Of a stretch of DNA of 64,000 nt, positions 1 to 64,000 are shown in pieces. Origin of the DNA: Gammaproteobacteria bacterium (GTDB lineage: Bacteria; Pseudomonadota; Gammaproteobacteria; HTCC5015). Numbering within the stretch: position 1 is the first letter of the stretch; the number at the start of each line of letters is the position of its first letter. The notes under the pieces were generated by a model. It saw only the letters and a program-made list of their open reading frames with translations, was not told the DNA's origin and did no database searches. The stretch covers positions 186,001-250,000 of the forward strand of contig JACDDA010000001.1 of assembly GCA_013817245.1 (NCBI GenBank). Reading direction: 5' to 3'. A program made the position numbers and the translations under genes.

Positions 1-386
1 CGCATTTTGATGCACAAGGCCACGCCAATGGCTGGATGTCAAAAGCCGCATTCTTTTATTTATATCTCGGCATCCAAAGTTTCTATTGTTTATTGTATTA
101 CCTACCCCGCCAGTGGTTGGTTCGCAACAACAATAAAATAATCAACTGGGAATATTGGTTAAGCCCAGAACATCAACAAAAAACCTTACACACGCTGCGT
201 TTTTTTATACAACGCTTTAGTCTCGTTTCATTATTATTTATGGCAGTGATTTTCCAGCTCGCCATGCAAGCCAATTTAGTATCACCACCACAATTCAACG
301 CCACTTATTTTTTGGTGCTGCTCATTGCATATTTAATTTATATCGGACTTTTTATCTTGCGATTTTTTAAACGATTCAAACTATAG
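1..386 (+). CDS. DUF1648-like membrane protein, 5' end outside window
   Basis: The reading frame (codons starting at base 3) is open to the left window edge, so the gene starts upstream. The first visible residues, HFDAQGHANGWMSK, resemble the 'H-F-x-x-x-G-x-x-x-x-W-x-S-K' pattern I associate with DUF1648 membrane proteins. The rest has two hydrophobic segments, about 45 residues apart, and a basic C-terminus (RFFKRFKL). An internal ATG at 36 exists, but the motif precedes it, so I do not take it as the start. The gene ends two bases before the hemolysin III-like gene, which suggests co-transcription. Function is unknown; family assignment is from motif memory only. Confidence 0.6.
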   Translation, partial: HFDAQGHANGWMSKAAFFYLYLGIQSFYCLLYYLPRQWLVRNNNKIINWEYWLSPEHQQKTLHTLRFFIQRFSLVSLLFMAVIFQLAMQANLVSPPQFNATYFLVLLIAYLIYIGLFILRFFKRFKL

Positions 387-388
387 GC

Positions 389-1012
389 ATGCATTACATG
401 TATCACGGCGAAAAACTGAATACTTTAACCCACCTTATCGGCACTGCTTTAGCTATCATCGGTACGGCAATATTAATTAATGCTGCGTGGGCACAGGCCA
501 GCATTATTAAACTTATGGCGGCGAGCATATTTGGCGCCAGCCTTATTTTATTATACGGCGCATCCACCTTGTATCATTGGACGCACGGCGAATTGAAAAG
601 TTTTTTCGCCAAATGTGATCACTGCGCGATTTATATACTCATCGCCGGCACTTACACACCGTTTACGTTAATAACCTTACACGATAATTGGGGTGGGTTA
701 TTATTTTCAGTAGTATGGCTAATCGCCCTCATAGGCGTCGCTCGCGAATTGTGGTGGAATAAATTTGCACCACCCGCCGTATGGTTATATTTATTGATGG
801 GGTGGATTGGCATTGTCGCCGCTATCCCTTTATTCCAAAAGCTCGGTGTTGCAGGACTCAGTTATTTAGTCGCAGGTTGTTTGTTATACAGCATCGGCGT
901 TATTTTTTATTTACCTAGTAGCCGCTGGCCACACACGCATGGCATCTGGCACTTGTTTGTGATGGCTGGCAGCATCGTGCATTTTTTTACAGTGTTGTAT
1001 TTTGTAATATAA
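389..1012 (+). CDS. Hemolysin III / TrhA family (PAQR-type) membrane protein
   Basis: A 207-residue protein with about seven hydrophobic segments. It has the family pattern E-K-L-N-x-x-T-H-L-I-G near the N-terminus, a central 'STLYHW' with a conserved histidine, and a C-terminal 'HGIWHLFVMAGSIVHF' segment. These histidines and the early Glu/His are the putative metal-binding residues of the PAQR superfamily. Bacterial members are inner-membrane proteins of poorly defined role; the 'hemolysin' label is historical. Two starts are possible, ATG at 389 and ATG at 398; the first lies two bases after the preceding stop codon. A strong terminator follows. Confidence 0.9.
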   Translation: MHYMYHGEKLNTLTHLIGTALAIIGTAILINAAWAQASIIKLMAASIFGASLILLYGASTLYHWTHGELKSFFAKCDHCAIYILIAGTYTPFTLITLHDNWGGLLFSVVWLIALIGVARELWWNKFAPPAVWLYLLMGWIGIVAAIPLFQKLGVAGLSYLVAGCLLYSIGVIFYLPSSRWPHTHGIWHLFVMAGSIVHFFTVLYFVI

Positions 1013-1041
1013 AAAAACAGCCGGTCTAGCCGGCTGTTTTA
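1012..1041 (+). terminator. Rho-independent terminator after hemolysin III-like gene
   Basis: The stem AAACAGCCGG / CCGGCTGTTT encloses a short TCTAG loop, with A-rich sequence before it and T-rich sequence after it. It can act on both strands, also ending the minus-strand acyl-CoA gene that stops at 1066. Confidence 0.85.
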
Positions 1042-1065
1042 AACTTACTTATCTTTCGTCAAAAC

Positions 1066-3168
1066 TTATTCACCACCAAACGATTTACCTTGTTTGGCTA
1101 ATTTTTCAATTAACGGTGCCGGTTTCCAGTAGCCGAATTTATCTTGTGTTTGATCTTGGTATTTCACAAGTAATTCATGCACTTTTTTCACGCCTAAGGT
1201 GTCGGCATAAAACATGGGGCCGCCACGGAAACCAGGGAATCCGTAACCATTGGTCCACACGATGTCGATGTCACCTGGACGCAAGGCAATACCTTCTTCC
1301 AGAATTAAAGCGGCTTCGTTAATCAAAGGTAAAACACAACGTTCAATAATTTCTTGTTCGCTGATTTCACGACGTTTGATACCTAAGCGTTTAGATTCAC
1401 CTTCAATGAAGGCAAGTACTTCAGGATCATTAATAGGTTTACGATTACCCGCTTCGTATTTATAAAAACCTTTATTGGTTTTTTGTCCCATGCGGCCTTG
1501 TTTCGCTAATGAATCGCATAATAAATAATAACGTTCATCATTAGGAATGTGCTCGCGGCGTGATTCACGAATGCGGAAACCAACGTCGATACCTGCCATG
1601 TCTTGCATTGCAATGGGACCCATCGCCATACCAAAACCCACTAATGCAGCATCAACTTGTTCTGGTGTTGCGCCTTCGAGTAATAACATGTCGGCTTCGC
1701 GGCAATAACCTTCTAACATGCGATTACCGATAAATCCGTAACACACGCCTGACTGCACGCCCACTTTCTTAATGGTTTTGGCAATGCTCATCGCGGTAGC
1801 CATCACATCTTTAGAGGTGGTTTTAGGACGCACGATTTCCAACAAACGCATAACGTTAGCGGGACTGAAAAAATGTAGACCAATCACATCTGATGCGCGT
1901 TTGATTGATTGCGCGATTTCGTCTAAGTCTAAGGTCGAGGTGTTTGAACCGATGATGGCGCCTGGTTTTGCATTCGCATCAATTTTAGCGAAGATGTCTT
2001 TTTTCAAACTCATTTCTTCGAACACGGCTTCAACAATCAGATCAACATTTTTCACGCCTTCTTCAACGCTTAAGCTAGGCGTAATACGTGCCATGAATTC
2101 TGCGACTTGCGCTTCGGTGTAACGACCTTTCTTGGCACTGATGTCGTAGTTTTCTTTGATACGCGCAATGCCGGCTTTCAAGTTATCTTCTTTAGCTTCA
2201 ATCAACGTAACGGGCATGCCTGCTTGTACAAAGTTCATGGTGATGCCGCCACCCATCGTACCGGCACCGATTACTGCGACGGATTTAATTTCGCGCGGAA
2301 GAATATCTTTGCCAATATCAGGAATTTTTGCGACTTCACGTTCTGCAAAGAACAAATGACGCAAGGCTTTGGCTTCAACTGAGTTAATTAATTCTTCAAA
2401 ATAAACGCGTTCTTTTTTCAAACCATCTTCAAACGATAATTTCGTTGCCGCTTCAACCGCATCAACACAACGTTGTGGCGACAAACGATTTTTCATGGTC
2501 TTCGCTAAGGTTTTGCGATATTCATCAAAAATGCCAGGCTCAAAACTTTTTGCATCTACTGCTGCTGCGCCTAAACGACGTAACGGTGCTTTATCCGAGA
2601 CTAATTTTTTTGCAAAAGCAATTGCGCCTTCGAGCAAATCGCCGGTAATAACTTCATCAATCAAACCAATTTGTTTAGCTTCATCAGCCAACACCGGTTT
2701 ACCAGATGTAATCATTTCTAATGCTTTAGTCACGCCGACTGCACGCGGTGCGCGCTGAGTACCGCCAGCACCTGGCAAAATACCTAGAGTAACTTCAGGT
2801 AAACCTAAACGTGTGCCAGGAGCGGCAACACGATAGTTACAAGACAATGCGATTTCTAAACCACCGCCTAATGCTGTGCCATGAATAGCAGACACTACAG
2901 GTTTGCTTGAGTGATCAAAAGCCACGGTCACTTCTACTAAACCAGGTTGTTGTTCGGGTTTACCGAATTCAGAAATATCGGCACCTGCAAACCAAGTACG
3001 ACCTTCACATTGCAATACAATCGCTTGTACTTCGCTATCTTTGATAGCTTTTTCAAAACACTCAACCATGCCTACTCGTACGGCATAGGCAAAAGCATTC
3101 ACTGGCGGATAATTCACAATTACCAAACCAATGTTGTCGCGTTTTTCATATCGAACTAAATCATTCAT
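1066..3168 (-). CDS. Bifunctional enoyl-CoA hydratase / 3-hydroxyacyl-CoA dehydrogenase (FadB/FadJ-type)
   Basis: A 700-residue multifunctional beta-oxidation enzyme. Residues 1 to about 190 form a crotonase domain with oxyanion-hole segments 'WFAGADISEF' and 'GTALGGGLEIAL' and both acid residues (about E105 and E125, 'GLPEVTLGILPG'). Residues from about 295 form the NAD-binding 3-hydroxyacyl-CoA dehydrogenase, with 'VIGAGTMGGGI', a 'GLHFFSPA' segment carrying the catalytic His (about 432), and two C-terminal helical domains ('GFIGNRM', 'GYGFPGFRGGP'). It would hydrate trans-2-enoyl-CoA and oxidise the 3-hydroxyacyl-CoA. It lies 26 bp downstream of the thiolase gene, so the two probably form one operon. 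At 700 aa it is close to FadJ/FadB length; fadB versus fadJ cannot be decided here. Confidence 0.92.
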   Translation of the reverse strand: MNDLVRYEKRDNIGLVIVNYPPVNAFAYAVRVGMVECFEKAIKDSEVQAIVLQCEGRTWFAGADISEFGKPEQQPGLVEVTVAFDHSSKPVVSAIHGTALGGGLEIALSCNYRVAAPGTRLGLPEVTLGILPGAGGTQRAPRAVGVTKALEMITSGKPVLADEAKQIGLIDEVITGDLLEGAIAFAKKLVSDKAPLRRLGAAAVDAKSFEPGIFDEYRKTLAKTMKNRLSPQRCVDAVEAATKLSFEDGLKKERVYFEELINSVEAKALRHLFFAEREVAKIPDIGKDILPREIKSVAVIGAGTMGGGITMNFVQAGMPVTLIEAKEDNLKAGIARIKENYDISAKKGRYTEAQVAEFMARITPSLSVEEGVKNVDLIVEAVFEEMSLKKDIFAKIDANAKPGAIIGSNTSTLDLDEIAQSIKRASDVIGLHFFSPANVMRLLEIVRPKTTSKDVMATAMSIAKTIKKVGVQSGVCYGFIGNRMLEGYCREADMLLLEGATPEQVDAALVGFGMAMGPIAMQDMAGIDVGFRIRESRREHIPNDERYYLLCDSLAKQGRMGQKTNKGFYKYEAGNRKPINDPEVLAFIEGESKRLGIKRREISEQEIIERCVLPLINEAALILEEGIALRPGDIDIVWTNGYGFPGFRGGPMFYADTLGVKKVHELLVKYQDQTQDKFGYWKPAPLIEKLAKQGKSFGGE

Positions 3169-3194
3169 AGTTACTGTCCTTTAAAATTACTTAC

Positions 3195-4409
3195 TTAAGA
3201 TTGAAGCGAATCGTTTACTTTCAAAATAACTGCCATCGCACCGTCGCCGGCTGCGCAGCCTTGGAACAAACCATAACCACCACCACGAATCACTAACTCT
3301 TCAATGAGTTCAATCATGGTGCGCATTCCGGTCGGTCCTTGCGGATGACCGTAAATTAATGATGAGCCATAGTTATTCATGGTTTTCCAATCAATGCCCA
3401 TCTCACGCGCAAACGCAATATCGTTCACCGCAAATGGATTATGTGATTTCACCGCCGTGATGTCTTTCATAGTTAAGCCCGTGTGTTGCAACGCTTGTTT
3501 GGTTGCTAACACCGGCGCATACGGCATCATGCCTTTATCTGCGCGGGCTTGACCAAAACCAATCACTTGAATTTCAACTTTTGGATCAGCAGACATTTCA
3601 CGGGCTTTTTCTTTATTCGCCACAATCATCGCTGCATTGCCGTCAGCCGGATGCGTTTGGCCACCAAAGGTAATCGTGCCGCCTTCTTTGACTGGTTTTA
3701 ATTTAGCTAAACCTTCCGCAGTTGATGCAAAAATACCTTCATCACCGTCAATCGTTTTAATGGTTTTCTTAAAACGCGCATCGGGAACATCGAAGGGCAA
3801 AGTCATATAACGTTTTTGAAATGCTTTATCGTTTGCTAAAGCATCTGTGTATTGCTCATAACGGCGTAATACAACTTCGTGTTGTTCCGCCGTGGTGATG
3901 CCGAATTTTTTAGCAACGTTTTCACCGGTATCCAACATCGCGCCTTTGGCATGAGGATCAAAACTAAAGTTATCCATCACCCAATCTTCATGCGCACCCG
4001 TACCACCCGAGCCGGTTGGATCAGGATAATAAAGATGCGGGCCATTGGAACAACGATCCAACGCCACTAATAAAGAAGCAGTGGCGTAACCGGCGTTAAT
4101 TTCCAAAGAAGCGTTCGCCACACAACGCGCAGAAGTTGCGCAGGCTTGTGAAATGGTTTGGCCAGTTACATGTTCCAAACCAATCATGCCAGTCAACCAA
4201 GGCAGGCCATAAAAAGCCCGATGCTGAGGCACTGAATAACCCATGATGGCATGGTCAAAAATCGAGGGTTCAATGACACGTTTGCGCAATTCTTGTTTGG
4301 CCACATGCGCAGCTAAGGTCATGGCGTGTAAATGACTCAAACTGCCTTGCCATTTACTAAACGGCGTAGACCAATAGGCGCCATAAGGAACATAGGTATT
4401 GGATGACAT
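3195..4409 (-). CDS. Thiolase-family acyltransferase (acetyl-CoA acetyltransferase-like)
   Basis: A 404-residue thiolase-fold protein. The nucleophilic cysteine is C90 in 'SQACATSARCV'. A 'YGHPQGPTGMR' segment carries the catalytic His, and 'GLFQGCAAGDGAMAV' near the C-terminus carries the second Cys. The usual NEAFA motif is replaced by 'SHNPFAVND', and the glycine-rich C-terminal motif is altered, so this is not a standard FadA. It probably performs the thiolytic step for the products of the adjacent hydratase/dehydrogenase; chain-length preference is unknown. The ATG start gives the conserved N-terminus. It is first in the operon and follows a palindromic operator and a promoter-like pair. 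Confidence 0.88.
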   Translation of the reverse strand: MSSNTYVPYGAYWSTPFSKWQGSLSHLHAMTLAAHVAKQELRKRVIEPSIFDHAIMGYSVPQHRAFYGLPWLTGMIGLEHVTGQTISQACATSARCVANASLEINAGYATASLLVALDRCSNGPHLYYPDPTGSGGTGAHEDWVMDNFSFDPHAKGAMLDTGENVAKKFGITTAEQHEVVLRRYEQYTDALANDKAFQKRYMTLPFDVPDARFKKTIKTIDGDEGIFASTAEGLAKLKPVKEGGTITFGGQTHPADGNAAMIVANKEKAREMSADPKVEIQVIGFGQARADKGMMPYAPVLATKQALQHTGLTMKDITAVKSHNPFAVNDIAFAREMGIDWKTMNNYGSSLIYGHPQGPTGMRTMIELIEELVIRGGGYGLFQGCAAGDGAMAVILKVNDSLQS

Positions 4410-4446
4410 AATTTGTCCTGTCTAATCTGCGGTATTCGTAGGATAG

Positions 4447-4467
4447 ATTGTATGTGCTACATACAAT
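4447..4467. promoter_or_regulatory. 21-bp palindromic operator upstream of thiolase operon
   Basis: Perfect 9-bp arms ATTGTATGT and ACATACAAT flank a 3-nt spacer. The site lies 38-58 bp before the thiolase start codon and just downstream of the predicted transcription start, where a repressor would bind. The size and symmetry suit a dimeric TetR-type regulator, the class that often controls fatty-acid degradation genes. The cognate protein is not in this window. Confidence 0.55.
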
Positions 4468-4476
4468 AATTCCGCT

Positions 4477-4505
4477 ATTTTACACGGGAGCGTGTGGTGC
4501 AACAA
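4477..4505 (-). promoter_or_regulatory. Candidate sigma-70 promoter for thiolase/FadB-like operon
   Basis: On the minus strand TTGTTG is followed by a 17-nt spacer and TAAAAT (5 of 6 matches to the -10 consensus). The predicted start falls next to the 21-bp palindrome. The -35 match is modest. Confidence 0.45.
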
Positions 4506-4510
4506 ATAAA

Positions 4511-4637
4511 AAGGCCGCCCCGAGGGGCGGCCAAAGCGAATTACCTAGTACCGAGTAACGTCCGGAAGAAATAACTTGGTACAAGTCCATCGCGGAGGAA
4601 GAATCGCCCAGTACGGCCAAGTACTGAACGAGTGGTG
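4511..4637 (-). ncRNA. Candidate small RNA gene with terminator
   Basis: No plausible protein gene lies here. On the minus strand a perfect TATAAT (4638-4643) is followed by about 125 nt ending in a strong Rho-independent terminator, with stem GGCCGCCCC / GGGGCGGCC (4513-4532) and then TTTTTATTT. Between them are compact hairpins: CAGTAC/GTACTG around TTGGCC, ACTTG/CAAGT around TAC, and a weaker TTAC/GTAA. No clear -35 hexamer was found, which weakens the promoter call. I recognise no known family; it lacks enough GGA loops for a convincing CsrB/RsmZ-type RNA. Alternatively the terminator could end an unseen longer transcript. Confidence 0.4.
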
Positions 4638-4918
4638 ATTATAGCGGCTTTGCTTTTAGCTCGCCCGCGATGCAAATCTCTAAATCTCCACGGGTGTTGG
4701 CTGGGATCGCGCAAAATGTCAGCGAATCCGAGGAGTTACCTGCAAAAACATCAAAAGTTATAGGTAAACCGTAAAGCATGAAATATTTTTATAATTAAAG
4801 GCTTCAAATTTGATGATCTAAACCAGTTTTCAATCCTTATTTAATCAAAACTCGACGTTACAGATGGTCGCGTGCTGAGAATGAAACTACTATACTAGCG
4901 ACCGCATTTAGGAGGCGC

Positions 4919-4975
4919 TTGTTGTCTAAAGCCCACCATCAATCAACCTTCACAGCATTCGACCTGACACGGTGA
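4919..4975 (+). CDS. Possible 18-codon leader ORF before fdxA
   Basis: A perfect AGGAGG (4910-4915) precedes two consecutive TTG codons (4919 and 4922) that open an 18-codon frame ending TGA at 4973-4975, eight bases before the fdxA start. The fdxA ATG itself has only a weak ribosome site (TAAG). The arrangement suggests translational coupling or a leader peptide. The encoded peptide ([18 protein letters not shown]) has no recognised feature. Coding status is unproven. Confidence 0.3.
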
Positions 4976-4982
4976 TAGTAAG

Positions 4983-5318
4983 ATGACATATGTAGTAACC
5001 GAGAACTGCATCAAATGTAAGTACACTGACTGCGTAGAAGTTTGTCCAGTGGACTGCTTTTACGAAGGCGCAAACTTTTTGGTGATTCATCCTGATGAGT
5101 GCATAGACTGCGGCGTTTGTGAACCCGAGTGTCCTGCTGAAGCAATTGTGCCCGATACAGAAGACGGTATTGCAAAGTGGTTAGACATTAACGCGAAGTA
5201 TGCTGAGGTCTGGCCCAACATCACTACCAAAATTGACGCATTAACCGATGCAGATGATTGGTTAGGCAAACCGGAGAAAGAAAAATTACTCAGCGAAGCG
5301 CCGGGTGAAGGTTCATAA
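4983..5318 (+). CDS. fdxA: 7Fe (3Fe-4S/4Fe-4S) ferredoxin FdxA
   Basis: A 111-residue seven-iron ferredoxin of the Azotobacter FdI type, a small cytoplasmic electron carrier. '[19 protein letters not shown]' and '[14 protein letters not shown]' provide the cluster ligands. By analogy with FdI, C9, C17 and C50 bind the 3Fe-4S cluster, and C21, C40, C43 and C46 bind the 4Fe-4S cluster. C12 and C25 are extra cysteines. The acidic C-terminal extension typical of the family is present. The start has a weak ribosome site and may depend on the short upstream frame. The gene is monocistronic, with its own terminator. The redox partner is unknown from context. Confidence 0.95.
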
Positions 5319-5348
5319 ATAACCTTCTTTAAAAAATATTACGCTAAC

Positions 5349-5379
5349 AAAATGGCCTCTTAATAGAGGCCATTTTTTT
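5349..5379 (+). terminator. Rho-independent terminator after fdxA
   Basis: Stem AATGGCCTCT / AGAGGCCATT with a TAAT loop, followed by a run of seven T. A-rich sequence on the other side makes it usable by the convergent GGDEF/EAL gene as well. Confidence 0.9.
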
Positions 5380-5411
5380 ATATTCTTATCTTTGCGCGGT
5401 GCATGCAAAAA

Positions 5412-6971
5412 TTAAACACCATGCCACGCAACAGGTTTGCCGATCTCATCACCTTGCGCGTAATCTACGCCAATACGACGTAAGACACGGACTAAATCTT
5501 CATTTTCAACAAACTCAGCAATAATTTTAATATTCATCATTTTGCCAAATTGTGTCACTGAACGAACGATGGCATTATCAACTGGATCATTCAACATATT
5601 GCGCACGAACCAGCCATCAATCTTTATGTAATCCACGGGTAATTGTTTTAGATAACTGAAAGAAGACATCCCGCTGCCAAAATCGTCCAACGCAAAACTC
5701 ACCCCGTGATCGCGCAGGCCATTAATAATATTTTTCGCTACGCCAAAATTACTAATAGCGGCAGTTTCAGTGATTTCAAAACAAATCTTATCTGTGGGTA
5801 CACGATATTGCGTCAGCATGTCTTCAATAAATGCGAGCAATTCTCTATCGCTTAAAGAATTACCGGATAAATTTAAACCCATGATGGGGCCATCACCATT
5901 GGCATGACGTTGCGAATAACACGTAAATGCTTGTTGAATAACCCAGCGATCAATCAAATTCATCATTCCATAACGTTCCGCAGCAGGAATGAATTTGCCG
6001 GGCAACAACAGGTAATTGTTTTTATCACGCATGCGCACCAATAATTCATAATGATGCACAGTAGGATTATCAACGGCTAACGCCATAATCGGCTGGCTGT
6101 AAAGTACCAAACGATTTTCATCAATAGCTTCGTGTAATTCAGCCAAGCGTAAAATATCTTTACGATGTCCGCCGGTACGCCAATCATGGGGATGAAAATG
6201 ACACACACGATTGCGGCCTTCTTCTTTCGCCGCAAAGGTGGCCACATTTACATTTGCGAGTAATTCTTGCGCGTCTTTAATATCGCCAGTCATCGGCGCC
6301 ACGCCAACACTCGCGGTTAAAGGAATATAACGATCGCCTACTTGTGTATCTAATTTACGTAAGCGTGCTAACAATTCCTGCGCAAATTGATCGGCGGATT
6401 CAGTATCGCGATTTTCTAAAAACAAACCAAATTTGTCACCCGCAAATCGCGCTACACAATCATTTTCACCTATTTGCGCTTCCAGAAAACAGGCAACACG
6501 ACGTAATAAATCATCGCCAGCCCCATGGCCGTATGAATCATTAATAAATTCAAATTGATCAAGATCAATAAAGCAGACGACGTTTTTTTGATCAAATTTG
6601 CGGACGTTTTTTAAAGCGTGGTTGAGACGTTGCTCAAAAGAATGGCGATTTAACACACCCGTTAAAGCGTCGTGACTTTCTTGATGGATCAGTTGCTCGC
6701 TAAGGCGGCGGCGTTCATCTAACTCCACTAATAAATCTCGAGTCTGATTACGCACCTGCCATTTCAATAACACAATCCATAAACTAGATGCGAGCATGAT
6801 GACTGCTAATACTAAAAATCCCCAGACGGCATACGTTAAAGTTTGTTTTAGCGTATCTGGCGTTAAATCAACATTAAATGCCGCCCAAGCAGGTGTGATA
6901 GACGACACCAACACAAGCAACACTGAACATTTCAATAATGTATTAACAAAGCGAACTAACACTTGCTGCAT
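5412..6971 (-). CDS. Membrane GGDEF-EAL protein, GGDEF site degenerate; probable c-di-GMP phosphodiesterase
   Basis: A 519-residue protein. An N-terminal hydrophobic segment or signal (about 11-31) is followed by a transmembrane helix (about 48-70) and a short coiled linker. The GGDEF domain (about 98-250) reads AGDKF at 177-181, which lacks the second acidic residue, so cyclase activity is unlikely. The EAL domain (about 265-519) keeps the key residues: 'YELLVRM', 'GLNLSGNSL', 'FEITETA', 'ALDDFGSG', 'DYIKIDGWF' and 'YAQGDEIGKP'. The expected activity is hydrolysis of cyclic di-GMP, with the GGDEF domain perhaps a regulatory GTP site. No sensory domain is evident beyond the short periplasmic loop. 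It converges on fdxA. Confidence 0.88.
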   Translation of the reverse strand: MQQVLVRFVNTLLKCSVLLVLVSSITPAWAAFNVDLTPDTLKQTLTYAVWGFLVLAVIMLASSLWIVLLKWQVRNQTRDLLVELDERRRLSEQLIHQESHDALTGVLNRHSFEQRLNHALKNVRKFDQKNVVCFIDLDQFEFINDSYGHGAGDDLLRRVACFLEAQIGENDCVARFAGDKFGLFLENRDTESADQFAQELLARLRKLDTQVGDRYIPLTASVGVAPMTGDIKDAQELLANVNVATFAAKEEGRNRVCHFHPHDWRTGGHRKDILRLAELHEAIDENRLVLYSQPIMALAVDNPTVHHYELLVRMRDKNNYLLLPGKFIPAAERYGMMNLIDRWVIQQAFTCYSQRHANGDGPIMGLNLSGNSLSDRELLAFIEDMLTQYRVPTDKICFEITETAAISNFGVAKNIINGLRDHGVSFALDDFGSGMSSFSYLKQLPVDYIKIDGWFVRNMLNDPVDNAIVRSVTQFGKMMNIKIIAEFVENEDLVRVLRRIGVDYAQGDEIGKPVAWHGV

Positions 6972-7049
6972 AGGCTACTCACAATGGACTACTACCCTAC
7001 TGCTTAACGGGACCATCCATGGACCTATTGCCAACCACTTACGAAAAAA

Positions 7050-7448
7050 TCAAGAAACGAGTTTCATTACAGCGCCGATTAAGCCACCTAATAATAAAAT
7101 CACGATGGGGAAAAAACTAATCAACATGCCAATATGACGAGCATCGGCGGAGCGAGTGTAACCACGTGAATACAAACCGCGACCAATAATAAATGCCAAA
7201 CCTAAGACACCGGCAATAGGCCCTGCATAACTGCTGCTAACAAAGGCTACAAATAACCACAAACCCGGTAAAAATAATATGAGTTGTTCTAAGGTATTGA
7301 GATGGACGCGTACGACGCGTTCAAAATCCGGATGACCCGCCATCGCAGGCGCAGGAATACTGTGTTTACGTCGTGCACCACCCACAGCAAAACCAAAAAA
7401 TTGATATTGCAGTAAAGCTAAAACCGTAACAATTGCCGCCCATTCCAT
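7050..7448 (-). CDS. MAPEG family membrane protein
   Basis: A 132-residue protein with four hydrophobic helices. 'RVVRVHLNTLEQLILFLP' is the family signature loop, with R-V-x-x-N-x-x-E residues that bind glutathione in characterised MAPEG members. 'IGRGLYSRGYTRSADAR' is the second conserved block. Bacterial members are inner-membrane proteins, some with glutathione transferase activity, but the substrate here is unknown. The gene stands alone between the GGDEF-EAL gene and ppnN. Confidence 0.88.
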   Translation of the reverse strand: MEWAAIVTVLALLQYQFFGFAVGGARRKHSIPAPAMAGHPDFERVVRVHLNTLEQLILFLPGLWLFVAFVSSSYAGPIAGVLGLAFIIGRGLYSRGYTRSADARHIGMLISFFPIVILLLGGLIGAVMKLVS

Positions 7449-7549
7449 AAAACCTCCAAAAAAAGTGTGACCTAGTTAAAACAAATGCGTTGCGATGTTA
7501 TAAACCAGTCACAAGAATTTGGCAATTGCAGCTCCCACATTGACGTAAT

Positions 7550-8923
7550 TTATTTCACCACTTCATAACAAGGCGTATAACCTGAGCCGGGTAATTTCAT
7601 ACGTTGTTGTTTTATAAATGACTGCAGTAACGCATCCATTTTCTCCATAATGGCGCTATCGCCATGAATTTGAAATGGTCCGTGTTGCTGCACACGACGC
7701 ACGCCGTCTTCTTTAATATTGCCGGCTACGATGCCTGAAAACACACGACGCAAATTAACCGCTAATTGATAACGACCAATATCGGGATGCAGATTAAGTC
7801 CCGCCATTGCTTCATGAGTCGGAATAAAGGGTTTCTGAAAGGCATTATCAACGTGCAAATGCCAATTAAAATAAAATGCGTCTCCTTGCTCGCGGCGAAA
7901 CTGCACCACGCGTTCGACGCCCGCTTTTACTTCGGTGGCAACTTTTTGCGGATTTTGCACAATGATTTGATAACGCTGCCGAATATCCGAACCTAATACT
8001 GCCACTAAGAAATCATCTATTTGTTGAAAATATTCTTCACTCGCACGCGGGCCCGTAAAAATCAACGGGAAAGGTAAATCTTTATTTTCCGGATGCAACA
8101 AAATACCTAATAAATAAAAAATTTCTTCAGCAGTACCAACACCACCTGGAAATACTACGACCGCATGCGCTAAACGTACAAAAGCTTCAAGGCGTTTTTC
8201 AATATCGGGCATGATAATTAATTCATTCACCATCGGATTCGGAGATTCCGATGCAATAATGCCAGGCTCCGAAAGACCAATGTAACGTCCGCCACGCACA
8301 CGTTGTTTAAGATGGCCAATCGCAGCGCCCTTCATTGGGCCTTTCATCGCGCCTGCACCACAACCCGTACAGATGTGTAATTCACGTAAGCCCATTTCAT
8401 AACCGACTTCTTTGGTGTATTCATATTCTTCACGACTAATTGAATGTCCGCCCCAACAAACAACAACATCTGATCGTAAACGTGGTTTTAAAGCGCCGGA
8501 ATTGCGCAAAATATGAAAAACAAAATCTGTAATGCCGTTAGATGTTTCAAGATCGGCCGCGCGCCGATCTTGTTCGTGCCCTATATAAACAATATCGCGC
8601 AAAATAGAAAAAAGATGTTCGCGTACACCAAATACCATTTGGTCATCGACAAACGCATTGGCTGGTGCATTTAATACTTCGAGCTTGATACCCCGCTCTT
8701 GTTGAATAAGACGAATATCAAAATCCGCATACTCATTTAACACCGCTAAAGCATCGTCGGTTTCGCGTCCGCCATTCAACACCGCTAATGAACAACGCCG
8801 CCACAATTCATGCAAACCACTGTCACTCGCATCGCGCAAACGTGCAACTTCTTCACGCGATAAAATATCCAGGCTACCAACCGGTGAAACAATAGAGCTT
8901 ATTTTTTTTGTAAGCGTCAACAT
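7550..8923 (-). CDS. ppnN: Nucleotide 5'-monophosphate nucleosidase PpnN (YgdH, LOG family)
   Basis: A 457-residue cytosolic enzyme that cleaves purine and pyrimidine nucleoside monophosphates to base and ribose 5-phosphate. The central lysine-decarboxylase-like (LOG) domain carries 'CWGGHSISREEYEYTKEVG', 'CTGCGAGAMKGPMKGA' and the active-site motif 'PGGVGTAEE' (259-267). Flanking N- and C-terminal domains distinguish PpnN from short LOG proteins, and the length matches the E. coli protein. In E. coli PpnN is an effector of (p)ppGpp. It is a single gene here, separated from both neighbours by about 80-100 bp. Confidence 0.93.
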   Translation of the reverse strand: MLTLTKKISSIVSPVGSLDILSREEVARLRDASDSGLHELWRRCSLAVLNGGRETDDALAVLNEYADFDIRLIQQERGIKLEVLNAPANAFVDDQMVFGVREHLFSILRDIVYIGHEQDRRAADLETSNGITDFVFHILRNSGALKPRLRSDVVVCWGGHSISREEYEYTKEVGYEMGLRELHICTGCGAGAMKGPMKGAAIGHLKQRVRGGRYIGLSEPGIIASESPNPMVNELIIMPDIEKRLEAFVRLAHAVVVFPGGVGTAEEIFYLLGILLHPENKDLPFPLIFTGPRASEEYFQQIDDFLVAVLGSDIRQRYQIIVQNPQKVATEVKAGVERVVQFRREQGDAFYFNWHLHVDNAFQKPFIPTHEAMAGLNLHPDIGRYQLAVNLRRVFSGIVAGNIKEDGVRRVQQHGPFQIHGDSAIMEKMDALLQSFIKQQRMKLPGSGYTPCYEVVK

Positions 8924-9006
8924 ACATAGGATCCATCAAAGTGTTTAATAAAGTATACAGCGGCAAGCTTACATAAAAACTGACAATATTCGGTCAAATG
9001 CCGCCG

Positions 9007-10881
9007 TTAAGCACAAACTCTATTCCGCCCTAATTGTTTAGCGCGGTATAAAGCATCATCCGCCTGGCGAATTAATTCTTTGTATTCACTCACCGAATGT
9101 TCGGGGATGTATACAGCTAAACCTAAACTAGCAGTCAACTGCGCTTGCGGATATTTAGCCATATCAATATTTTCTATCGCTTCACGTAAGCGTTCCGCAA
9201 TTTTTAAACCTTCATCTAAATCAGTGTGCGACAAAGACAAAATAAATTCTTCGCCGCTATAACGTGCGCCTAAATCACCTTCCCGCAAATGATCAGATAA
9301 AACATCACCTACGGCGATCAACGCTGCATCACCTGCATGATGACCATACAAATCATTAACCCGCTTAAAATGATCCATATCCAGCAATATTAAACACAAT
9401 GGATATCGATAACGCTGCGCTACTGACAAACTAGTTTGCAGTTGCTGCACAAAAGCGCGGTGATTTAATAAATTGGTCAAACTATCGCGCGACGCCAAGA
9501 TGGTTAATAAAGTATTAGTTTTTTCTAATTCTTGACTAATTTGTTCGGCAGTATCTTTAGCATCTTGAAGCTCGCGCGTGCGCCGCGCCACTTTCCGCTC
9601 CAATTCTTGATTGTGCTCAATCGTTTGTTTATGCAGCTGTTTGTCTGCAAACATTTTATCTTCTTGCAAAACATGCATACGATCTGCGATGGCTAACGAT
9701 AACAAAATAACTTCTAAGGCTGAACCTACTTGCAGCGCGTGCGAAGTCAGGGCATTACGTGGAATCAAACCAAAATACATTAAACAATTAATCGCAATAC
9801 CTAACAAGAAACCAAACCAGGCCAAAAAGAAATAACGCGCAGGTCGATAACCTTGGCGCAACACCAGCACCGCCGCTGTCATAATGGTGCAGGCCAAAGA
9901 AAACGCCAACAAAGTAACGATGTTAGTGCCTACGGTATAACTTACCAAAACCGTCACACCCACGCTTAGCAAACACAAATACATCAAAATTGCCATGCAG
10001 CGGTCTAGTCTAGGCAACAAATGCGGCGTCGTTAAAAAGCGTCGCGCAAAATCAAACGCAAAAAAACTTACCACGCCTAATAAAATAGTCGGCGCTTGGC
10101 TTGCCCACCAGGGCCAATAAGGCCAGAGATATTCATAAGAAAATCCATTTAAAGTGGCTTGCACTAAACAAAACGTAGTTATGTAACATACATAAGCTAA
10201 ATAAATACGGTCGCGCACATACAAATACAAAAACAAATTATACAAAGCCATCACTAAAATAATGCCGTAATACAAACCATAGACAAGGCTATGATCTTTA
10301 GCGGTTTTTAAATAATCGATTTGTCGCCAGATTTTTAATGGCGCTTGATTAGCACCTTCTGATTCAAAGCGTAAATAAAATGTAGTGGGTTCAATTATTT
10401 GTTCAGGCAGTGGAAATAAGAAAAAACGATGCTCAATAGGTCTGGCACTAAAAGGTAATTTATCGCCCGCACGCTGGTGAACATTTTGGATGTGATTATT
10501 GTTTTTATACACATAATAAAAATCCACATAATCTAATAAAGGAAAAGCCACTTCGAATAATAAATTTTCATTATCGTAAGGTGCGAGCGTAAAACGCGCC
10601 CAATGCACCGAAGTCGAATAACCGAAATTCAACTGATCCGTGTCAGATACTACAAATCGATTAGCTGCCGCGCCATTCGTCACATCGTCCAGCGTTAACT
10701 TGCCGCTAGGATCTTCTAACACTTCCACCACATTTGCTAACGATATGGCTGCATGCGGGGCTGCGGCAATATTTAATTCTGTAACAGCCCCCACACTGAA
10801 GGGCCAGCACAGGCAAAACAGCGTAATAATTCGCAACAGGTTCATGCGGTTATTTTTAAAGCCACAAATAAAATGCCGCAA
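9007..10881 (-). CDS. 7TMR-DISM sensor diguanylate cyclase
   Basis: A 624-residue membrane protein. A signal peptide (best start may be the ATG at 10845, MNLLRIITLFCLCW) precedes a periplasmic 7TMR-DISM extracellular domain (about 40-185), seven transmembrane helices (about 200-400), a coiled coil (about 400-455) and a GGDEF domain. The catalytic motif reads SGEEF (542-546), a variant compatible with activity. REGD at 533-536 is a canonical RxxD product-inhibition site five residues before it. It should make cyclic di-GMP in response to an unknown periplasmic ligand, and may oppose the phosphodiesterase encoded 2 kb away. Confidence 0.92.
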   Translation of the reverse strand: MRHFICGFKNNRMNLLRIITLFCLCWPFSVGAVTELNIAAAPHAAISLANVVEVLEDPSGKLTLDDVTNGAAANRFVVSDTDQLNFGYSTSVHWARFTLAPYDNENLLFEVAFPLLDYVDFYYVYKNNNHIQNVHQRAGDKLPFSARPIEHRFFLFPLPEQIIEPTTFYLRFESEGANQAPLKIWRQIDYLKTAKDHSLVYGLYYGIILVMALYNLFLYLYVRDRIYLAYVCYITTFCLVQATLNGFSYEYLWPYWPWWASQAPTILLGVVSFFAFDFARRFLTTPHLLPRLDRCMAILMYLCLLSVGVTVLVSYTVGTNIVTLLAFSLACTIMTAAVLVLRQGYRPARYFFLAWFGFLLGIAINCLMYFGLIPRNALTSHALQVGSALEVILLSLAIADRMHVLQEDKMFADKQLHKQTIEHNQELERKVARRTRELQDAKDTAEQISQELEKTNTLLTILASRDSLTNLLNHRAFVQQLQTSLSVAQRYRYPLCLILLDMDHFKRVNDLYGHHAGDAALIAVGDVLSDHLREGDLGARYSGEEFILSLSHTDLDEGLKIAERLREAIENIDMAKYPQAQLTASLGLAVYIPEHSVSEYKELIRQADDALYRAKQLGRNRVCA

Positions 10882-10955
10882 ACAGCCTAGTGCCCAACAA
10901 TGCGGCGCCTATAATAATTAAAAACTGTGCTGTCACGCTCGTCCGCTCCCTTTTA

Positions 10956-11007
10956 TGAAAAAATAGTTTGCTAAGATTTATTTTAGCTATCCCAGCAAAC
11001 TATTTAG
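10956..11007 (-). terminator. Probable terminator after thiC
   Basis: Perfect 12-bp arms AAATAGTTTGCT (10961-10972) and AGCAAACTATTT (10994-11005) flank a 21-nt loop. On the minus strand a T-run follows, just after the thiC stop codon at 11011. The long loop makes it weaker than a canonical terminator. Confidence 0.6.
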
Positions 11008-11010
11008 CTC

Positions 11011-12953
<1,943 letters not shown>

Positions 12954-12977
12954 AGATGAGCACTGGGAAAGTACTGC

Positions 12978-13062
12978 AGCTTCCCTCCGCCAGCATAAAC
13001 TGGTTCAGGTTCAAAGGGTTTGAGTCTCAGCCCGCTCCGTAAACGGCGGGGCACCCCTAGCT
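12978..13062 (-). promoter_or_regulatory. TPP riboswitch (THI element)
   Basis: The minus strand carries the conserved THI-box blocks in order: AGGGGTGC, a variable stem, GGGCTGAGA, ACCCTTTGAACCTGA, a short P3-like stem, and GGCGGAGGGAAG. It lies about 75 bp upstream of thiC. Binding of thiamine pyrophosphate should favour the ribosome-site-masking fold. Confidence 0.96.
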
Positions 13063-13228
13063 TGTAGCGTGCTCAGGGTAGGTAATTTACCTGCGCAATG
13101 CAAGGTTAATTCAATCTAAAGGATCCGCTTGCGCAGCCGCAAAACTGTCCATGGATAAGCATATGTCGACGATGTCTAGTGAATCGAACGGCACATGTGT
13201 TGTTAAATAAAAGCACAGGGAATTGTCT

Positions 13229-14614
13229 ATGGCTCACCTAACGGAACGCAACAACCGAATTTTGATTATTGACGATAATCTGGATATTCATAATGTATTT
13301 CATAAAGTACTTAACCAGCGAGATGATAAAGGGTTAGAGCTAGCGGCTGCCGAAGCCGCATTATTTGATGATTCGCCTACTCACACCGCTTCTGCGTTCA
13401 AATATGAATTCGAATTAAGTGATGCGCATCAAGGCCAAGAAGGCTTTGAAATGGTGAAACGCGCTCATGAAACGGGATTGCCGTATGCCTTAGCGTTTGT
13501 AGATATGCGCATGCCCCCTGGCTGGGATGGACTTGAGACGATTGAAAAACTGTGGAGTGTGGATCCTGATTTACAAGTGGTTATTTGTTCAGCCTATTCT
13601 GATCATACCTGGCATGATATTTCGCATCGTTTAAATCAAGATAATAAATTACTTATTTTACAAAAACCCTTCGACAACATTGAAATCATTCAAGCCGCGC
13701 ATTCTTTAACTGAAAAATGGGCGCAACAAAAAGAAGAACGTTTACATTTAGAGGTGTTCAATAGCGTTGTCAAAGAACAACATGATTTATTAGAACAAAC
13801 CACTCAAGCATTAGCCGAGCAAAAAATCCAACAAACCAAAATCGAAGATAGCTTAATTGTTGCGCACAAACTCCGAACCTTAGGTCAAGTACAAGCGGGC
13901 GTATGTCGGGAAACCGGCACGCATTTGCATTATCTACTCAAAAACTTACAAGGTTTACAACATGATGTAGAACACATGAGCATCGAATCTGCCAATGAAA
14001 ATGCCGCACTAAAAACCCAAATGGATGCCAGCGTGCGCACCAGTTTATCAACTACGCGTTCAGCACTTACGTTAGTAGAGGCCTTACTCAGTTTTGATCA
14101 AAGCGATATTGTGATAGAAACTGAAACCGATATTAACGCGATGATTCAACGTCTATTAGCGGTTATCAAAAATGACTGTGAATATATCGCCACTTTGCGC
14201 ACGCAATTCGCTGAATTGCCCTTGGTGTATTGCAACGTCGGTGATATCGCCCATGTTTTATTAAATCTATTATCTAACGCCCGGCATGCGATCGCGGTGA
14301 GCGAAGCGTCGTTAAACAGCAATGAATCCAGCGAAATCGTCATTAGCACTAGCTATCAGAACAATCATGTTTTAATCAGTGTGTGCGACAGTGGTGATGG
14401 CGTACCCAAAAACATCGCCGACAAAATCTTTGAACCTTTTTTTACCACCAAGGCACGCGGCAAAGGCATAGGTCTGGGCTTAACCATCGCTCGCGATATC
14501 ATCATGAACGATCATGGGGGTGCGCTCTATTTTGCGAACAATGCCGATGCCGGCGCTACCTTCACTATCAGCCTACCGGTTGATCCACGTTTAGCTGCAA
14601 CGCTCGCACATTAG
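13229..14614 (+). CDS. Response-regulator/histidine-kinase-like protein lacking the phosphoacceptor His
   Basis: A 461-residue cytosolic protein from the ATG at 13229 (AGGG about 8 nt upstream; a TTG at 13223 would add two residues). Residues 10-160 form a receiver domain: acidic pair D15/D16, phosphoacceptor D92 ('FVDMRMPPGWDG'), S121 and K147. A coiled coil follows (about 165-215). The HisKA-like segment 'LGQVQAGVCRETGTHLHYL' aligns with the usual 'GxxAHExNxPL' H-box but has R227 in place of histidine. The HATPase domain is intact: N350 ('NLLSNARHAI'), D387 ('VCDSGDG'), 'FEPFFTTK' and GKGIGLGL (411-418). Autophosphorylation at the normal site is impossible, so it may work as a phosphorylation-gated ATPase or partner protein. 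Confidence 0.85.
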   Translation: MAHLTERNNRILIIDDNLDIHNVFHKVLNQRDDKGLELAAAEAALFDDSPTHTASAFKYEFELSDAHQGQEGFEMVKRAHETGLPYALAFVDMRMPPGWDGLETIEKLWSVDPDLQVVICSAYSDHTWHDISHRLNQDNKLLILQKPFDNIEIIQAAHSLTEKWAQQKEERLHLEVFNSVVKEQHDLLEQTTQALAEQKIQQTKIEDSLIVAHKLRTLGQVQAGVCRETGTHLHYLLKNLQGLQHDVEHMSIESANENAALKTQMDASVRTSLSTTRSALTLVEALLSFDQSDIVIETETDINAMIQRLLAVIKNDCEYIATLRTQFAELPLVYCNVGDIAHVLLNLLSNARHAIAVSEASLNSNESSEIVISTSYQNNHVLISVCDSGDGVPKNIADKIFEPFFTTKARGKGIGLGLTIARDIIMNDHGGALYFANNADAGATFTISLPVDPRLAATLAH

Positions 14615-14724
14615 ACAAATCTGTCGCAAATCGGCGTGTTCCTGACCGCACGCCATTCCTCTATTCATTCGTAGTCTTTTCCTGCGTTTTCGCTTAGGCA
14701 TGCCTCAACCTATAAAAGGAGTCA

Positions 14725-14733
14725 TGCTAGAAT
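14725..14733 (+). promoter_or_regulatory. Extended -10 promoter candidate for rhodanese-tolC-lpxL-waaA genes
   Basis: TGCTAGAAT is an extended -10 element (TGn plus TAGAAT) about 40 bp before the rhodanese start. No good -35 was seen, which extended -10 promoters can tolerate. Confidence 0.4.
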
Positions 14734-14771
14734 GCCCGAGCTTTTAATCTTGCCAGCGATCGTTATATATA

Positions 14772-15086
14772 ATGGAACAACTTTCAGTACAGACGCTCCA
14801 ACAACAACTCAATAATGTGACCGCACCATTAGTGCTGGATGTGCGCGAAGCCAGCGAATGGGCCATTTGTCATATTGAAGGTGCTCTCCATATACCGATG
14901 GGTGAAATCACCCGCCGGTATCAAGAGTTACCGGACGATCTGCCGATTGTGGTGATGTGTCACCACGGCATGCGTAGCCTGCAAGTCGCGCACTATTTGC
15001 AACAACAAGGTTTCAATGTTGCTAATTTAGCCGGTGGCATCGACGCCTGGGCACAAGAAATTGATGCTCAGATGACGCGCTATTAA
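14772..15086 (+). CDS. Single-domain rhodanese-like sulfurtransferase
   Basis: A 104-residue rhodanese domain similar in size to GlpE. The active-site loop 'VMCHHGMRSL' contains the catalytic C63 and the conserved arginine. 'LVLDVREASEWAICHIEGALHIPMGEI' is the typical N-terminal half and 'NLAGGIDAWA' the C-terminal signature. It may transfer sulfane sulfur to thiols or proteins; the physiological acceptor is unknown. It is the first gene of a tightly spaced run with tolC, the acyltransferase gene and waaA. Confidence 0.9.
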   Translation: MEQLSVQTLQQQLNNVTAPLVLDVREASEWAICHIEGALHIPMGEITRRYQELPDDLPIVVMCHHGMRSLQVAHYLQQQGFNVANLAGGIDAWAQEIDAQMTRY

Positions 15087-15113
15087 ATATTTTATAAATT
15101 GGATACTTTTATC

Positions 15114-16463
15114 ATGCCAAAAAAAATACTTCCTTTACGAACTTTATTATTAATAAGTGTTGGTTTTATCAACAGCGTCGGCATAAGTCCAATGTTGCAC
15201 GCTGCTGATTTATTACAGGTGTATCAAGACGGCTTACAAGAGAATCCTTCTTTGTTAGCAGCCAAAGCTCAATTTAATGTAATTAGTGAAAACGTTACAC
15301 AAAGTCGCGCGGCTTTATTGCCTCAAATCTCAGGTAACGTCAATATTTCGCGCGGCACTACTGATGTAACAAGCAGCGACAGCAGCTTCATTACTACAGG
15401 CTCTAGAGATACTGAAAGCCAAGGTTATAATTTAAATTTAAATCAATCATTGTATAACCGCGCTTATTGGGAACGCTTGCGTCAAAGCAAGGCTAGCAAT
15501 GCACAAGCTGAACTTGAATATCGCTTAACAGAACAAGAACTTATTATTACTGCAACCGAAGCCTATTTTGCGGTATTAAGCGCCCAAGATAATGTGGAGT
15601 TCGCCAACTCTGAGCTTAAAAGTGTAGGCAAACAATTAGAATTATCTAAACAACGCTACAATGTTGGTTTAATTCCGATCACTGACGTTAAAGAATCACA
15701 ATCCGAATACGATCGCGCCACTGCTGCTAAAATTCAAGCGGACAATCAATTTGCAAGTTACATTGAAGCATTGTGGGTGCTGACGCGTCAGTACTACGAT
15801 GGTTTAGCGAATCTTTCAGAGAACGTGCCCCTCCTCGATCCAGAACCTGCTGATAAACAAGCGTGGGTTGATAATGCATTAAAAAATAATTTATCCCTAC
15901 TTGCCAACCAATTTGCTCTTGATGCCGCCGAACATGACATCAATCAAACGCGCGCAGAACATTATCCAACGTTAGATTTAATTGCCCAACACGATTACAG
16001 CGATTCCGAAGGCGGCAGCTTCGGCGGCAGCGAGCAAACCCAAGATAGTCTAATGTTGCAACTCCATGTTCCTATCTATTCTGGGGGTGCAACCTCTTCG
16101 CGTGTTCGTCAATCGGTTTATCGCAGTGAAGCATTACGACAACAAGCAGAAGACACTCGACGCCGAGTGATTCGCCAAACCCGTGATGCCTATTTAAATG
16201 TATCGGCTGGTATTGCCCGGGTAAACGCACTGAAACAATCCATGATCTCAACCCAAGCGGCGTATGACGCGACCAACGTTGGCTTCAGAGTAGGTACCCG
16301 TAATACTACCGAAGTATTACGCTCATTACGCGATACGTTCGGCGCCAAACGTGATTACGCACAAGCTCGTTATGAATACGTATTAAATCATCTGCGTTTA
16401 AAACAAGCAGTGGGCACTTTATCAATTGCCGATTTACAACTCATTAATCAGTGGATGAAATAA
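15114..16463 (+). CDS. tolC: TolC-family outer-membrane channel protein
   Basis: About 450 residues from the ATG at 15114; a TTG at 15099 would add five. A signal peptide ends near 'MLHAADLLQVY', the usual mature start of TolC homologues. Two structural repeats are visible, each with long helical stretches ('ALLPQISGNVNISRG', 'HYPTLDLIAQHDYSDSEGG') and the end-of-repeat motif 'NVGLIPITDVKES' / 'RVGTRNTTEVLRS'. It forms the trimeric outer-membrane duct for type I secretion and RND efflux. No inner-membrane partner is encoded nearby. Confidence 0.93.
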   Translation: MPKKILPLRTLLLISVGFINSVGISPMLHAADLLQVYQDGLQENPSLLAAKAQFNVISENVTQSRAALLPQISGNVNISRGTTDVTSSDSSFITTGSRDTESQGYNLNLNQSLYNRAYWERLRQSKASNAQAELEYRLTEQELIITATEAYFAVLSAQDNVEFANSELKSVGKQLELSKQRYNVGLIPITDVKESQSEYDRATAAKIQADNQFASYIEALWVLTRQYYDGLANLSENVPLLDPEPADKQAWVDNALKNNLSLLANQFALDAAEHDINQTRAEHYPTLDLIAQHDYSDSEGGSFGGSEQTQDSLMLQLHVPIYSGGATSSRVRQSVYRSEALRQQAEDTRRRVIRQTRDAYLNVSAGIARVNALKQSMISTQAAYDATNVGFRVGTRNTTEVLRSLRDTFGAKRDYAQARYEYVLNHLRLKQAVGTLSIADLQLINQWMK

Positions 16464-16466
16464 TCC

Positions 16467-17381
16467 ATGCAGCAAACAATAACACTGCGGCAAGCACTAA
16501 GTCCTCGATACATTGTTGTTTGGTTATGGATTGGCATCGCACGCGCAATTACTTATCTGCCCTTACGCTTACAAATCTGGTTAGGCAAGATTATTGGTCG
16601 CTTATTTTATTATATTGCGCATAGTCGTCGTCGTGTAGGACGCATTAATTTAAAACTATGTTTCCCCGAAGTAGATGAAAAAATCCGTGCCGATTGGTTA
16701 TACCGTTGTTTTGAAAACATAGGCATTGCCTTAATGGAAACCAGCTTAGCGTGGTGGGGAAACGAACAGCGCTTTCAGTCATTGGGACACATTGAAGGCT
16801 TAGAACATATCGAGGCCGCAAAAAAAAGTGGTCGTCCTATTATGTTTTTAAGTTGCCATATGACTTGCACCGAAATCAGTGGCCGTTTTTTACGCCCTCA
16901 CGCTAACATTCAAGTCATGTATAAAAAATCTAAAAATGCATTATTTGAACGCATTATGCTAAAAGCACGTAGTGATCTATATAAAGATGTCATCAATAGT
17001 AAAAATACGAGAGGCCTTATTAAGGGCTTACGAAATGGTTTAATCAGTTGGTATGCTCCTGACCAAAACTTCGGCCATCATGACACCGTATTTGCGCCAT
17101 TTTTTGGCGTACAAGCAACAACGTTGACCGCTACTGCGCGCATGGCGCAACTTACCAACGCGATTATTTTGCCGTTTTTTCCCTATCGCACGTCAGACGC
17201 GCCTTATTATAAAGTTGTGGTGCATCCACCCGTTGAAAACTTTCCTACTGGCGACGATGTTATTGATGCAGCTACCACTAATCTAATCATGGAACGTGCT
17301 ATTCGTCTCGCACCCGAACAATACCTATGGACGCATAAACGTTTTAAAACCCGCCCTGCTGGCGAACCGAATATTTATTAA
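16467..17381 (+). CDS. Lipid A biosynthesis lauroyl/myristoyl acyltransferase (LpxL/HtrB-like)
   Basis: A 304-residue inner-membrane acyltransferase. The catalytic H-x4-E motif is H131 to E136 in 'LSCHMTCTEISGR'. 'NLKLCFPEVDE', 'WYAPDQNFG' and 'VFAPFFGVQATT' are family blocks. It should add a secondary acyl chain to Kdo-lipid A; LpxL versus LpxM cannot be separated here. It starts three bases after tolC and ends three bases before waaA, so it follows the Kdo-transfer pathway genes closely. Confidence 0.9.
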   Translation: MQQTITLRQALSPRYIVVWLWIGIARAITYLPLRLQIWLGKIIGRLFYYIAHSRRRVGRINLKLCFPEVDEKIRADWLYRCFENIGIALMETSLAWWGNEQRFQSLGHIEGLEHIEAAKKSGRPIMFLSCHMTCTEISGRFLRPHANIQVMYKKSKNALFERIMLKARSDLYKDVINSKNTRGLIKGLRNGLISWYAPDQNFGHHDTVFAPFFGVQATTLTATARMAQLTNAIILPFFPYRTSDAPYYKVVVHPPVENFPTGDDVIDAATTNLIMERAIRLAPEQYLWTHKRFKTRPAGEPNIY

Positions 17382-17384
17382 TTA

Positions 17385-18629
17385 ATGACAGCTCCCGCAT
17401 TGCAACGTCCACTCTTCTGGTATCGAACGTTGTTATGCTTACTTAGCCCCATTGTTTTTTTATTCACACTGCGAGAAATTTATCGCCGCCAAGGCGGCTG
17501 GCAGTATTTACGCGAACGTTACGGTTTTTATCGTCATAGCAACATCAACGCCATTTGGATACACGCCGCTTCAGTAGGCGAATGGCAAGCCGCAAAACCT
17601 TTAGTAAAAATCATTCAGCAGCAACACCCACAACAACACATACTCATCACCACCAATACCGCTACCGCTGCGCGCTTAGTTAAAACTCACCCCGCCTATG
17701 GCATGACCTTAAGCCATGCGTTTTGCCCATTAGATTATCCACGCGCTATTAAGCGATTTCTAAAAAACTTCCAACCACGCTGCGCTTTAATGATGGAAAC
17801 CGAATTGTGGCCAAATTTATTTGGCGCGATTAAGCAAGCCAATATACCACTGGCTATCTTAAACGCTCGTTTAAGCGCGTGCAGTATAAACCTGCAACAC
17901 GCCATTCAAAAAATCGCCGTTATGAATGTAGATAAAATCTATGCACGCGCAGATGCAGAAGCCGAACGCTATCTAGCCTTAGGCGTTGCCGCAGAAAAAA
18001 TTCAGATCATGGGTAATTTAAAGTTTTCGCTGCACCTCGAAAAGAATTATCCAAATTTTATTCCAGAACGTACTTATTATTTAGCCGCGTCTACACATGC
18101 AGGCGAAGAACGCATCATCGTTGACGCGTGGCGTCATCTAACGCCACGGCCTTTGTTAGTCATTGCACCCCGACATCCGGAACGGCGCCACGACATCTCG
18201 CGCGAATTAAAAGAATTTAATATTGCCGTGCGCAGCCAGAAAGACATAATCACGGAGCAGACCGATATTTATTTAGCGGATACCTTAGGCGAACTCATGG
18301 CTTTGTATGCGCATAGCGATTTAGTCATTGTGGGTGGTAGCTTTGTAAACATTGGCGGGCATAATATTTTAGAACCCGCGGCCTTAAGCAAAACCATTAT
18401 TACCGGGCCGTACATGCAAAATTTCTCAGAAGAATTAACCTTACTAAAAAACCAGCAAGCCATCTTTCAGGTAAGCGCTCTACAACTACCGACATTATTA
18501 CAAGAAATTTATGCGCAACCACAAAACGTAGCAACAACCGGTCAACGCGCTCAACAATGCTGTCAGTCATATACCCACATAGCAGAACATTACTATCAGC
18601 AACTCAAACACGATCAACTAGTAAACTAA
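17385..18629 (+). CDS. waaA: 3-deoxy-D-manno-octulosonic acid transferase WaaA (KdtA)
   Basis: A 414-residue GT30 enzyme that transfers Kdo from CMP-Kdo to lipid IVA on the cytoplasmic face of the inner membrane. An N-terminal anchor (about 14-28) is followed by 'IWIHAASVGEWQAA' with the catalytic Glu (about E66), 'METELWPNLF', 'NARLS', 'APRHPERR' and 'GGSFVNIGGHNILEPA'. Whether it adds one or two Kdo residues cannot be read from sequence. The kdkA and OpsX-like genes in the window would fit a single, phosphorylated Kdo. Confidence 0.95.
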   Translation: MTAPALQRPLFWYRTLLCLLSPIVFLFTLREIYRRQGGWQYLRERYGFYRHSNINAIWIHAASVGEWQAAKPLVKIIQQQHPQQHILITTNTATAARLVKTHPAYGMTLSHAFCPLDYPRAIKRFLKNFQPRCALMMETELWPNLFGAIKQANIPLAILNARLSACSINLQHAIQKIAVMNVDKIYARADAEAERYLALGVAAEKIQIMGNLKFSLHLEKNYPNFIPERTYYLAASTHAGEERIIVDAWRHLTPRPLLVIAPRHPERRHDISRELKEFNIAVRSQKDIITEQTDIYLADTLGELMALYAHSDLVIVGGSFVNIGGHNILEPAALSKTIITGPYMQNFSEELTLLKNQQAIFQVSALQLPTLLQEIYAQPQNVATTGQRAQQCCQSYTHIAEHYYQQLKHDQLVN

Positions 18630-18651
18630 TTCTTATATTTAAAAAAATTAT

Positions 18652-19212
18652 ATGAAAAAATTAATCATGTGGAATGTAATTACTCTTGATGGATACTTCG
18701 AGGGTGAAAAGAATTGGGACTTAAGCTTTCATGAGCTTGCCTGGGGCAAGGAGCTTGAAGATTTAAGCAATGAACAATTACAAACAGCCGACATGCTTGT
18801 TTTTGGCGAAACAACTTACAAGGGCATGGCCGATTATTGGACAAAAGCGGTAGGAACAGCCGAAGGAATAACTGCGGAGTATATGAATAAAATCTCCAAG
18901 GTCGTTTGTTCACCGACACTTGAGAGTGCGGATTGGAACAATACCATCATCGTAAGAGACGCTATTGCGGAACTACCAAAGCTGAAACAGCAAGGAAATG
19001 GAAATATGTTCGTTTTTGGAAGCGGCATTCTTTCGGAATCGCTCATGAAAGCAAATCTTTTTGACGAATACCGACTTTGTGTCGCACCTGTATTTCTTGG
19101 TAAAGGCCGGTATCTTTTCAATCTTGGATTAAACTATCAAAAACTGAAATTGCTTGAAGCGAGACAGCTTTCCTCTGGCGGAGTTATATTAAGATACGCT
19201 CCAATCGAATAA
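18652..19212 (+). CDS. Dihydrofolate reductase-like (RibD C-terminal) protein
   Basis: A 186-residue protein beginning 'MKKLIMWNVITLDGYFEG', the N-terminal strand of the DHFR/RibD-C fold. Later blocks are 'DMLVFGETTYKGMADYW', 'KVVCSPTLESADWNNT', 'MFVFGSGILSESL' and 'FLGKGRYLF', typical of the YyaP/DHFR-related family. It probably binds NADPH, but the substrate is unknown. It lies 22 bp after waaA without a clear ribosome site and is followed by the repeat region. The position beside repeats and outside the LPS pathway suggests it was inserted, although codon usage is not clearly different by eye. Confidence 0.85.
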   Translation: MKKLIMWNVITLDGYFEGEKNWDLSFHELAWGKELEDLSNEQLQTADMLVFGETTYKGMADYWTKAVGTAEGITAEYMNKISKVVCSPTLESADWNNTIIVRDAIAELPKLKQQGNGNMFVFGSGILSESLMKANLFDEYRLCVAPVFLGKGRYLFNLGLNYQKLKLLEARQLSSGGVILRYAPIE

Positions 19213-19238
19213 CAGCTCGACTCCTGAAATGTATAAGC

Positions 19239-19390
19239 GCAGAAGCGTTTCGCTCGTCGCTACGCGAATTAGCGAGTAACTTTGATTGCCAGGGATGACA
19301 TGAATGCAGATTTTGCAGGAGCAAAAATTCGCTGATCGCCAAGGATGGCGTGAATGCAGATTTTGCAGGAGCAAAAATCTGCGGTCGTAA
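19239..19390 (+). repeat. Dispersed repeat units with AGGA-loop hairpins
   Basis: A unit begins GCAGAAGCGTTTCGCTCGTC and runs through a GCCAGGGATGAC segment to a hairpin with arms GCAGATTTTGC and GCAAAAAT around an AGGA loop (19317-19320). A second, shorter unit (19332-19390) repeats the latter half: CGCCA-AGGA-TGGCG at 19337-19350, and the long AGGA hairpin at 19356-19382. Further copies lie at 19406-19510 and, inverted, at about 20203-20311. No gene is supported here; several overlapping frames read through the repeats. Confidence 0.85.
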
Positions 19391-19401
19391 CATTTTTTAT
19401 T

Positions 19402-19582
19402 AAAAGCAGAAGCGTTTCGCTCGTCGCTACCCGACTACAGCGAGTAACTTTTGATCGCCATGGATGGCGTGATTGCAGATTTTGCAGGAGCAAAAATCTG
19501 CGGTCGTAACAAAAAGTCACCAACGCCGCTCTCTTGCATCCCTGCAATCGCGGCATTCGAACATCCTGTTCATCAAATACTC
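19402..19582 (+). repeat. Left arm of 180-bp inverted repeat
   Basis: The reverse complement of this arm reappears at 20136-20315 with few differences. It holds one repeat unit (from GCAGAAGCG at 19406), hairpins CGCCA-TGGA-TGGCG (19456-19469) and the AGGA hairpin (19475-19501), then AACAAAAAGTCACCAACGCC and two hairpins whose loops read TCCC (19534-19547) and TCC (19559-19571), i.e. GGGA and GGA on the minus strand. Confidence 0.9.
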
Positions 19583-20135
19583 GCCCGAATGTTGTGCACT
19601 TGAATGGAATACGATTCCATTCAAGTATTCCCTCGCCGTGTTTAATGGCTAACGCGTCGCCTCAACGCAACATCGTGTTGCGATCGGCTCACATGAACAT
19701 CCCTGTTCATGTGTCGCTACCCCTTAAACACTTCTCGGCACACCATAACGGGCATTATCCCTTCGTTTAACATTTAAGTTAAATAAGAACGCATGGGCTT
19801 AATTAAAATGTAGCCTGGATGGAGCCCGTAGTAACGGGCGAAATCCGGGAAGGCTTTTTACAATTCACCCCGGATTGCGCCGAATATATTCGGCTTCATC
19901 CGGGCTACGTTACTTTCCATTCCTTAAAACACTACTTTGCTTTAATTCATTTTTCATCCAGAACAAAGCAAATGCCCCTATGGCTCGCCGAGTGTTTGAG
20001 ATGTTGTCGGGAAAAACAAACAGGAGGTTTGTTTTAGTCACGCCGCGACAGGGAGGTCGCGTCAGGACGACCCGTAACAACAGATCAAACATAAGGAAGC
20101 TGCGCGTAATATTTACGCGCAGCGAGACATCAGGG
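19583..20135. repeat. Hairpin-rich spacer between inverted arms
   Basis: No protein gene is supported in these 553 bp. Perfect or near-perfect palindromes follow one another: 19599-19625 (12-bp arms, loop ACG), 19666-19682 (loop TCG), 19690-19713 (10-bp arms CACATGAACA / TGTTCATGTG, loop TCCC), the GTAG element at 19810-19908, 20013-20035 (arms AAAACAAAC / GTTTGTTTT, loop AGGAG), 20044-20061 (CGCGAC / GTCGCG, loop AGGGAG) and 20099-20123 (11-bp arms, loop TAT). Confidence 0.8.
19810..19908. repeat. GTAG-type palindromic element (REP-like, cloverleaf-folding)
   Basis: Outer arms GTAGCCTGGATGGAG and CTTCATCCGGGCTAC pair at 13 of 15 positions. Inside are GCCCGT/ACGGGC around AGTA and the 16-bp perfect palindrome GCCGAATATATTCGGC. 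GTAG-starting repeats of this kind resemble the REP elements mobilised by TnpA-REP transposases in gammaproteobacteria. No transposase gene is present in the window. Confidence 0.7.
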
Positions 20136-20315
20136 GAGTATTTGATGAACAGGATGTTCGAATGCCGCGATTGCAGGGATGCAAGAGAGCGGCGTTGGTG
20201 ACTTTTTGTTACGACAAGCAGATTTTTGCTCCTGCAAAATCTGCATTCATCCATCCCTGGCAATCAAAGTTACTCGCTGTAGTCGCGTAGCGACGAACGA
20301 AATGCTTCTGCTTTA
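20136..20315 (-). repeat. Right arm of 180-bp inverted repeat
   Basis: Inverted counterpart of 19402-19582. On the plus strand it contains GAACA-GGA-TGTTC (20147-20159) and TTGCA-GGGA-TGCAA (20171-20184), then the inverted long hairpin with loop TCCT (20219-20245) and the inverted GCAGAAGC end at about 20304-20311. Differences from the left arm are a few substitutions and small indels. Confidence 0.9.
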
Positions 20316-20389
20316 TAAGAATTCAAGGGTAGCGTCCCGTTATTTTATCAAATAAGTTTACTCTATTGATTCTTAAAAGCAGTCTCCCT

Positions 20390-20653
20390 TTATATTCTAA
20401 ATTTAGGCTCTCCGTATTTTGCCAATAGTGCATTAATTTTATTAGTATCATTTATTAAATTGTGGCGTGATTCATCCACATTTAAAGAAGAAGGTACTCC
20501 AAGCACTCCCAAGATAACACGGCGCTTAACAAATAATACTCCGCCCCGTGGTTTTGCATCTTCTTTTTGTTTGCCAGAGTCCAATCGATAACCACCAATT
20601 ACCCAACCCGACTCTGTTAAATATTTAATTTCCCACTCATCACTCGCAGCCAT
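20390..20653 (-). CDS. Hypothetical protein, 87 aa
   Basis: I do not recognise this protein. It is soluble, with 'WEIKYLTESGWVIGGYRLDSG' near the N-terminus and a basic, hydrophobic middle (VKRRVILGVLGVPSS). The start is credible: on the minus strand GGAG stands six bases before the ATG. It lies between the repeat region and a lipoprotein gene on the same strand, and ends about 75 bp from the inverted repeat. An AT-rich hairpin with a T-run separates it from the lipoprotein gene upstream. Confidence 0.6.
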   Translation of the reverse strand: MAASDEWEIKYLTESGWVIGGYRLDSGKQKEDAKPRGGVLFVKRRVILGVLGVPSSLNVDESRHNLINDTNKINALLAKYGEPKFRI

Positions 20654-20790
20654 TTAAATCTCCAGCGGTTAAATCAAGAATAAAAAAAGTAAAATTTACT
20701 TTAAAACTAATTTTTAATAATTTTTTGACTTTGTTTTTTTATATTACAAGTTTTCCCGCTTCATTAGCTCCTAGGCTGCAATAATCAAGA

Positions 20791-21315
20791 TTAAAAATAT
20801 AAAGACGATACAAATTTTCCTATGGGCGACAACAATAAGTCCTGCGGATGATCTCCGCCCAACGTCGCAACACCACTAGTGCCTTTGATTATTGTAAGTA
20901 ACATAGTGTTTGACGTTAAGGTCTCTATGATTTCTATTTTTATTTCTACTTTATCAGGAATGCTAGACCATTCGGTTGCTCTATCTTCCCAATTTAAAAT
21001 TGTGGAATGAACTAAATATTTACAATTAGCACTCTTGGCTTCTTCTTGAACCGCTTCAAACTCTTGAAATGCTGCGCTCAGCTTAACCATTCGGCTTCTC
21101 TTCATAAATTCAGAATAAATAATACGAGACGTGTTTTCGCCTGACCCTTTATAAACGCGCGCACGATATAAACCGTCTATTGGTACAGAAATACATATCT
21201 TATCATTAGGGGTAATTCGAAAATCTTTCACGACGTCTTGCCGTATTATTTTATGTGTATCAGCACAACCCACTAACACATAAACTAAGCCTACTAAAAT
21301 CAGATACCGCTTCAT
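20791..21315 (-). CDS. Putative lipoprotein (DUF4823-like)
   Basis: A 174-residue protein with a lipoprotein signal peptide: basic MKRY, hydrophobic stretch, and lipobox LVGC with the acylated cysteine at C17, followed by A-D, where the aspartate at position 3 is not an inner-membrane +2 signal. The rest is an alpha/beta domain with 'KICISVPIDGLYR', 'NCKYLVHSTILNWEDRATEWS' and 'VEIKIEIIETLTSNTM', which resembles DUF4823 lipoproteins as I remember them. The function is unknown. It lies 42 bp downstream of the ugd stop codon on the other side, i.e. upstream of neither pathway partner, and may be independent. Confidence 0.65.
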   Translation of the reverse strand: MKRYLILVGLVYVLVGCADTHKIIRQDVVKDFRITPNDKICISVPIDGLYRARVYKGSGENTSRIIYSEFMKRSRMVKLSAAFQEFEAVQEEAKSANCKYLVHSTILNWEDRATEWSSIPDKVEIKIEIIETLTSNTMLLTIIKGTSGVATLGGDHPQDLLLSPIGKFVSSLYF

Positions 21316-21357
21316 AATAATGCTCCTTGTTTTTATAATAAACTTTTAAATAATAAG

Positions 21358-22680
21358 TTAGGGTCGTCCTACGCTTTGATAAAAAATACCCACTTCTTGC
21401 ATATGTTTAGGATCGTACAAATTACGACCATCAACAATTAAAGACTCTTTCAATGCGTCGCGAATAAGCTCAAAGTTCGGGCTACGATAACTATCCCACT
21501 CTGTACAAATCGCCAACGCATCTGCATTTTTTAACGCGTCATAAGGCTGATCAACTAATACTAAATCAGCGCGTTCGCCATATAGATGCCTGGCTTCATT
21601 GTTCGCAATCGGATCATGCGCTTGCACTTTAGCGCCGGCTTTCCATAAGGCTTCTAATAATTCGCGACTCGGTGCTTCGCGCATATCATCGGTGTTCGGT
21701 TTAAAGGCTAGGCCCCAGACTGCGATCGTGCGGCCTTTTAAATTACCTTTAAAATAATTATTTAAACGTTCAAACAACCATTGTTTTTGATAATTATTGA
21801 CGGCTTCTACGGCGCGCAAAATTTGTGGCTCCCAGCCTACTTGTTTAGCGGTGTAATTTAAGGCTTTAACATCTTTTGGAAAACAAGAGCCACCGTAACC
21901 ACAGCCGGGATAAATAAATTGATAACCAATTCGTGGATCGGAGCCAATGCCTACTCGCACTTTTTCAATATCCGCACCTAAACGCACTGCTAAATTTGCC
22001 AGCTCATTCATAAAACTGATTTTAGTTGCCAACATTGCATTCGCCGCATATTTCGTTAATTCGGAAGAACGCACATCCATGACAATCAAACGATCATGAT
22101 TACGATTAAACGGTTGATATAAACGACGCATATATTCAATCGCTTGCGGACTATCAGAACCAATGACGATGCGATCCGGTTTATTAAAATCGTTAATAGC
22201 TGCGCCTTCTTTTAAAAATTCCGGATTCGATACGACATCAAAAGCAATGTCTTCGCCGCGCGCTTGCAAAACTTGCAAAATAGTTTCTTGAACTTTGTCG
22301 GCAGTGCCAACCGGTACCGTTGATTTATTAACGATCACTTTATATTCAGTAATATATTGACCGATACTGCGCGCCACTGCGACGACGTGTTGTAAATCCG
22401 CAGAACCATCTTCATCCGGAGGAGTGCCTACTGCAATAAATTGAAATTCTCCATGAGCGACACCTTCAGCGATGTCGGTGGTAAACCGCAGACGACCCGA
22501 TGCTTGGTTTTGTTGAACGAGTTTTTCTAAACCGGGTTCATAAATAGGAATATCGCCTTGTTTTAAGCGCGCCACTTTTTTAGCGTCTACATCTACACAT
22601 AAAACATCATTGCCGGCCTGGGCAAAACACGTGCCCGTGACTAAACCGACATAACCTGAACCAAAAATTGTTAGCTTCAT
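21358..22680 (-). CDS. ugd: UDP-glucose 6-dehydrogenase
   Basis: A 440-residue NAD-dependent enzyme that oxidises UDP-glucose to UDP-glucuronate. The Rossmann motif '[18 protein letters not shown]' opens the protein. '[11 protein letters not shown]', '[14 protein letters not shown]' and '[10 protein letters not shown]' with the catalytic C266 follow, then the C-terminal UDP-binding domain ('[17 protein letters not shown]'). UDP-glucuronate may feed LPS core, capsule or aminoarabinose synthesis; no consumer is obvious here. The start codon overlaps the end of gmhB by four bases, so it is the last gene of the kdkA-gmhA-gmhB-ugd group. Confidence 0.96.
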
Positions 22681-23243
22681 GAAGCTTTACCTTCTACTTT
22701 AAACTCTGTTTGAACCATGTCATATAACGAGGCATAAACGGCATCGGCACCATACGCCTGCAACACGGCTTGTGTACCTTGTGGATGAATTAGAAAACAT
22801 TTTTGCACACCGGCATTTTTGCCGGCTTGTATGTCAGAGGCTTTATCGCCAACAATAAATGAAGCACTTAAATCTAACTGATGATCGACTGCCGCATCCA
22901 ATAACATTTGTGGACCGGGTTTACGATAAACAGATTCAATCCGAAACTCACCGACGCCTTCAGTGGGATGATAAGGACAATTTTTAACATCGCTGATGTG
23001 TACGCCGTTAGCGACAAACTGTTGGAGCATCCAGTTATTCAGCACCGCAAAATCATCAAAACTGAAATAGCCACGACCGATACCGGACTGATTAGTCACG
23101 ATCACTAAAGCATAACCTAACTGATTTAAATGCCGACAGGCATCAAACACGCCCGGCAAAAATTCGAAATCTTCAATCCGCCACACATAACCTTTGTCAC
23201 GATTAATAACACCGTCACGATCTAAAAACACTGCGGGTTGCAT
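22677..23243 (-). CDS. gmhB: D-glycero-D-manno-heptose-1,7-bisphosphate 7-phosphatase GmhB
   Basis: A HAD-family phosphatase of about 188 residues that removes the 7-phosphate in ADP-heptose synthesis. '[15 protein letters not shown]' holds the nucleophile Asp and acid Asp; '[14 protein letters not shown]', 'RKPGPQM' and '[13 protein letters not shown]' are the other HAD motifs. The ATG at 23243 is preferred; a TTG at 23255 would overlap the gmhA stop. Of the usual zinc ligands, Cys and His in 'NCPYHP' remain, but the C-x-C pair before 'RKP' reads S-V-Y, so zinc binding is probably lost. That zinc is structural rather than catalytic in E. coli GmhB. Confidence 0.92.
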
Positions 23244-23251
23244 ATCGAATC

Positions 23252-23836
23252 TCAAGAACGAGGATACAAACTGGCCTCAATATAACCACAAAGGATTTGT
23301 CCAACCATGATGTGGCATTCTTGAATGCGGGGAGTTTGATCTGAAGGAATCGCAATACAATAATCACAAGCACTTTGAATCGCGCCTTGATTACCGGCAA
23401 AACCAACTGTCACGATATCCATTTTTTTGGCTTGTTCGATCGCTAACAATACATTTTTAGAATTGCCCGACGTCGTAATACCGATAAATACATCACCGGC
23501 TTTACCATTGGCTTGTACTTGACGCGAAAAAATTTGTTCATAACCATAGTCATTACCCACCGCCGTCAAAATAGAAGTATCGGTAGTCAACGCTAATGAA
23601 GGTAAGCCGGGGCGGTCATAACGATAACGCCCAACCAATTCTGCTGCTAAATGTTGTGCATCCGCGGCGCTGCCACCATTGCCCGCAAACATTATTTTAT
23701 TGCCGGCTTTAATGGCTTGCAGACAACGTTCGGCAACGTCATGAATGGTGTTTAATAAACCAACTTCGAGCAACATGGCCTGCTTAACACTGACCGCTTC
23801 ACTAATATTATCAATAATATAATCACGCCCTGGCAT
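23252..23836 (-). CDS. gmhA: Sedoheptulose 7-phosphate isomerase GmhA / SIS-domain phosphoheptose isomerase
   Basis: A 194-residue SIS-domain protein: 'GNKIMFAGNGGSAADAQHLAAELVGRY' is the substrate-binding segment and 'SGNSKNVLLAIEQAKKMDI' the second SIS block. It converts sedoheptulose 7-phosphate to D-glycero-D-manno-heptose 7-phosphate, the first committed step of ADP-heptose synthesis. The reading continues into gmhB with at most a four-base overlap. Position beside gmhB and kdkA supports GmhA over the closely related DiaA. Confidence 0.92.
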   Translation of the reverse strand: MPGRDYIIDNISEAVSVKQAMLLEVGLLNTIHDVAERCLQAIKAGNKIMFAGNGGSAADAQHLAAELVGRYRYDRPGLPSLALTTDTSILTAVGNDYGYEQIFSRQVQANGKAGDVFIGITTSGNSKNVLLAIEQAKKMDIVTVGFAGNQGAIQSACDYCIAIPSDQTPRIQECHIMVGQILCGYIEASLYPRS

Positions 23837-23928
23837 GACAACTCACTCGCTATGGATGGTTTGTAATGCTGCGTAGTTTAACTGTTTTCAAGTCGTTGCG
23901 CTGCTCTGCGACTATTTGCAGCAGGTCT

Positions 23929-24660
23929 TCAACGCTCGGCCGCATGATAGGCCGCGAGCAATTGAGGCCAGTCACGTGTTTCTTCGAAATAGAATCCCGG
24001 GGTTTGTCGTTTTAATTTACGCAAGGAGCGCAATAAACGCGCTAAATTAGCCTGCATCCAGCCTGTAATCTGGTCTTTTTCCGCTGCTAATAATCGCCCT
24101 CGATCAAAATCAATTAAATAAGGCCCCTGCGCCGTGCATAAAATATTATGCGCATTAAGATCGGCATGCCATACACCGGCACGATGAAAACGCCGCAGCA
24201 TTTGCCCTAGCACTTGCCAATCTGTGGATTGCTGCAACAAAAAATGAGATAGCGGCTGACTATTTTCCAGATAACGAGTCGCCAAATCGGCGGTATAACT
24301 AAGACCTTCGCGATACGCCTGCGCAGCCACAGGTTGCGGAACCGGTAAGCCTGCGTCATATAAAATTTTAAGTAACTGCCATTCACGATACGGCCGAGTA
24401 TGTTGCCAACCTAACCATAAATAACGATCACTCACTATGCGCGCGATAACCCCGCCCCGTCGATAATGACGCAAGACGACGGCGCCCGTCACATGCGACA
24501 CAATCCACGTTTGACCACGACCCGCTGCTGCCCGTTGCGCGCTTTCTTCAGTGGCTGCAGGCAATTGCAAAACCATCATCGGATCTTTTATTGCTGCGTC
24601 ATAGACGATATGTCGCTGATGCTCGATAATCTCGGCCACATGCATGAACCATCTTCCCAT
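23929..24660 (-). CDS. kdkA: 3-deoxy-D-manno-octulosonic acid kinase KdkA
   Basis: A 243-residue kinase-fold enzyme that phosphorylates the Kdo of the LPS inner core. Family blocks are 'GRGQTWIV', 'VVLRHYRRGGVIARIVSDRYLWLG', 'AGLPVPQPVAA', the catalytic loop 'HADLNAHNIL' (H165, D167, N172) and 'LIDFDRGR' (D184). The second in-frame ATG at 24645 has a GGAAG-like ribosome site and is a reasonable alternative start. It is divergent from the OpsX-like heptosyltransferase gene, with about 15 bp between the starts, and is followed at 92 bp by gmhA. Confidence 0.93.
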   Translation of the reverse strand: MGRWFMHVAEIIEHQRHIVYDAAIKDPMMVLQLPAATEESAQRAAAGRGQTWIVSHVTGAVVLRHYRRGGVIARIVSDRYLWLGWQHTRPYREWQLLKILYDAGLPVPQPVAAQAYREGLSYTADLATRYLENSQPLSHFLLQQSTDWQVLGQMLRRFHRAGVWHADLNAHNILCTAQGPYLIDFDRGRLLAAEKDQITGWMQANLARLLRSLRKLKRQTPGFYFEETRDWPQLLAAYHAAER

Positions 24661-24675
24661 TCGTTGTTAACTGAA

Positions 24676-25728
24676 ATGCCGCATCCAGCATCTGCACCGG
24701 CTTCCATTTGTATTTTGCGATTATCCGCTATTGGCGATATTACGCATATGCTGCCATTGCTTCGCACCCTACAACATCAGTGGCCGCATTGCCAAATCAC
24801 GTGGGTGATTGGGGCTTTAGAACATCAGCTGATCGGCGATATTGCCGATGTAGAATTTATCGTCGTACACAAAAAACGCACCTTACGTGAATATTTTCGA
24901 TTGCGTCAGTTATTGCGACAACGTCATTTCGATGTGCTCTTGCACATGCAAGCTTCATGGCGCGCAAATATTTTTAGCTTAGCAATCAATGCAGCAAGCC
25001 GAATTGGTTTTGATAAAACACGCGCACGTAACAGCCAATGGTTATTTAGTAATCAAAAAATTTCGCCTCAAGCACAGAATCATGTATTAGATAGTTTTTT
25101 ACAATTTGCCGAAACATTGGGCATTGTTAATCCACAATTAATATGGGATCTACCCATTCCAACGGATGCCAGCACTGCCATGCGTGCGCGCGTGCAAACA
25201 CCGTATTTAGTTATTAATGCGTGTAGCAGTGCCCGGTTGCGCAATTTTCGTAATTGGTCAACCAGTGGTTATGCCGCTGTCATTGATTATGCTTACACTC
25301 GTTATGATTTACGTACGGTTTTAAGCGGTGGTAATAATGCTGTTGAAAAAAATCTGGCAGATGAAATTTATGCGGCGTGTACACACAAACCCATTAATCT
25401 CGTAGGACAAACCAATCTAAAACAATTAGCCGCATTATTACAATCAGCACGCGTGGTTATCGCGCCGGACACGGGGCCTTTACATATTGCTAACGCAGTT
25501 GGCACCGACGTAATAGGTTTATACGCCAGCTCTAATCCCGCGCGCACGGGGCCGTATGGCCAACTTGAATACGTAGTGAATGCCTATCCCGCTGCTTTAG
25601 AAAAATTTAATCAACAAACCATCGCAACTGCACCATGGGGACAACGTGTGCGTGACCCTGACGTCATGAATATGATTAAGCCTGAAGAAGTAATAAAAAT
25701 GCTGGACAAGATTTTACAAAAAAAATAA
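24676..25728 (+). CDS. Lipopolysaccharide heptosyltransferase I, OpsX-like (GT9)
   Basis: About 350 residues from the ATG at 24676, chosen because it places the family's 'ICILRLSAIGDITHMLPLLR' start 10 residues in and avoids overlap with kdkA; the frame is open further upstream without support. 'MQASWRANIFSL', 'RIGFDKTRARN' and 'VIAPDTGPLHIANAVG' mark an OpsX/WaaC-type glycosyltransferase. It should transfer the first heptose from ADP-heptose to Kdo. In Haemophilus the OpsX enzyme uses phosphorylated Kdo as acceptor, which fits the divergent kdkA. It converges on waaF with a 16-bp gap. Confidence 0.88.
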   Translation: MPHPASAPASICILRLSAIGDITHMLPLLRTLQHQWPHCQITWVIGALEHQLIGDIADVEFIVVHKKRTLREYFRLRQLLRQRHFDVLLHMQASWRANIFSLAINAASRIGFDKTRARNSQWLFSNQKISPQAQNHVLDSFLQFAETLGIVNPQLIWDLPIPTDASTAMRARVQTPYLVINACSSARLRNFRNWSTSGYAAVIDYAYTRYDLRTVLSGGNNAVEKNLADEIYAACTHKPINLVGQTNLKQLAALLQSARVVIAPDTGPLHIANAVGTDVIGLYASSNPARTGPYGQLEYVVNAYPAALEKFNQQTIATAPWGQRVRDPDVMNMIKPEEVIKMLDKILQKK

Positions 25729-25744
25729 TTAACTTAGCTGGTAT

Positions 25745-26788
25745 TTATTTGGTATTTATTTGGGCGCGGATTTTTTGGATGCGCTGCGCGACGTCGGCGG
25801 CTGAAATTTCTCGTAGACAATTATAATGACCTAATGGACAGTGACGTTCAAAACACGGGCTGCAACTTAAACCTTGGTACATTATTTCTGCGTGATGACT
25901 CAAAGGCGGCGTAAATGTCGGACTCGACGAACCATAAATGGCTACTACCGGCACATTCACCGCAGCCGCAATATGCATTAAGCCTGAATCATTACTGACT
26001 ACAACTTGCGCACTCGCTAATAAATCAATTACATCTTCTAAGCGCGTTTCGCCGCATAAATTCCGCACGCTAGTAATATTTGCCAGATCGACAATCATCT
26101 GACCTGCAGGTTTATCTTTTGTCGAACCTAAAATCCACGTTTGATAACCTTGCACCGCTAATTGCTGCGCGAGTTCTGCAAAATATTCAAGTGGCCATTG
26201 TTTAGCTGGACCATATTCTGCACCGGGCATCATTGCAACAATCGGTTTTTTGCTATTTAAATTTAATCGTTGCAATAAAAGCTGCTGATTATCAAGATCA
26301 ATACGTAGCCGCGGTTGTGGAATCATAAAAGCTGTGGCGGCGTCCGTTCGCGATAATCCTAAGGCGACAAAACGTTTAACAGTTTGGTTTAAATGTTGAC
26401 GATCTAACACGCGCCTATCATTTAATAAACCCCAGCGTAACTCACTATTAAAACCAATGCGTTGCGGCACACGCGCAAACCAAGGTACCAATGCCGCTTT
26501 AAATGAACGCGGCAATGTAATCGCATGCGTGTACTGCTCCGCGCGCAATTGTTTGCCTAACCGCCAACGTTTCATTAAAGCCAACTCACCATGAGCCGCT
26601 GCTAACGTCCAACTGTTTCGCACTTCTGGCATGCGCGCCAATAACGCAACTGACCAAGCAGGCGCTACCACATCAATAATACAATCAGGATTTTGTTGTT
26701 TTAAACTTATAAATAACGCTTGCGCCATTACCATATCACCCACCCATGCAGGGCCAATGACAAGATAACGTTTAATGATATTACTCAT
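25745..26788 (-). CDS. waaF: ADP-heptose:LPS heptosyltransferase II WaaF
   Basis: A 347-residue GT9 enzyme. 'IGPAWVGDMVMAQALFISLK' is the N-terminal family motif (WVGD), 'ALVPWFARVPQRIGF' and 'GAEYGPAKQWPLEYFAELA' the central ones, and 'VSNDSGLMHIAAAVNVPVVA' the ADP-heptose site. 'CSPCFERHCPLGHYNCLREI' near the C-terminus is the conserved Cys-rich loop of WaaF. It adds the second heptose to the inner core. It lies seven bases after hldD at the end of the five-gene minus-strand group from the GT2 gene. Confidence 0.95.
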   Translation of the reverse strand: MSNIIKRYLVIGPAWVGDMVMAQALFISLKQQNPDCIIDVVAPAWSVALLARMPEVRNSWTLAAAHGELALMKRWRLGKQLRAEQYTHAITLPRSFKAALVPWFARVPQRIGFNSELRWGLLNDRRVLDRQHLNQTVKRFVALGLSRTDAATAFMIPQPRLRIDLDNQQLLLQRLNLNSKKPIVAMMPGAEYGPAKQWPLEYFAELAQQLAVQGYQTWILGSTKDKPAGQMIVDLANITSVRNLCGETRLEDVIDLLASAQVVVSNDSGLMHIAAAVNVPVVAIYGSSSPTFTPPLSHHAEIMYQGLSCSPCFERHCPLGHYNCLREISAADVAQRIQKIRAQINTK

Positions 26789-26794
26789 ATGTGA

Positions 26795-27745
26795 CTAAGG
26801 TTGTGGATTCAAAAAATCCATATATAAAGGTACCGCTTCTTCTACCGTCATAAACTGATCCTGATAACCTGCTTCGTACAACAAGCTCATATCTGCTTCA
26901 GTAAAACTTTGATACCGACCTTTTAAATGTTCCGGAAAAGGCATGTATTGAATTTCGCCATTACCATGATAAGCACGTACCGCATGCGCAACATCATTAA
27001 AAGTTTGGCTATGACCAGTGCCGCAATTAAATACGCCAGACACTTGCGGATTTTGCATAAACCATAAATTTACTTTAATAACGTCAGCTACATAAATAAA
27101 ATCACGTCGTTGTTCGCCATCGTCATAACCATCGGAGCCTTCAAACAAACGCATCGCACCCGTATCATGCAACTGTTTGTCAAAATGATAAGCGACACTG
27201 GCCATCGAACCTTTATGTTGTTCACGCGGGCCATACACATTGAAATAACGCAAACCTACAATTTGTGCAGGAGCTTCGACTAAACGCGCGCGCACATATT
27301 GATCAAATAAAAATTTTGAGTAGCCGTACACATTTAATGGTTTTTCAAACTGACGCTCTTCTTTAAAAACTGCGCTGCCACCATATACTGCAGCTGACGA
27401 GGCATAAATAAAAGGCACGTCTTTCGCCATACAAAAATGTAATAACTCTTTTGAATACGCATAATTGTTTTCCATCATGTAACGACCATTCCATTCCGTG
27501 GTCGAAGAACACGCCCCTTGATGAAAAATCGCGTCAATGGGTTCGCCGTCAAACTCACCCACTTGCAGGCGATTTAAAAAATCTGCGCTATCAAGATAAT
27601 CCGCAATTTCACAATCGGCTAAATTAAAAAACTTAGTCCCGTCTTGCAAATCATCAACCACAATAACATCCGTACGACCTTGTTCATTTAGCGCTTTTAC
27701 TAAATTGCTGCCAATAAAACCTGCGCCGCCCGTTACAATAATCAT
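26795..27745 (-). CDS. hldD: ADP-L-glycero-D-manno-heptose 6-epimerase HldD
   Basis: About 316 residues from the ATG at 27745, where the Rossmann motif '[14 protein letters not shown]' begins; a longer frame starting at 27799 lies inside hldE and is rejected. The short-chain-dehydrogenase catalytic pair is Y140 and K144 ('VYGYSKF'). '[13 protein letters not shown]' and '[17 protein letters not shown]' are family signatures. It converts ADP-D-glycero- to ADP-L-glycero-heptose, the donor for WaaF and the OpsX-like enzyme. The start is one base after the hldE stop. Confidence 0.96.
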
Positions 27746-27746
27746 C

Positions 27747-29174
27747 TCACATGCTCTTCTGAATGGATTCAATAATCCCGCTGGTCGAACAGCCGTCAAT
27801 AAAACCTAATACAATAACGTCGCCACCTCTTGCATGCACACTTTCTGCGCCAGCGATTTGTTCAACTTTATAATCGCCGCCTTTCACCAAAACATCCGGC
27901 TGCAATTTTTCAATGATGCGTGCAGGTGTGTCTTCAGAAAAGGGTACTACCCAATCGACGCTTTCTAAAGCACTTAATACAATCATACGCTGCGCCACTG
28001 CATTCACTGGACGTTGCGGGCCTTTCAGACGCTTTACTGATTCATCACTATTAACGGCGACAATCAAACGATCACCCAACGCACGAGCTTGCGCTAAATA
28101 AGCCACATGCCCTGCATGCAAAATATCAAAACAACCATTTGTCATAACAATGCGTTCACCGCTGGCGCGCGCGCGCGCTAACAACGCTAACAACGCATCT
28201 TCTTGCACGACGCCGCGTTGCAATGGTTCATGCGCTAACATCGCTAATTGTAATTCGCGTAAGTTCGCCGTTGCAGTACCTAATTTAGCCACGACTACGC
28301 CTGCAGCTAAATTGGATAAAGCGGTGGCATCAGCCCATTCCATTTTCGCCGCTATCCCTGCAGCCAATACTGCAATCACGGTATCACCGGCGCCGGTCAC
28401 ATCAAACACTTCGCGCGCATGCGTAGGTAATAATAAAGGCTGTTGATTTTTACGAAATAAAGCCATGCCTTTTTCACTGCGCGTAATTAATAAAGCGTCT
28501 AAGTTTAAAGACTGACGCAATTGTTCGGCTTTTTGAATGAGTGTCGCTTCATCCACACACACACCGACAACCGCTTCAAATTCAGATTGATTCGGCGTGA
28601 TCACGCTGGCATTTTTATAACGCGAAAAATCTGTACCTTTAGGATCAATTAACACGGCTTTGCCTGCAGCACGCGCGCGCGCGATTAAATCCGCCACATC
28701 AAGCAAGGTACCTTTGCCATAATCCGACAAAATCACCGCATCACATTGACTCAAGGCTTCATCATATGCGTGTACTAAGTTGGCATACTCTGCATTAGCA
28801 AAACCATCTTCAAAATCCATGCGAATTAATTGTTGTTGGCGACTAACAATGCGTAATTTGGTAATGGTTGCATGCTGCGCCGTAGTTAATAACTGACACT
28901 GCACCGCACGTTGTTCTAATTGTGTCCGTAAAATCTGCGCGGATTCATCAGCGCCGACCCAACCGAGCACCGTGGTTTGGCCTAATAAAGAAGCAATATT
29001 TAACGCGACGTTTGCAGCACCGCCGGGACGATCTTCAATGCGATCAACTTTAACAATAGGCACTGGCGCCTCGGGGGAAATTCGTGATGTAGGACCGTAC
29101 CAATAACGATCTAACATCACGTCGCCGATCACTAAAACGCGCGTTTGACTAAAATCAGGAATATGAATTTTCAT
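27747..29174 (-). CDS. hldE: Bifunctional heptose 7-phosphate kinase / heptose 1-phosphate adenylyltransferase HldE
   Basis: A 475-residue two-domain enzyme. Residues 1 to about 315 are a PfkB-type kinase ('[18 protein letters not shown]', 'DVTGAGDT' at 258-265). Residues from about 340 form a nucleotidyltransferase with '[12 protein letters not shown]' (345-356, the HxGH motif), '[15 protein letters not shown]' and the terminal 'GCSTSGIIE'. It phosphorylates heptose 7-phosphate at C1 and then makes ADP-heptose, on either side of the GmhB step. It is 9 bp downstream of a GT4 gene. Confidence 0.97.
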
Positions 29175-29183
29175 AAGTAATTA

Positions 29184-30227
29184 TTACTGCAAACATTGAC
29201 GATATAAAGCATGGTAGCACTCAGCTACTGTCACGGGTAGATAAGAACCTAAACTTTGCGTGCCTTCTTTCGCCAAACACTGAGCGAACTGTTTATCCTG
29301 CGATAATCTGTCGATAGCGTTCACTAGTTCAAGAGCGCTGCCAGCGGTAATTAATAAGCCATTTTTTTCATGGCGGATTAAATCCGGTATTCCGCCGGTG
29401 CGAGCCGCAATAATGGGTTTGTTGAGTTTCATCACATCTAATAAAGTGGATCCGAAACCTTCCTGCAAAGACGGAAATATAAAGACGTCAAACACCGAGA
29501 TCCACGTACTCACTTCTCGCGTAAAGCCCACTAATTCTACGTTAGTTAAATGATATTCTTGAATTTTATTTTCTAAATAAATTCGATCGGCGCCTTCGCC
29601 TACCAAGACAAAATGTAATGTTGGTTTTGTTTCAGCGGCTTTTTTTGCAGCTTCAATAATAATACGCTGGCCTTTTTCCGAACTTAAAGCGCCGACATGT
29701 CCTATAATATAGTGACCAGCATATTTTTTTTGTAACTGCACTTGTAATTCAAGGTTCAGCGGAATGTCAGAAACCATATCCGGAATATGGCGCACGGTTT
29801 TTGCCGGCATATATTCTTCTAAAATCCGTGCAACTACCGAAGAGACCGCGCTCATTGCAATTGAGCTCCGATACACGGCTTTGGTAAACATATTATTTTT
29901 AGGTTGGTTCAATACTCGGCGCGTAATAATATAAGGAATGTTATAAATAATTTTATATAAAAATGCCCACTGCGCCGCTTTCGCTTCATGTGCGTGCAAT
30001 AAATCAGGTCGCCAAGCGCGCAATCTGGTTAATCGCAAGAAATAAGGTTGCTTGATTTTAATTCGTTGCAAATTAGCTACGTCTTTCAATTCATTCCACA
30101 AAGGCGAATCTTGACGCGCAACCAGGGCTTGCATGACATTCATCGCGGCCAAGGCTTGAATTAATAATGCCGTTTGACGTTCGCCACCCCGAAAACCGCG
30201 CGCTAGATTAATATGCGCAATCCGCAT
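29184..30227 (-). CDS. Glycosyltransferase family 4 protein
   Basis: A 347-residue GT-B enzyme: 'RGFRGGERQTALLIQAL' near the N-terminus, 'LLHAHEAKAAQWAF', 'GHVGALSSEKGQRIIIEAA', 'ELVGFTREV' and 'FPSLQEGFGSTLLDVMKLNKPIIA', the nucleotide-sugar-binding E-x7-E region. It probably adds a core or O-chain sugar, but donor and acceptor are unknown. The ATG overlaps the end of the GT2 gene by one base, and hldE follows, which places it firmly in the LPS core operon. Confidence 0.85.
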   Translation of the reverse strand: MRIAHINLARGFRGGERQTALLIQALAAMNVMQALVARQDSPLWNELKDVANLQRIKIKQPYFLRLTRLRAWRPDLLHAHEAKAAQWAFLYKIIYNIPYIITRRVLNQPKNNMFTKAVYRSSIAMSAVSSVVARILEEYMPAKTVRHIPDMVSDIPLNLELQVQLQKKYAGHYIIGHVGALSSEKGQRIIIEAAKKAAETKPTLHFVLVGEGADRIYLENKIQEYHLTNVELVGFTREVSTWISVFDVFIFPSLQEGFGSTLLDVMKLNKPIIAARTGGIPDLIRHEKNGLLITAGSALELVNAIDRLSQDKQFAQCLAKEGTQSLGSYLPVTVAECYHALYRQCLQ

Positions 30228-30997
30228 TAACGACGTTTCTCTGACGACGGTTGTTGTTGATAAACATATATTTTCATATATTTAAAAAATACGCCGTTAG
30301 CATCAGCAACTGCAATCACTAAACCTCGCCAGCCGGCTAAAAAACCTAATTTTAAAACATAGCTTTTTAAAAATGCAGCGAGGCTGCGCAATACAATAAT
30401 AAATGGACGATAACTTCGCTTGCTGGTTTGGCGCCGAATTTCCGAATAACGATTAATTTTAATTAAAAACTGACCCAACTCATCAACCGCAGCATGCTGC
30501 AAGACACCTTCAAATGTGCGCACTACCGCAGGTGAATTGAGCCATACTTTTTCATGCACGGGCGCATCATCAAACCCATAACGCACGCGATGAAATAAAC
30601 GAATTAAACGGTCATTTCCCCAACCACCTACCCGCACGGGCTTACCCATAAACCAATTTTCACGCAAAATTTTTGCAACATGATTATCCGGCGTATCTAG
30701 CGGCCATTGCGTAAGCTCATCGGCTAAAGCAGGTGTAATACGTTCATCGGCATCAATACAAAATACCCAACTATTATTCGCTAAACTCACTGCATGATTT
30801 TTAGTCGGACCAAAACCTTGAAAGATACCTTGATAAACTTTAACGTTAGGATAACTGCGCGCAATAATTAAAGTATCATCGTTAGAACCGTTGTCAAAAA
30901 TTACCACTTCAGCGAAGGGTCGCAAAGATTCCAAACAAGCCGCTAGCGTTGTTTGCGCATTTTTTGTAATAATCACGGCAGTGATGTGCTCAATCAT
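30227..30997 (-). CDS. Glycosyltransferase family 2 (WaaE/KdtX-like LPS core glycosyltransferase)
   Basis: A 256-residue GT-A enzyme: 'ITAVIITKNAQTTLAACLESL', 'VVIFDNGSNDDTLIIARS', 'FGPTKNHAV' and the metal-binding 'CIDADERI'. 'RENWFMGKPVRVGGWGNDRLIRLFHR' and 'VHEKV' resemble the WaaE/KdtX family that adds glucose to heptose I of the core. It is first in the GT2-GT4-hldE-hldD-waaF operon and is divergent from another glycosyltransferase gene, with 104 bp between them. Confidence 0.82.
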   Translation of the reverse strand: MIEHITAVIITKNAQTTLAACLESLRPFAEVVIFDNGSNDDTLIIARSYPNVKVYQGIFQGFGPTKNHAVSLANNSWVFCIDADERITPALADELTQWPLDTPDNHVAKILRENWFMGKPVRVGGWGNDRLIRLFHRVRYGFDDAPVHEKVWLNSPAVVRTFEGVLQHAAVDELGQFLIKINRYSEIRRQTSKRSYRPFIIVLRSLAAFLKSYVLKLGFLAGWRGLVIAVADANGVFFKYMKIYVYQQQPSSEKRR

Positions 30998-31021
30998 GAA
31001 GCTCTCCTATTTCATTGTATT

Positions 31022-31042
31022 GCAACCGATGCATGCGGTTGC
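31022..31042. repeat. Palindrome in divergent glycosyltransferase promoter region
   Basis: Arms GCAACCG and CGGTTGC flank a 7-nt ATGCATG centre, between the divergent GT2 and GT4 genes. A second inverted pair, CCAAAT/ATTTGG, lies further right. They may be operators; the evidence is position and symmetry only. Confidence 0.35.
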
Positions 31043-31101
31043 ACACACGAGCTTTTGCCAAATAACGCCCAACGCATTTGGGCCACTAAGGAACTAACAT
31101 T

Positions 31102-32205
31102 ATGACACTTCGCGTACTAGCTGTGACTTCACACAGCGATTTACCCGAAACCCATACCTTCATTGGCTTACATCAAGCGGGGATTGCCATTGAAGTAATA
31201 TCACATCCTGAGGCTCCACATATCAGCAAGCTCTATAAAGCAGGCGTCCCCGTCACGGAACTTAATATCAAGGGTCGTTATGATCGACACGCTATTAAGC
31301 TGATTCGCGACCACCTGTTGACGCAACAACCGCATATTTTGCACGTTTTTAATAACAATGCTACATCCAATGGATTGCTTGCTGCGAAAGGTATTAATGT
31401 GCGCATCATTGCGTATCGCGGCATTGTCGGCAACGTGAGTTTTTTCAGTCCCGCTTCATGGACGACCTATCTACACCCACGCATTCATAAAGTCATCTGC
31501 GTCGCAGAAGCTATTCGTCACTATTTTCTTAACATGTCTTTTCTCGGTTATCACTTACCAGCAGACAAATTCGTTACCTTATATAAGGGTCACGATCTTG
31601 CGTGGTACCAAATACCCATTGCTGACTTAGGTGAGTTTAATTTACCCGAGGACGCATTTGTCGTGGGTTCCGTGGCCAATATGCGGCCACGCAAAGGTAT
31701 TCCGGTGTTGATTGATAGCTTGCGTTATATTCCGCGCAGCGCGAATGTGCATTTATTATTAGTTGGCAAAATGGAAGATCCGAGCTTACAAAAACATATT
31801 AAAGCGAGCGGTCAGGCGGATCGAATTCATCTTGCGGGTTTTCGTCGTGATGCGCCGCAAATGATGGGCGCATGTCATGCGTCAGTATTGCCCGCTTTAA
31901 AACGTGAAGGTTTACCAAAAGCGGTCATTGAAGCCATGGCTTATGCAACACCCTGCATCGTTACCGATTCGGGTGGTAGCCCAGAATTAATCGAACATAA
32001 TGTCAGTGGTCTAGTAGTACAGTCCGGTAATGCACGCGCTATCGCAGCAGCGATTCAACAATTAGCCGCAAATCGAACCCTTGCTAAAAAAATGGGTCTT
32101 GCAGGACAACAACGGATAGCCGAACATTTTCATATCAATACTACTATTAGCAAGACGCTTGTGTTGTATCAGACTTTAGTCGCATCTGATTCGGTGCTTA
32201 AGTAA
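31102..32205 (+). CDS. Glycosyltransferase family 4 protein
   Basis: A 367-residue GT-B enzyme with 'GSVANMRPRKGIPVLIDSL', 'VHLLLVGKMEDPSLQKHI', 'IHLAGFRRDAPQMMGACH' and 'PALKREGLPKAVIEAMAYATPCIV'. The start ATG follows AAGGAAC at a normal distance. It is probably an LPS sugar transferase; the specific sugar is unknown. It is transcribed opposite to the neighbouring LPS genes, and its last 37 bases overlap the 3' end of the WaaL-like gene. Confidence 0.85.
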   Translation: MTLRVLAVTSHSDLPETHTFIGLHQAGIAIEVISHPEAPHISKLYKAGVPVTELNIKGRYDRHAIKLIRDHLLTQQPHILHVFNNNATSNGLLAAKGINVRIIAYRGIVGNVSFFSPASWTTYLHPRIHKVICVAEAIRHYFLNMSFLGYHLPADKFVTLYKGHDLAWYQIPIADLGEFNLPEDAFVVGSVANMRPRKGIPVLIDSLRYIPRSANVHLLLVGKMEDPSLQKHIKASGQADRIHLAGFRRDAPQMMGACHASVLPALKREGLPKAVIEAMAYATPCIVTDSGGSPELIEHNVSGLVVQSGNARAIAAAIQQLAANRTLAKKMGLAGQQRIAEHFHINTTISKTLVLYQTLVASDSVLK

Positions 32206-33542
32206 TAGCTGATTAACGCTAAATAAAATGTATAGGTGCCGATAGGAATAGTCCGCGCAAAAATGGCCTCCGTTAAACCAAATATCATATATCCCAAAAC
32301 CACCACCAAACCGGCGAACGCTACGCCTTGATGCTCCCACGATTTTTGTCGATAACGCCAAAATATAAAAGCGGGCACTACAAACACCGCCAATAAAACG
32401 ATTAAACCCAGCAAGCCTCGACTCGCCATCACAAATAAATATTCATTATGCGGGTGACTAAAATGACCAATACGTTTGTTAATCAAACCTTGATCCGCAG
32501 CAACCGCCGCCCGCTCCGCATACACACCAACGCCGACACCATGAAGAGGTGATTCTTTAAAGAGTGACCATGCAAACCGCCACATTTCAATTCGCATACC
32601 CACAGAGGTGGCAGTTGTACCGGGTTGATAAGTTTCAACTTCATGAATGGCAAGTTCCACCCGTTTTACTACGGATAGCGATGGCAGCGTTACCACCAGC
32701 AACAAACCAATGCTCAACATAGCGATGATCGCATTACGTTGCCAACGTGCAAACCAATTCCAAGACATCCAGATACCTAAACCTAATAACACGGGAATGG
32801 CTAACCACGCACCACGTGAACCAGATAAAAAACTGGCGGACACACCCATTAACACACTCACTAAAGGTAACCAACGTAACAATCGCACGCCACGATGCGT
32901 ATGTTGTTTGTACTGAGAAAAATAAGGCCACGCGCCTAATGCCATTACGCCTATCATTAGCGATAAATCACCAAATAAAATCGCATGCGTCGCGCCTTGC
33001 GCGCGAATTTGTCCGAGGAATTGTAAATAGTTTTGATAACTAGTGGTTTGCAATATCGTCGTGAGCTCTTGTTGATATTTAAAAAACACTTGATAGATTG
33101 CAACCTCGGTCAAAACAAACGGCGCCAACACAATCGGCCACCACAACCACGCACGACTTGGCTTAATCTGCCACCATAAAATCGCCAACGGTACAAAAGC
33201 TAAAAAACGCAAGAAACGACTTAATTCACGTCTGCCTTGTTGCGCGGGCTCGCCTAAAATAAAAGCCAAAATAGCCACACTTACAAAAGCCAATAAGGCG
33301 AACGCGATCCAACGTTGTTGTTTAGATAAACGCGGTGAGGACTGTGGATATGAAGCAAGCCAGCACAAAAAACCCATTATTGAACCCAGCAATAAACACG
33401 TACTAGCAGCTGACTTTACTAACACCACGCCGAAAGGAAAAAATGCCAACAATACCAAAGCACACATACGAAACTTTTCGCTGGCTACCAATCGCTGCAT
33501 AGCATTTAGGTTTATATCTTGTGCATTCATCACGTTATTCAT
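32169..33542 (-). CDS. O-antigen ligase family protein (WaaL-like)
   Basis: A 457-residue polytopic membrane protein with about eleven or twelve hydrophobic segments. A large periplasmic loop between about 280 and 340 contains 'TSVGMRIEMWRFAWSLFKESPLHGVGVGVYAER', whose arginine and the later 'HFSHPHNEYLFVMASRGLLG' histidine are typical of the Wzy_C/WaaL fold. It may ligate O-chains or other glycans to core-lipid A; polymerase versus ligase cannot be separated by sequence alone. It is tail-to-tail with the GT4 gene. Confidence 0.82.
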   Translation of the reverse strand: MNNVMNAQDINLNAMQRLVASEKFRMCALVLLAFFPFGVVLVKSAASTCLLLGSIMGFLCWLASYPQSSPRLSKQQRWIAFALLAFVSVAILAFILGEPAQQGRRELSRFLRFLAFVPLAILWWQIKPSRAWLWWPIVLAPFVLTEVAIYQVFFKYQQELTTILQTTSYQNYLQFLGQIRAQGATHAILFGDLSLMIGVMALGAWPYFSQYKQHTHRGVRLLRWLPLVSVLMGVSASFLSGSRGAWLAIPVLLGLGIWMSWNWFARWQRNAIIAMLSIGLLLVVTLPSLSVVKRVELAIHEVETYQPGTTATSVGMRIEMWRFAWSLFKESPLHGVGVGVYAERAAVAADQGLINKRIGHFSHPHNEYLFVMASRGLLGLIVLLAVFVVPAFIFWRYRQKSWEHQGVAFAGLVVVLGYMIFGLTEAIFARTIPIGTYTFYLALISYYLSTESDATKV

Positions 33543-33564
33543 TCATCATCACTCAACATACAAA

Positions 33565-33593
33565 CGGCCGCTATCCGCGGCCGCTGTTTTTTT
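33565..33593. terminator. Terminator-like hairpin between ilvE and the WaaL-like gene
   Basis: CGGCCGC / GCGGCCG arms with a five-base loop are followed on the plus strand by CTG and a seven-base T-run. In the minus direction the tail is only GTTTG, so use by ilvE transcripts would be less efficient. Confidence 0.5.
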
Positions 33594-33620
33594 ATCGATA
33601 TATCTCTCGTTCGTTAATCG

Positions 33621-34553
33621 CTAAATGTAATTCAACCATTGCGCATGTTGCTCGCGACGACCTGTTACATGATCAAAATACAAAGCTTGCAACTGCAAGG
33701 TAATCGGCCCAGGGCGACCAATACCAATCACGCGATTATCCAGCTCACGAATAGGCGTTACTTCTGCGGCTGTGCCGGTAAAAAAAGCTTCATCGGCAAT
33801 ATAAACTTCATCGCGCGTAATGCGTTTTTCCTGTACTTCCAAACCTTGTTCGCGTGCTAACTGCATAATGGTCGCGCGCGTAATGCCATCTAAACAGGAC
33901 GTTAATTCGGGCGTATACAAAATGCCATTGCGGACAATAAAAATATTTTCGCTACTACCTTCCGCTACATATCCTTCTGTATCTAATAACAAGGCTTCAT
34001 CAAAACCTTGTTGCGATACTTCCGTTAACGCCAACATGGAGTTCATATAACTACCATTTGATTTAGCTTTGCACATATTCACGTTGACATGATGACGACT
34101 ATAAGACGAGGTCTTAATGCGTATGCCTTTTTCTAAACTTTCGGGACCCAAATAAGCGCCCCAATGCCACGCCGCAATCGCGACATGAACTTGTAAATTT
34201 TTTGCACGTAAACCCATACCTTCTGAACCATAAAAACAAATAGGCCGAATATAGGCAGACGCTAATTTATTTGCACGTACAACTTCTTTTTGTGCTTCAT
34301 TTAATGTGGCTTGATCATAGGGCATAGCCATTTGCAAAATTTTGGCAGAATTAAATAAACGCTGCGTATGTTCTGCTAAACGAAAAATTGATGTGCCTTG
34401 GCTGGTTTCATAAGCACGCAAACCTTCGATCACACCCAAACCATAATGCAAGGTATGCGTCAGCACATGCACCTTGGCATCGCGCCACGGAATTAATTTA
34501 CCATCAAACCAAATCCAACCATCACGGTCAGCCATCGTACTCATCGTTGTCAT
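33621..34553 (-). CDS. ilvE: Branched-chain amino acid aminotransferase IlvE
   Basis: A 310-residue class IV PLP aminotransferase for leucine, isoleucine and valine. 'WIWFDGKLIPWRDAKVHVLTHTLHYG' begins the protein, the PLP lysine is about K164 ('CKAKSNGSYMNSM'), and 'EGYVAEGSSENIFIV' and 'LDGITRATIMQLA' are signature blocks. Starts at 34553, 34544 and 34535 are all possible. It lies 65 bp after glnE on the same strand. The order glnE-ilvE ahead of LPS core genes is shared with pseudomonads. Confidence 0.95.
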   Translation of the reverse strand: MTTMSTMADRDGWIWFDGKLIPWRDAKVHVLTHTLHYGLGVIEGLRAYETSQGTSIFRLAEHTQRLFNSAKILQMAMPYDQATLNEAQKEVVRANKLASAYIRPICFYGSEGMGLRAKNLQVHVAIAAWHWGAYLGPESLEKGIRIKTSSYSRHHVNVNMCKAKSNGSYMNSMLALTEVSQQGFDEALLLDTEGYVAEGSSENIFIVRNGILYTPELTSCLDGITRATIMQLAREQGLEVQEKRITRDEVYIADEAFFTGTAAEVTPIRELDNRVIGIGRPGPITLQLQALYFDHVTGRREQHAQWLNYI

Positions 34554-34618
34554 ATCAGTTCACGTCTTCTGGTTACAAGTTGCTATAAACAGCTGCGTAG
34601 CCGCAGCAAACATTCTTT

Positions 34619-37558
34619 CTACGTTTCCATCCAGCGCTGCCAATAACGCGCAACACCTTCTACCACTGCACGCAATGCGGGCGATAATTCCGCCAGTACC
34701 GCATTTTCACCTTGTAATGCTTGACGGTGAATATGGCCCCGCAATTCACGATAAGCATCGGTCAAAAATGCAGCATCCGCTGTTTCAATTAAGCCAGCTT
34801 CAGCAAACGATTCCAGTAAGCGGATATTGTCAGGAAAGCGCGTTAATTCGGGGTGATCGGCCGACCACGCCAGAACGCCGTATTGCACCATAAATTCAAT
34901 ATCAGCGATACCACCTCTATCCTGTTTCAAGTCAAATTCGTCGTTTTTACTTTTACTTAAACTCTGTCGCATGCGCTCGCGCATTTCTTGCACCTCGACG
35001 CGCAAGATCGCCACATCACGTCTACGCATAAGGATCTCGCGACGAATCTGTGCAAACATTTCCGCTAACGCCGGATCACCCGCTACCCAACGCGCTCGGA
35101 CTAATGCTTGATACTCCCACGTCCAGGCTTTTTCACGCTGATATTGTGCAAAACCGGTAATGGATGGCACCAGCACTCCGGCCTGCCCGTCGGGACGCAA
35201 ACGTAAATCTACTTCGTACAACACACCCGCCACGGTGGTAGTGCCGACGCTATGCATAATCCGTTGCGCGAGTCGCGCAAAAAACACGGCATTATCGACA
35301 CTGCGCTCACCTTGCGTTACTTGTTCTTCGCCCACGCTGTTATGAATAAACACGATGTCTAAATCCGAACCATAACCCAGTTCGATGCCGCCTAATTTAC
35401 CGTATGCAATAATTCCCATACCCGGCGTTATCAATTGGCCGGCAAGATGAGCGCTGGGTTTGCCCCATTTTTGAGTAACGTCTTGCCACGCTTGACGATA
35501 TACCTCATCTAAAATAACTTCAGCAAGCCACGTTAATTGATCGGACACGCGCATCAACGGCAACGCTTCGGTTACGTCCATCGCAGCGACATGCAAAATT
35601 TGTTCGTGTTTAAAGTGTCGCAAACCATCAAGCTGACGTTCTTGATCATCAGGCTCGGCTTGCAAAAGTTCATGCACTCGCGTGCTAAGTTGTTGCGCCA
35701 TTTGTTCACGACGTGGTGCTTGATATAACTGTCGGCTATCTAACAAACCATCTAACAACAATGGATGTTGAATAATATAATCCGCTAGCCACTGACTCAC
35801 ACTGAACAATCGCGCTAATTGTTGCAAAGCTTGCGGATACTCAAGCAACAAGGACATATATACGGAACGCTGCGCAACCGCTTGCAGTAATTGCAATAAA
35901 CGTAGCAAGGTAATATCGGGCGCAGTACTTTGTGTTGCAACATTAATCATCGCCGGCAATACACGTTCAAAACGTTCACGCGCAATTGCGCTCATGCCTA
36001 ACACGACTCGACTCGTGACTAAATCACGCAGACGTTGATAAATATCCGCAGGATTGATAAACCCTGCGTGACTTAACGCATTTAAAGCGTGCTCGTGTTG
36101 CATTCGACCATCAGCCAAATCTAACCAGTGTGTTGTTATTGTATCAACCGATGGTGACGCACTCGTGCTTGCGCCGTGATCGGCACCTAACACCACGCGG
36201 GTAAAAATAGTATGCACATTCTCGCGGTGCTGATTTAGCTGTAAGAGGAACTCCTCCCATGTCGAAAAATTCATCGCATAATATAGACGGGTTTTTTCCA
36301 CTGATTTTAACGGCAAACTATGTACCTGTTGATCATTCACCATTTGCAAGCGATTCTCTGTATGTCGCAGAAACACATATGCATTTAATAATTGCTCTGC
36401 ATCAGTGGTCGTTAGGCTTTGATTAGCCAACAACACACCAATAACTTTTTGAATTGATCGCACTTGCAAAGCCGGTTCACGACCGCCACGAATTAATTGA
36501 AACGCCTGCCCGGTAAATTCCACTTCACGAATGCCACCTGCGCCTAATTTCACATTATCTTCTAAACCTTTACGCGCAACTTCGCGCATGATCATGTCTT
36601 TCATTTCGCGTAATGCGGCAAACGCGCCGTAATCTAAATAACGACGATAAACAAAAGGGCGCAATAAAATATGCAATGCTTGTTGATGCGCAGCTGTGCC
36701 CGTAATAGGACGCGCTTTAATCATCGCGTAACGTTCCCAATCACGCCCATGCAATTGGTAATACGATTCCAATGCGTCAAAATGCATCACTAAAGGGCCG
36801 GCTTCGCCCCACGGTCGCAGTCGCATATCGACTCGAAACACAAAACCATCCGCCGTAGTTTCATTTAAATATCGAATCAAACGTTGGCTTAATTGCACAA
36901 AAAAAGTTTGGTTATCAAGACTACGCTGATCCGGCGTTGCACACGTTTGACCCGTTTCAGGATAGGCAAAAATCAAATCAATATCAGACGAATAATTTAA
37001 TTCACCGCCACCTAACTTGCCCATACCCAGAATGACCATGGATTGCGCTTCGCCATTTTCACTTTGCGGCACGCCCTGTTTAGCAATGCCTTCTTGCCAT
37101 GCACGCGCATAAGCACATTGAATCGCTTGATCAGCCAAACGACTCAAAGCCGCTAAGGTTTCATCTAAATCTGCCCACCCTAATAAATCTCGACAGGCAA
37201 TTCTGGCCATCGCCCACTGCCGAGCAATGCGTAATTGAGCCATAAAATTAACAGCGTCCAAATCTGAACTGGACGGATCAAACGCCAAAACATCTTCACT
37301 TACAGGGGTTTGCCAAGCCTGAATTAAAGCCAAAGCCTGTCCAGGATCTTTCACAAACGTCCGCGCTACAAAAGGACTGCACGTAAAGATGCGGCCTAAA
37401 ATAGCTTTAAAATCAGTGACTTGCTGGTCTGAACCGATTAATAAAGAAACGGGAACGCGCACGCTTTGGGCTGCACAAGCAGCTTCAAAATCGCTTAATT
37501 GCTGCTCAGTCAATGGTGCTAATTCAGTCAAGTCTTGCCATTTCATATTTGAAATCAT
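34619..37558 (-). CDS. glnE: Bifunctional glutamine synthetase adenylyltransferase / deadenylase GlnE
   Basis: A 979-residue enzyme that adenylylates and deadenylylates glutamine synthetase in response to PII. Two nucleotidyltransferase domains are evident: the N-terminal deadenylase with 'MGKLGGGELNYSSDIDLIFAY' and the C-terminal adenylylase with 'YGKLGGIELGYGSDLDIVFIH'. 'DMRLRPWGEAGPLVM' and 'DLRLRPDGQAGVLVPS' are their paired motifs. The length is that of the full proteobacterial enzyme, and both G-S-D-x-D metal sites are intact. It is divergent from the iron-transport operon. Confidence 0.97.
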   Translation of the reverse strand: MISNMKWQDLTELAPLTEQQLSDFEAACAAQSVRVPVSLLIGSDQQVTDFKAILGRIFTCSPFVARTFVKDPGQALALIQAWQTPVSEDVLAFDPSSSDLDAVNFMAQLRIARQWAMARIACRDLLGWADLDETLAALSRLADQAIQCAYARAWQEGIAKQGVPQSENGEAQSMVILGMGKLGGGELNYSSDIDLIFAYPETGQTCATPDQRSLDNQTFFVQLSQRLIRYLNETTADGFVFRVDMRLRPWGEAGPLVMHFDALESYYQLHGRDWERYAMIKARPITGTAAHQQALHILLRPFVYRRYLDYGAFAALREMKDMIMREVARKGLEDNVKLGAGGIREVEFTGQAFQLIRGGREPALQVRSIQKVIGVLLANQSLTTTDAEQLLNAYVFLRHTENRLQMVNDQQVHSLPLKSVEKTRLYYAMNFSTWEEFLLQLNQHRENVHTIFTRVVLGADHGASTSASPSVDTITTHWLDLADGRMQHEHALNALSHAGFINPADIYQRLRDLVTSRVVLGMSAIARERFERVLPAMINVATQSTAPDITLLRLLQLLQAVAQRSVYMSLLLEYPQALQQLARLFSVSQWLADYIIQHPLLLDGLLDSRQLYQAPRREQMAQQLSTRVHELLQAEPDDQERQLDGLRHFKHEQILHVAAMDVTEALPLMRVSDQLTWLAEVILDEVYRQAWQDVTQKWGKPSAHLAGQLITPGMGIIAYGKLGGIELGYGSDLDIVFIHNSVGEEQVTQGERSVDNAVFFARLAQRIMHSVGTTTVAGVLYEVDLRLRPDGQAGVLVPSITGFAQYQREKAWTWEYQALVRARWVAGDPALAEMFAQIRREILMRRRDVAILRVEVQEMRERMRQSLSKSKNDEFDLKQDRGGIADIEFMVQYGVLAWSADHPELTRFPDNIRLLESFAEAGLIETADAAFLTDAYRELRGHIHRQALQGENAVLAELSPALRAVVEGVARYWQRWMET

Positions 37559-37577
37559 ATGGAACTCTTATCAAGAA

Positions 37578-37592
37578 TGTTTATCATTTGCA
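37578..37592. promoter_or_regulatory. Candidate Fur box upstream of iron ABC transporter
   Basis: TGTTTATCATTTGCA matches the 7-1-7 Fur consensus at 10 of 14 defined positions. It lies next to the -35 region of the predicted promoter for the iron-transport genes, where Fur would block transcription when iron is plentiful. Confidence 0.5.
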
Positions 37593-37621
37593 TTTTAGAA
37601 GTGTCCTCTGCCCTATATAAT
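37593..37621 (+). promoter_or_regulatory. Candidate promoter of iron ABC transporter operon
   Basis: A perfect TATAAT (37616-37621) with a 17-nt spacer to a weak -35 (TTTTAG). The start would fall about 45 bp before the first gene. Confidence 0.5.
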
Positions 37622-37671
37622 GCTGCATAGTCCACCAAACACTTAACCTTTAATCTCAGGAAAAGATCATC

Positions 37672-38724
37672 ATGCTACTCATTCGGTCTTATTTCGCATC
37701 CAGCATCCTGTTCTTATCTAGCATGGTCATTGTTGGCGGGTTGATGTTAAGCCAGCCCACCTTCGCCAAAGAGATTCAAGAAGTTAACGTTTACTCTTAT
37801 CGCGCAGAAAATCTGATCAAACCTTTGTTGGATCAATTTACTCAAGAAACCGGTATTAAAGTCAATTTAGTCACCGGTAAAGCAGATGCTTTATTTCAGC
37901 GTTTACAAGCAGAAGGTCGTCATTCTCCTGCGGATCTTTTATTAACTACCGATGCGGGTCGTTTGTATCGCGCTAAAGAAGCCAATTTATTACAAGCTAT
38001 TCAATCGCCATTATTAGAGAAACGTATTCCCGCACATTTGCGTGATGCCGATAACCAATGGTTCGGCTTATCGTATCGCGCACGCGTCATCATGTATAAC
38101 AAAGCTAAAATTGATCCTAAAACGCTGCAACACTATAACGATCTCACGAAAAGCAGTTTAAAAAATAAACTGTGCATGCGTTCTTCTAGCAATATCTACA
38201 ATCAATCATTACTCGCTTCTTTTATCGCGAATCAAGGCGCTGCCAAAGCCGAACAATGGGCGAAAGGCATTGTCATGAATCTAGCACACGATCCTAAAGG
38301 AAATGATGAAAGTCAGATTTCAGGCGTTGCGGTTGGTGAATGCGATGTGACTCTCGCCAATACTTATTACCTCGGTAACTGGTTAAGCAATTCACAAACT
38401 GCAAACTTAGCGCAACAGGTCGGCGTAATTTTTCCTGAGCAAGATGGTCGCGGTACGCATATTAACGTAAGCGGTGCAGGCATCACTCGTTATGCAAAAA
38501 ACAAAACGGCAGCTTTAAAATTATTGGAATATATGGTGAGTGATAACGCTCAACATTGGTATGCAGAAGCGAATCATGAATATCCCGTTGTTAATGGCAT
38601 TGAACCCAGCGCCATTGTTAAACAATGGGGTTATCCTTTTAAAACAGATACCTTACCATTGTCCAAGTTAGGCGAATTAAACGCTGAAGCCGTACGGATT
38701 TTTGATCGAGTCGGCTGGCAATAA
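37672..38724 (+). CDS. Iron(III) ABC transporter substrate-binding protein (FbpA-like)
   Basis: A 350-residue periplasmic binding protein with a signal peptide ending near 'PTFAKEIQEVNVYSYR'. 'GIKVNLVTGKADALFQRLQAEG' and 'SPADLLLTTDAGRL' are family blocks, and the paired tyrosines in 'CDVTLANTYYLGNWL' correspond to the Fe3+-ligating pair of FbpA/FutA proteins. It should deliver ferric iron to the permease encoded next. AGGAAAAG precedes the ATG. It is first of three genes; the Fur-like site upstream supports iron control. Confidence 0.92.
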   Translation: MLLIRSYFASSILFLSSMVIVGGLMLSQPTFAKEIQEVNVYSYRAENLIKPLLDQFTQETGIKVNLVTGKADALFQRLQAEGRHSPADLLLTTDAGRLYRAKEANLLQAIQSPLLEKRIPAHLRDADNQWFGLSYRARVIMYNKAKIDPKTLQHYNDLTKSSLKNKLCMRSSSNIYNQSLLASFIANQGAAKAEQWAKGIVMNLAHDPKGNDESQISGVAVGECDVTLANTYYLGNWLSNSQTANLAQQVGVIFPEQDGRGTHINVSGAGITRYAKNKTAALKLLEYMVSDNAQHWYAEANHEYPVVNGIEPSAIVKQWGYPFKTDTLPLSKLGELNAEAVRIFDRVGWQ

Positions 38725-38745
38725 TTTTTGCCATCGCTACAGACA

Positions 38746-40449
38746 ATGGCCTCACTTAGTTTTTTTCAACATTATCATCACCATATTCAGCGCTTGCAAT
38801 ATTCATTGCGCCGCAGCAGCTGGAGTTTAAGTGCGGTTTTTTTAGCATTATTAATTAGCTTACCCGTACTCACTTTATTATCTTATTTACTTCAACCTAA
38901 CGCCCAAGTTTGGCAACACTTAGCGAGTACCGTGTTGCCAAAATATATTTACAACTCTTTGTGGTTAATGTTTGGCGTAGGCAGTTTGAGTTTAATAATA
39001 GGAATCAGCACGGCATGGTTAGTCAGTATGTGTCGTTTCCCAGGCCGTAATTATTTGCAATGGGCTTTATTATTGCCGATGGCTATTCCCGGTTACATTA
39101 TTGCTTTTACGTATGCCGGCTTATTAGATCCGGCGGGCATCGTGCAAACACAGTTGCGTGATACCTTTGCATGGCAATACGGCGACTATTGGTTTCCAGA
39201 GATACGTTCCTTGTGGGGCGCGATTGTTATGTTGAGCTTAGTGCTTTATCCGTATGTGTATCTCACTGCGCGTGCTGCATTCTTAGAACAATCCATTTGT
39301 GTATTAGAAGTGAGTCGCACCCTCGGCTGCACGGCATGGCGCGCATTTTTTCGCATTGCCTTACCGCTTGCACGACCCGCTATTGTCGCCGGATTATTAT
39401 TAGCGTTGATGGAGACGCTTGCCGATTTTGGTACCGTGGATTATTTTGGCGTACCTACTTTTACCACCGGGATTTTTCGTACGTGGTTTGGTTTAGGTGA
39501 CGCTGCAGCTGCGGCTCAACTCGCGTGTGTATTAATGAGTTTCATTTTTATCTTGATTGTAGTTGAACGTATTTCACGTCAAGGCGCACGTTATCATCAC
39601 ACCAGCAGTCGTTATTCAGAACTGCCTGCTTATCATTTAAAAGGCGTATGGAAATTAACGGCTATTAGCATTTGTTTATTGCCGGTGTTATTAGGTTTTA
39701 TTATTCCGGCTACGCAATTATTGCGCTGGTCATGGCAAACTTTTTCCAATGACGCGGAGTTTCATACATTAATTTTTAATAGTTTATGGTTAGCCAGCAT
39801 CACGGCACTATTAGCCTTATTATTAGCTGCTGCGTTAGCCTACGGTCAACGCCTACATCCAAGCTTAATGGTGCGCGCTTCATTACGTTTCGCAGGCACT
39901 GGTTACGCAATGCCCGGCACTGTAATAGCAGTGGGCGTAATGATTTTAGCGGGAGCTTTTGATGCGCGGCTCGATACATTCTGGCAACAACTTTTTAACG
40001 AATACTCACCGATATTATTAAGCGGCACTTTTGTGGCGCTCATTTTTGCTTATCTTGTGCGTTTTTTATCCGTTTCACTAAGCACAGTAGAAGCAGGCTT
40101 AGGCAAAATAAAACCTAGCATGGATGATGCAGCACGCGCCTTAGGTCGACGCGCATTACCCACTTTATTAAACATCCACTTTCCACTCATGCGTGGCACA
40201 CTGTTGACCGCATTGCTCATGGTATTTGTCGACGTTATGAAAGAATTACCGGCCACTTTAGTCATGCGGCCTTTTAATTTTAATACTTTAGCGGTACGCG
40301 CTTATGAATTAGCGAGCGAAGAACAACTTGCTGCCGCTGCGCCTGCCGGATTAGCCATTGTTGTAGCGGGCATTATTCCCGTTATTCTCATTAGTTATTC
40401 AATTCAACGTGCACGCCCCGGCACACACGCTAACAATATCACTCCTTAA
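38746..40449 (+). CDS. Iron(III) ABC transporter permease (FbpB-like, fused double permease)
   Basis: About 567 residues with roughly twelve transmembrane helices arranged as two homologous halves, as in FbpB/SfuB. Each half carries an EAA-type loop contacting the ATPase: 'EVSRTLGCTAWRAFFRIALPLARPAI' and 'DAARALGRRALPTLLNIHFPLMRGTL'. The ATG at 38746 is preferred; a TTG at 38728 is the alternative, and neither has a clear ribosome site. It is the inner-membrane channel for ferric iron. Confidence 0.92.
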   Translation: MASLSFFQHYHHHIQRLQYSLRRSSWSLSAVFLALLISLPVLTLLSYLLQPNAQVWQHLASTVLPKYIYNSLWLMFGVGSLSLIIGISTAWLVSMCRFPGRNYLQWALLLPMAIPGYIIAFTYAGLLDPAGIVQTQLRDTFAWQYGDYWFPEIRSLWGAIVMLSLVLYPYVYLTARAAFLEQSICVLEVSRTLGCTAWRAFFRIALPLARPAIVAGLLLALMETLADFGTVDYFGVPTFTTGIFRTWFGLGDAAAAAQLACVLMSFIFILIVVERISRQGARYHHTSSRYSELPAYHLKGVWKLTAISICLLPVLLGFIIPATQLLRWSWQTFSNDAEFHTLIFNSLWLASITALLALLLAAALAYGQRLHPSLMVRASLRFAGTGYAMPGTVIAVGVMILAGAFDARLDTFWQQLFNEYSPILLSGTFVALIFAYLVRFLSVSLSTVEAGLGKIKPSMDDAARALGRRALPTLLNIHFPLMRGTLLTALLMVFVDVMKELPATLVMRPFNFNTLAVRAYELASEEQLAAAAPAGLAIVVAGIIPVILISYSIQRARPGTHANNITP

Positions 40450-40465
40450 CAGTGACAAATATTTT

Positions 40466-41533
40466 ATGACGAGTTTGCAAGTCGACCATTTATTTATTCG
40501 TTATCGCAACACGGAAGCTGTGCACGATTTATCATTCTCTTTACAAAGCGGTGAAATTGGTTGTTTACTCGGGCCTTCTGGCTGCGGTAAAACGACGACC
40601 TTACGCAGCATTGCAGGTTTTATCGAGCCTCATAGCGGCAATGTTTTATTAGACAACATCAGTGTTTCGCGACCCGGTTGGATGTTACCCACTGAACAAC
40701 GTCGCATCGGCATGGTATTTCAAGATTTTGCTTTGTTTCCGCATTTAAATATTGCCGACAATATTGGTTTTGGCTTACACACTTTAACGAAGAACATGCG
40801 CCAACAACGCATTAATGAATTACTTGAACTCGTTGGCTTGCCACATTTATTACTTAAATATCCCCATGAACTATCCGGTGGCCAACAACAACGGATCGCT
40901 TTAGCACGCGCCATCGCACCTCGCCCGCATATTTTATTATTGGATGAACCGTTTTCTAGCATTGATATTGAATTACGTGAACAGTTAGCACGTGAGGTAC
41001 GAAACATTATTAAGCAAGAAAGTATTACTGCTTTATTGGTGACGCATGATCAACTGGAAGCTTTTGCGGTCGCTGATCATATTGGCGTCATGCGTGCGGG
41101 GCGTTTGCATCAATGGGATACTGGTTATAACTTGTATCATGAACCTAACGATTTATTTGTAGCTGATTTTATCGGTCAAGGTACATTGGTTCCCGGCACC
41201 GTTTTAGAAAATAAACGCGTAGAAACTGAATTCGGCATATTTGGTTATAGCAAAACGCGTGAATCGCTGACCGCTGGCGATACAGTACACATTTTAGTCA
41301 GGCCTGACGACGTTATTCATGATGATCTCACACCTAAAATCATGGCGGTCGTCACGGAAAAAGCTTTTCGCGGCGCCGATTTTTTATACACCTTACGTCT
41401 GCCAACAGGTCAAGCACTCATGTGTCTTGCGCCCAGCCATCATAATCATGCCATCGGCGAAGCCATTGGCATTCGTTTAGAATTGGATCACTTAGTATTA
41501 TTTAAAGGCGAGCCGCATTGTTCTGTTAGTTAA
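40466..41533 (+). CDS. Iron(III) ABC transporter ATP-binding protein (FbpC-like)
   Basis: About 355 residues from the ATG at 40466; earlier in-frame codons overlap the permease gene and are rejected. Walker A is 'GPSGCGKTT' (36-44), the ABC signature 'LSGGQQQR', Walker B 'ILLLDEPFSSID' and the H-loop 'LVTHDQLEAF'. The C-terminal half is a TOBE-type regulatory domain ('VHILVRPDDV'). It powers ferric iron import with the two preceding proteins. Confidence 0.93.
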   Translation: MTSLQVDHLFIRYRNTEAVHDLSFSLQSGEIGCLLGPSGCGKTTTLRSIAGFIEPHSGNVLLDNISVSRPGWMLPTEQRRIGMVFQDFALFPHLNIADNIGFGLHTLTKNMRQQRINELLELVGLPHLLLKYPHELSGGQQQRIALARAIAPRPHILLLDEPFSSIDIELREQLAREVRNIIKQESITALLVTHDQLEAFAVADHIGVMRAGRLHQWDTGYNLYHEPNDLFVADFIGQGTLVPGTVLENKRVETEFGIFGYSKTRESLTAGDTVHILVRPDDVIHDDLTPKIMAVVTEKAFRGADFLYTLRLPTGQALMCLAPSHHNHAIGEAIGIRLELDHLVLFKGEPHCSVS

Positions 41534-41629
41534 TTGTTTAACCTCGTACTTTTAAAAAATAGCTGATTTGTCACGACGAAGTTATATAAGTGTCACTAAA
41601 ATGACACATTAGAGATTTATGGTGGTCGC

Positions 41630-42184
41630 ATGTTAACCAGACATTCCATGACCACGCATTGCAATCAATGGTTTGCTTATTGGGCCGCGCGCGAACTTGG
41701 TTTGTGTTTAAAATTAAATCATGGTTGCAACAAGCCGTTAATAAAACAATTCTTCTCCGTCATTAGTCGTCTCGGCAACGGCGTGTTCTGGTACAGTTTA
41801 ATTTTAGTCTTGCCACTTATCTATGGCGTTGATGCATTAATGATTAGCGTGCAAATGACCATCAGCGGTTTAATTGGTTTAGCCATTTACAAATCCATCA
41901 AAGCCGTCACTTTGCGCGAACGCCCTTACTATTTGCATAGCAACATTCAACTCGGCACTGCACCTTTAGATCGTTATAGTTTTCCTTCTGGTCATACCTT
42001 GCACGCGTTCAACTTTACCTTAATCGCTATTTATCATTATCCAGAACTCAGTTTTTTGTTAATTCCTTTTATGTTGTTGGTCGCTGTATCGCGCGTGGTG
42101 CTCGGACTGCACTATCCAACCGATGTTATTTGCGGCGCAATACTCGGCAGCTTAGTAGCGGCGACTAGTTTGGTATTGGTATAA
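41630..42184 (+). CDS. PAP2-family membrane phosphatase
   Basis: A 184-residue protein with about five or six hydrophobic segments. The three phosphatase motifs are complete: 'KAVTLRERP' (K-x6-R-P), 'SFPSGHTLHAF' and 'SRVVLGLHYPTD' (S-R-x5-H-x3-D). It should dephosphorylate a lipid phosphate such as phosphatidate or undecaprenyl diphosphate; the substrate is not fixed by sequence. It is 17 bp before a glycosyltransferase gene and followed by dgkA. Confidence 0.9.
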   Translation: MLTRHSMTTHCNQWFAYWAARELGLCLKLNHGCNKPLIKQFFSVISRLGNGVFWYSLILVLPLIYGVDALMISVQMTISGLIGLAIYKSIKAVTLRERPYYLHSNIQLGTAPLDRYSFPSGHTLHAFNFTLIAIYHYPELSFLLIPFMLLVAVSRVVLGLHYPTDVICGAILGSLVAATSLVLV

Positions 42185-42201
42185 ATTAATTTAGGAATGA
42201 T

Positions 42202-43404
42202 ATGCGTATTTTAATGATTTCTGACGTCTATTTCCCGCGTGTCAACGGTGTTTCTACTTCGATTCAAACTTTTCGCCAAGAATTAACTCAACGCGGTCAT
42301 CGCGTCGATTTAATTGCACCCGCTTATCCTGCGCAATGGCAAGATGATGAACATACCCAACGCATACCGTCTCGATATTTATTTGTGGATCCTGAAGATC
42401 GCATTATCCACTATCGCAAACTCATGCAATTACTGCCGGATTTAAAACGCCAACATTACGATGTGGTTCATATTCAAACTCCTTTTATTGCGCATTATGC
42501 AGGCGTCAAATTAGCACGCGCATTACAAATACCGTGTATCGAAAGTTATCACACCTATTTCGAAGAATATTTATTTCATTATGTACCATGGCTCCCTAAA
42601 AATTGGATGCGTGCCGCAGCACGGTTTTTTACACGTAAACAATGCGCACAGCTAGACGCGTTAATAGTGCCTTCTTCAGCTATGCGTGATGCCTTATTTA
42701 ATTATGGTATCGATACGGCGATGCACATTATTCCTACCGGCATACGCTTAGAACAATTTAAAGGTGGCGATGGCGCGCGCTTTCGCAACAAGCACAACAT
42801 TCCTTTAGACCGACCCACCTTAGTGCATATCGGTCGTGTCGCACACGAAAAAAATATTGGCTTCGTGATTGAGTGCTTAGCCGAGATCAAAAGTAGCATA
42901 CCGAATGTATTATTGGTTATTGCAGGCGAAGGTCCAGCTTTAAATGGTTTACGCAAACAAGCCCAACAACTCAAGCTCAGCGATAATATTAAATTTGTAG
43001 GTTATCTATCACGCGAACATGAATTATTAGATTGCTACAAAGCTGGCGATGTTTTTGTATTTGCATCTAAAACCGAAACCCAAGGTTTAGTATTATTAGA
43101 AGCGATGACATTAGGCGTACCCGTCGTATCAACTGCTTATATGGGCGCCAAAGATATTTTAGCAACTAGCCAAGGTGCATTGGTTGCAGAAGACTCTGTT
43201 ACTGATTTTAGCCAAAAAGTATGCACGTTATTAAATGATGCGGCGTTACGCGCGCGTTTATCGGCGGAAGGTATTGAGTATGTTAAACAATGGTCAGCGG
43301 GCGCTATGGCAGAAACCTTATTAACATTTTATGGCCAACTCAAAAAACACCCTACTCTTTCTGCTCCTAATAATATCAACAGCAGTCCTGTAGACAATTT
43401 GTAA
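42202..43404 (+). CDS. Glycosyltransferase family 4 protein, possible glycolipid synthase
   Basis: A 400-residue GT-B enzyme starting 'MRILMISDVYFPRVNGVSTSIQTF', a beginning typical of lipid-directed GT4 enzymes. 'SYHTYFEEYLFHYVPW' with 'VVPSSAMRD', 'IPTGIRL', 'GRVAHEKNIGFVIECL' and 'ASKTETQGLVLLEAMTLGVPVV' complete the fold. Similar proteins glycosylate diacylglycerol or mannosylate lipids. Its place between a PAP2 phosphatase and DgkA suggests a diacylglycerol-linked substrate, which is inference. Confidence 0.82.
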   Translation: MRILMISDVYFPRVNGVSTSIQTFRQELTQRGHRVDLIAPAYPAQWQDDEHTQRIPSRYLFVDPEDRIIHYRKLMQLLPDLKRQHYDVVHIQTPFIAHYAGVKLARALQIPCIESYHTYFEEYLFHYVPWLPKNWMRAAARFFTRKQCAQLDALIVPSSAMRDALFNYGIDTAMHIIPTGIRLEQFKGGDGARFRNKHNIPLDRPTLVHIGRVAHEKNIGFVIECLAEIKSSIPNVLLVIAGEGPALNGLRKQAQQLKLSDNIKFVGYLSREHELLDCYKAGDVFVFASKTETQGLVLLEAMTLGVPVVSTAYMGAKDILATSQGALVAEDSVTDFSQKVCTLLNDAALRARLSAEGIEYVKQWSAGAMAETLLTFYGQLKKHPTLSAPNNINSSPVDNL

Positions 43405-43489
43405 TCCTGCAATCATTTATCAACGTGCAGTATTTTTTATGTTCTTCCGTTACACTAGCGACGCTGTAAATTTACGCTAGGAGTAAATA

Positions 43490-43861
43490 GTGAAACCCGG
43501 AAAAACAGGCATTGCACGCATCATTGATGCTACTCGTTATTCTTTTAATGGCATGCGCGCGTCATGGAAAACCGAATCTGCATTTCGGCAAGAAGTGTGT
43601 TTAACAGTGGTGTTAACGCCGTTAGCTTTTTGGTTAGGACAATCGCCAGTTGAATACGCATTATTAATTGGTAGTTGCTTAATCGTACTCACTACCGAAT
43701 TACTTAATACTGCAGTCGAGATGGTCGTAGATCGAGTCGGTTCTGAATATCATGATCTCGCCGGCCGCGCTAAAGATGCGGGTTCTGCTGCGGTCTTCAT
43801 GAGCTTGTTATTCACAACGGTTGTGTGGGGCGCTATTATTTATCAACGCTTTGCTGCATAA
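43490..43861 (+). CDS. dgkA: Diacylglycerol kinase DgkA
   Basis: A 123-residue integral membrane kinase with a GTG start preceded by AGGAGT. 'FNGMRASWKTESAFRQEV' and 'ELLNTAVEMVVDRVGSEYHDLAGRAKDAGSAAVF' are the family motif around the active site, and three transmembrane helices are evident. It phosphorylates diacylglycerol to phosphatidate. Together with the PAP2 phosphatase and glycosyltransferase just upstream it completes a lipid module. Confidence 0.95.
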   Translation: MKPGKTGIARIIDATRYSFNGMRASWKTESAFRQEVCLTVVLTPLAFWLGQSPVEYALLIGSCLIVLTTELLNTAVEMVVDRVGSEYHDLAGRAKDAGSAAVFMSLLFTTVVWGAIIYQRFAA

Positions 43862-43888
43862 AATAATTCCGCGAAAATAATGAGCATA

Positions 43889-43920
43889 AAAAAAGCCCCG
43901 CATTGCGGGGCTTTTTATTA
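43889..43920. terminator. Bidirectional terminator between dgkA and groL
   Basis: AAAAGCCCCGC / GCGGGGCTTTT around ATT, with A/T-rich flanks on both sides, serving the convergent genes. Confidence 0.9.
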
Positions 43921-43942
43921 TTCCAACTAATTTATAGTCAGC

Positions 43943-45595
<1,653 letters not shown>

Positions 45596-45604
45596 TTAAT
45601 CTGA

Positions 45605-45895
45605 TTAAGCTTCAATGACGGCCATGATGTCGTCTTCACGCATCACTAATACTTCTTGGCCATCGACTTTGACTTCGGTGCCGGAATATTTACCGAACAA
45701 CACTTTGTCTCCCACTTTCAGATCCAGGCGACGAATTTCACCATTTTCCAAAATTTTGCCATTACCCACGGCTAACACTTCGCCTTTAATGGGTTTTTCA
45801 GCAGCGGAGTCAGGAATGACGATGCCGCCTGGGCTGGTACGTTCTTCTTCGGTGCGCTTGATGATCACTCGATCATGCAATGGACGAATCTTCAT
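45605..45895 (-). CDS. groS: 10 kDa co-chaperonin GroES
   Basis: A 96-residue lid of the GroEL chamber. The ATG at 45895 is chosen because GGAG lies seven bases before it; the ATG at 45901 is too close. '[13 protein letters not shown]', the mobile loop '[13 protein letters not shown]' and '[16 protein letters not shown]' are typical. It precedes groL. Confidence 0.98.
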
Positions 45896-45964
45896 GGGCA
45901 TTCTCCATAAAATTACTGTTAACTTAATAAATTCAAAGACTTAAGAAAAATTGCCAAATTGCTA

Positions 45965-45991
45965 TTAGCACTCCCCTTAAGAGAGTGCCAA
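45965..45991. promoter_or_regulatory. CIRCE element (HrcA operator)
   Basis: TTAGCACTC, nine bases, then GAGTGCCAA: the CIRCE inverted repeat with one mismatch (C for T) in the second arm. It lies about 70 bp before groS, which is therefore expected to be repressed by HrcA. The hrcA gene is not in the window. Confidence 0.93.
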
Positions 45992-46096
45992 TCATAGTGG
46001 CGTTCCGCCAAATTTCAAGACAATTCCCATAAACTTGATTAATAAACCAGCAACTGAGGCTACAATTCAAAGCGGGTATTAAAAGGTGACAAAACG

Positions 46097-46447
46097 GTGA
46101 TCAATCTAAACGATGCGAACACAAATGAATCAGCCGATTTATTAGTGTTAAGCAGTTGGCCAGATGCCATCCGAGCACGGCAAGCGGCGCAAATATTGAT
46201 CGGGCAAAAACTCGCCGCCTGCGTTAATCTACTCCCGCCGATGCAAGCGTTTTATGAATGGCAAGGAGAATGGCAAGAAAGCCAGGAACAGCAAATGCTG
46301 ATCAAAACTCGTCGCCAGTTATTTACGGCCGTAAAAAATTGCATTTTGGCTCATCACCCTTATGAACTACCCGAGATTATTGGCGTCCCAATTACCCACG
46401 GCTCAGAGGAATACCTTGCATGGCTATACACACAAACCGCTGGCTAA
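46097..46447 (+). CDS. cutA: Divalent-cation tolerance protein CutA
   Basis: A 116-residue trimer-forming protein from a GTG start. 'KLAACVNLLPPMQAFYEWQGEWQES' and 'HPYELPEIIGVPITHGSEEYLAWL' are the conserved blocks. It has been linked to copper tolerance in E. coli, though its molecular role is not settled. It overlaps the DsbD-alpha gene by 28 bp; that order, cutA then dsbD, is also seen in E. coli. Confidence 0.92.
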   Translation: MINLNDANTNESADLLVLSSWPDAIRARQAAQILIGQKLAACVNLLPPMQAFYEWQGEWQESQEQQMLIKTRRQLFTAVKNCILAHHPYELPEIIGVPITHGSEEYLAWLYTQTAG

Positions 46448-47037
46448 TTAGCGCGCTGGCTTTAAGCTTTATCCTGACGTCGACGTTTCTTACGGCGGCA
46501 GATAAACCAAAAACATCCAAGGCCAATGGAAAAACATTAGACGATGTTATTGTGCAGGATGCCGAAGGCACTACTAAAGACAACATCCCTAATATGGACG
46601 TTATTAGCAAACCTCGTCCGGAAACTGAAAAATTTTATTTCCCCAAATACGAAGCATTTGGCGGCGGCAAAATCATGGATCCGCGCGCCGCATTTCCCAT
46701 GCAAGTTTCCATGCGCAATGCCAATACCTTAGAAATTCGTTTTACACCTGCGCCCGATCACTATTTATATAGACAAGGTTTTGTATTTTTTGTCGATACA
46801 CCCGGCGTGCGTTTAGGGGAAGCCGAGATGTCACCCGGCATTCATACCTATGACGAGTTTTATGGCGAGGTCGAGATTTACAGCCAGTTTTTAACTATCA
46901 CCATTCCTGTTGATTACGGCAATAAATCTCGGCCGGGTGGTGCGCTGCAAATTCGGGTGCAAGCCCAAGGTTGTAATTCTAAAGAGGGTGTTTGTTATCA
47001 ACCTTTCTCGCAAACTGCCATGGTCACGGTGTTTTAA
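46420..47037 (+). CDS. Stand-alone DsbD alpha-domain protein (periplasmic)
   Basis: A 205-residue secreted protein with an N-terminal signal peptide ('RWLISALALSFILTSTFLTAA'), shortened here as an uncharged start followed by a hydrophobic run. Residues about 70-205 match the N-terminal periplasmic domain of DsbD: 'DHYLYRQGFVFF', 'YDEFYGEVEIY', and the redox pair in 'QGCNSKEGVCYQP' (six residues apart, as in E. coli). Nothing like the DsbD beta membrane domain or gamma thioredoxin domain follows; a separate TlpA-like gene starts in its stop codon. Full-length DsbD is near 560-590 aa. It may accept electrons from another membrane reductase such as CcdA. Confidence 0.85.
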   Translation: MAIHTNRWLISALALSFILTSTFLTAADKPKTSKANGKTLDDVIVQDAEGTTKDNIPNMDVISKPRPETEKFYFPKYEAFGGGKIMDPRAAFPMQVSMRNANTLEIRFTPAPDHYLYRQGFVFFVDTPGVRLGEAEMSPGIHTYDEFYGEVEIYSQFLTITIPVDYGNKSRPGGALQIRVQAQGCNSKEGVCYQPFSQTAMVTVF

Positions 47038-47651
47038 TGGCGCTGTCATTTAAACAAAAAACACTTTTTAGCATCCTCTGTTGCGCCGCTTTAGCGGCAG
47101 GCATTAGTTTTGCGATTTTGCTAAATAATGCGCCCAACGCGAATGCCGAGAAGCAAAATAGTCAAGTGCCAGCCGCAGCTCCCAAAGCGCCAAGCGCCAA
47201 AGCATTGTTAGGAACCCGTCGTCCTGATTTTGCCTTGCCAGATTTAGAGAACAAAATTCACCATATAAATGAATTTAATAACAAGGTAGTACTAGTGAAT
47301 TTTTGGGCCACATGGTGCGGTCCTTGTCGCAAAGAAATTCCCGCCCTCATCAAGCTCAAAAAGGAACGTGCGCAACAACCCTTTGAAATTGTTAGCGTCG
47401 CGCTGGATCGAGCCGATTTAACCCGCGAAATGGTCAAGGAATACGGCATTAACTATCCCGTTTTATACGGTGGCGCCGATGCCGATGCCGTGAGTATCAG
47501 TTACGGCAACAACCAAGGGCTGCTTCCATATAGCGTGCTCATTAATGCGCAAGGTAATATTGTTTACACCCACGCTGGCGTGCTTTCTGCTGAGTTGCTG
47601 ACTTCTTTATTTCAAGTGTTTTTACCCCAAAAGCCAACTCCTACCAACTAA
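47037..47651 (+). CDS. TlpA/ResA-like periplasmic thioredoxin-fold protein
   Basis: About 204 residues from the ATG at 47037, which overlaps the preceding stop codon (TAATG). An N-terminal membrane anchor or uncleaved signal (about 9-28) is followed by an Ala/Pro-rich linker and a redoxin domain with 'FALPDLENKIHHI', the active site 'FWATWCGPCRKEIP' and 'VLINAQGNIVYTHAG'. It should reduce or exchange periplasmic disulfides, as in cytochrome c maturation. It is probably functionally linked to the DsbD-alpha protein. Confidence 0.9.
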   Translation: MALSFKQKTLFSILCCAALAAGISFAILLNNAPNANAEKQNSQVPAAAPKAPSAKALLGTRRPDFALPDLENKIHHINEFNNKVVLVNFWATWCGPCRKEIPALIKLKKERAQQPFEIVSVALDRADLTREMVKEYGINYPVLYGGADADAVSISYGNNQGLLPYSVLINAQGNIVYTHAGVLSAELLTSLFQVFLPQKPTPTN

Positions 47652-47752
47652 CTCTAAAAGATCGGCGATCTTCGGCGATCTTTACCTGTTTACAACATGC
47701 GTAGACTTCAGAGTTTGATTCATGCACAATAGCGTCTTATAAGTTTTTATGT

Positions 47753-47768
47753 AACACGATATCGTGTT
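47753..47768. promoter_or_regulatory. 16-bp perfect palindrome upstream of aroQ-accBC
   Basis: AACACGATATCGTGTT is perfectly self-complementary and directly precedes the -35 of the predicted promoter (TTGTCA at 47769-47774, then 18 nt and TAGGAT at 47793-47798). It may be a repressor or activator site; the regulator is unknown. Confidence 0.45.
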
Positions 47769-47820
47769 TTGTCAGCTTGTATGGACTTAATCTAGGATAA
47801 ATCGCAGTTATTCGACGCAT

Positions 47821-48273
47821 ATGGCAAATATTTTAGTATTACATGGACCGAATCTAAATTTACTGGGTAGCCGCGAACCTGCTATCTATGGATCAGCGAA
47901 TTTAGCCAGTATCGACCAAGGTCTGCTGGCATTAGCACAAAAAAACAATCATCACCTCGAAAGCTTTCAAAGCAACGCTGAACATAGCTTGATCGAACGT
48001 ATTCATTTAGCCGCACAACAGCAATGCGCTTATATCATTATTAATCCCGCCGCTTTTACGCACACCAGTGTCGCGCTGCGCGATGCCTTAGCCGCCAGCG
48101 CTATTCCATTTATCGAAGTGCATTTATCAAATGTGTATGCACGCGAAGCCTTTCGCCAACATTCGTATTTTTCTGATCTTGCCACCGGCGTGATCAGTGG
48201 TTTCGGTGCTTTAAGTTACGAACTTGCATTAACCGTCATCATCAAAACACTTTCCAATAACAATCAACCCTAG
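47821..48273 (+). CDS. aroQ: Type II 3-dehydroquinate dehydratase AroQ
   Basis: A 150-residue dodecameric enzyme of the shikimate pathway. '[18 protein letters not shown]' holds the catalytic Arg and Tyr, '[18 protein letters not shown]' and '[17 protein letters not shown]' the other active-site residues. It is nine bases before accB, an order conserved in pseudomonads and other gammaproteobacteria. Confidence 0.97.
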
Positions 48274-48282
48274 GTACACACC

Positions 48283-48744
48283 GTGGATATTCGTAAAGTT
48301 AAAAAACTGATTGAGCTGCTAGAAGAATCTGGCATTGCTGAAATTGAAATCAAAGAAGGTGAAGAATCGGTGCGCATTTCGCGCAATTCGCCTTACAACA
48401 TGCCGATGATGCAAATGGCGCCGCAGATGATGCAAATGCCTACTGCAACTGCTGCACCTACTAGCGCCGCTGCAGTGACGACGGATACCCCAGTAAATGC
48501 ATTGCCCGCAGGCCATGTGGTTGAATCACCCATGGTGGGTACTTATTACGAAGCGCCATCACCCGGTTCGAAATCTTTTGTCTCCATCGGCCAGCGCGTC
48601 AATATTGGCGACACTTTGTGCATTATCGAAGCCATGAAAATCATGAATCCCATTGAAGCCGATGTCGCAGGTGAAGTAAAAGCGATGTTGTGTCAAAGCG
48701 GTGATCCGGTGGAATACGGTGAAAAACTGTTTGTGATCGCATAG
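48283..48744 (+). CDS. accB: Acetyl-CoA carboxylase biotin carboxyl carrier protein AccB
   Basis: A 153-residue protein from a GTG start. An N-terminal helix is followed by a Met/Ala/Pro-rich linker (about 40-75) and the biotinyl domain; the biotinylated lysine is K119 in 'EAMKIMN'. The 'thumb' found in E. coli BCCP is present around '[10 protein letters not shown]'. It carries the carboxyl group made by AccC for malonyl-CoA synthesis. Confidence 0.97.
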
Positions 48745-48805
48745 TCGATACATCCCTAGATTAACTGTTTGTCATCCCTGTTTTTGATTGAGGTATTAAC
48801 AACCC

Positions 48806-50170
48806 ATGCTGGATAAAGTGGTTATCGCCAACCGTGGCGAAATTGCACTGCGCATTTTGCGTGCGTGCCGTGAGCTCGGCATTAAAACTGTTGCTGTGTA
48901 TTCAACGGCGGATCGTGATTTAAAACACGTGCGCTTAGCGGATGAATCGGTGTGTATTGGCCCGGCTCCATCGCAGTTAAGTTATTTAAATATTCCAGCG
49001 ATTATTAGCGCCGCAGAAGTAACCGACTCGGTGGCAATTCATCCGGGCTACGGCTTCTTATCTGAAAATGCAGATTTTGCTGAACGTGTAGAGTCTAGTG
49101 GTTTTATTTTCATCGGCCCTACCGCCGACGTCATTCGCAAAATGGGTGATAAAGTTGCGGCGATTAAAGAAATGAAAGCCGCGGGCGTGCCTTGTGTACC
49201 TGGTTCAGATGGGCCTTTAGGTGATGATGCGAATATCAATTTAAAATTTGGTCGCGACATTGGTTATCCCGTGATCATCAAAGCGGCTGGCGGGGGCGGT
49301 GGTCGAGGTATGCGCGTGGTCCACAGCGAAGCAACTTTGCTCAATGCCATTACCATGACGCGCACCGAAGCCGGTGCAGCATTTGGTAACGACGTGGTCT
49401 ACATGGAAAAATTTCTCGAACATCCACGCCATATCGAAATTCAAGTCATGGCAGACAATCATGGCAACGTCATTCACTTAGGTGAACGTGATTGTTCTAT
49501 GCAACGCCGTCACCAAAAAGTAATCGAAGAAGCACCGGCACCTGGCATTACTGAAAAACAACGTAAACATATCGGTCAACGTTGTGTGGATGCATGCAAA
49601 CGCTTAGGTTATCGCGGCGCGGGTACTTTTGAATTTTTATATCAAGACGGCGAATTTTATTTCATCGAAATGAATACGCGCGTACAAGTTGAACATCCGG
49701 TTACTGAAATGGTGACTGGTGTAGATATTGTGAAAGAACAATTACGCGTCGCTGCAGGTCAAGTTTTATCTTATTCACAAAAAGATATTACGTGGTCAGG
49801 TCATGCCATGGAATGTCGTATCAATGCTGAAGATGCGCGCACCTTTGTGCCATCACCTGGTTTAATTACTCAGTTTCATCCACCGGGCGGGCCGGGTGTA
49901 CGTTGGGATTCGCATATTTATAATGGTTATCGAGTGCCCGCGAATTATGATTCTATGATCGCCAAATTAATCGTGCACGGTGATGATAGAGATATTGCCA
50001 TTCGCCGCATGCGTGGCGCACTTAGCGAACTCGTCATTGGCGGTATTAAAACCAATATCGAACTGCATCACACCATGACGCATGATCGCGATTTTATTAA
50101 TGGTGGCACCGATATTCATTTCCTCGAAAAGAAATTAAAACAACAAGAAGCGATTGCGACTAAAGCCTAA
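48806..50170 (+). CDS. accC: Acetyl-CoA carboxylase biotin carboxylase AccC
   Basis: A 454-residue ATP-grasp enzyme that carboxylates biotin on AccB. '[18 protein letters not shown]' starts the protein, '[14 protein letters not shown]' is the ATP-binding glycine loop, and '[16 protein letters not shown]' the metal-binding and catalytic segment. It follows accB by 61 bp and overlaps prmA by one base. Confidence 0.98.
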
Positions 50171-51120
50171 TGTCTGCAAACGCCGATGCAACAGCGGCGT
50201 GGCGACAACTGCGTTTCACTCTCACGATTGAGCATGACGCAGCTGTCGCCCGCACTACGCAACACCCTCTCATCACTATCGTCGAACAGCATCTGGATAA
50301 TGCCGGCGCGTTATCGATTACGCTGCAAGATGCCGGTGATGATCCAGTGTTTGAACCATTGCCCGGCGAAATGCCAACCTGGCAACAAACATTATTCAGC
50401 GTATTATTTCCTGCCGAATTAGATTTTCAACAAATCCTCGATCGACTAAAACCAAATCTCGAACCCTTAGGCGCACAACACTGGCATATTGAATCATTGC
50501 TAGAACAAGAATGGGTGCGCGCATGGATGGATCAATTTCATGCAATGCAATTTGGTGAGCGTTTGTGGATTTGTCCACATCATTTAACGCCGCCACTCGA
50601 AGCACAAATTGTTATTCGCCTTGATCCTGGTTTAGCATTTGGTACTGGCACGCATCCGACCACGGCTTTATGTTTGCAATGGTTAGATCAAACCGATGTA
50701 ACAAATAAAACTGTTTTAGATTTTGGTTGTGGCTCCGGCATTCTCGCGGTAGCCGCAGCGATGTTAGGCGCGCAATACGTTAATGCTATCGATATCGATC
50801 CCCAAGCATTAACCGCAACCAACGATAATGCAGCACAAAATAATGTGAGCGCACGCATCCACACTTATTTACCGCAACAATACGCGGCTGATCAAGCGCC
50901 CGTAGATATTGTTTTAGCAAATATTTTAAGTCGTACCTTAATTGCGCTTTCAACAGAACTTATTGCTGCGGTTAAGCCAGGCGGTTATTTAATCATGAGT
51001 GGTATTTTAGAAAATCAAAGCACAGAAGTGATTGCTGCGTTTAAGCAAGATTTTGGCAACATCGTGATTGCGCAACAAGAAGGCTGGCTACGCATAGTTG
51101 CGCAATGCCGCCTTAAATAA
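50170..51120 (+). CDS. prmA: Ribosomal protein L11 methyltransferase PrmA
   Basis: A 316-residue SAM-dependent enzyme. 'RLDPGLAFGTGTHPTT', 'VLDFGCGSGILAVAAAMLGA' (SAM site) and 'VLANILSRTLIAL' (N-x-x, target-binding) are the signature motifs. The N-terminal domain that binds L11 is present though divergent. The start overlaps the accC stop (TAATG). Confidence 0.95.
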   Translation: MSANADATAAWRQLRFTLTIEHDAAVARTTQHPLITIVEQHLDNAGALSITLQDAGDDPVFEPLPGEMPTWQQTLFSVLFPAELDFQQILDRLKPNLEPLGAQHWHIESLLEQEWVRAWMDQFHAMQFGERLWICPHHLTPPLEAQIVIRLDPGLAFGTGTHPTTALCLQWLDQTDVTNKTVLDFGCGSGILAVAAAMLGAQYVNAIDIDPQALTATNDNAAQNNVSARIHTYLPQQYAADQAPVDIVLANILSRTLIALSTELIAAVKPGGYLIMSGILENQSTEVIAAFKQDFGNIVIAQQEGWLRIVAQCRLK

Positions 51121-51128
51121 TTTTTCCA

Positions 51129-51164
51129 AAAAAAAAGAGCTATAAGTAAATCGCTCTTTTTTTT
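51129..51164. terminator. Terminator between prmA and the outer-membrane protein gene
   Basis: AAAAAAGAGC / GCTCTTTTTT arms with a 12-nt loop; symmetrical A and T runs make it usable on both strands. Confidence 0.75.
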
Positions 51165-51183
51165 AATAACTATTTTTATTAAT

Positions 51184-51843
51184 TTAAAATCGATAACTAA
51201 CGCTCATATTCAGCACCGGCCACAAATCCAGCCCTTTAAACTCTTCATTTAATTCCGATTCTTCTTTTTGAATATCGCTTTCCGAAACCAAACCCTGCGG
51301 CGAATTGACGCTTATGTCTGCTTCTGGTGTGTCTTGTTTAATAACACCAATATCAATACCAAATCCAAACGGTATACCGCGACTCACGGCATTGCCAAAA
51401 CCAATTCCAAAATAAGGATAAGTACCATCGGCTAGTGTTAAACGTCCTGTGATATCCACATCTTGGTTATAGTAATTGTCACCGATTTGCGCGCTTAAGC
51501 TCGGCACATTCGATTGTAAATTAATGCCGTTTTCAATATTGACCAAACCCGCTGTTAACCGTACCTTCCAACCCATTGGATGCCAATCCAATAAAGCATA
51601 GCGAGAGTCCAATTCATAGGTCGCCGTATAATTAATATCATCTTCAGTAAAATCTTTATCCGCATCCAACGAACCTAAACCTGCCCGCACATTAAATGAG
51701 CGACTTAAGCCTACTGTTACTGCGGGGCCTATCCCTAAAGTGCCACCACTGGCATGGACGGCAACGCGCGCGGCTTGTGTGGGCGCACTTATCAAAAAAC
51801 TGCTGGCTAAAATAAGACTTAAACTAGGGATAATGCCGCGCAT
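51184..51843 (-). CDS. Putative outer-membrane beta-barrel protein
   Basis: A 219-residue protein with a signal peptide cut near 'PTQAARVAVHASGG'. Alternating hydrophobic patterns, glycine-rich turns ('FGIGFGNAVSRGIPFGFGID') and a C-terminal phenylalanine ('LNMSVSYRF') indicate a small barrel. It belongs to no family I can name with confidence. An acidic loop lies before the last strands. It stands alone between two plus-strand genes. Confidence 0.7.
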   Translation of the reverse strand: MRGIIPSLSLILASSFLISAPTQAARVAVHASGGTLGIGPAVTVGLSRSFNVRAGLGSLDADKDFTEDDINYTATYELDSRYALLDWHPMGWKVRLTAGLVNIENGINLQSNVPSLSAQIGDNYYNQDVDITGRLTLADGTYPYFGIGFGNAVSRGIPFGFGIDIGVIKQDTPEADISVNSPQGLVSESDIQKEESELNEEFKGLDLWPVLNMSVSYRF

Positions 51844-51985
51844 ACAAATCTCCTTCCTTATGAAATAGCGAATTCAGCGTTGATTATTGTTCATTATGCT
51901 GACATTTAGTGTTAATCCGGTCTAACTATCTCGACTAATCCTGTAGTTGCTAGACGAGACGTCATGATCTCAGGATAATGCGCTC

Positions 51986-52672
51986 ATGCAAACTCGCTGT
52001 CCTCATTGTGAATCTGTCTTTCGCGTCAGCGATCCTCTGCTATTACAAGCCAATGGACAAGTACGCTGCGGCCAATGCTTAGAAACCTTTAATGCCGAAG
52101 CACATTTACTCACAGAAGAAGTCATAGACACCCCATCGCAATATACTGCCGAACAATTACGTCGCTTATTGCAAGGTAAAGCTAAAATCCGAAACCCGTG
52201 GTTTAATATTGCATGGTTTAGCGCCAGTTTTATGTTATTACTCGCCCTTCTACTGCAAGTCAGCTGGGCAGAACGCGCAACCTTGGCGAATGATCCGCGT
52301 TTCGGTACTTATATCAACGAATTTTGTGCGCAATGGAACAATCTCTGTCGCTTACCCGAAAAACGCGATCTCAGTGCTTTGCAATTAGTAAGTCGCAACG
52401 TCTATTCCCATCCCAACGCACCCAACGCCTTGATTATCACCGCCGTCTTTACCAACACGGCAAACTTTGTGCAAACCTATCCCACCTTACGCGTCAGCAT
52501 GTCGGACATCCACGGTGATGTCGTTGCCGAACGCTATTTCAAACCCGCGCAATATTTAAATCACGTCAATGATGTGGCGTTGGGCATGGACATCGGCAAA
52601 CCCATTCCTATCACGCTAGAAGTACAAGATCCAGGTCAAGAAGCGCTCGCTTTCGAACTAGACTTTCTCTAA
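51986..52672 (+). CDS. Zinc-ribbon and DUF3426 domain protein
   Basis: A 228-residue protein. An MJ0042-type zinc ribbon opens it ('RCPHCESVFRVSDPLLLQANGQVRCGQCLETF', with C-x2-C pairs), a transmembrane helix lies at about 73-92, and the rest is a DUF3426 periplasmic domain. The family sits in this position, between prmA and dusB, in many gammaproteobacteria, but its function is unknown. A terminator follows. Confidence 0.88.
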   Translation: MQTRCPHCESVFRVSDPLLLQANGQVRCGQCLETFNAEAHLLTEEVIDTPSQYTAEQLRRLLQGKAKIRNPWFNIAWFSASFMLLLALLLQVSWAERATLANDPRFGTYINEFCAQWNNLCRLPEKRDLSALQLVSRNVYSHPNAPNALIITAVFTNTANFVQTYPTLRVSMSDIHGDVVAERYFKPAQYLNHVNDVALGMDIGKPIPITLEVQDPGQEALAFELDFL

Positions 52673-52744
52673 TCATTACCTTATCCGACCACTGTCTTCT
52701 CACTTCTCTATCACCTGGAAAGCCGCTGCGTTAAAATTCTCCCC

Positions 52745-52769
52745 CGCCGGCGCTTTCGCCGGTTTTTTT
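52745..52769 (+). terminator. Terminator after DUF3426 gene
   Basis: CCGGCG / CGCCGG around CTTT, followed by seven T. Confidence 0.9.
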
Positions 52770-52832
52770 ATCACAGCCGCATTTCCCCGGGCTTTTACCT
52801 AATAGAACACTTAGATAAAACTTGAAATAAAA

Positions 52833-53882
52833 ATGGCTAGCAGCATTAACATCGGACCCTACACCGCACTGCGTAATCGCTTAGTGTTATCACCGATGGC
52901 GGGCATTACCGATAAACCATTTCGACAAATTTGCCGACAACTCGGCGCTGGTTTAACGATTGCTGAAATGGTCGCATCCAATCCCAGCTTAAGAAATACC
53001 CGCAAATCCCAATTACGCACCGATTTTGCAGGTCAGCCCTCACCTCACATTGTGCAAATTGCGGGCAGTGATCCTGTGATGTTGGCCGATGCTGCGCGTT
53101 ATAACGTCGGCTTAGGTGCTGACATCATCGACATTAATATGGGTTGTCCGGCCAAAAAAGTCTGTAACCAATGGGCGGGCTCGGCCTTATTACAAGATGA
53201 AATTTTAGTCGGCCGCATTCTCGATGCTGTGGTCAACGCAGTAGCAGTGCCAGTCACTCTGAAAATGCGCACCGGCTGGGATCGTCTCCATAAAAACGCC
53301 GTACGCATTGCACGGATAGCGGAAGCAGCGGGCATCCAATCATTGGCAGTCCACGGCCGCACGCGTGCTGACGCGTATCTGGGTGATGCTGAATACGACA
53401 CCATCGCCATGGTTAAAAGCCAAGTCAACATCCCCGTATTTGCTAATGGTGATATCAACAGTCCACAAAAAGCCGCTGAAGTATTACGCTACACCCAAGC
53501 CGATGGTCTTTATCTAGGCCGTGCGAGCCAAGGTTATCCTTGGTTGTTCAGAGAGATTGACCACTACCTACAAACTGGGAAACAATTAGCACCTCCGTCG
53601 TTGACGGAGTTCCGCAATGTCATATTGGAACATCTACGTTTGTTGTATGCCTATTATGGCGACTCACAAGGCGTACGAATGGCGCGTAAACACCTGGCTT
53701 GGTATTTAAAAGCACCATTTCCAACATTGTGGCAAACCATTAAAAGTATTGAAGTAACAGAACAACAATACGCAATCGTCGCAACTGGACTTGCCGACGC
53801 GCAAGAAGGATCACTTTCCTTCCCGCATTGGCAACACCCTTTCGACGCGAGCGTCATAACCCGAGTGAACGTGGCCGCATGA
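52833..53882 (+). CDS. dusB: tRNA-dihydrouridine synthase B
   Basis: A 349-residue FMN enzyme that reduces uridine in the tRNA D-loop. 'LSPMAGITDKPFRQICRQLGAG', 'INMGCPAKKVC' with the catalytic cysteine, 'LKMRTGWD', 'AVHGRTRADAYLG' and 'GRASQGYPWLFREI' are all present. The ATG follows AAATAAAA without a clear ribosome site. It overlaps fis by four bases, the dusB-fis order of E. coli. Confidence 0.96.
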   Translation: MASSINIGPYTALRNRLVLSPMAGITDKPFRQICRQLGAGLTIAEMVASNPSLRNTRKSQLRTDFAGQPSPHIVQIAGSDPVMLADAARYNVGLGADIIDINMGCPAKKVCNQWAGSALLQDEILVGRILDAVVNAVAVPVTLKMRTGWDRLHKNAVRIARIAEAAGIQSLAVHGRTRADAYLGDAEYDTIAMVKSQVNIPVFANGDINSPQKAAEVLRYTQADGLYLGRASQGYPWLFREIDHYLQTGKQLAPPSLTEFRNVILEHLRLLYAYYGDSQGVRMARKHLAWYLKAPFPTLWQTIKSIEVTEQQYAIVATGLADAQEGSLSFPHWQHPFDASVITRVNVAA

Positions 53883-54157
53883 ACAACGCCAATATTATTC
53901 CGCTGCGCAATGTCGTGAAAGAAGATGACGTCAGCTTACGTAGCCAAGTCGAACATTGTCTAAGCATTTATTTCGAAAAACTCGACGGCGACAAAACCGC
54001 TAATTTATTTGAACTCGTCATGGGCCAAACCGAACACGCATTACTAAGCGGCGTGTTGCGTTACACCCAAGGTAATCGCAGCAAAGCAGCGGAATATCTT
54101 GGTATTAGTCGCGGCACCCTGCGCAAAAAATTACGCGAACATCAGCTCGATAATTAA
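53879..54157 (+). CDS. fis: DNA-binding protein Fis
   Basis: A 92-residue nucleoid protein from the ATG at 53879, which overlaps the dusB stop (ATGA); an upstream in-frame ATG lies inside dusB. The C-terminal helix-turn-helix 'TQGNRSKAAEYLGISRGTLRKKLREH' is the Fis DNA-binding motif. It bends DNA and activates rRNA and other growth-phase promoters. Confidence 0.97.
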   Translation: MNNANIIPLRNVVKEDDVSLRSQVEHCLSIYFEKLDGDKTANLFELVMGQTEHALLSGVLRYTQGNRSKAAEYLGISRGTLRKKLREHQLDN

Positions 54158-54206
54158 TCGCAAGCCTTCGTTTTATTAAACATTCATTAATTTATAAGGT
54201 AACGCT

Positions 54207-55787
54207 GTGACTGAAAAAAATATTCGCGTGCGTCGCGCACTTATCAGCGTGTCCGACAAAGCTGGCATTCTAGAATTTGCAAAAGCATTAGCGACACGTA
54301 ACATTGATATATTATCAACCGGCGGCACCGCAAAATTACTCAGCGATAATGGTGTGCGTGTAACAGAAGTGTCTGATCACACCAGTTTTCCAGAAATGAT
54401 GGCCGGTCGTGTTAAAACGCTGCATCCTAAAATCCACGGCGGTTTATTAGGTAGACGCGGAATTGACGACGAGATCATGGAACAACACGCGATTGCACCG
54501 ATTGATTTAGTCGTAGTGAATTTATATCCTTTTGCTGCCACCATCGCGCAACCCGATTGCGATTTTGAACATGCGATTGAAAATATCGACATCGGCGGCC
54601 CGGCCATGCTGCGTTCCGCCGCAAAAAATCACGCCGCCGTCACCGTGATTGTTGATCCTGACGATTACAGAACCGTACTAGAAGAATTACACAGCAATGA
54701 CGGCGCCACTACTCACAACACGCGATTTCGTTTAGCAACTAAAGTATTTACTCATACTGCGGCTTATGACGGCGCTATTGCGAATTATCTGAGCAGCTTA
54801 ACGGATAGCGCGGGCAACACGCGCCAAACTTTCTCCAAAGTGCTGAATTTACAATTCCATAAAAAACAAGAATTACGCTACGGTGAAAATCCACATCAGC
54901 GTGCTGCATTTTATGTAGAGCAACAAGTAGTAGAACCTGCAATTGCTACCGCCCGCCAACTGCAAGGTAAAGAATTATCCTATAACAATATTGCTGATGC
55001 GGATGCCGCGTTGGAATGTGTTAAACAATTTCAAACGCCTGCGTGTGTGATTGTTAAACACGCGAATCCTTGTGGCGTTGCGCTCAGCAATAACTTATTA
55101 AACGCTTATGAACTCGCCTTTAAAACTGATCCGACTTCAGCATTTGGTGGCATCATCGCGTTTAATGGTGAATTAGATGCTGCAACTGCAACCGCAATTG
55201 TTGAACGCCAGTTTGTCGAAGTTATCATTGCACCCAGCGCGCATGTAGACGCTATTAACATTATTGCGGCAAAACAAAATGTGCGCTTATTAGTCACCGG
55301 TCAATGGCATACACCTATTAATGCTTTTGATTTCAAACGCGTTAATGGTGGCTTATTAGTTCAAGATCGTGACGCGGGCAATATCAGCAACCACGATTTA
55401 AAAATTGTTAGCCAACGTCAGCCAAGTCCACAAGAATTAACCGATTTATTATTTGCTTGGCGTGTCGCAAAATTTGTTAAATCGAATGCCATTGTGTACG
55501 CAAAAAATCAATCCACGATTGGTGTAGGCGCAGGTCAAATGAGTCGCGTGTATTCAGCCAAAATTGCCAGCATTAAAGCGCAAGATGAAAAACTAGAAGT
55601 CGCCGGCTCAGTAATGGCTTCTGATGCATTTTTCCCGTTTCGTGACGGCATTGACGCCGCCCATGCAGCAGGTATTAGCGCGGTGATTCAACCCGGGGGT
55701 TCGATGCGCGACGAAGAAGTTATTCAAGCCGCTAATGAACATGGGATGGCGATGGTGTTTACCGGCATGCGGCATTTTAGACATTAA
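54207..55787 (+). CDS. purH: Bifunctional AICAR transformylase / IMP cyclohydrolase PurH
   Basis: A 526-residue enzyme for the last two purine steps. The N-terminal cyclohydrolase begins '[17 protein letters not shown]' with '[12 protein letters not shown]'; the C-terminal transformylase contains '[10 protein letters not shown]', '[10 protein letters not shown]' (K-H pair) and 'DAFFPFRDG'. The start is GTG after AAGGTAA. It converges on cmoB with an 8-bp gap. Confidence 0.98.
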
Positions 55788-55793
55788 TTTAAA

Positions 55794-55824
55794 TATTAAA
55801 CGCAGCGCAATAAAACGCGCTGCG
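55794..55824 (-). terminator. Possible cmoB terminator overlapping its stop codon
   Basis: CGCAGCGC (55801-55808) and GCGCTGCG (55817-55824) pair perfectly and lie in the last codons of cmoB. On the minus strand the hairpin is followed by TTTAATATTTAAA, a loose T-rich tail. Confidence 0.4.
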
Positions 55825-56725
55825 GCGCAGGATAACCTTCGATGGTTTTAGTCTGATCTTGTGCATCTAAAAAATTGCTTAATGATTCCGTACCGCTCCA
55901 CATTGTTACTCGTTGTTCGTGCGACGTAGTGACGCTCACATCAACAACCTCTATTTTTGTAAAGCCACAACGTTTTAACCAAATCTGCAACATATCAATA
56001 CTGGGAATAAACCACACATTACGCATCCGCGCATAACGATCTTCTGGCACCAAACATTGCTGCGCATCACCATCAATTATCAACGTTTCTAATAATAATT
56101 GGCCGCCTGTTTTTAAAACACTGCGCAATTGACGCAAATGTTCTAACGGCGCCCGATGATGGTATAAAACACCCATCGAAAACACCGTATCAAATACAGC
56201 AACAAACGCAACATCATCTAAGCGCCACGGTAATACGGTGCAGCCACCTTGACCATAAAACTGTCGCACCAAATGAAATTGCATAACTGACAATAAAGTA
56301 GGATCCAAGCCAATCACTTGGCGTGCACCTGCTTCTAACATACGCCAACCGTAATAGCCGTTGCCGCAGCCTACATCCAATACTAACTGATTCGATAAAT
56401 TTGAAATTGCACTTTGGACACGCTGCCATTTTAAATCGCAACGCCATTCCGCATCTAACTCAATGTCATCTAAACAAAAAGGTCCTTTACGCCAAGGTGT
56501 AAAGCTTTTAAAAATAGGCGTGAGCGTTTCGATTGAAACACTTTTATGTGCGATTAATATTTTTAACGCATCTAACTGCGTCAGCCATTGCGACATATCG
56601 CTACGATGTTCGGGAGAAAACCAACTCTGTATTTGTTGTCGGCCCAGCTCCGCCCAAGCTGCCAATCCCACTTGCTCAAGATCGACAAACACTTGCTGAT
56701 AATGAGCATCTAAATCTTTAATCAT
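55796..56725 (-). CDS. cmoB: tRNA uridine-34 carboxymethyltransferase CmoB
   Basis: A 309-residue enzyme that transfers a carboxymethyl group from carboxy-SAM to hydroxyuridine 34 of tRNA. 'WRKGPFCLDDIELDAEWR', 'VLDVGCGNGYYGWRMLEAGA', 'GLDPTLL' and 'GVLYHHRAPLEHL' are conserved. The start overlaps the cmoA stop by four bases. The length is close to the E. coli enzyme. Confidence 0.96.
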   Translation of the reverse strand: MIKDLDAHYQQVFVDLEQVGLAAWAELGRQQIQSWFSPEHRSDMSQWLTQLDALKILIAHKSVSIETLTPIFKSFTPWRKGPFCLDDIELDAEWRCDLKWQRVQSAISNLSNQLVLDVGCGNGYYGWRMLEAGARQVIGLDPTLLSVMQFHLVRQFYGQGGCTVLPWRLDDVAFVAVFDTVFSMGVLYHHRAPLEHLRQLRSVLKTGGQLLLETLIIDGDAQQCLVPEDRYARMRNVWFIPSIDMLQIWLKRCGFTKIEVVDVSVTTSHEQRVTMWSGTESLSNFLDAQDQTKTIEGYPAPQRVLLRCV

Positions 56726-57459
56726 TTAAAAGCCAGTAAAGATACAAAATTATATTGTTGATACCAACAATAACTACTAACAAATCCTGCTTGCTGCAAA
56801 CGCAGCTGATGAGTTTGCAAGGTTTCTGGAATCAATACATTTTCTAATGAGCTGCGTTTTTGACTAATTTCTAAATCAGAATAACCGTGAGCGCGTTTGT
56901 AGTCATGATGCAAGTCGATTAATAAATGTTGCTCGGCACTATCGGAAAAATGGATTTTCTCCGACAAAACCAACAAGCCGCCTGGCAACAAAGCCGACGC
57001 AATGCGTTCTAACAATAACGAACGTTTTTCTAAAGCCACAAATTGCAAAGTGAAATTTAATACCATCAAACGACTAGGCAAAAATTCTATTTCTAAAATA
57101 TCCGCGTGCTGCCAATCAATCGTAATGTGCGAGGATTTATCATTAAGCTTTTGCGCTTTTTCCAGCATCGCCGCTGAATTATCCACTGCAATAATCTGTG
57201 CCGGTAAATTTTCCGCCAAAGCCAAACGTATCGCCGCAGGCACAGCGCCCAGCGAACAACCTAAATCATAAATGCGCTCATTAGACTGCACAAAACGCTG
57301 CGCTAACAAACCAATCGCCGGAATGATATCACCGTAACCGGGCACCGAACGCTGAATCATATCGTGAAAAACAGAAGCAACTTTGGCGTCGAAACTAAAC
57401 GCCTGTATTTCATCTAAAGGTTCGGCGTATAAACGATCACGGACAGGTTTTTTACTCAT
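56722..57459 (-). CDS. cmoA: Carboxy-S-adenosyl-L-methionine synthase CmoA
   Basis: A 245-residue enzyme that makes carboxy-SAM from SAM and prephenate for CmoB. 'FDAKVASVFHDMIQRSVPGY', 'YDLGCSLGAVPAAIRLAL', 'IAVDNSAAMLEKA' and 'NFTLQFV' are family blocks. It overlaps the upstream oxidoreductase gene by one base, so the tRNA-modification pair is at the end of the TRAP/oxidoreductase run. Confidence 0.96.
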   Translation of the reverse strand: MSKKPVRDRLYAEPLDEIQAFSFDAKVASVFHDMIQRSVPGYGDIIPAIGLLAQRFVQSNERIYDLGCSLGAVPAAIRLALAENLPAQIIAVDNSAAMLEKAQKLNDKSSHITIDWQHADILEIEFLPSRLMVLNFTLQFVALEKRSLLLERIASALLPGGLLVLSEKIHFSDSAEQHLLIDLHHDYKRAHGYSDLEISQKRSSLENVLIPETLQTHQLRLQQAGFVSSYCWYQQYNFVSLLAFK

Positions 57460-58433
57460 TAAAATGAGTCCAAAACTTTAAGCAATATTTTGCCGTGTTT
57501 AGCATTTTTTTCAAAATAATGATGCGCGCTGACTACATCAGTCACAGAAAATACTTTATCAATTAAAACCTGCAATTGTTTATTTTCAAACCAACGAACA
57601 AGCTGTGTCATATCCGTTTTATCGGCATGCCCCATGACAAATTTTGCACGTTGCCCGGCGGTTTTTTTAAAGTCTCTTAATATAGGCCATAGATTGCGCA
57701 ATCGAGGACCCGTGGTTACAAATACACCATTTGGTTTTAAGCGTTTTTGCCATTCAGTAAAAGTCAGCATCGACGAAGAATCTAAAATAATATCAAACGG
57801 TTCAGTAAAACTATCGGCCGTAATTTTTTTATAGTCATACACGTCAGCGAAACCTAAAGCTTTAACACTGTGCAAACCGCGTTCATTGGCAATACAGACC
57901 ACCTCTAAACCTTGTAAGCGTGCAATCTGTGCCGCCATATAACCCACACTACCTGCTGCGCCGGTAATTAATACGCGCATACCCGCCTGTGCCTGTGCGC
58001 AATCGCGTAATGCTTGTATGGCGGTAATACCGCCTAAAATTAGTGCGGCAGCATTTAAATCGTCTGTAGTGTCTGATAATTTAACAACATGACTTGCAGG
58101 GGCGAAAGCGTATTGCGCATAGGCACCGTTTTGTTTTTTATCAATTAAAGCGCACACACGATCGCCGATTTTTAAATCGTTAACCTGCTCGCCTAGCGCG
58201 ACAATTTCTCCGCAAAACTCATAACCAAAAATGGCAGTACGCGGTTTTAGTAAACCAAAAAATATTCGCATTTCACCATTGCGGGTATAAATATCACCAG
58301 GGTTAATAGCAGCTACATGAACCTTGATGACAACTTGGTTAATTTCGGGTATCGGCACTGGCACTGTTTGGCGCTTTAGTACTTCTGGCGCACCATACGC
58401 CGTACAAACCATGGCTTGCATACTTAGTGACAT
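57459..58433 (-). CDS. NAD(P)-dependent medium-chain dehydrogenase (quinone oxidoreductase-like)
   Basis: A 324-residue MDR enzyme without the catalytic zinc-site cysteines, hence likely a quinone/enone reductase. 'GDIYTRNGEM', 'FGYEFCGEIVALGEQVND' and the NADP Rossmann segment 'VLITGAAGSVGYMAAQIARLQGL' are visible. 'DVILDSS'-type strand (here 'FDIILDSSSM') follows. The substrate is unknown. It is 30 bp after a second MDR gene and runs into cmoA. Confidence 0.82.
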   Translation of the reverse strand: MSLSMQAMVCTAYGAPEVLKRQTVPVPIPEINQVVIKVHVAAINPGDIYTRNGEMRIFFGLLKPRTAIFGYEFCGEIVALGEQVNDLKIGDRVCALIDKKQNGAYAQYAFAPASHVVKLSDTTDDLNAAALILGGITAIQALRDCAQAQAGMRVLITGAAGSVGYMAAQIARLQGLEVVCIANERGLHSVKALGFADVYDYKKITADSFTEPFDIILDSSSMLTFTEWQKRLKPNGVFVTTGPRLRNLWPILRDFKKTAGQRAKFVMGHADKTDMTQLVRWFENKQLQVLIDKVFSVTDVVSAHHYFEKNAKHGKILLKVLDSF

Positions 58434-58463
58434 AAATCTCTTCCTACTCTGTACTAATTATCA

Positions 58464-59471
58464 TCATTGCTTAACATTCAATACCAGCTTGCCAATATGT
58501 GCGCTGCTTTCCAGCATGTGATGCGCTTCAGCGGCGGCAACCAAAGGATATGCGGCATGCACGATCGGCAAACATTTTGCTTGCTCTAAAATGGGCCACA
58601 CATGTTCATATAAGCTACGTGCAATGGCGGCTTTTTTTTCATTGCTTTGCGGGCGTAAGGTTGAACCCATTATTTTTAAACGTTTAAATAAAATTTTACT
58701 CATGTCTAATTCAGTTTTGGCACCCGAAGGTAGGGCTAACAATACCAAACGCCCCTCTTCTGCCAAACAATTTATATTTTTATTAAAATATTCCGCGCCG
58801 ACTATATCCAAAATAACATCAACACCTTTATTTTCCGTCAAGCGCATAACTTCAGTGTGGAAATCATCTTGTTTATAATTAATAGTTTCTGCACCCAATG
58901 CTTTACATGCCTGCGCTTTCGCGTCACTTCCTACTGTCGTGATAACGCGTGCGCCAAAATAACGGCTTAACATAATTGCTGTAGTGCCAATGCCACTAGA
59001 CCCGCCATGAATTAACACTGTTTCGCCCGCTTGTAATTGTCCGCGCAAAAATAAATTACTCCAAACAGTGAAAAATGTTTCCGGCAAAGCCGCGGCTTGC
59101 GCCCAACTCAAAGCCGTTGGTTTAGGTAAACATTGTCCCGCTGGTACACAAACATATTCGGCGTACCCGCCGCCATTACACAAGGCACAGACTGCATCGC
59201 CTATTTTAAATTGCGTAACTTCTGCACCCACCGTCTTTATATAACCCGCAACTTCTAAACCTGGCACATCCGAAGCACCCGCAGGAACCGGATACAAACC
59301 TTTGCGCTGCAAAATATCGGGGCGATTAATGCCGGCAGCAATAACCTCAATTAATACTTCGTGAGCAGCCGGTATAGGTTGCGGTCGTTGTGCGAGTTGT
59401 AATATTTCGGGAGGCCGCGGTGCGCTTTTATCAAGCGGCACTTTAATTTCTATTACACGCATTTGTTGCAT
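58464..59471 (-). CDS. NAD(P)H quinone oxidoreductase, PIG3-like
   Basis: A medium-chain enzyme of about 335 residues; starts at 59483 (GTG), 59471 and 59462 (ATG) are possible. 'INRPDILQRKGLYPVPAGASDVPGLEVAGYI', broken here by typical variations, and 'VLIHGGSSGIGTTAIMLSRYFGA' match the PIG3 family of quinone oxidoreductases. 'GVDVILDIVGAEYF' and 'LRPQSNEKK' support this. It reduces quinones or enals with NADPH; the natural substrate is unknown. It begins within 15 bp of the crotonase gene's stop. Confidence 0.88.
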   Translation of the reverse strand: MQQMRVIEIKVPLDKSAPRPPEILQLAQRPQPIPAAHEVLIEVIAAGINRPDILQRKGLYPVPAGASDVPGLEVAGYIKTVGAEVTQFKIGDAVCALCNGGGYAEYVCVPAGQCLPKPTALSWAQAAALPETFFTVWSNLFLRGQLQAGETVLIHGGSSGIGTTAIMLSRYFGARVITTVGSDAKAQACKALGAETINYKQDDFHTEVMRLTENKGVDVILDIVGAEYFNKNINCLAEEGRLVLLALPSGAKTELDMSKILFKRLKIMGSTLRPQSNEKKAAIARSLYEHVWPILEQAKCLPIVHAAYPLVAAAEAHHMLESSAHIGKLVLNVKQ

Positions 59472-59485
59472 GTGTTTGAGCACGC

Positions 59486-60253
59486 TTAATCGGTATGAAA
59501 AATAGGTTTGCGCTTTTCATTAAAGGCCGCAAATGCTTCAGCGAAGGCCTCGCCTTGTAGCAACCAAGCAAATTCTTGTAATTCAGCTTGAATAGTTTGT
59601 TCAACAGATTTTCGATGAGCTTGTTTCATTAAACGTTTAACTGTTAATAAACCATCAATCGGTAATTCACGCAAACGTGTTAATACCGCATCCACTGTAG
59701 ATTGCAATTCCGTGGCTTTACAAACTTTATTTACCAAGCCTAATTCCACTGCCATCTGCGCATCAAAACGTTCAGCTAATAATAAAATTTCTGCTGCACG
59801 CTGATAACCCGCCAATAAAGGCAACCAATAACTAGAACCTGCTTCTGGACATAAACCTAACGTAGTAAAAGGTGCATTAAAAAAGACTGTATCGGCGGCA
59901 TATACCAAATCGCAATGTAATAACAGCGTAAAACCAATACCAATGGCAGGGCCATTCACTATAGCCACTATAGGTTTGCGACAATTTGCAATGGCTTTAA
60001 TAAAACGCACTACGGGAGTGGTGTCATCAAATCCAATGAATGCATCAAAATCATGCACATCATTGCCGCTAGAAAAATAATCTCCAGCGCCGGTCAAAGT
60101 CACTATGCGTATGGTGGGATCACGATCACTGCTGTCTAATTGATCCGCTAATTCAGCATACATAGCCTGCGTTAAAGCATTTTTTTTATCAGGACGATTA
60201 ATCGTGAGGTGAAGCACAGGGCCGGCACGGGTGATCACAATAAAATTAGCCAT
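59486..60253 (-). CDS. Crotonase-family enoyl-CoA hydratase/isomerase (ECI-like)
   Basis: A 255-residue crotonase-fold enzyme. Oxyanion-hole segments are 'FSSGNDVHDF' and 'NGPAIGIGFTLLLHCDLVYA'. Only one catalytic acid is evident, in 'LGLCPEAGSSYWLP', the position used by delta3,delta2-enoyl-CoA isomerases, so an isomerase is more likely than a hydratase. It lies 39 bp after dctM, within one directional run with the transporter genes. Confidence 0.85.
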   Translation of the reverse strand: MANFIVITRAGPVLHLTINRPDKKNALTQAMYAELADQLDSSDRDPTIRIVTLTGAGDYFSSGNDVHDFDAFIGFDDTTPVVRFIKAIANCRKPIVAIVNGPAIGIGFTLLLHCDLVYAADTVFFNAPFTTLGLCPEAGSSYWLPLLAGYQRAAEILLLAERFDAQMAVELGLVNKVCKATELQSTVDAVLTRLRELPIDGLLTVKRLMKQAHRKSVEQTIQAELQEFAWLLQGEAFAEAFAAFNEKRKPIFHTD

Positions 60254-60292
60254 AGATTTTCCTTGGCAACAATAAAGAGGACGTATTTATTA

Positions 60293-61630
60293 TTAAGGCG
60301 CTACAACTGGCGTATCTAATAAACCTAAACTGAGTGCGGGCCAATACGTAATAATAAGCACGCATAACATTAACAATAAGAAAAAAGGTATTGCGGCATA
60401 ACACAAGGTTAAAATGGGTTTATTAAAACGATAGCTGGCAATAAACAAGTTCATCCCGACTGGAGGGGTGAAGTAACCGATTTGCATATTTGCCAAAAAA
60501 ATAATTCCTAAATGCACAGGATGCACGCCGTAACCTAAAGCTACTGGCAAGATAATCGGAATCATAATTACAATGGCCGAAAAAATATCTAGCATCATGC
60601 CTAAGACAAGTAAGAATATATTAAGCGCGATTAAAAACGTCCACTTATCATCAATGTGCTTATGAATAATTTCAAAGATTTGTTGCGGCACACCTGCATC
60701 GATTAAATAATTCGTCGATGCCAGTGAAGCGCCTAAAATCACTAAGATCGCACCGACTAACATCATAGAGTCTTTAATAATAAGCGGCAGATTACGCCAA
60801 CTAACTTCTCGACGAATAAAAACCTCTACAACAAAAACGTACATAGCGGTGATAGCCGCTGCTTCAGAAATTGCAAAATAACCGCCATAAATTCCGCCTA
60901 GCACTACAAACGGCAAAGGCAATTCCCAAATAGCTTCTTTTAAAGCTGATGTTATTTGGCGGGAACGTGAGACGGTGGGTTTTCCTGCATCAACGGTGAA
61001 AGTGGCTAACGGTAATTCTCGACTAACAAACATACTATAAACAGACAACACAATTAACATTAAGAGGCCAGGCAAAATGCCAGCGATAAACAAGTCATCA
61101 ATATTGACCGGTATTTCTTGTGATACTTGTTGCGCGACGACACCATACAAAATTAAAGGCAAAGAAGGTGCGAATAACAAACCCAAGGAACCTGAGCTCG
61201 TTAATAAACCTAAACTAAAACGTTCTTTGTAACCTGCTTGTCGTAAAGCCGGATACAACAATGCACCTAACGCCACAATCGTAACACCCGATGCACCCGT
61301 AAACGCCGTTAATAAAGCGCAGGTAATAATAGCGACAATAGGTAAACCGCCCGGCAAACGACCCAACAGCGCATCCGATAATTTTACTAAACGCGCCGCA
61401 GCATTACTTTCACCCAACACATAACCAGCAAAAGTAAATAAAGGCACTGCGATCAACACCGGCATATCTACTAAACGATATATTTCTATCGCAATAACAA
61501 TTAAATCAACATCCTGTTGCAAAAATCCCCAAATAGCACTCAAGCCAATGACGGCAAATAACGGCACGCCCAGGAAAATTAATAGCAATAATATAATGAG
61601 CATCAACATTAGCGCACTCGCATACGCCAC
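60293..61630 (-). CDS. TRAP transporter large permease (DctM)
   Basis: A 445-residue membrane protein with about twelve helices, the Na+-coupled transport subunit. 'GESNAAARLVKLSDALLGRLPGGLPI', 'ALLTAFTGASGVTIVALGALLYPAL' and 'QIGYFTPPVGMNLFIASYRF' are signature regions, the last near the substrate and sodium site. It overlaps dctQ by 22 bp. The substrate cannot be read from the permease. Confidence 0.95.
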   Translation of the reverse strand: MAYASALMLMLIILLLLIFLGVPLFAVIGLSAIWGFLQQDVDLIVIAIEIYRLVDMPVLIAVPLFTFAGYVLGESNAAARLVKLSDALLGRLPGGLPIVAIITCALLTAFTGASGVTIVALGALLYPALRQAGYKERFSLGLLTSSGSLGLLFAPSLPLILYGVVAQQVSQEIPVNIDDLFIAGILPGLLMLIVLSVYSMFVSRELPLATFTVDAGKPTVSRSRQITSALKEAIWELPLPFVVLGGIYGGYFAISEAAAITAMYVFVVEVFIRREVSWRNLPLIIKDSMMLVGAILVILGASLASTNYLIDAGVPQQIFEIIHKHIDDKWTFLIALNIFLLVLGMMLDIFSAIVIMIPIILPVALGYGVHPVHLGIIFLANMQIGYFTPPVGMNLFIASYRFNKPILTLCYAAIPFFLLLMLCVLIITYWPALSLGLLDTPVVAP

Positions 61631-62157
61631 TGTGAAAAGCTACTCGATCCATATTCTATTGCTTGCAGAAAATAACGCCATGCAATGACAGCAAAAGCTA
61701 CCGGCAAGACTAAAGCTATCGTCCAATTGGGCACATGAGCAAATAAATTTAGCCCCGACTCCATGTCAAACTGTACAAAACGTCCACTCGCAATCGCCAG
61801 CACTAACGCGATGGCCGCCGAAATAAGTGCGGCTGCGCTCATGACTAAATCGCGCCACGCGCCTTGCAGATACCGAGCTAATAAATCCACATTGATTTGT
61901 TTATGCTCACGGGTCGCGACCATCGCGCCGACCATGCCTAACCATAAGACAGCAATTCGCAATACGGGGTCTGCCCAACTAAAACTTTCATCAAAAAAAT
62001 TACGCATTATTATTTGTGCATTTGCTAACACAATAGAACCTAATAAAAGCAACACCAGCAACGCATTTTCTAACTGTGCCCAATGCTTAGCCACACCTTG
62101 CGCATAAGGTTTTGAAAAATTTATCAAACGAAGAAAATACATAAATAAGATGATCAA
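61609..62157 (-). CDS. TRAP transporter small permease (DctQ)
   Basis: A 182-residue protein with four helices. 'IIMRNFFDESFSWADPVLRIAVLWLGMVGAMVATREHKQINVDLL' is the family core, with the conserved R-N-F and W-A-D-x-x-x-R segments. It forms the permease complex with DctM. It starts three bases after dctP. Confidence 0.93.
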   Translation of the reverse strand: MIILFMYFLRLINFSKPYAQGVAKHWAQLENALLVLLLLGSIVLANAQIIMRNFFDESFSWADPVLRIAVLWLGMVGAMVATREHKQINVDLLARYLQGAWRDLVMSAAALISAAIALVLAIASGRFVQFDMESGLNLFAHVPNWTIALVLPVAFAVIAWRYFLQAIEYGSSSFSQWRMRVR

Positions 62158-62160
62158 TAA

Positions 62161-63171
62161 TTATTGTTTGCGGAAATTATTGAGGGTCTTTCGCATGTCG
62201 TTATACAGTGCGGCATTCAGCAAACCGCGGGCCGAAAAATCAGCCAAGACAGTGTCTGCAGCATGATACCAATGATTACGGACTTCTTGATCAGGGTTAA
62301 TAGTGACGATACCATTTTTAGCTAATGCGGCTAAGGCATTTGCATCCTCCGCAGAATTGATTTTATTCAAACGTTGAAATGCCGCCGACATATGTTTTTT
62401 TACAATCGCTTGATCTGTTGCCGACAATTTATTAAATACACGCTGATCTAAAACAATCATACCCGCTGTAAAAGCAACGGGGTCATTAATAAAATATTTA
62501 ACTCGCGTATGCCATTGAAACGCGATCATGCCAGTAGGTGTTGCAATAATAGTATCAGCCAAACCTGTTTGCAGTGCAGTGTACGCATCCGAAATAGGTA
62601 ACAACACGGGTGTAACGCCGACTTTTTCTAATACTGCGCGGGCAATTTCATCGCCTTGAGGCGCCCACACTTTTCGACCTGCTAAATCCGCTTTGCTACG
62701 CACCGGATGCTGCGAAAATAAATAGGCGAAGCCACCATCACTTGTACCCAAAGTCACAAAACCTTGCTTAAGTAAACCCGCTTCTATTTTCACATCTAAT
62801 GTTTTACGAATTTGGGTTATTTCTTGCATATTACGCATTTGAAACGGCACGCTGTATAAAGCCGCACCATCATAAACATCTGTCAATGCGCCCGACGTTA
62901 CTGCGCCACCATGTAATTGGCCTAATTTAATTTTACGTAATACGGCTTGATCATTTCCCATAACCCCGCCCGCATAAAATTTAAACGTAACGCGATTTTG
63001 TGTTTCCTTAGCCACGGCTTCCGCACCGACGCGCATTTCACGCACCCACGTTGTGCCTTCAGGTGCGACCGTGGCCATCTTCAGTACTTGTCCTTGCGCT
63101 AATACATCAAACGATACAAGGCTGGACAATACGCTGAATGCTAATAGCAACATATTTATTTTTTTAAACAT
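62161..63171 (-). CDS. TRAP transporter substrate-binding protein (DctP-type)
   Basis: A 336-residue periplasmic protein with a signal peptide ending near 'DVLAQGQVLKMATVAPEG'. 'ADLAGRKVWAPQGDEIARAVLEKVG' contains the arginine that binds the ligand carboxylate in DctP proteins, and 'AYTALQTGLADTIIATPTGMIAFQWH' follows. It probably binds an organic acid; the closest role is unknown. The preceding TatT gene suggests a TPAT-type system. Confidence 0.93.
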   Translation of the reverse strand: MFKKINMLLLAFSVLSSLVSFDVLAQGQVLKMATVAPEGTTWVREMRVGAEAVAKETQNRVTFKFYAGGVMGNDQAVLRKIKLGQLHGGAVTSGALTDVYDGAALYSVPFQMRNMQEITQIRKTLDVKIEAGLLKQGFVTLGTSDGGFAYLFSQHPVRSKADLAGRKVWAPQGDEIARAVLEKVGVTPVLLPISDAYTALQTGLADTIIATPTGMIAFQWHTRVKYFINDPVAFTAGMIVLDQRVFNKLSATDQAIVKKHMSAAFQRLNKINSAEDANALAALAKNGIVTINPDQEVRNHWYHAADTVLADFSARGLLNAALYNDMRKTLNNFRKQ

Positions 63172-63234
63172 TTTTTATTCTCGCTTTTTTATCGCTTGAA
63201 AAAACCAACACACTATTACCGAAATAATAGCTGA

Positions 63235-64000
63235 TTAAAAATAATTAGCTGACTCGTCCAGCAGCACTTTAGCTTGCTGTTGCGCGAGAACATTCATCAA
63301 AGTAAAGCCCGGCGCTTCTGGATTAGCAGCAATAACCTCATTCAACAAACGATCATGCAAAGCCTGATCAAATACACCGCGTGCGTAAAACTTCGCATAC
63401 AGTGTTTTGGCCATTAAATTACGATTTTGTGAAAGTGTGATGACTTTTTCGAAATAAATTCGACCCTGCTCAGGATTGCCACCTAACATAGCCGGTCTTG
63501 CGCTCGCCAATACGCCTAAATATAAATAAGGTTGGCCATGATCATATTCGTCGTCAAGTTCAACAATGCGCTGAAAACTCGCTTCAACCTTCGGCAAATC
63601 AATCAAAGCTTGCCAATCGCCGGTGTTTGCTTGAATCCAACCTGCCCATGCGGTTGCATGTGCATATAAACTCGGCAAGGATTTTTTATTTAATAAGGTG
63701 AGTGCCATTTGATATTCAGGCAATGGCGCATTCAACGATTTACAGAATTCTTTTTGCTCAATACATAAAGCGCGTTGTGCATAGTCCCGCGCTTTGTGAG
63801 CCATGATTTGTGCGCGCAAGGGATCATCGACAAATGACCCAGCATACGCACCGTATAAACGCGAACCCGCTAACAAAGTATCACTATTTTGCGGATCGTT
63901 ATGAATTAACCCATCAATCAACAATAAATAAGCTGGCGCACCATCGCGTACTAAAACAGGATCTCGTTGCGCCAACATGCTGTTAGCAAAACCATCTGCT
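63235..64000 (-). CDS. TRAP transporter-associated TatT-like protein, 5' end outside window
   Basis: The frame is open to the right window edge; the ATG at 63978 is internal. The visible 250-odd residues are helical and TPR-like, with 'LLIDGLIHNDPQNSDTLLAGSRLYGAYAGSFVDD' and 'YLYLGVLASARPAMLGGNPEQGRIYFEKVI', resembling the TatT component of tetratricopeptide TRAP (TPAT) transporters. In Treponema the homologue forms a trimer that binds the DctP-type protein. It is first in the transporter gene order, 63 bp before dctP. Confidence 0.82.
   Translation of the reverse strand, partial: ADGFANSMLAQRDPVLVRDGAPAYLLLIDGLIHNDPQNSDTLLAGSRLYGAYAGSFVDDPLRAQIMAHKARDYAQRALCIEQKEFCKSLNAPLPEYQMALTLLNKKSLPSLYAHATAWAGWIQANTGDWQALIDLPKVEASFQRIVELDDEYDHGQPYLYLGVLASARPAMLGGNPEQGRIYFEKVITLSQNRNLMAKTLYAKFYARGVFDQALHDRLLNEVIAANPEAPGFTLMNVLAQQQAKVLLDESANYF

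Follow-up and report, generated by a model that had tools for sequence, protein, structure and literature searches.

CsrA-sequestering RNAs and intergenic repeats

Metabolism, motility, biofilm formation and virulence are under the global control of CsrA, whose antagonists are usually pictured as a small set of dedicated sRNA genes. Among these, CsrB/CsrC and RsmX/Y/Z present many GGA-loop hairpins fitting the CsrA consensus. This consensus was determined by SELEX as RUACARGGAUGU, located in a loop (PMC7652899), and the high-affinity CsrA/RsmE site corresponds to the apical hexaloop CANGGANG (PMC4894983). Another structured RNA, the TwoAYGGAY motif (Weinberg 2010, PMC2864571), was later proposed, on account of its AYGGAY motif, to be a CsrA-sequestering RNA (Gardner and Eldai 2014, PMC4333381). 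An mRNA-derived RNA that titrates RsmA is exemplified by RsmU of Xanthomonas (PMC7694677), which is not presented as a mobile repeat. In the literature searched here, no paper was found tying CsrA sites to dispersed repeats. A role of TwoAYGGAY as a CsrA ligand was suggested in 2014; its occurrence as one half of a dispersed element with inverted repeats appears to be new.

Such an element was identified in the window, that is, the whole stretch of 64,000 nucleotides of gammaproteobacterial DNA analysed in this work. Its resemblance to TwoAYGGAY comprises an enclosing stem that holds two hairpins with AYGGAY loops, a significant covariance-model match, and an overlapping gammaproteobacterial range. 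However, TwoAYGGAY was described as a single RNA motif, whereas here it makes up half of an inverted-repeat element, occurs in multicopy divergent pairs, and is accompanied by extra GGA-hairpin modules nested in the element arms. Likewise, the many GGA-loop hairpins fitting the CsrA consensus recall CsrB/CsrC and RsmX/Y/Z, but those RNAs come from one to few dedicated and regulated sRNA genes, and the structure reported here is repeated at about 18 scattered loci and lacks a recognisable promoter. With REP/BIME sequences it shares the intergenic palindromes, the alternating orientation, and the location mostly at gene 3′ ends, differing from them in its much larger size (about 0.56-1.1 kb), far fewer copies, multi-stem fold, and specific ANGGA loops.

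Architecture of the element

The element is a palindromic structure of ~1.1 kb placed in the intergenic region between two convergent genes of the ORF list (18652-19212 on the plus strand and 20390-20653 on the minus strand), and the repeat search revealed it to be a long imperfect inverted repeat. From the outside to the inside, it is composed of a terminal inverted repeat (ITR; GTTTCGCTCGTCGC...), arm modules with two GGA hairpins apiece, two outward-facing cores, and a variable centre. The basic element measures ~565 bp between ITR ends, and the ~1.1 kb of the window copy results from arm duplications and a central insert. The hairpins are not independent of each other, since the repeat search resolved them into a small number of modules present as direct and inverted duplicates. 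The features are as follows, with the supporting repeats (D, direct; I, inverted) or searches in brackets.

19236..20318, no strand: whole element, long inverted arms around two divergent cores (repeat search, ORFs, genome-wide copies)
19239..19275, no strand: left terminal inverted repeat, outer copy, GTTTCGCTCGTCGCTACGCGA... (D2/I3 repeats; boundaries aligned with other copies)
19283..19382, plus: arm module b, two tandem copies with GGA on the plus strand, hairpins 19311-19326, 19337-19350 and 19361-19376 of the GCC(A/T)(A/G)GGATGGC type and the TTTTGC-AGGA-GCAAAA type, first copy degenerate (D1 repeats)
19403..19451, no strand: left terminal inverted repeat, inner copy (I2 repeat; ITR search)
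19452..19501, plus: arm module b, third copy, hairpins CGCCATGGATGGCG and TTTTGCAGGAGCAAAA at 19456-19469 and 19480-19495 (D1)
19503..19580, minus: arm module a, left, hairpins TTGCAGGGATGCAA and GAACAGGATGTTC with GGA on the minus strand, 98% complementary to the right copy (I1, 19503-19588/20130-20215)
19585..19752, minus: left core, outward-facing TwoAYGGAY module and enclosing stem, with hp1 CACATGAACAGGGATGTTCATGTG (19690-19713), hp2 CGCAACACGATGTTGCG (19666-19682; CGA instead of GGA in the window copy) and the non-GGA hairpin hp3 (19598-19626) (Rfam RF01731; covariation in 17 copies)
19809..19910, no strand: variable centre, a separate palindromic REP-like repeat, GCCTGGATGGAGCCCG...CGGGCTACG, also given as GCCTGGATGGAGCCCG...TCCGGGCTACG (I8 palindrome)
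19982..20131, plus: right core, outward-facing TwoAYGGAY module and enclosing stem, with hp1 AAAACAAACAGGAGGTTTGTTTT (20013-20035), hp2 CGCGACAGGGAGGTCGCG (20044-20061) and hp3 GCTGCGCG... (20099-20123) (Rfam RF01731; covariation in 13 copies)
20132..20210, plus: arm module a, right, hairpins GAACAGGATGTTC (20147-20159) and TTGCAGGGATGCAA (20171-20184) (I1)
20218..20264, minus: arm module b, right, hairpin TTTTGC-AGGA-GCAAAA (20224-20239) and degenerate TGCCAGGGATGG, with GGA on the minus strand, directed inwards (I4-I7)
20266..20318, no strand: right terminal inverted repeat, TACTCGCTGTAGTCGCGTAGCGACGAACGAAATGCTT... (I2/I3; ITR search; boundary alignment)

The REP-like centre found no match in the other copies and is unrelated to the element; palindromes of this type are common in gammaproteobacteria. 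A coding role was rejected, the ORFs at 19269-19556, 19875-20201 and 19910-20263 resembling chance ORFs on inverted repeats.

A previous sequence-only reading had reported a cluster of hairpins with GGA loops at 19239-20260, and all twelve hairpins that it named were found in place. On the plus strand, the loops were AGGA (19317, 19342, 19367, 19486), TGGA (19461), AGGAG (20022), AGGGAG (20050), GGA (20152) and GGGA (20176), and TCC-type loops, with GGA on the minus strand, were present in the hairpins 19534-19547, 19559-19571 and 19690-19713, the last including the minus-strand sequence ACAGGGATGT at 19697-19706, which had been read correctly. An additional minus-strand GGA hairpin was observed at 20224-20239, and the element runs slightly further than the proposed extent, to about 20318. 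When perfect stems of at least 5 pairs with loops of 3-8 bases were counted, GGA or TCC occupied the loops of 13 of the 21 hairpins in 19220-20330 and of 14 among the 384 hairpins of the window outside this region (Fisher p = 3e-12), while dinucleotide shuffles of the element contained a mean of 0.4 such hairpins and never more than 2. In addition, 12 occurrences of the CsrA-type motif CA(N)GGANG were counted in the element, versus 19 in the remaining 62.9 kb, where no 1.1 kb stretch contained more than 2.

Each core was then assigned by its match to the TwoAYGGAY model RF01731. The left core scored 44.1 bits (19641-19719, minus strand), above the cut-off of 43, and the right core scored 39.2 bits (19993-20110, plus strand; E=2.6e-4), under that cut-off. 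The source genome presented 30 matches, 21 of which exceed the cut-off. The cores have the two A-Y-GGA-Y-type hairpins in an enclosing stem that characterise the family, and this arrangement is backed by covariation, with two departures: the second loop base is free (N, not Y), and hp2 sometimes has CGA.

Conservation of the fold and of the GGA loops

The 30 half-elements of the source genome (17 left and 13 right) were aligned, resulting in consensus folds of 56 pairs for the left half and 55 for the right, in which 98.3% and 95.8% of the cells, respectively, were paired. Column pairs in which both bases had changed and pairing was kept numbered 15 on the left and 12 on the right, far above slid controls. 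As far as aligned sequences can tell, this covariation shows a selected single-strand fold, be it of RNA or of single-stranded DNA. A test for selection at the RNA level, by G-U versus A-C mismatches, gave about 37 against 29 columns, so that the pairing could also be kept as single-stranded DNA.

The core loops retained GGA in 57 of 60 cases, corresponding to 17/17 for left hp1, 14/17 for left hp2, and 13/13 for both right hp1 (shifted by one base in one of them) and right hp2; in the remaining 3 left hp2 loops, GGA was replaced by CGA. The loop bases flanking GGA vary, and the loop of the left non-GGA hairpin, hp3, varies at every position.

Copies in the source genome and evidence of mobility

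About 18 element loci were found in the 2.27 Mb source genome, the 30 TwoAYGGAY matches being mostly arranged as divergent minus/plus pairs. The window site is one copy of a dispersed inverted-repeat element and not a single sRNA gene. A search by the ITR alone recovered nearly identical loci, with ITRs at both ends in most copies and a typical length of ~565 bp, plus one solo terminal repeat without a TwoAYGGAY core (G000:C1:149840-149885), which is perhaps the scar of a lost element. Some copies (L033, L038, L040, L042 and others) carry the end sequence TTTCTTTGGTTACTTTCTTGTCGCGACAAGAAAGTAACCGCCCGCCGG where the ITR would usually stand, in certain cases at a single end, as though they were recombinants of two related element types. 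Based on ORF gene calls, 11 of the 18 copies are placed between convergent genes and only 1 between divergent genes, while convergent arrangements accounted for 3 of 24 gene pairs in a background consisting of this one window (p = 0.002). The element centre, where divergent promoters would sit, is poorly conserved among copies. No TwoAYGGAY match was found in three other genomes of the same order, all of the same family.

Different states of the related element were observed at one orthologous site in Guyparkeria species, the intergenic region between dapC and dapD (gene names according to our own reading of the flanking proteins). The element was present there in one orientation in G240, G375, G379, G372, G143 and G377, inverted in G376 and G316, deprived of its interior with the outer ends left in G378, and absent in G373, so the element flips and decays in place. 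The dapC-dapD copies conserved CANGGANG in 16/16 hp1 loops and GGA in 14/16 hp2 loops, and the two motifs are spaced by 28 nt, as also observed in the right core of the window copy (20021, 20049). Moreover, entire stem blocks had been exchanged among the orthologous copies, an indication of recombination between elements.

These features bring the element close to MITEs and to the repeats R0, R2, R178 and R200 of P. fluorescens SBW25 (PMC2718517), which are also short, non-coding, dispersed and intergenic, several of them with inverted repeats. The SBW25 repeats (101-320 bp, PMC2718517), compared by description, could include relatives of the element. As a MITE would, the element is a short non-coding repeat with terminal inverted repeats dispersed over ~18 loci, and an empty site in a relative, a further MITE trait, was found in G373 for the related Guyparkeria element, not for the window's own copy, and is compatible with either absence of insertion or precise loss. 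It departs from MITEs and from the SBW25 repeats in its conserved CsrA-type sites and in that inspection of the element ends revealed no consistent target-site duplication, nor did any ITR pair in the source genome enclose a transposase-sized insert, as expected for an autonomous partner. Taken as a whole, the dispersed element is probably mobile or was formerly so.

Relatives in other gammaproteobacteria

TwoAYGGAY matches were found in 23 of 370 gammaproteobacterial genomes, and, in a phylum sample, in 40 of 398 genomes, 39 of which belonged to Gammaproteobacteria. Several unrelated families presented multicopy, divergent pairs with comparable hairpin-bearing ITRs, and Guyparkeria, Halothiobacillus and, apparently, Pseudomonas were among the gammaproteobacteria with more than one copy. 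Further copies were recruited with a pattern of hp2 alone, its key base left open, so that the hp1 loop remained unselected. By this pattern, carriers were Guyparkeria, Halothiobacillus, an ectothiorhodospiracean, Oceanococcus, a Chromatiales MAG, and Hydrocarboniphaga, and the few matches in other phyla either had no neighbouring hairpin or were chance-like. Some further carriers are apparently Pseudomonas, judging by partial matches of the Pseudomonas-like relatives to one Pseudomonas antarctica plasmid and one Pseudomonas phage record; neither the window element nor that of G214 was matched in the plasmid search.

In 53 foreign copies, hp1 took the form C-[A-N-G-G-A-Y]-G on 14 distinct stems. 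The closing C-G pair, the first A and the GG were conserved in 53/53 and the last A in 52/53, while the N position was free (T31 G9 A8 C5). The 63 matches of the hp2 pattern had GGA in 31, CGA in 31, A in one (a non-element match), and T in none. This GGA/CGA split means that only one site per module is strictly conserved, and a position alternating between G and C in this way does not look like the product of random decay.

Proposed titration of CsrA and alternative explanations

The hp1 loop of the element is, by its sequence, a match to the published high-affinity CsrA/RsmE hexaloop, the free N included, and the element also presents CANGGANG / ACARGGAUGU in an apical hairpin loop. That the loops resemble CsrA/RsmA sites, as put forward by the sequence-only reading, is well supported, considering the RF01731 match, the exact CANGGANG hexaloop across many stems and genera, and the csrA gene encoded in the source genome. 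In the product of this gene, L4 and R44, which we take to be residues important for RNA binding, are intact. The same reading had compared a transcript of the region to a CsrB/RsmZ-type sponge. The promoter signal of the element is not above that of shuffles (3 sigma-70-like sites versus 2.2), and a canonical CsrB/RsmZ sRNA gene was rejected, as no Csr-family Rfam match was found in the window and the best genome-wide score for RF00166 was 20.9 bits against a cut-off of 44.

A different organisation is proposed here, in which a mobile or formerly mobile element provides RNA copies, predicted to bind CsrA, that would jointly constitute a distributed titrator; we consider the chances of this reading to be about even. 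Each half of the element would encode an outward-facing TwoAYGGAY RNA module with paired GGA hairpins, and, as these halves point away from each other, transcription through the element would yield one module in the GGA sense whichever way it runs. Such transcripts could arise, for example, by read-through from the convergent genes flanking most copies. The module RNAs would bind CsrA dimers and together could form a distributed, orientation-independent sink tuning free CsrA; alternatively to a sink, they may represent CsrA-bound 3′ UTRs. This reading is favoured because the loop is that of the published site, csrA is present with L4/R44, the setting is convergent, and the halves are divergent. 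Points against it are the promoter signal no higher than in shuffles, the poorly conserved centre, the small difference between G-U and A-C columns, the frequent CGA in hp2 and a carrier in which csrA was not detected (G367, see below). In addition, a review indicated that very stable structure may hinder CsrA binding (PMC7652899), and the stems of the element are longer than those of most SELEX ligands.

More broadly, it is conceivable, though with somewhat less than even probability, that these are widespread gammaproteobacterial mobile elements whose cargo is a conserved, predicted CsrA-binding RNA module. With dozens of sites per genome, they would make up a distributed CsrA sink, independent of orientation, and by spreading would set or rewire the Csr system. 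If multicopy mobile repeats do hold high-affinity CsrA sites, free CsrA would depend on transposon load, repeats long seen as intergenic clutter would join the regulatory network, and the orphan Rfam family TwoAYGGAY would gain a genomic identity.

The main rival explanation places the selection on DNA, with a transposase or recombinase reading the hairpins as single-stranded DNA and the GGA loops serving as contacts, so that RNA and CsrA would be irrelevant and the CsrA match coincidental. Single-stranded DNA hairpins are recognised by the enzyme at REP/RAYT and IS200/IS605 ends. The terminal inverted repeats, the insertion polymorphism and the inversion would all be expected from such a system, as would the terminal subhairpin GTTTCGC...GCGAAAC common to several genera, the covariation without clear strand asymmetry, and the complementarity between the loops of the two halves on one strand. 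However, this explanation, which we regard as having perhaps one chance in four, does not account for a conserved loop that reproduces the exact CsrA/RsmE specificity with its free N, nor for the lack of conservation in the adjacent non-GGA hairpin loop, and in the source genome no ITR copies surround a transposase-sized insert.

It is improbable that the element is a passive repeat whose sole function is spreading and whose GGA loops are alike through recency or gene conversion. The block-wise stem switching between orthologous copies does point to exchange between copies, and, like many neutral repeats, the elements keep away from promoters, but GGA persisted through changes in the neighbouring loop bases and in many stems, both within the genome and across families, and pairing was kept by compensatory changes.

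Least likely of all is a bidirectional 3′-end element whose hairpins would serve as terminators or as protection for transcripts from convergent genes, with GGA being incidental. The preference for convergent over divergent gene pairs fits it, but terminator-like sites (2 versus a mean of 1.5) showed no excess over shuffles, which also led to the rejection of an intrinsic terminator role, and the ANGGA loops would be left unexplained.

Returning to the proposed titration of CsrA, it had been suggested that copy number across species be compared with the presence of csrA. The comparison was made, and csrA was found in 22 of 23 carriers and in 324 of 370 genomes overall, which leaves the comparison no power. 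One carrier, G367, rated 100% complete and with one TwoAYGGAY match, was a genome in which csrA was not detected. Elsewhere in the window, a TPP riboswitch aptamer was identified at 12965-13068 on the minus strand, with a score of 63.5 bits, well above the cut-off.
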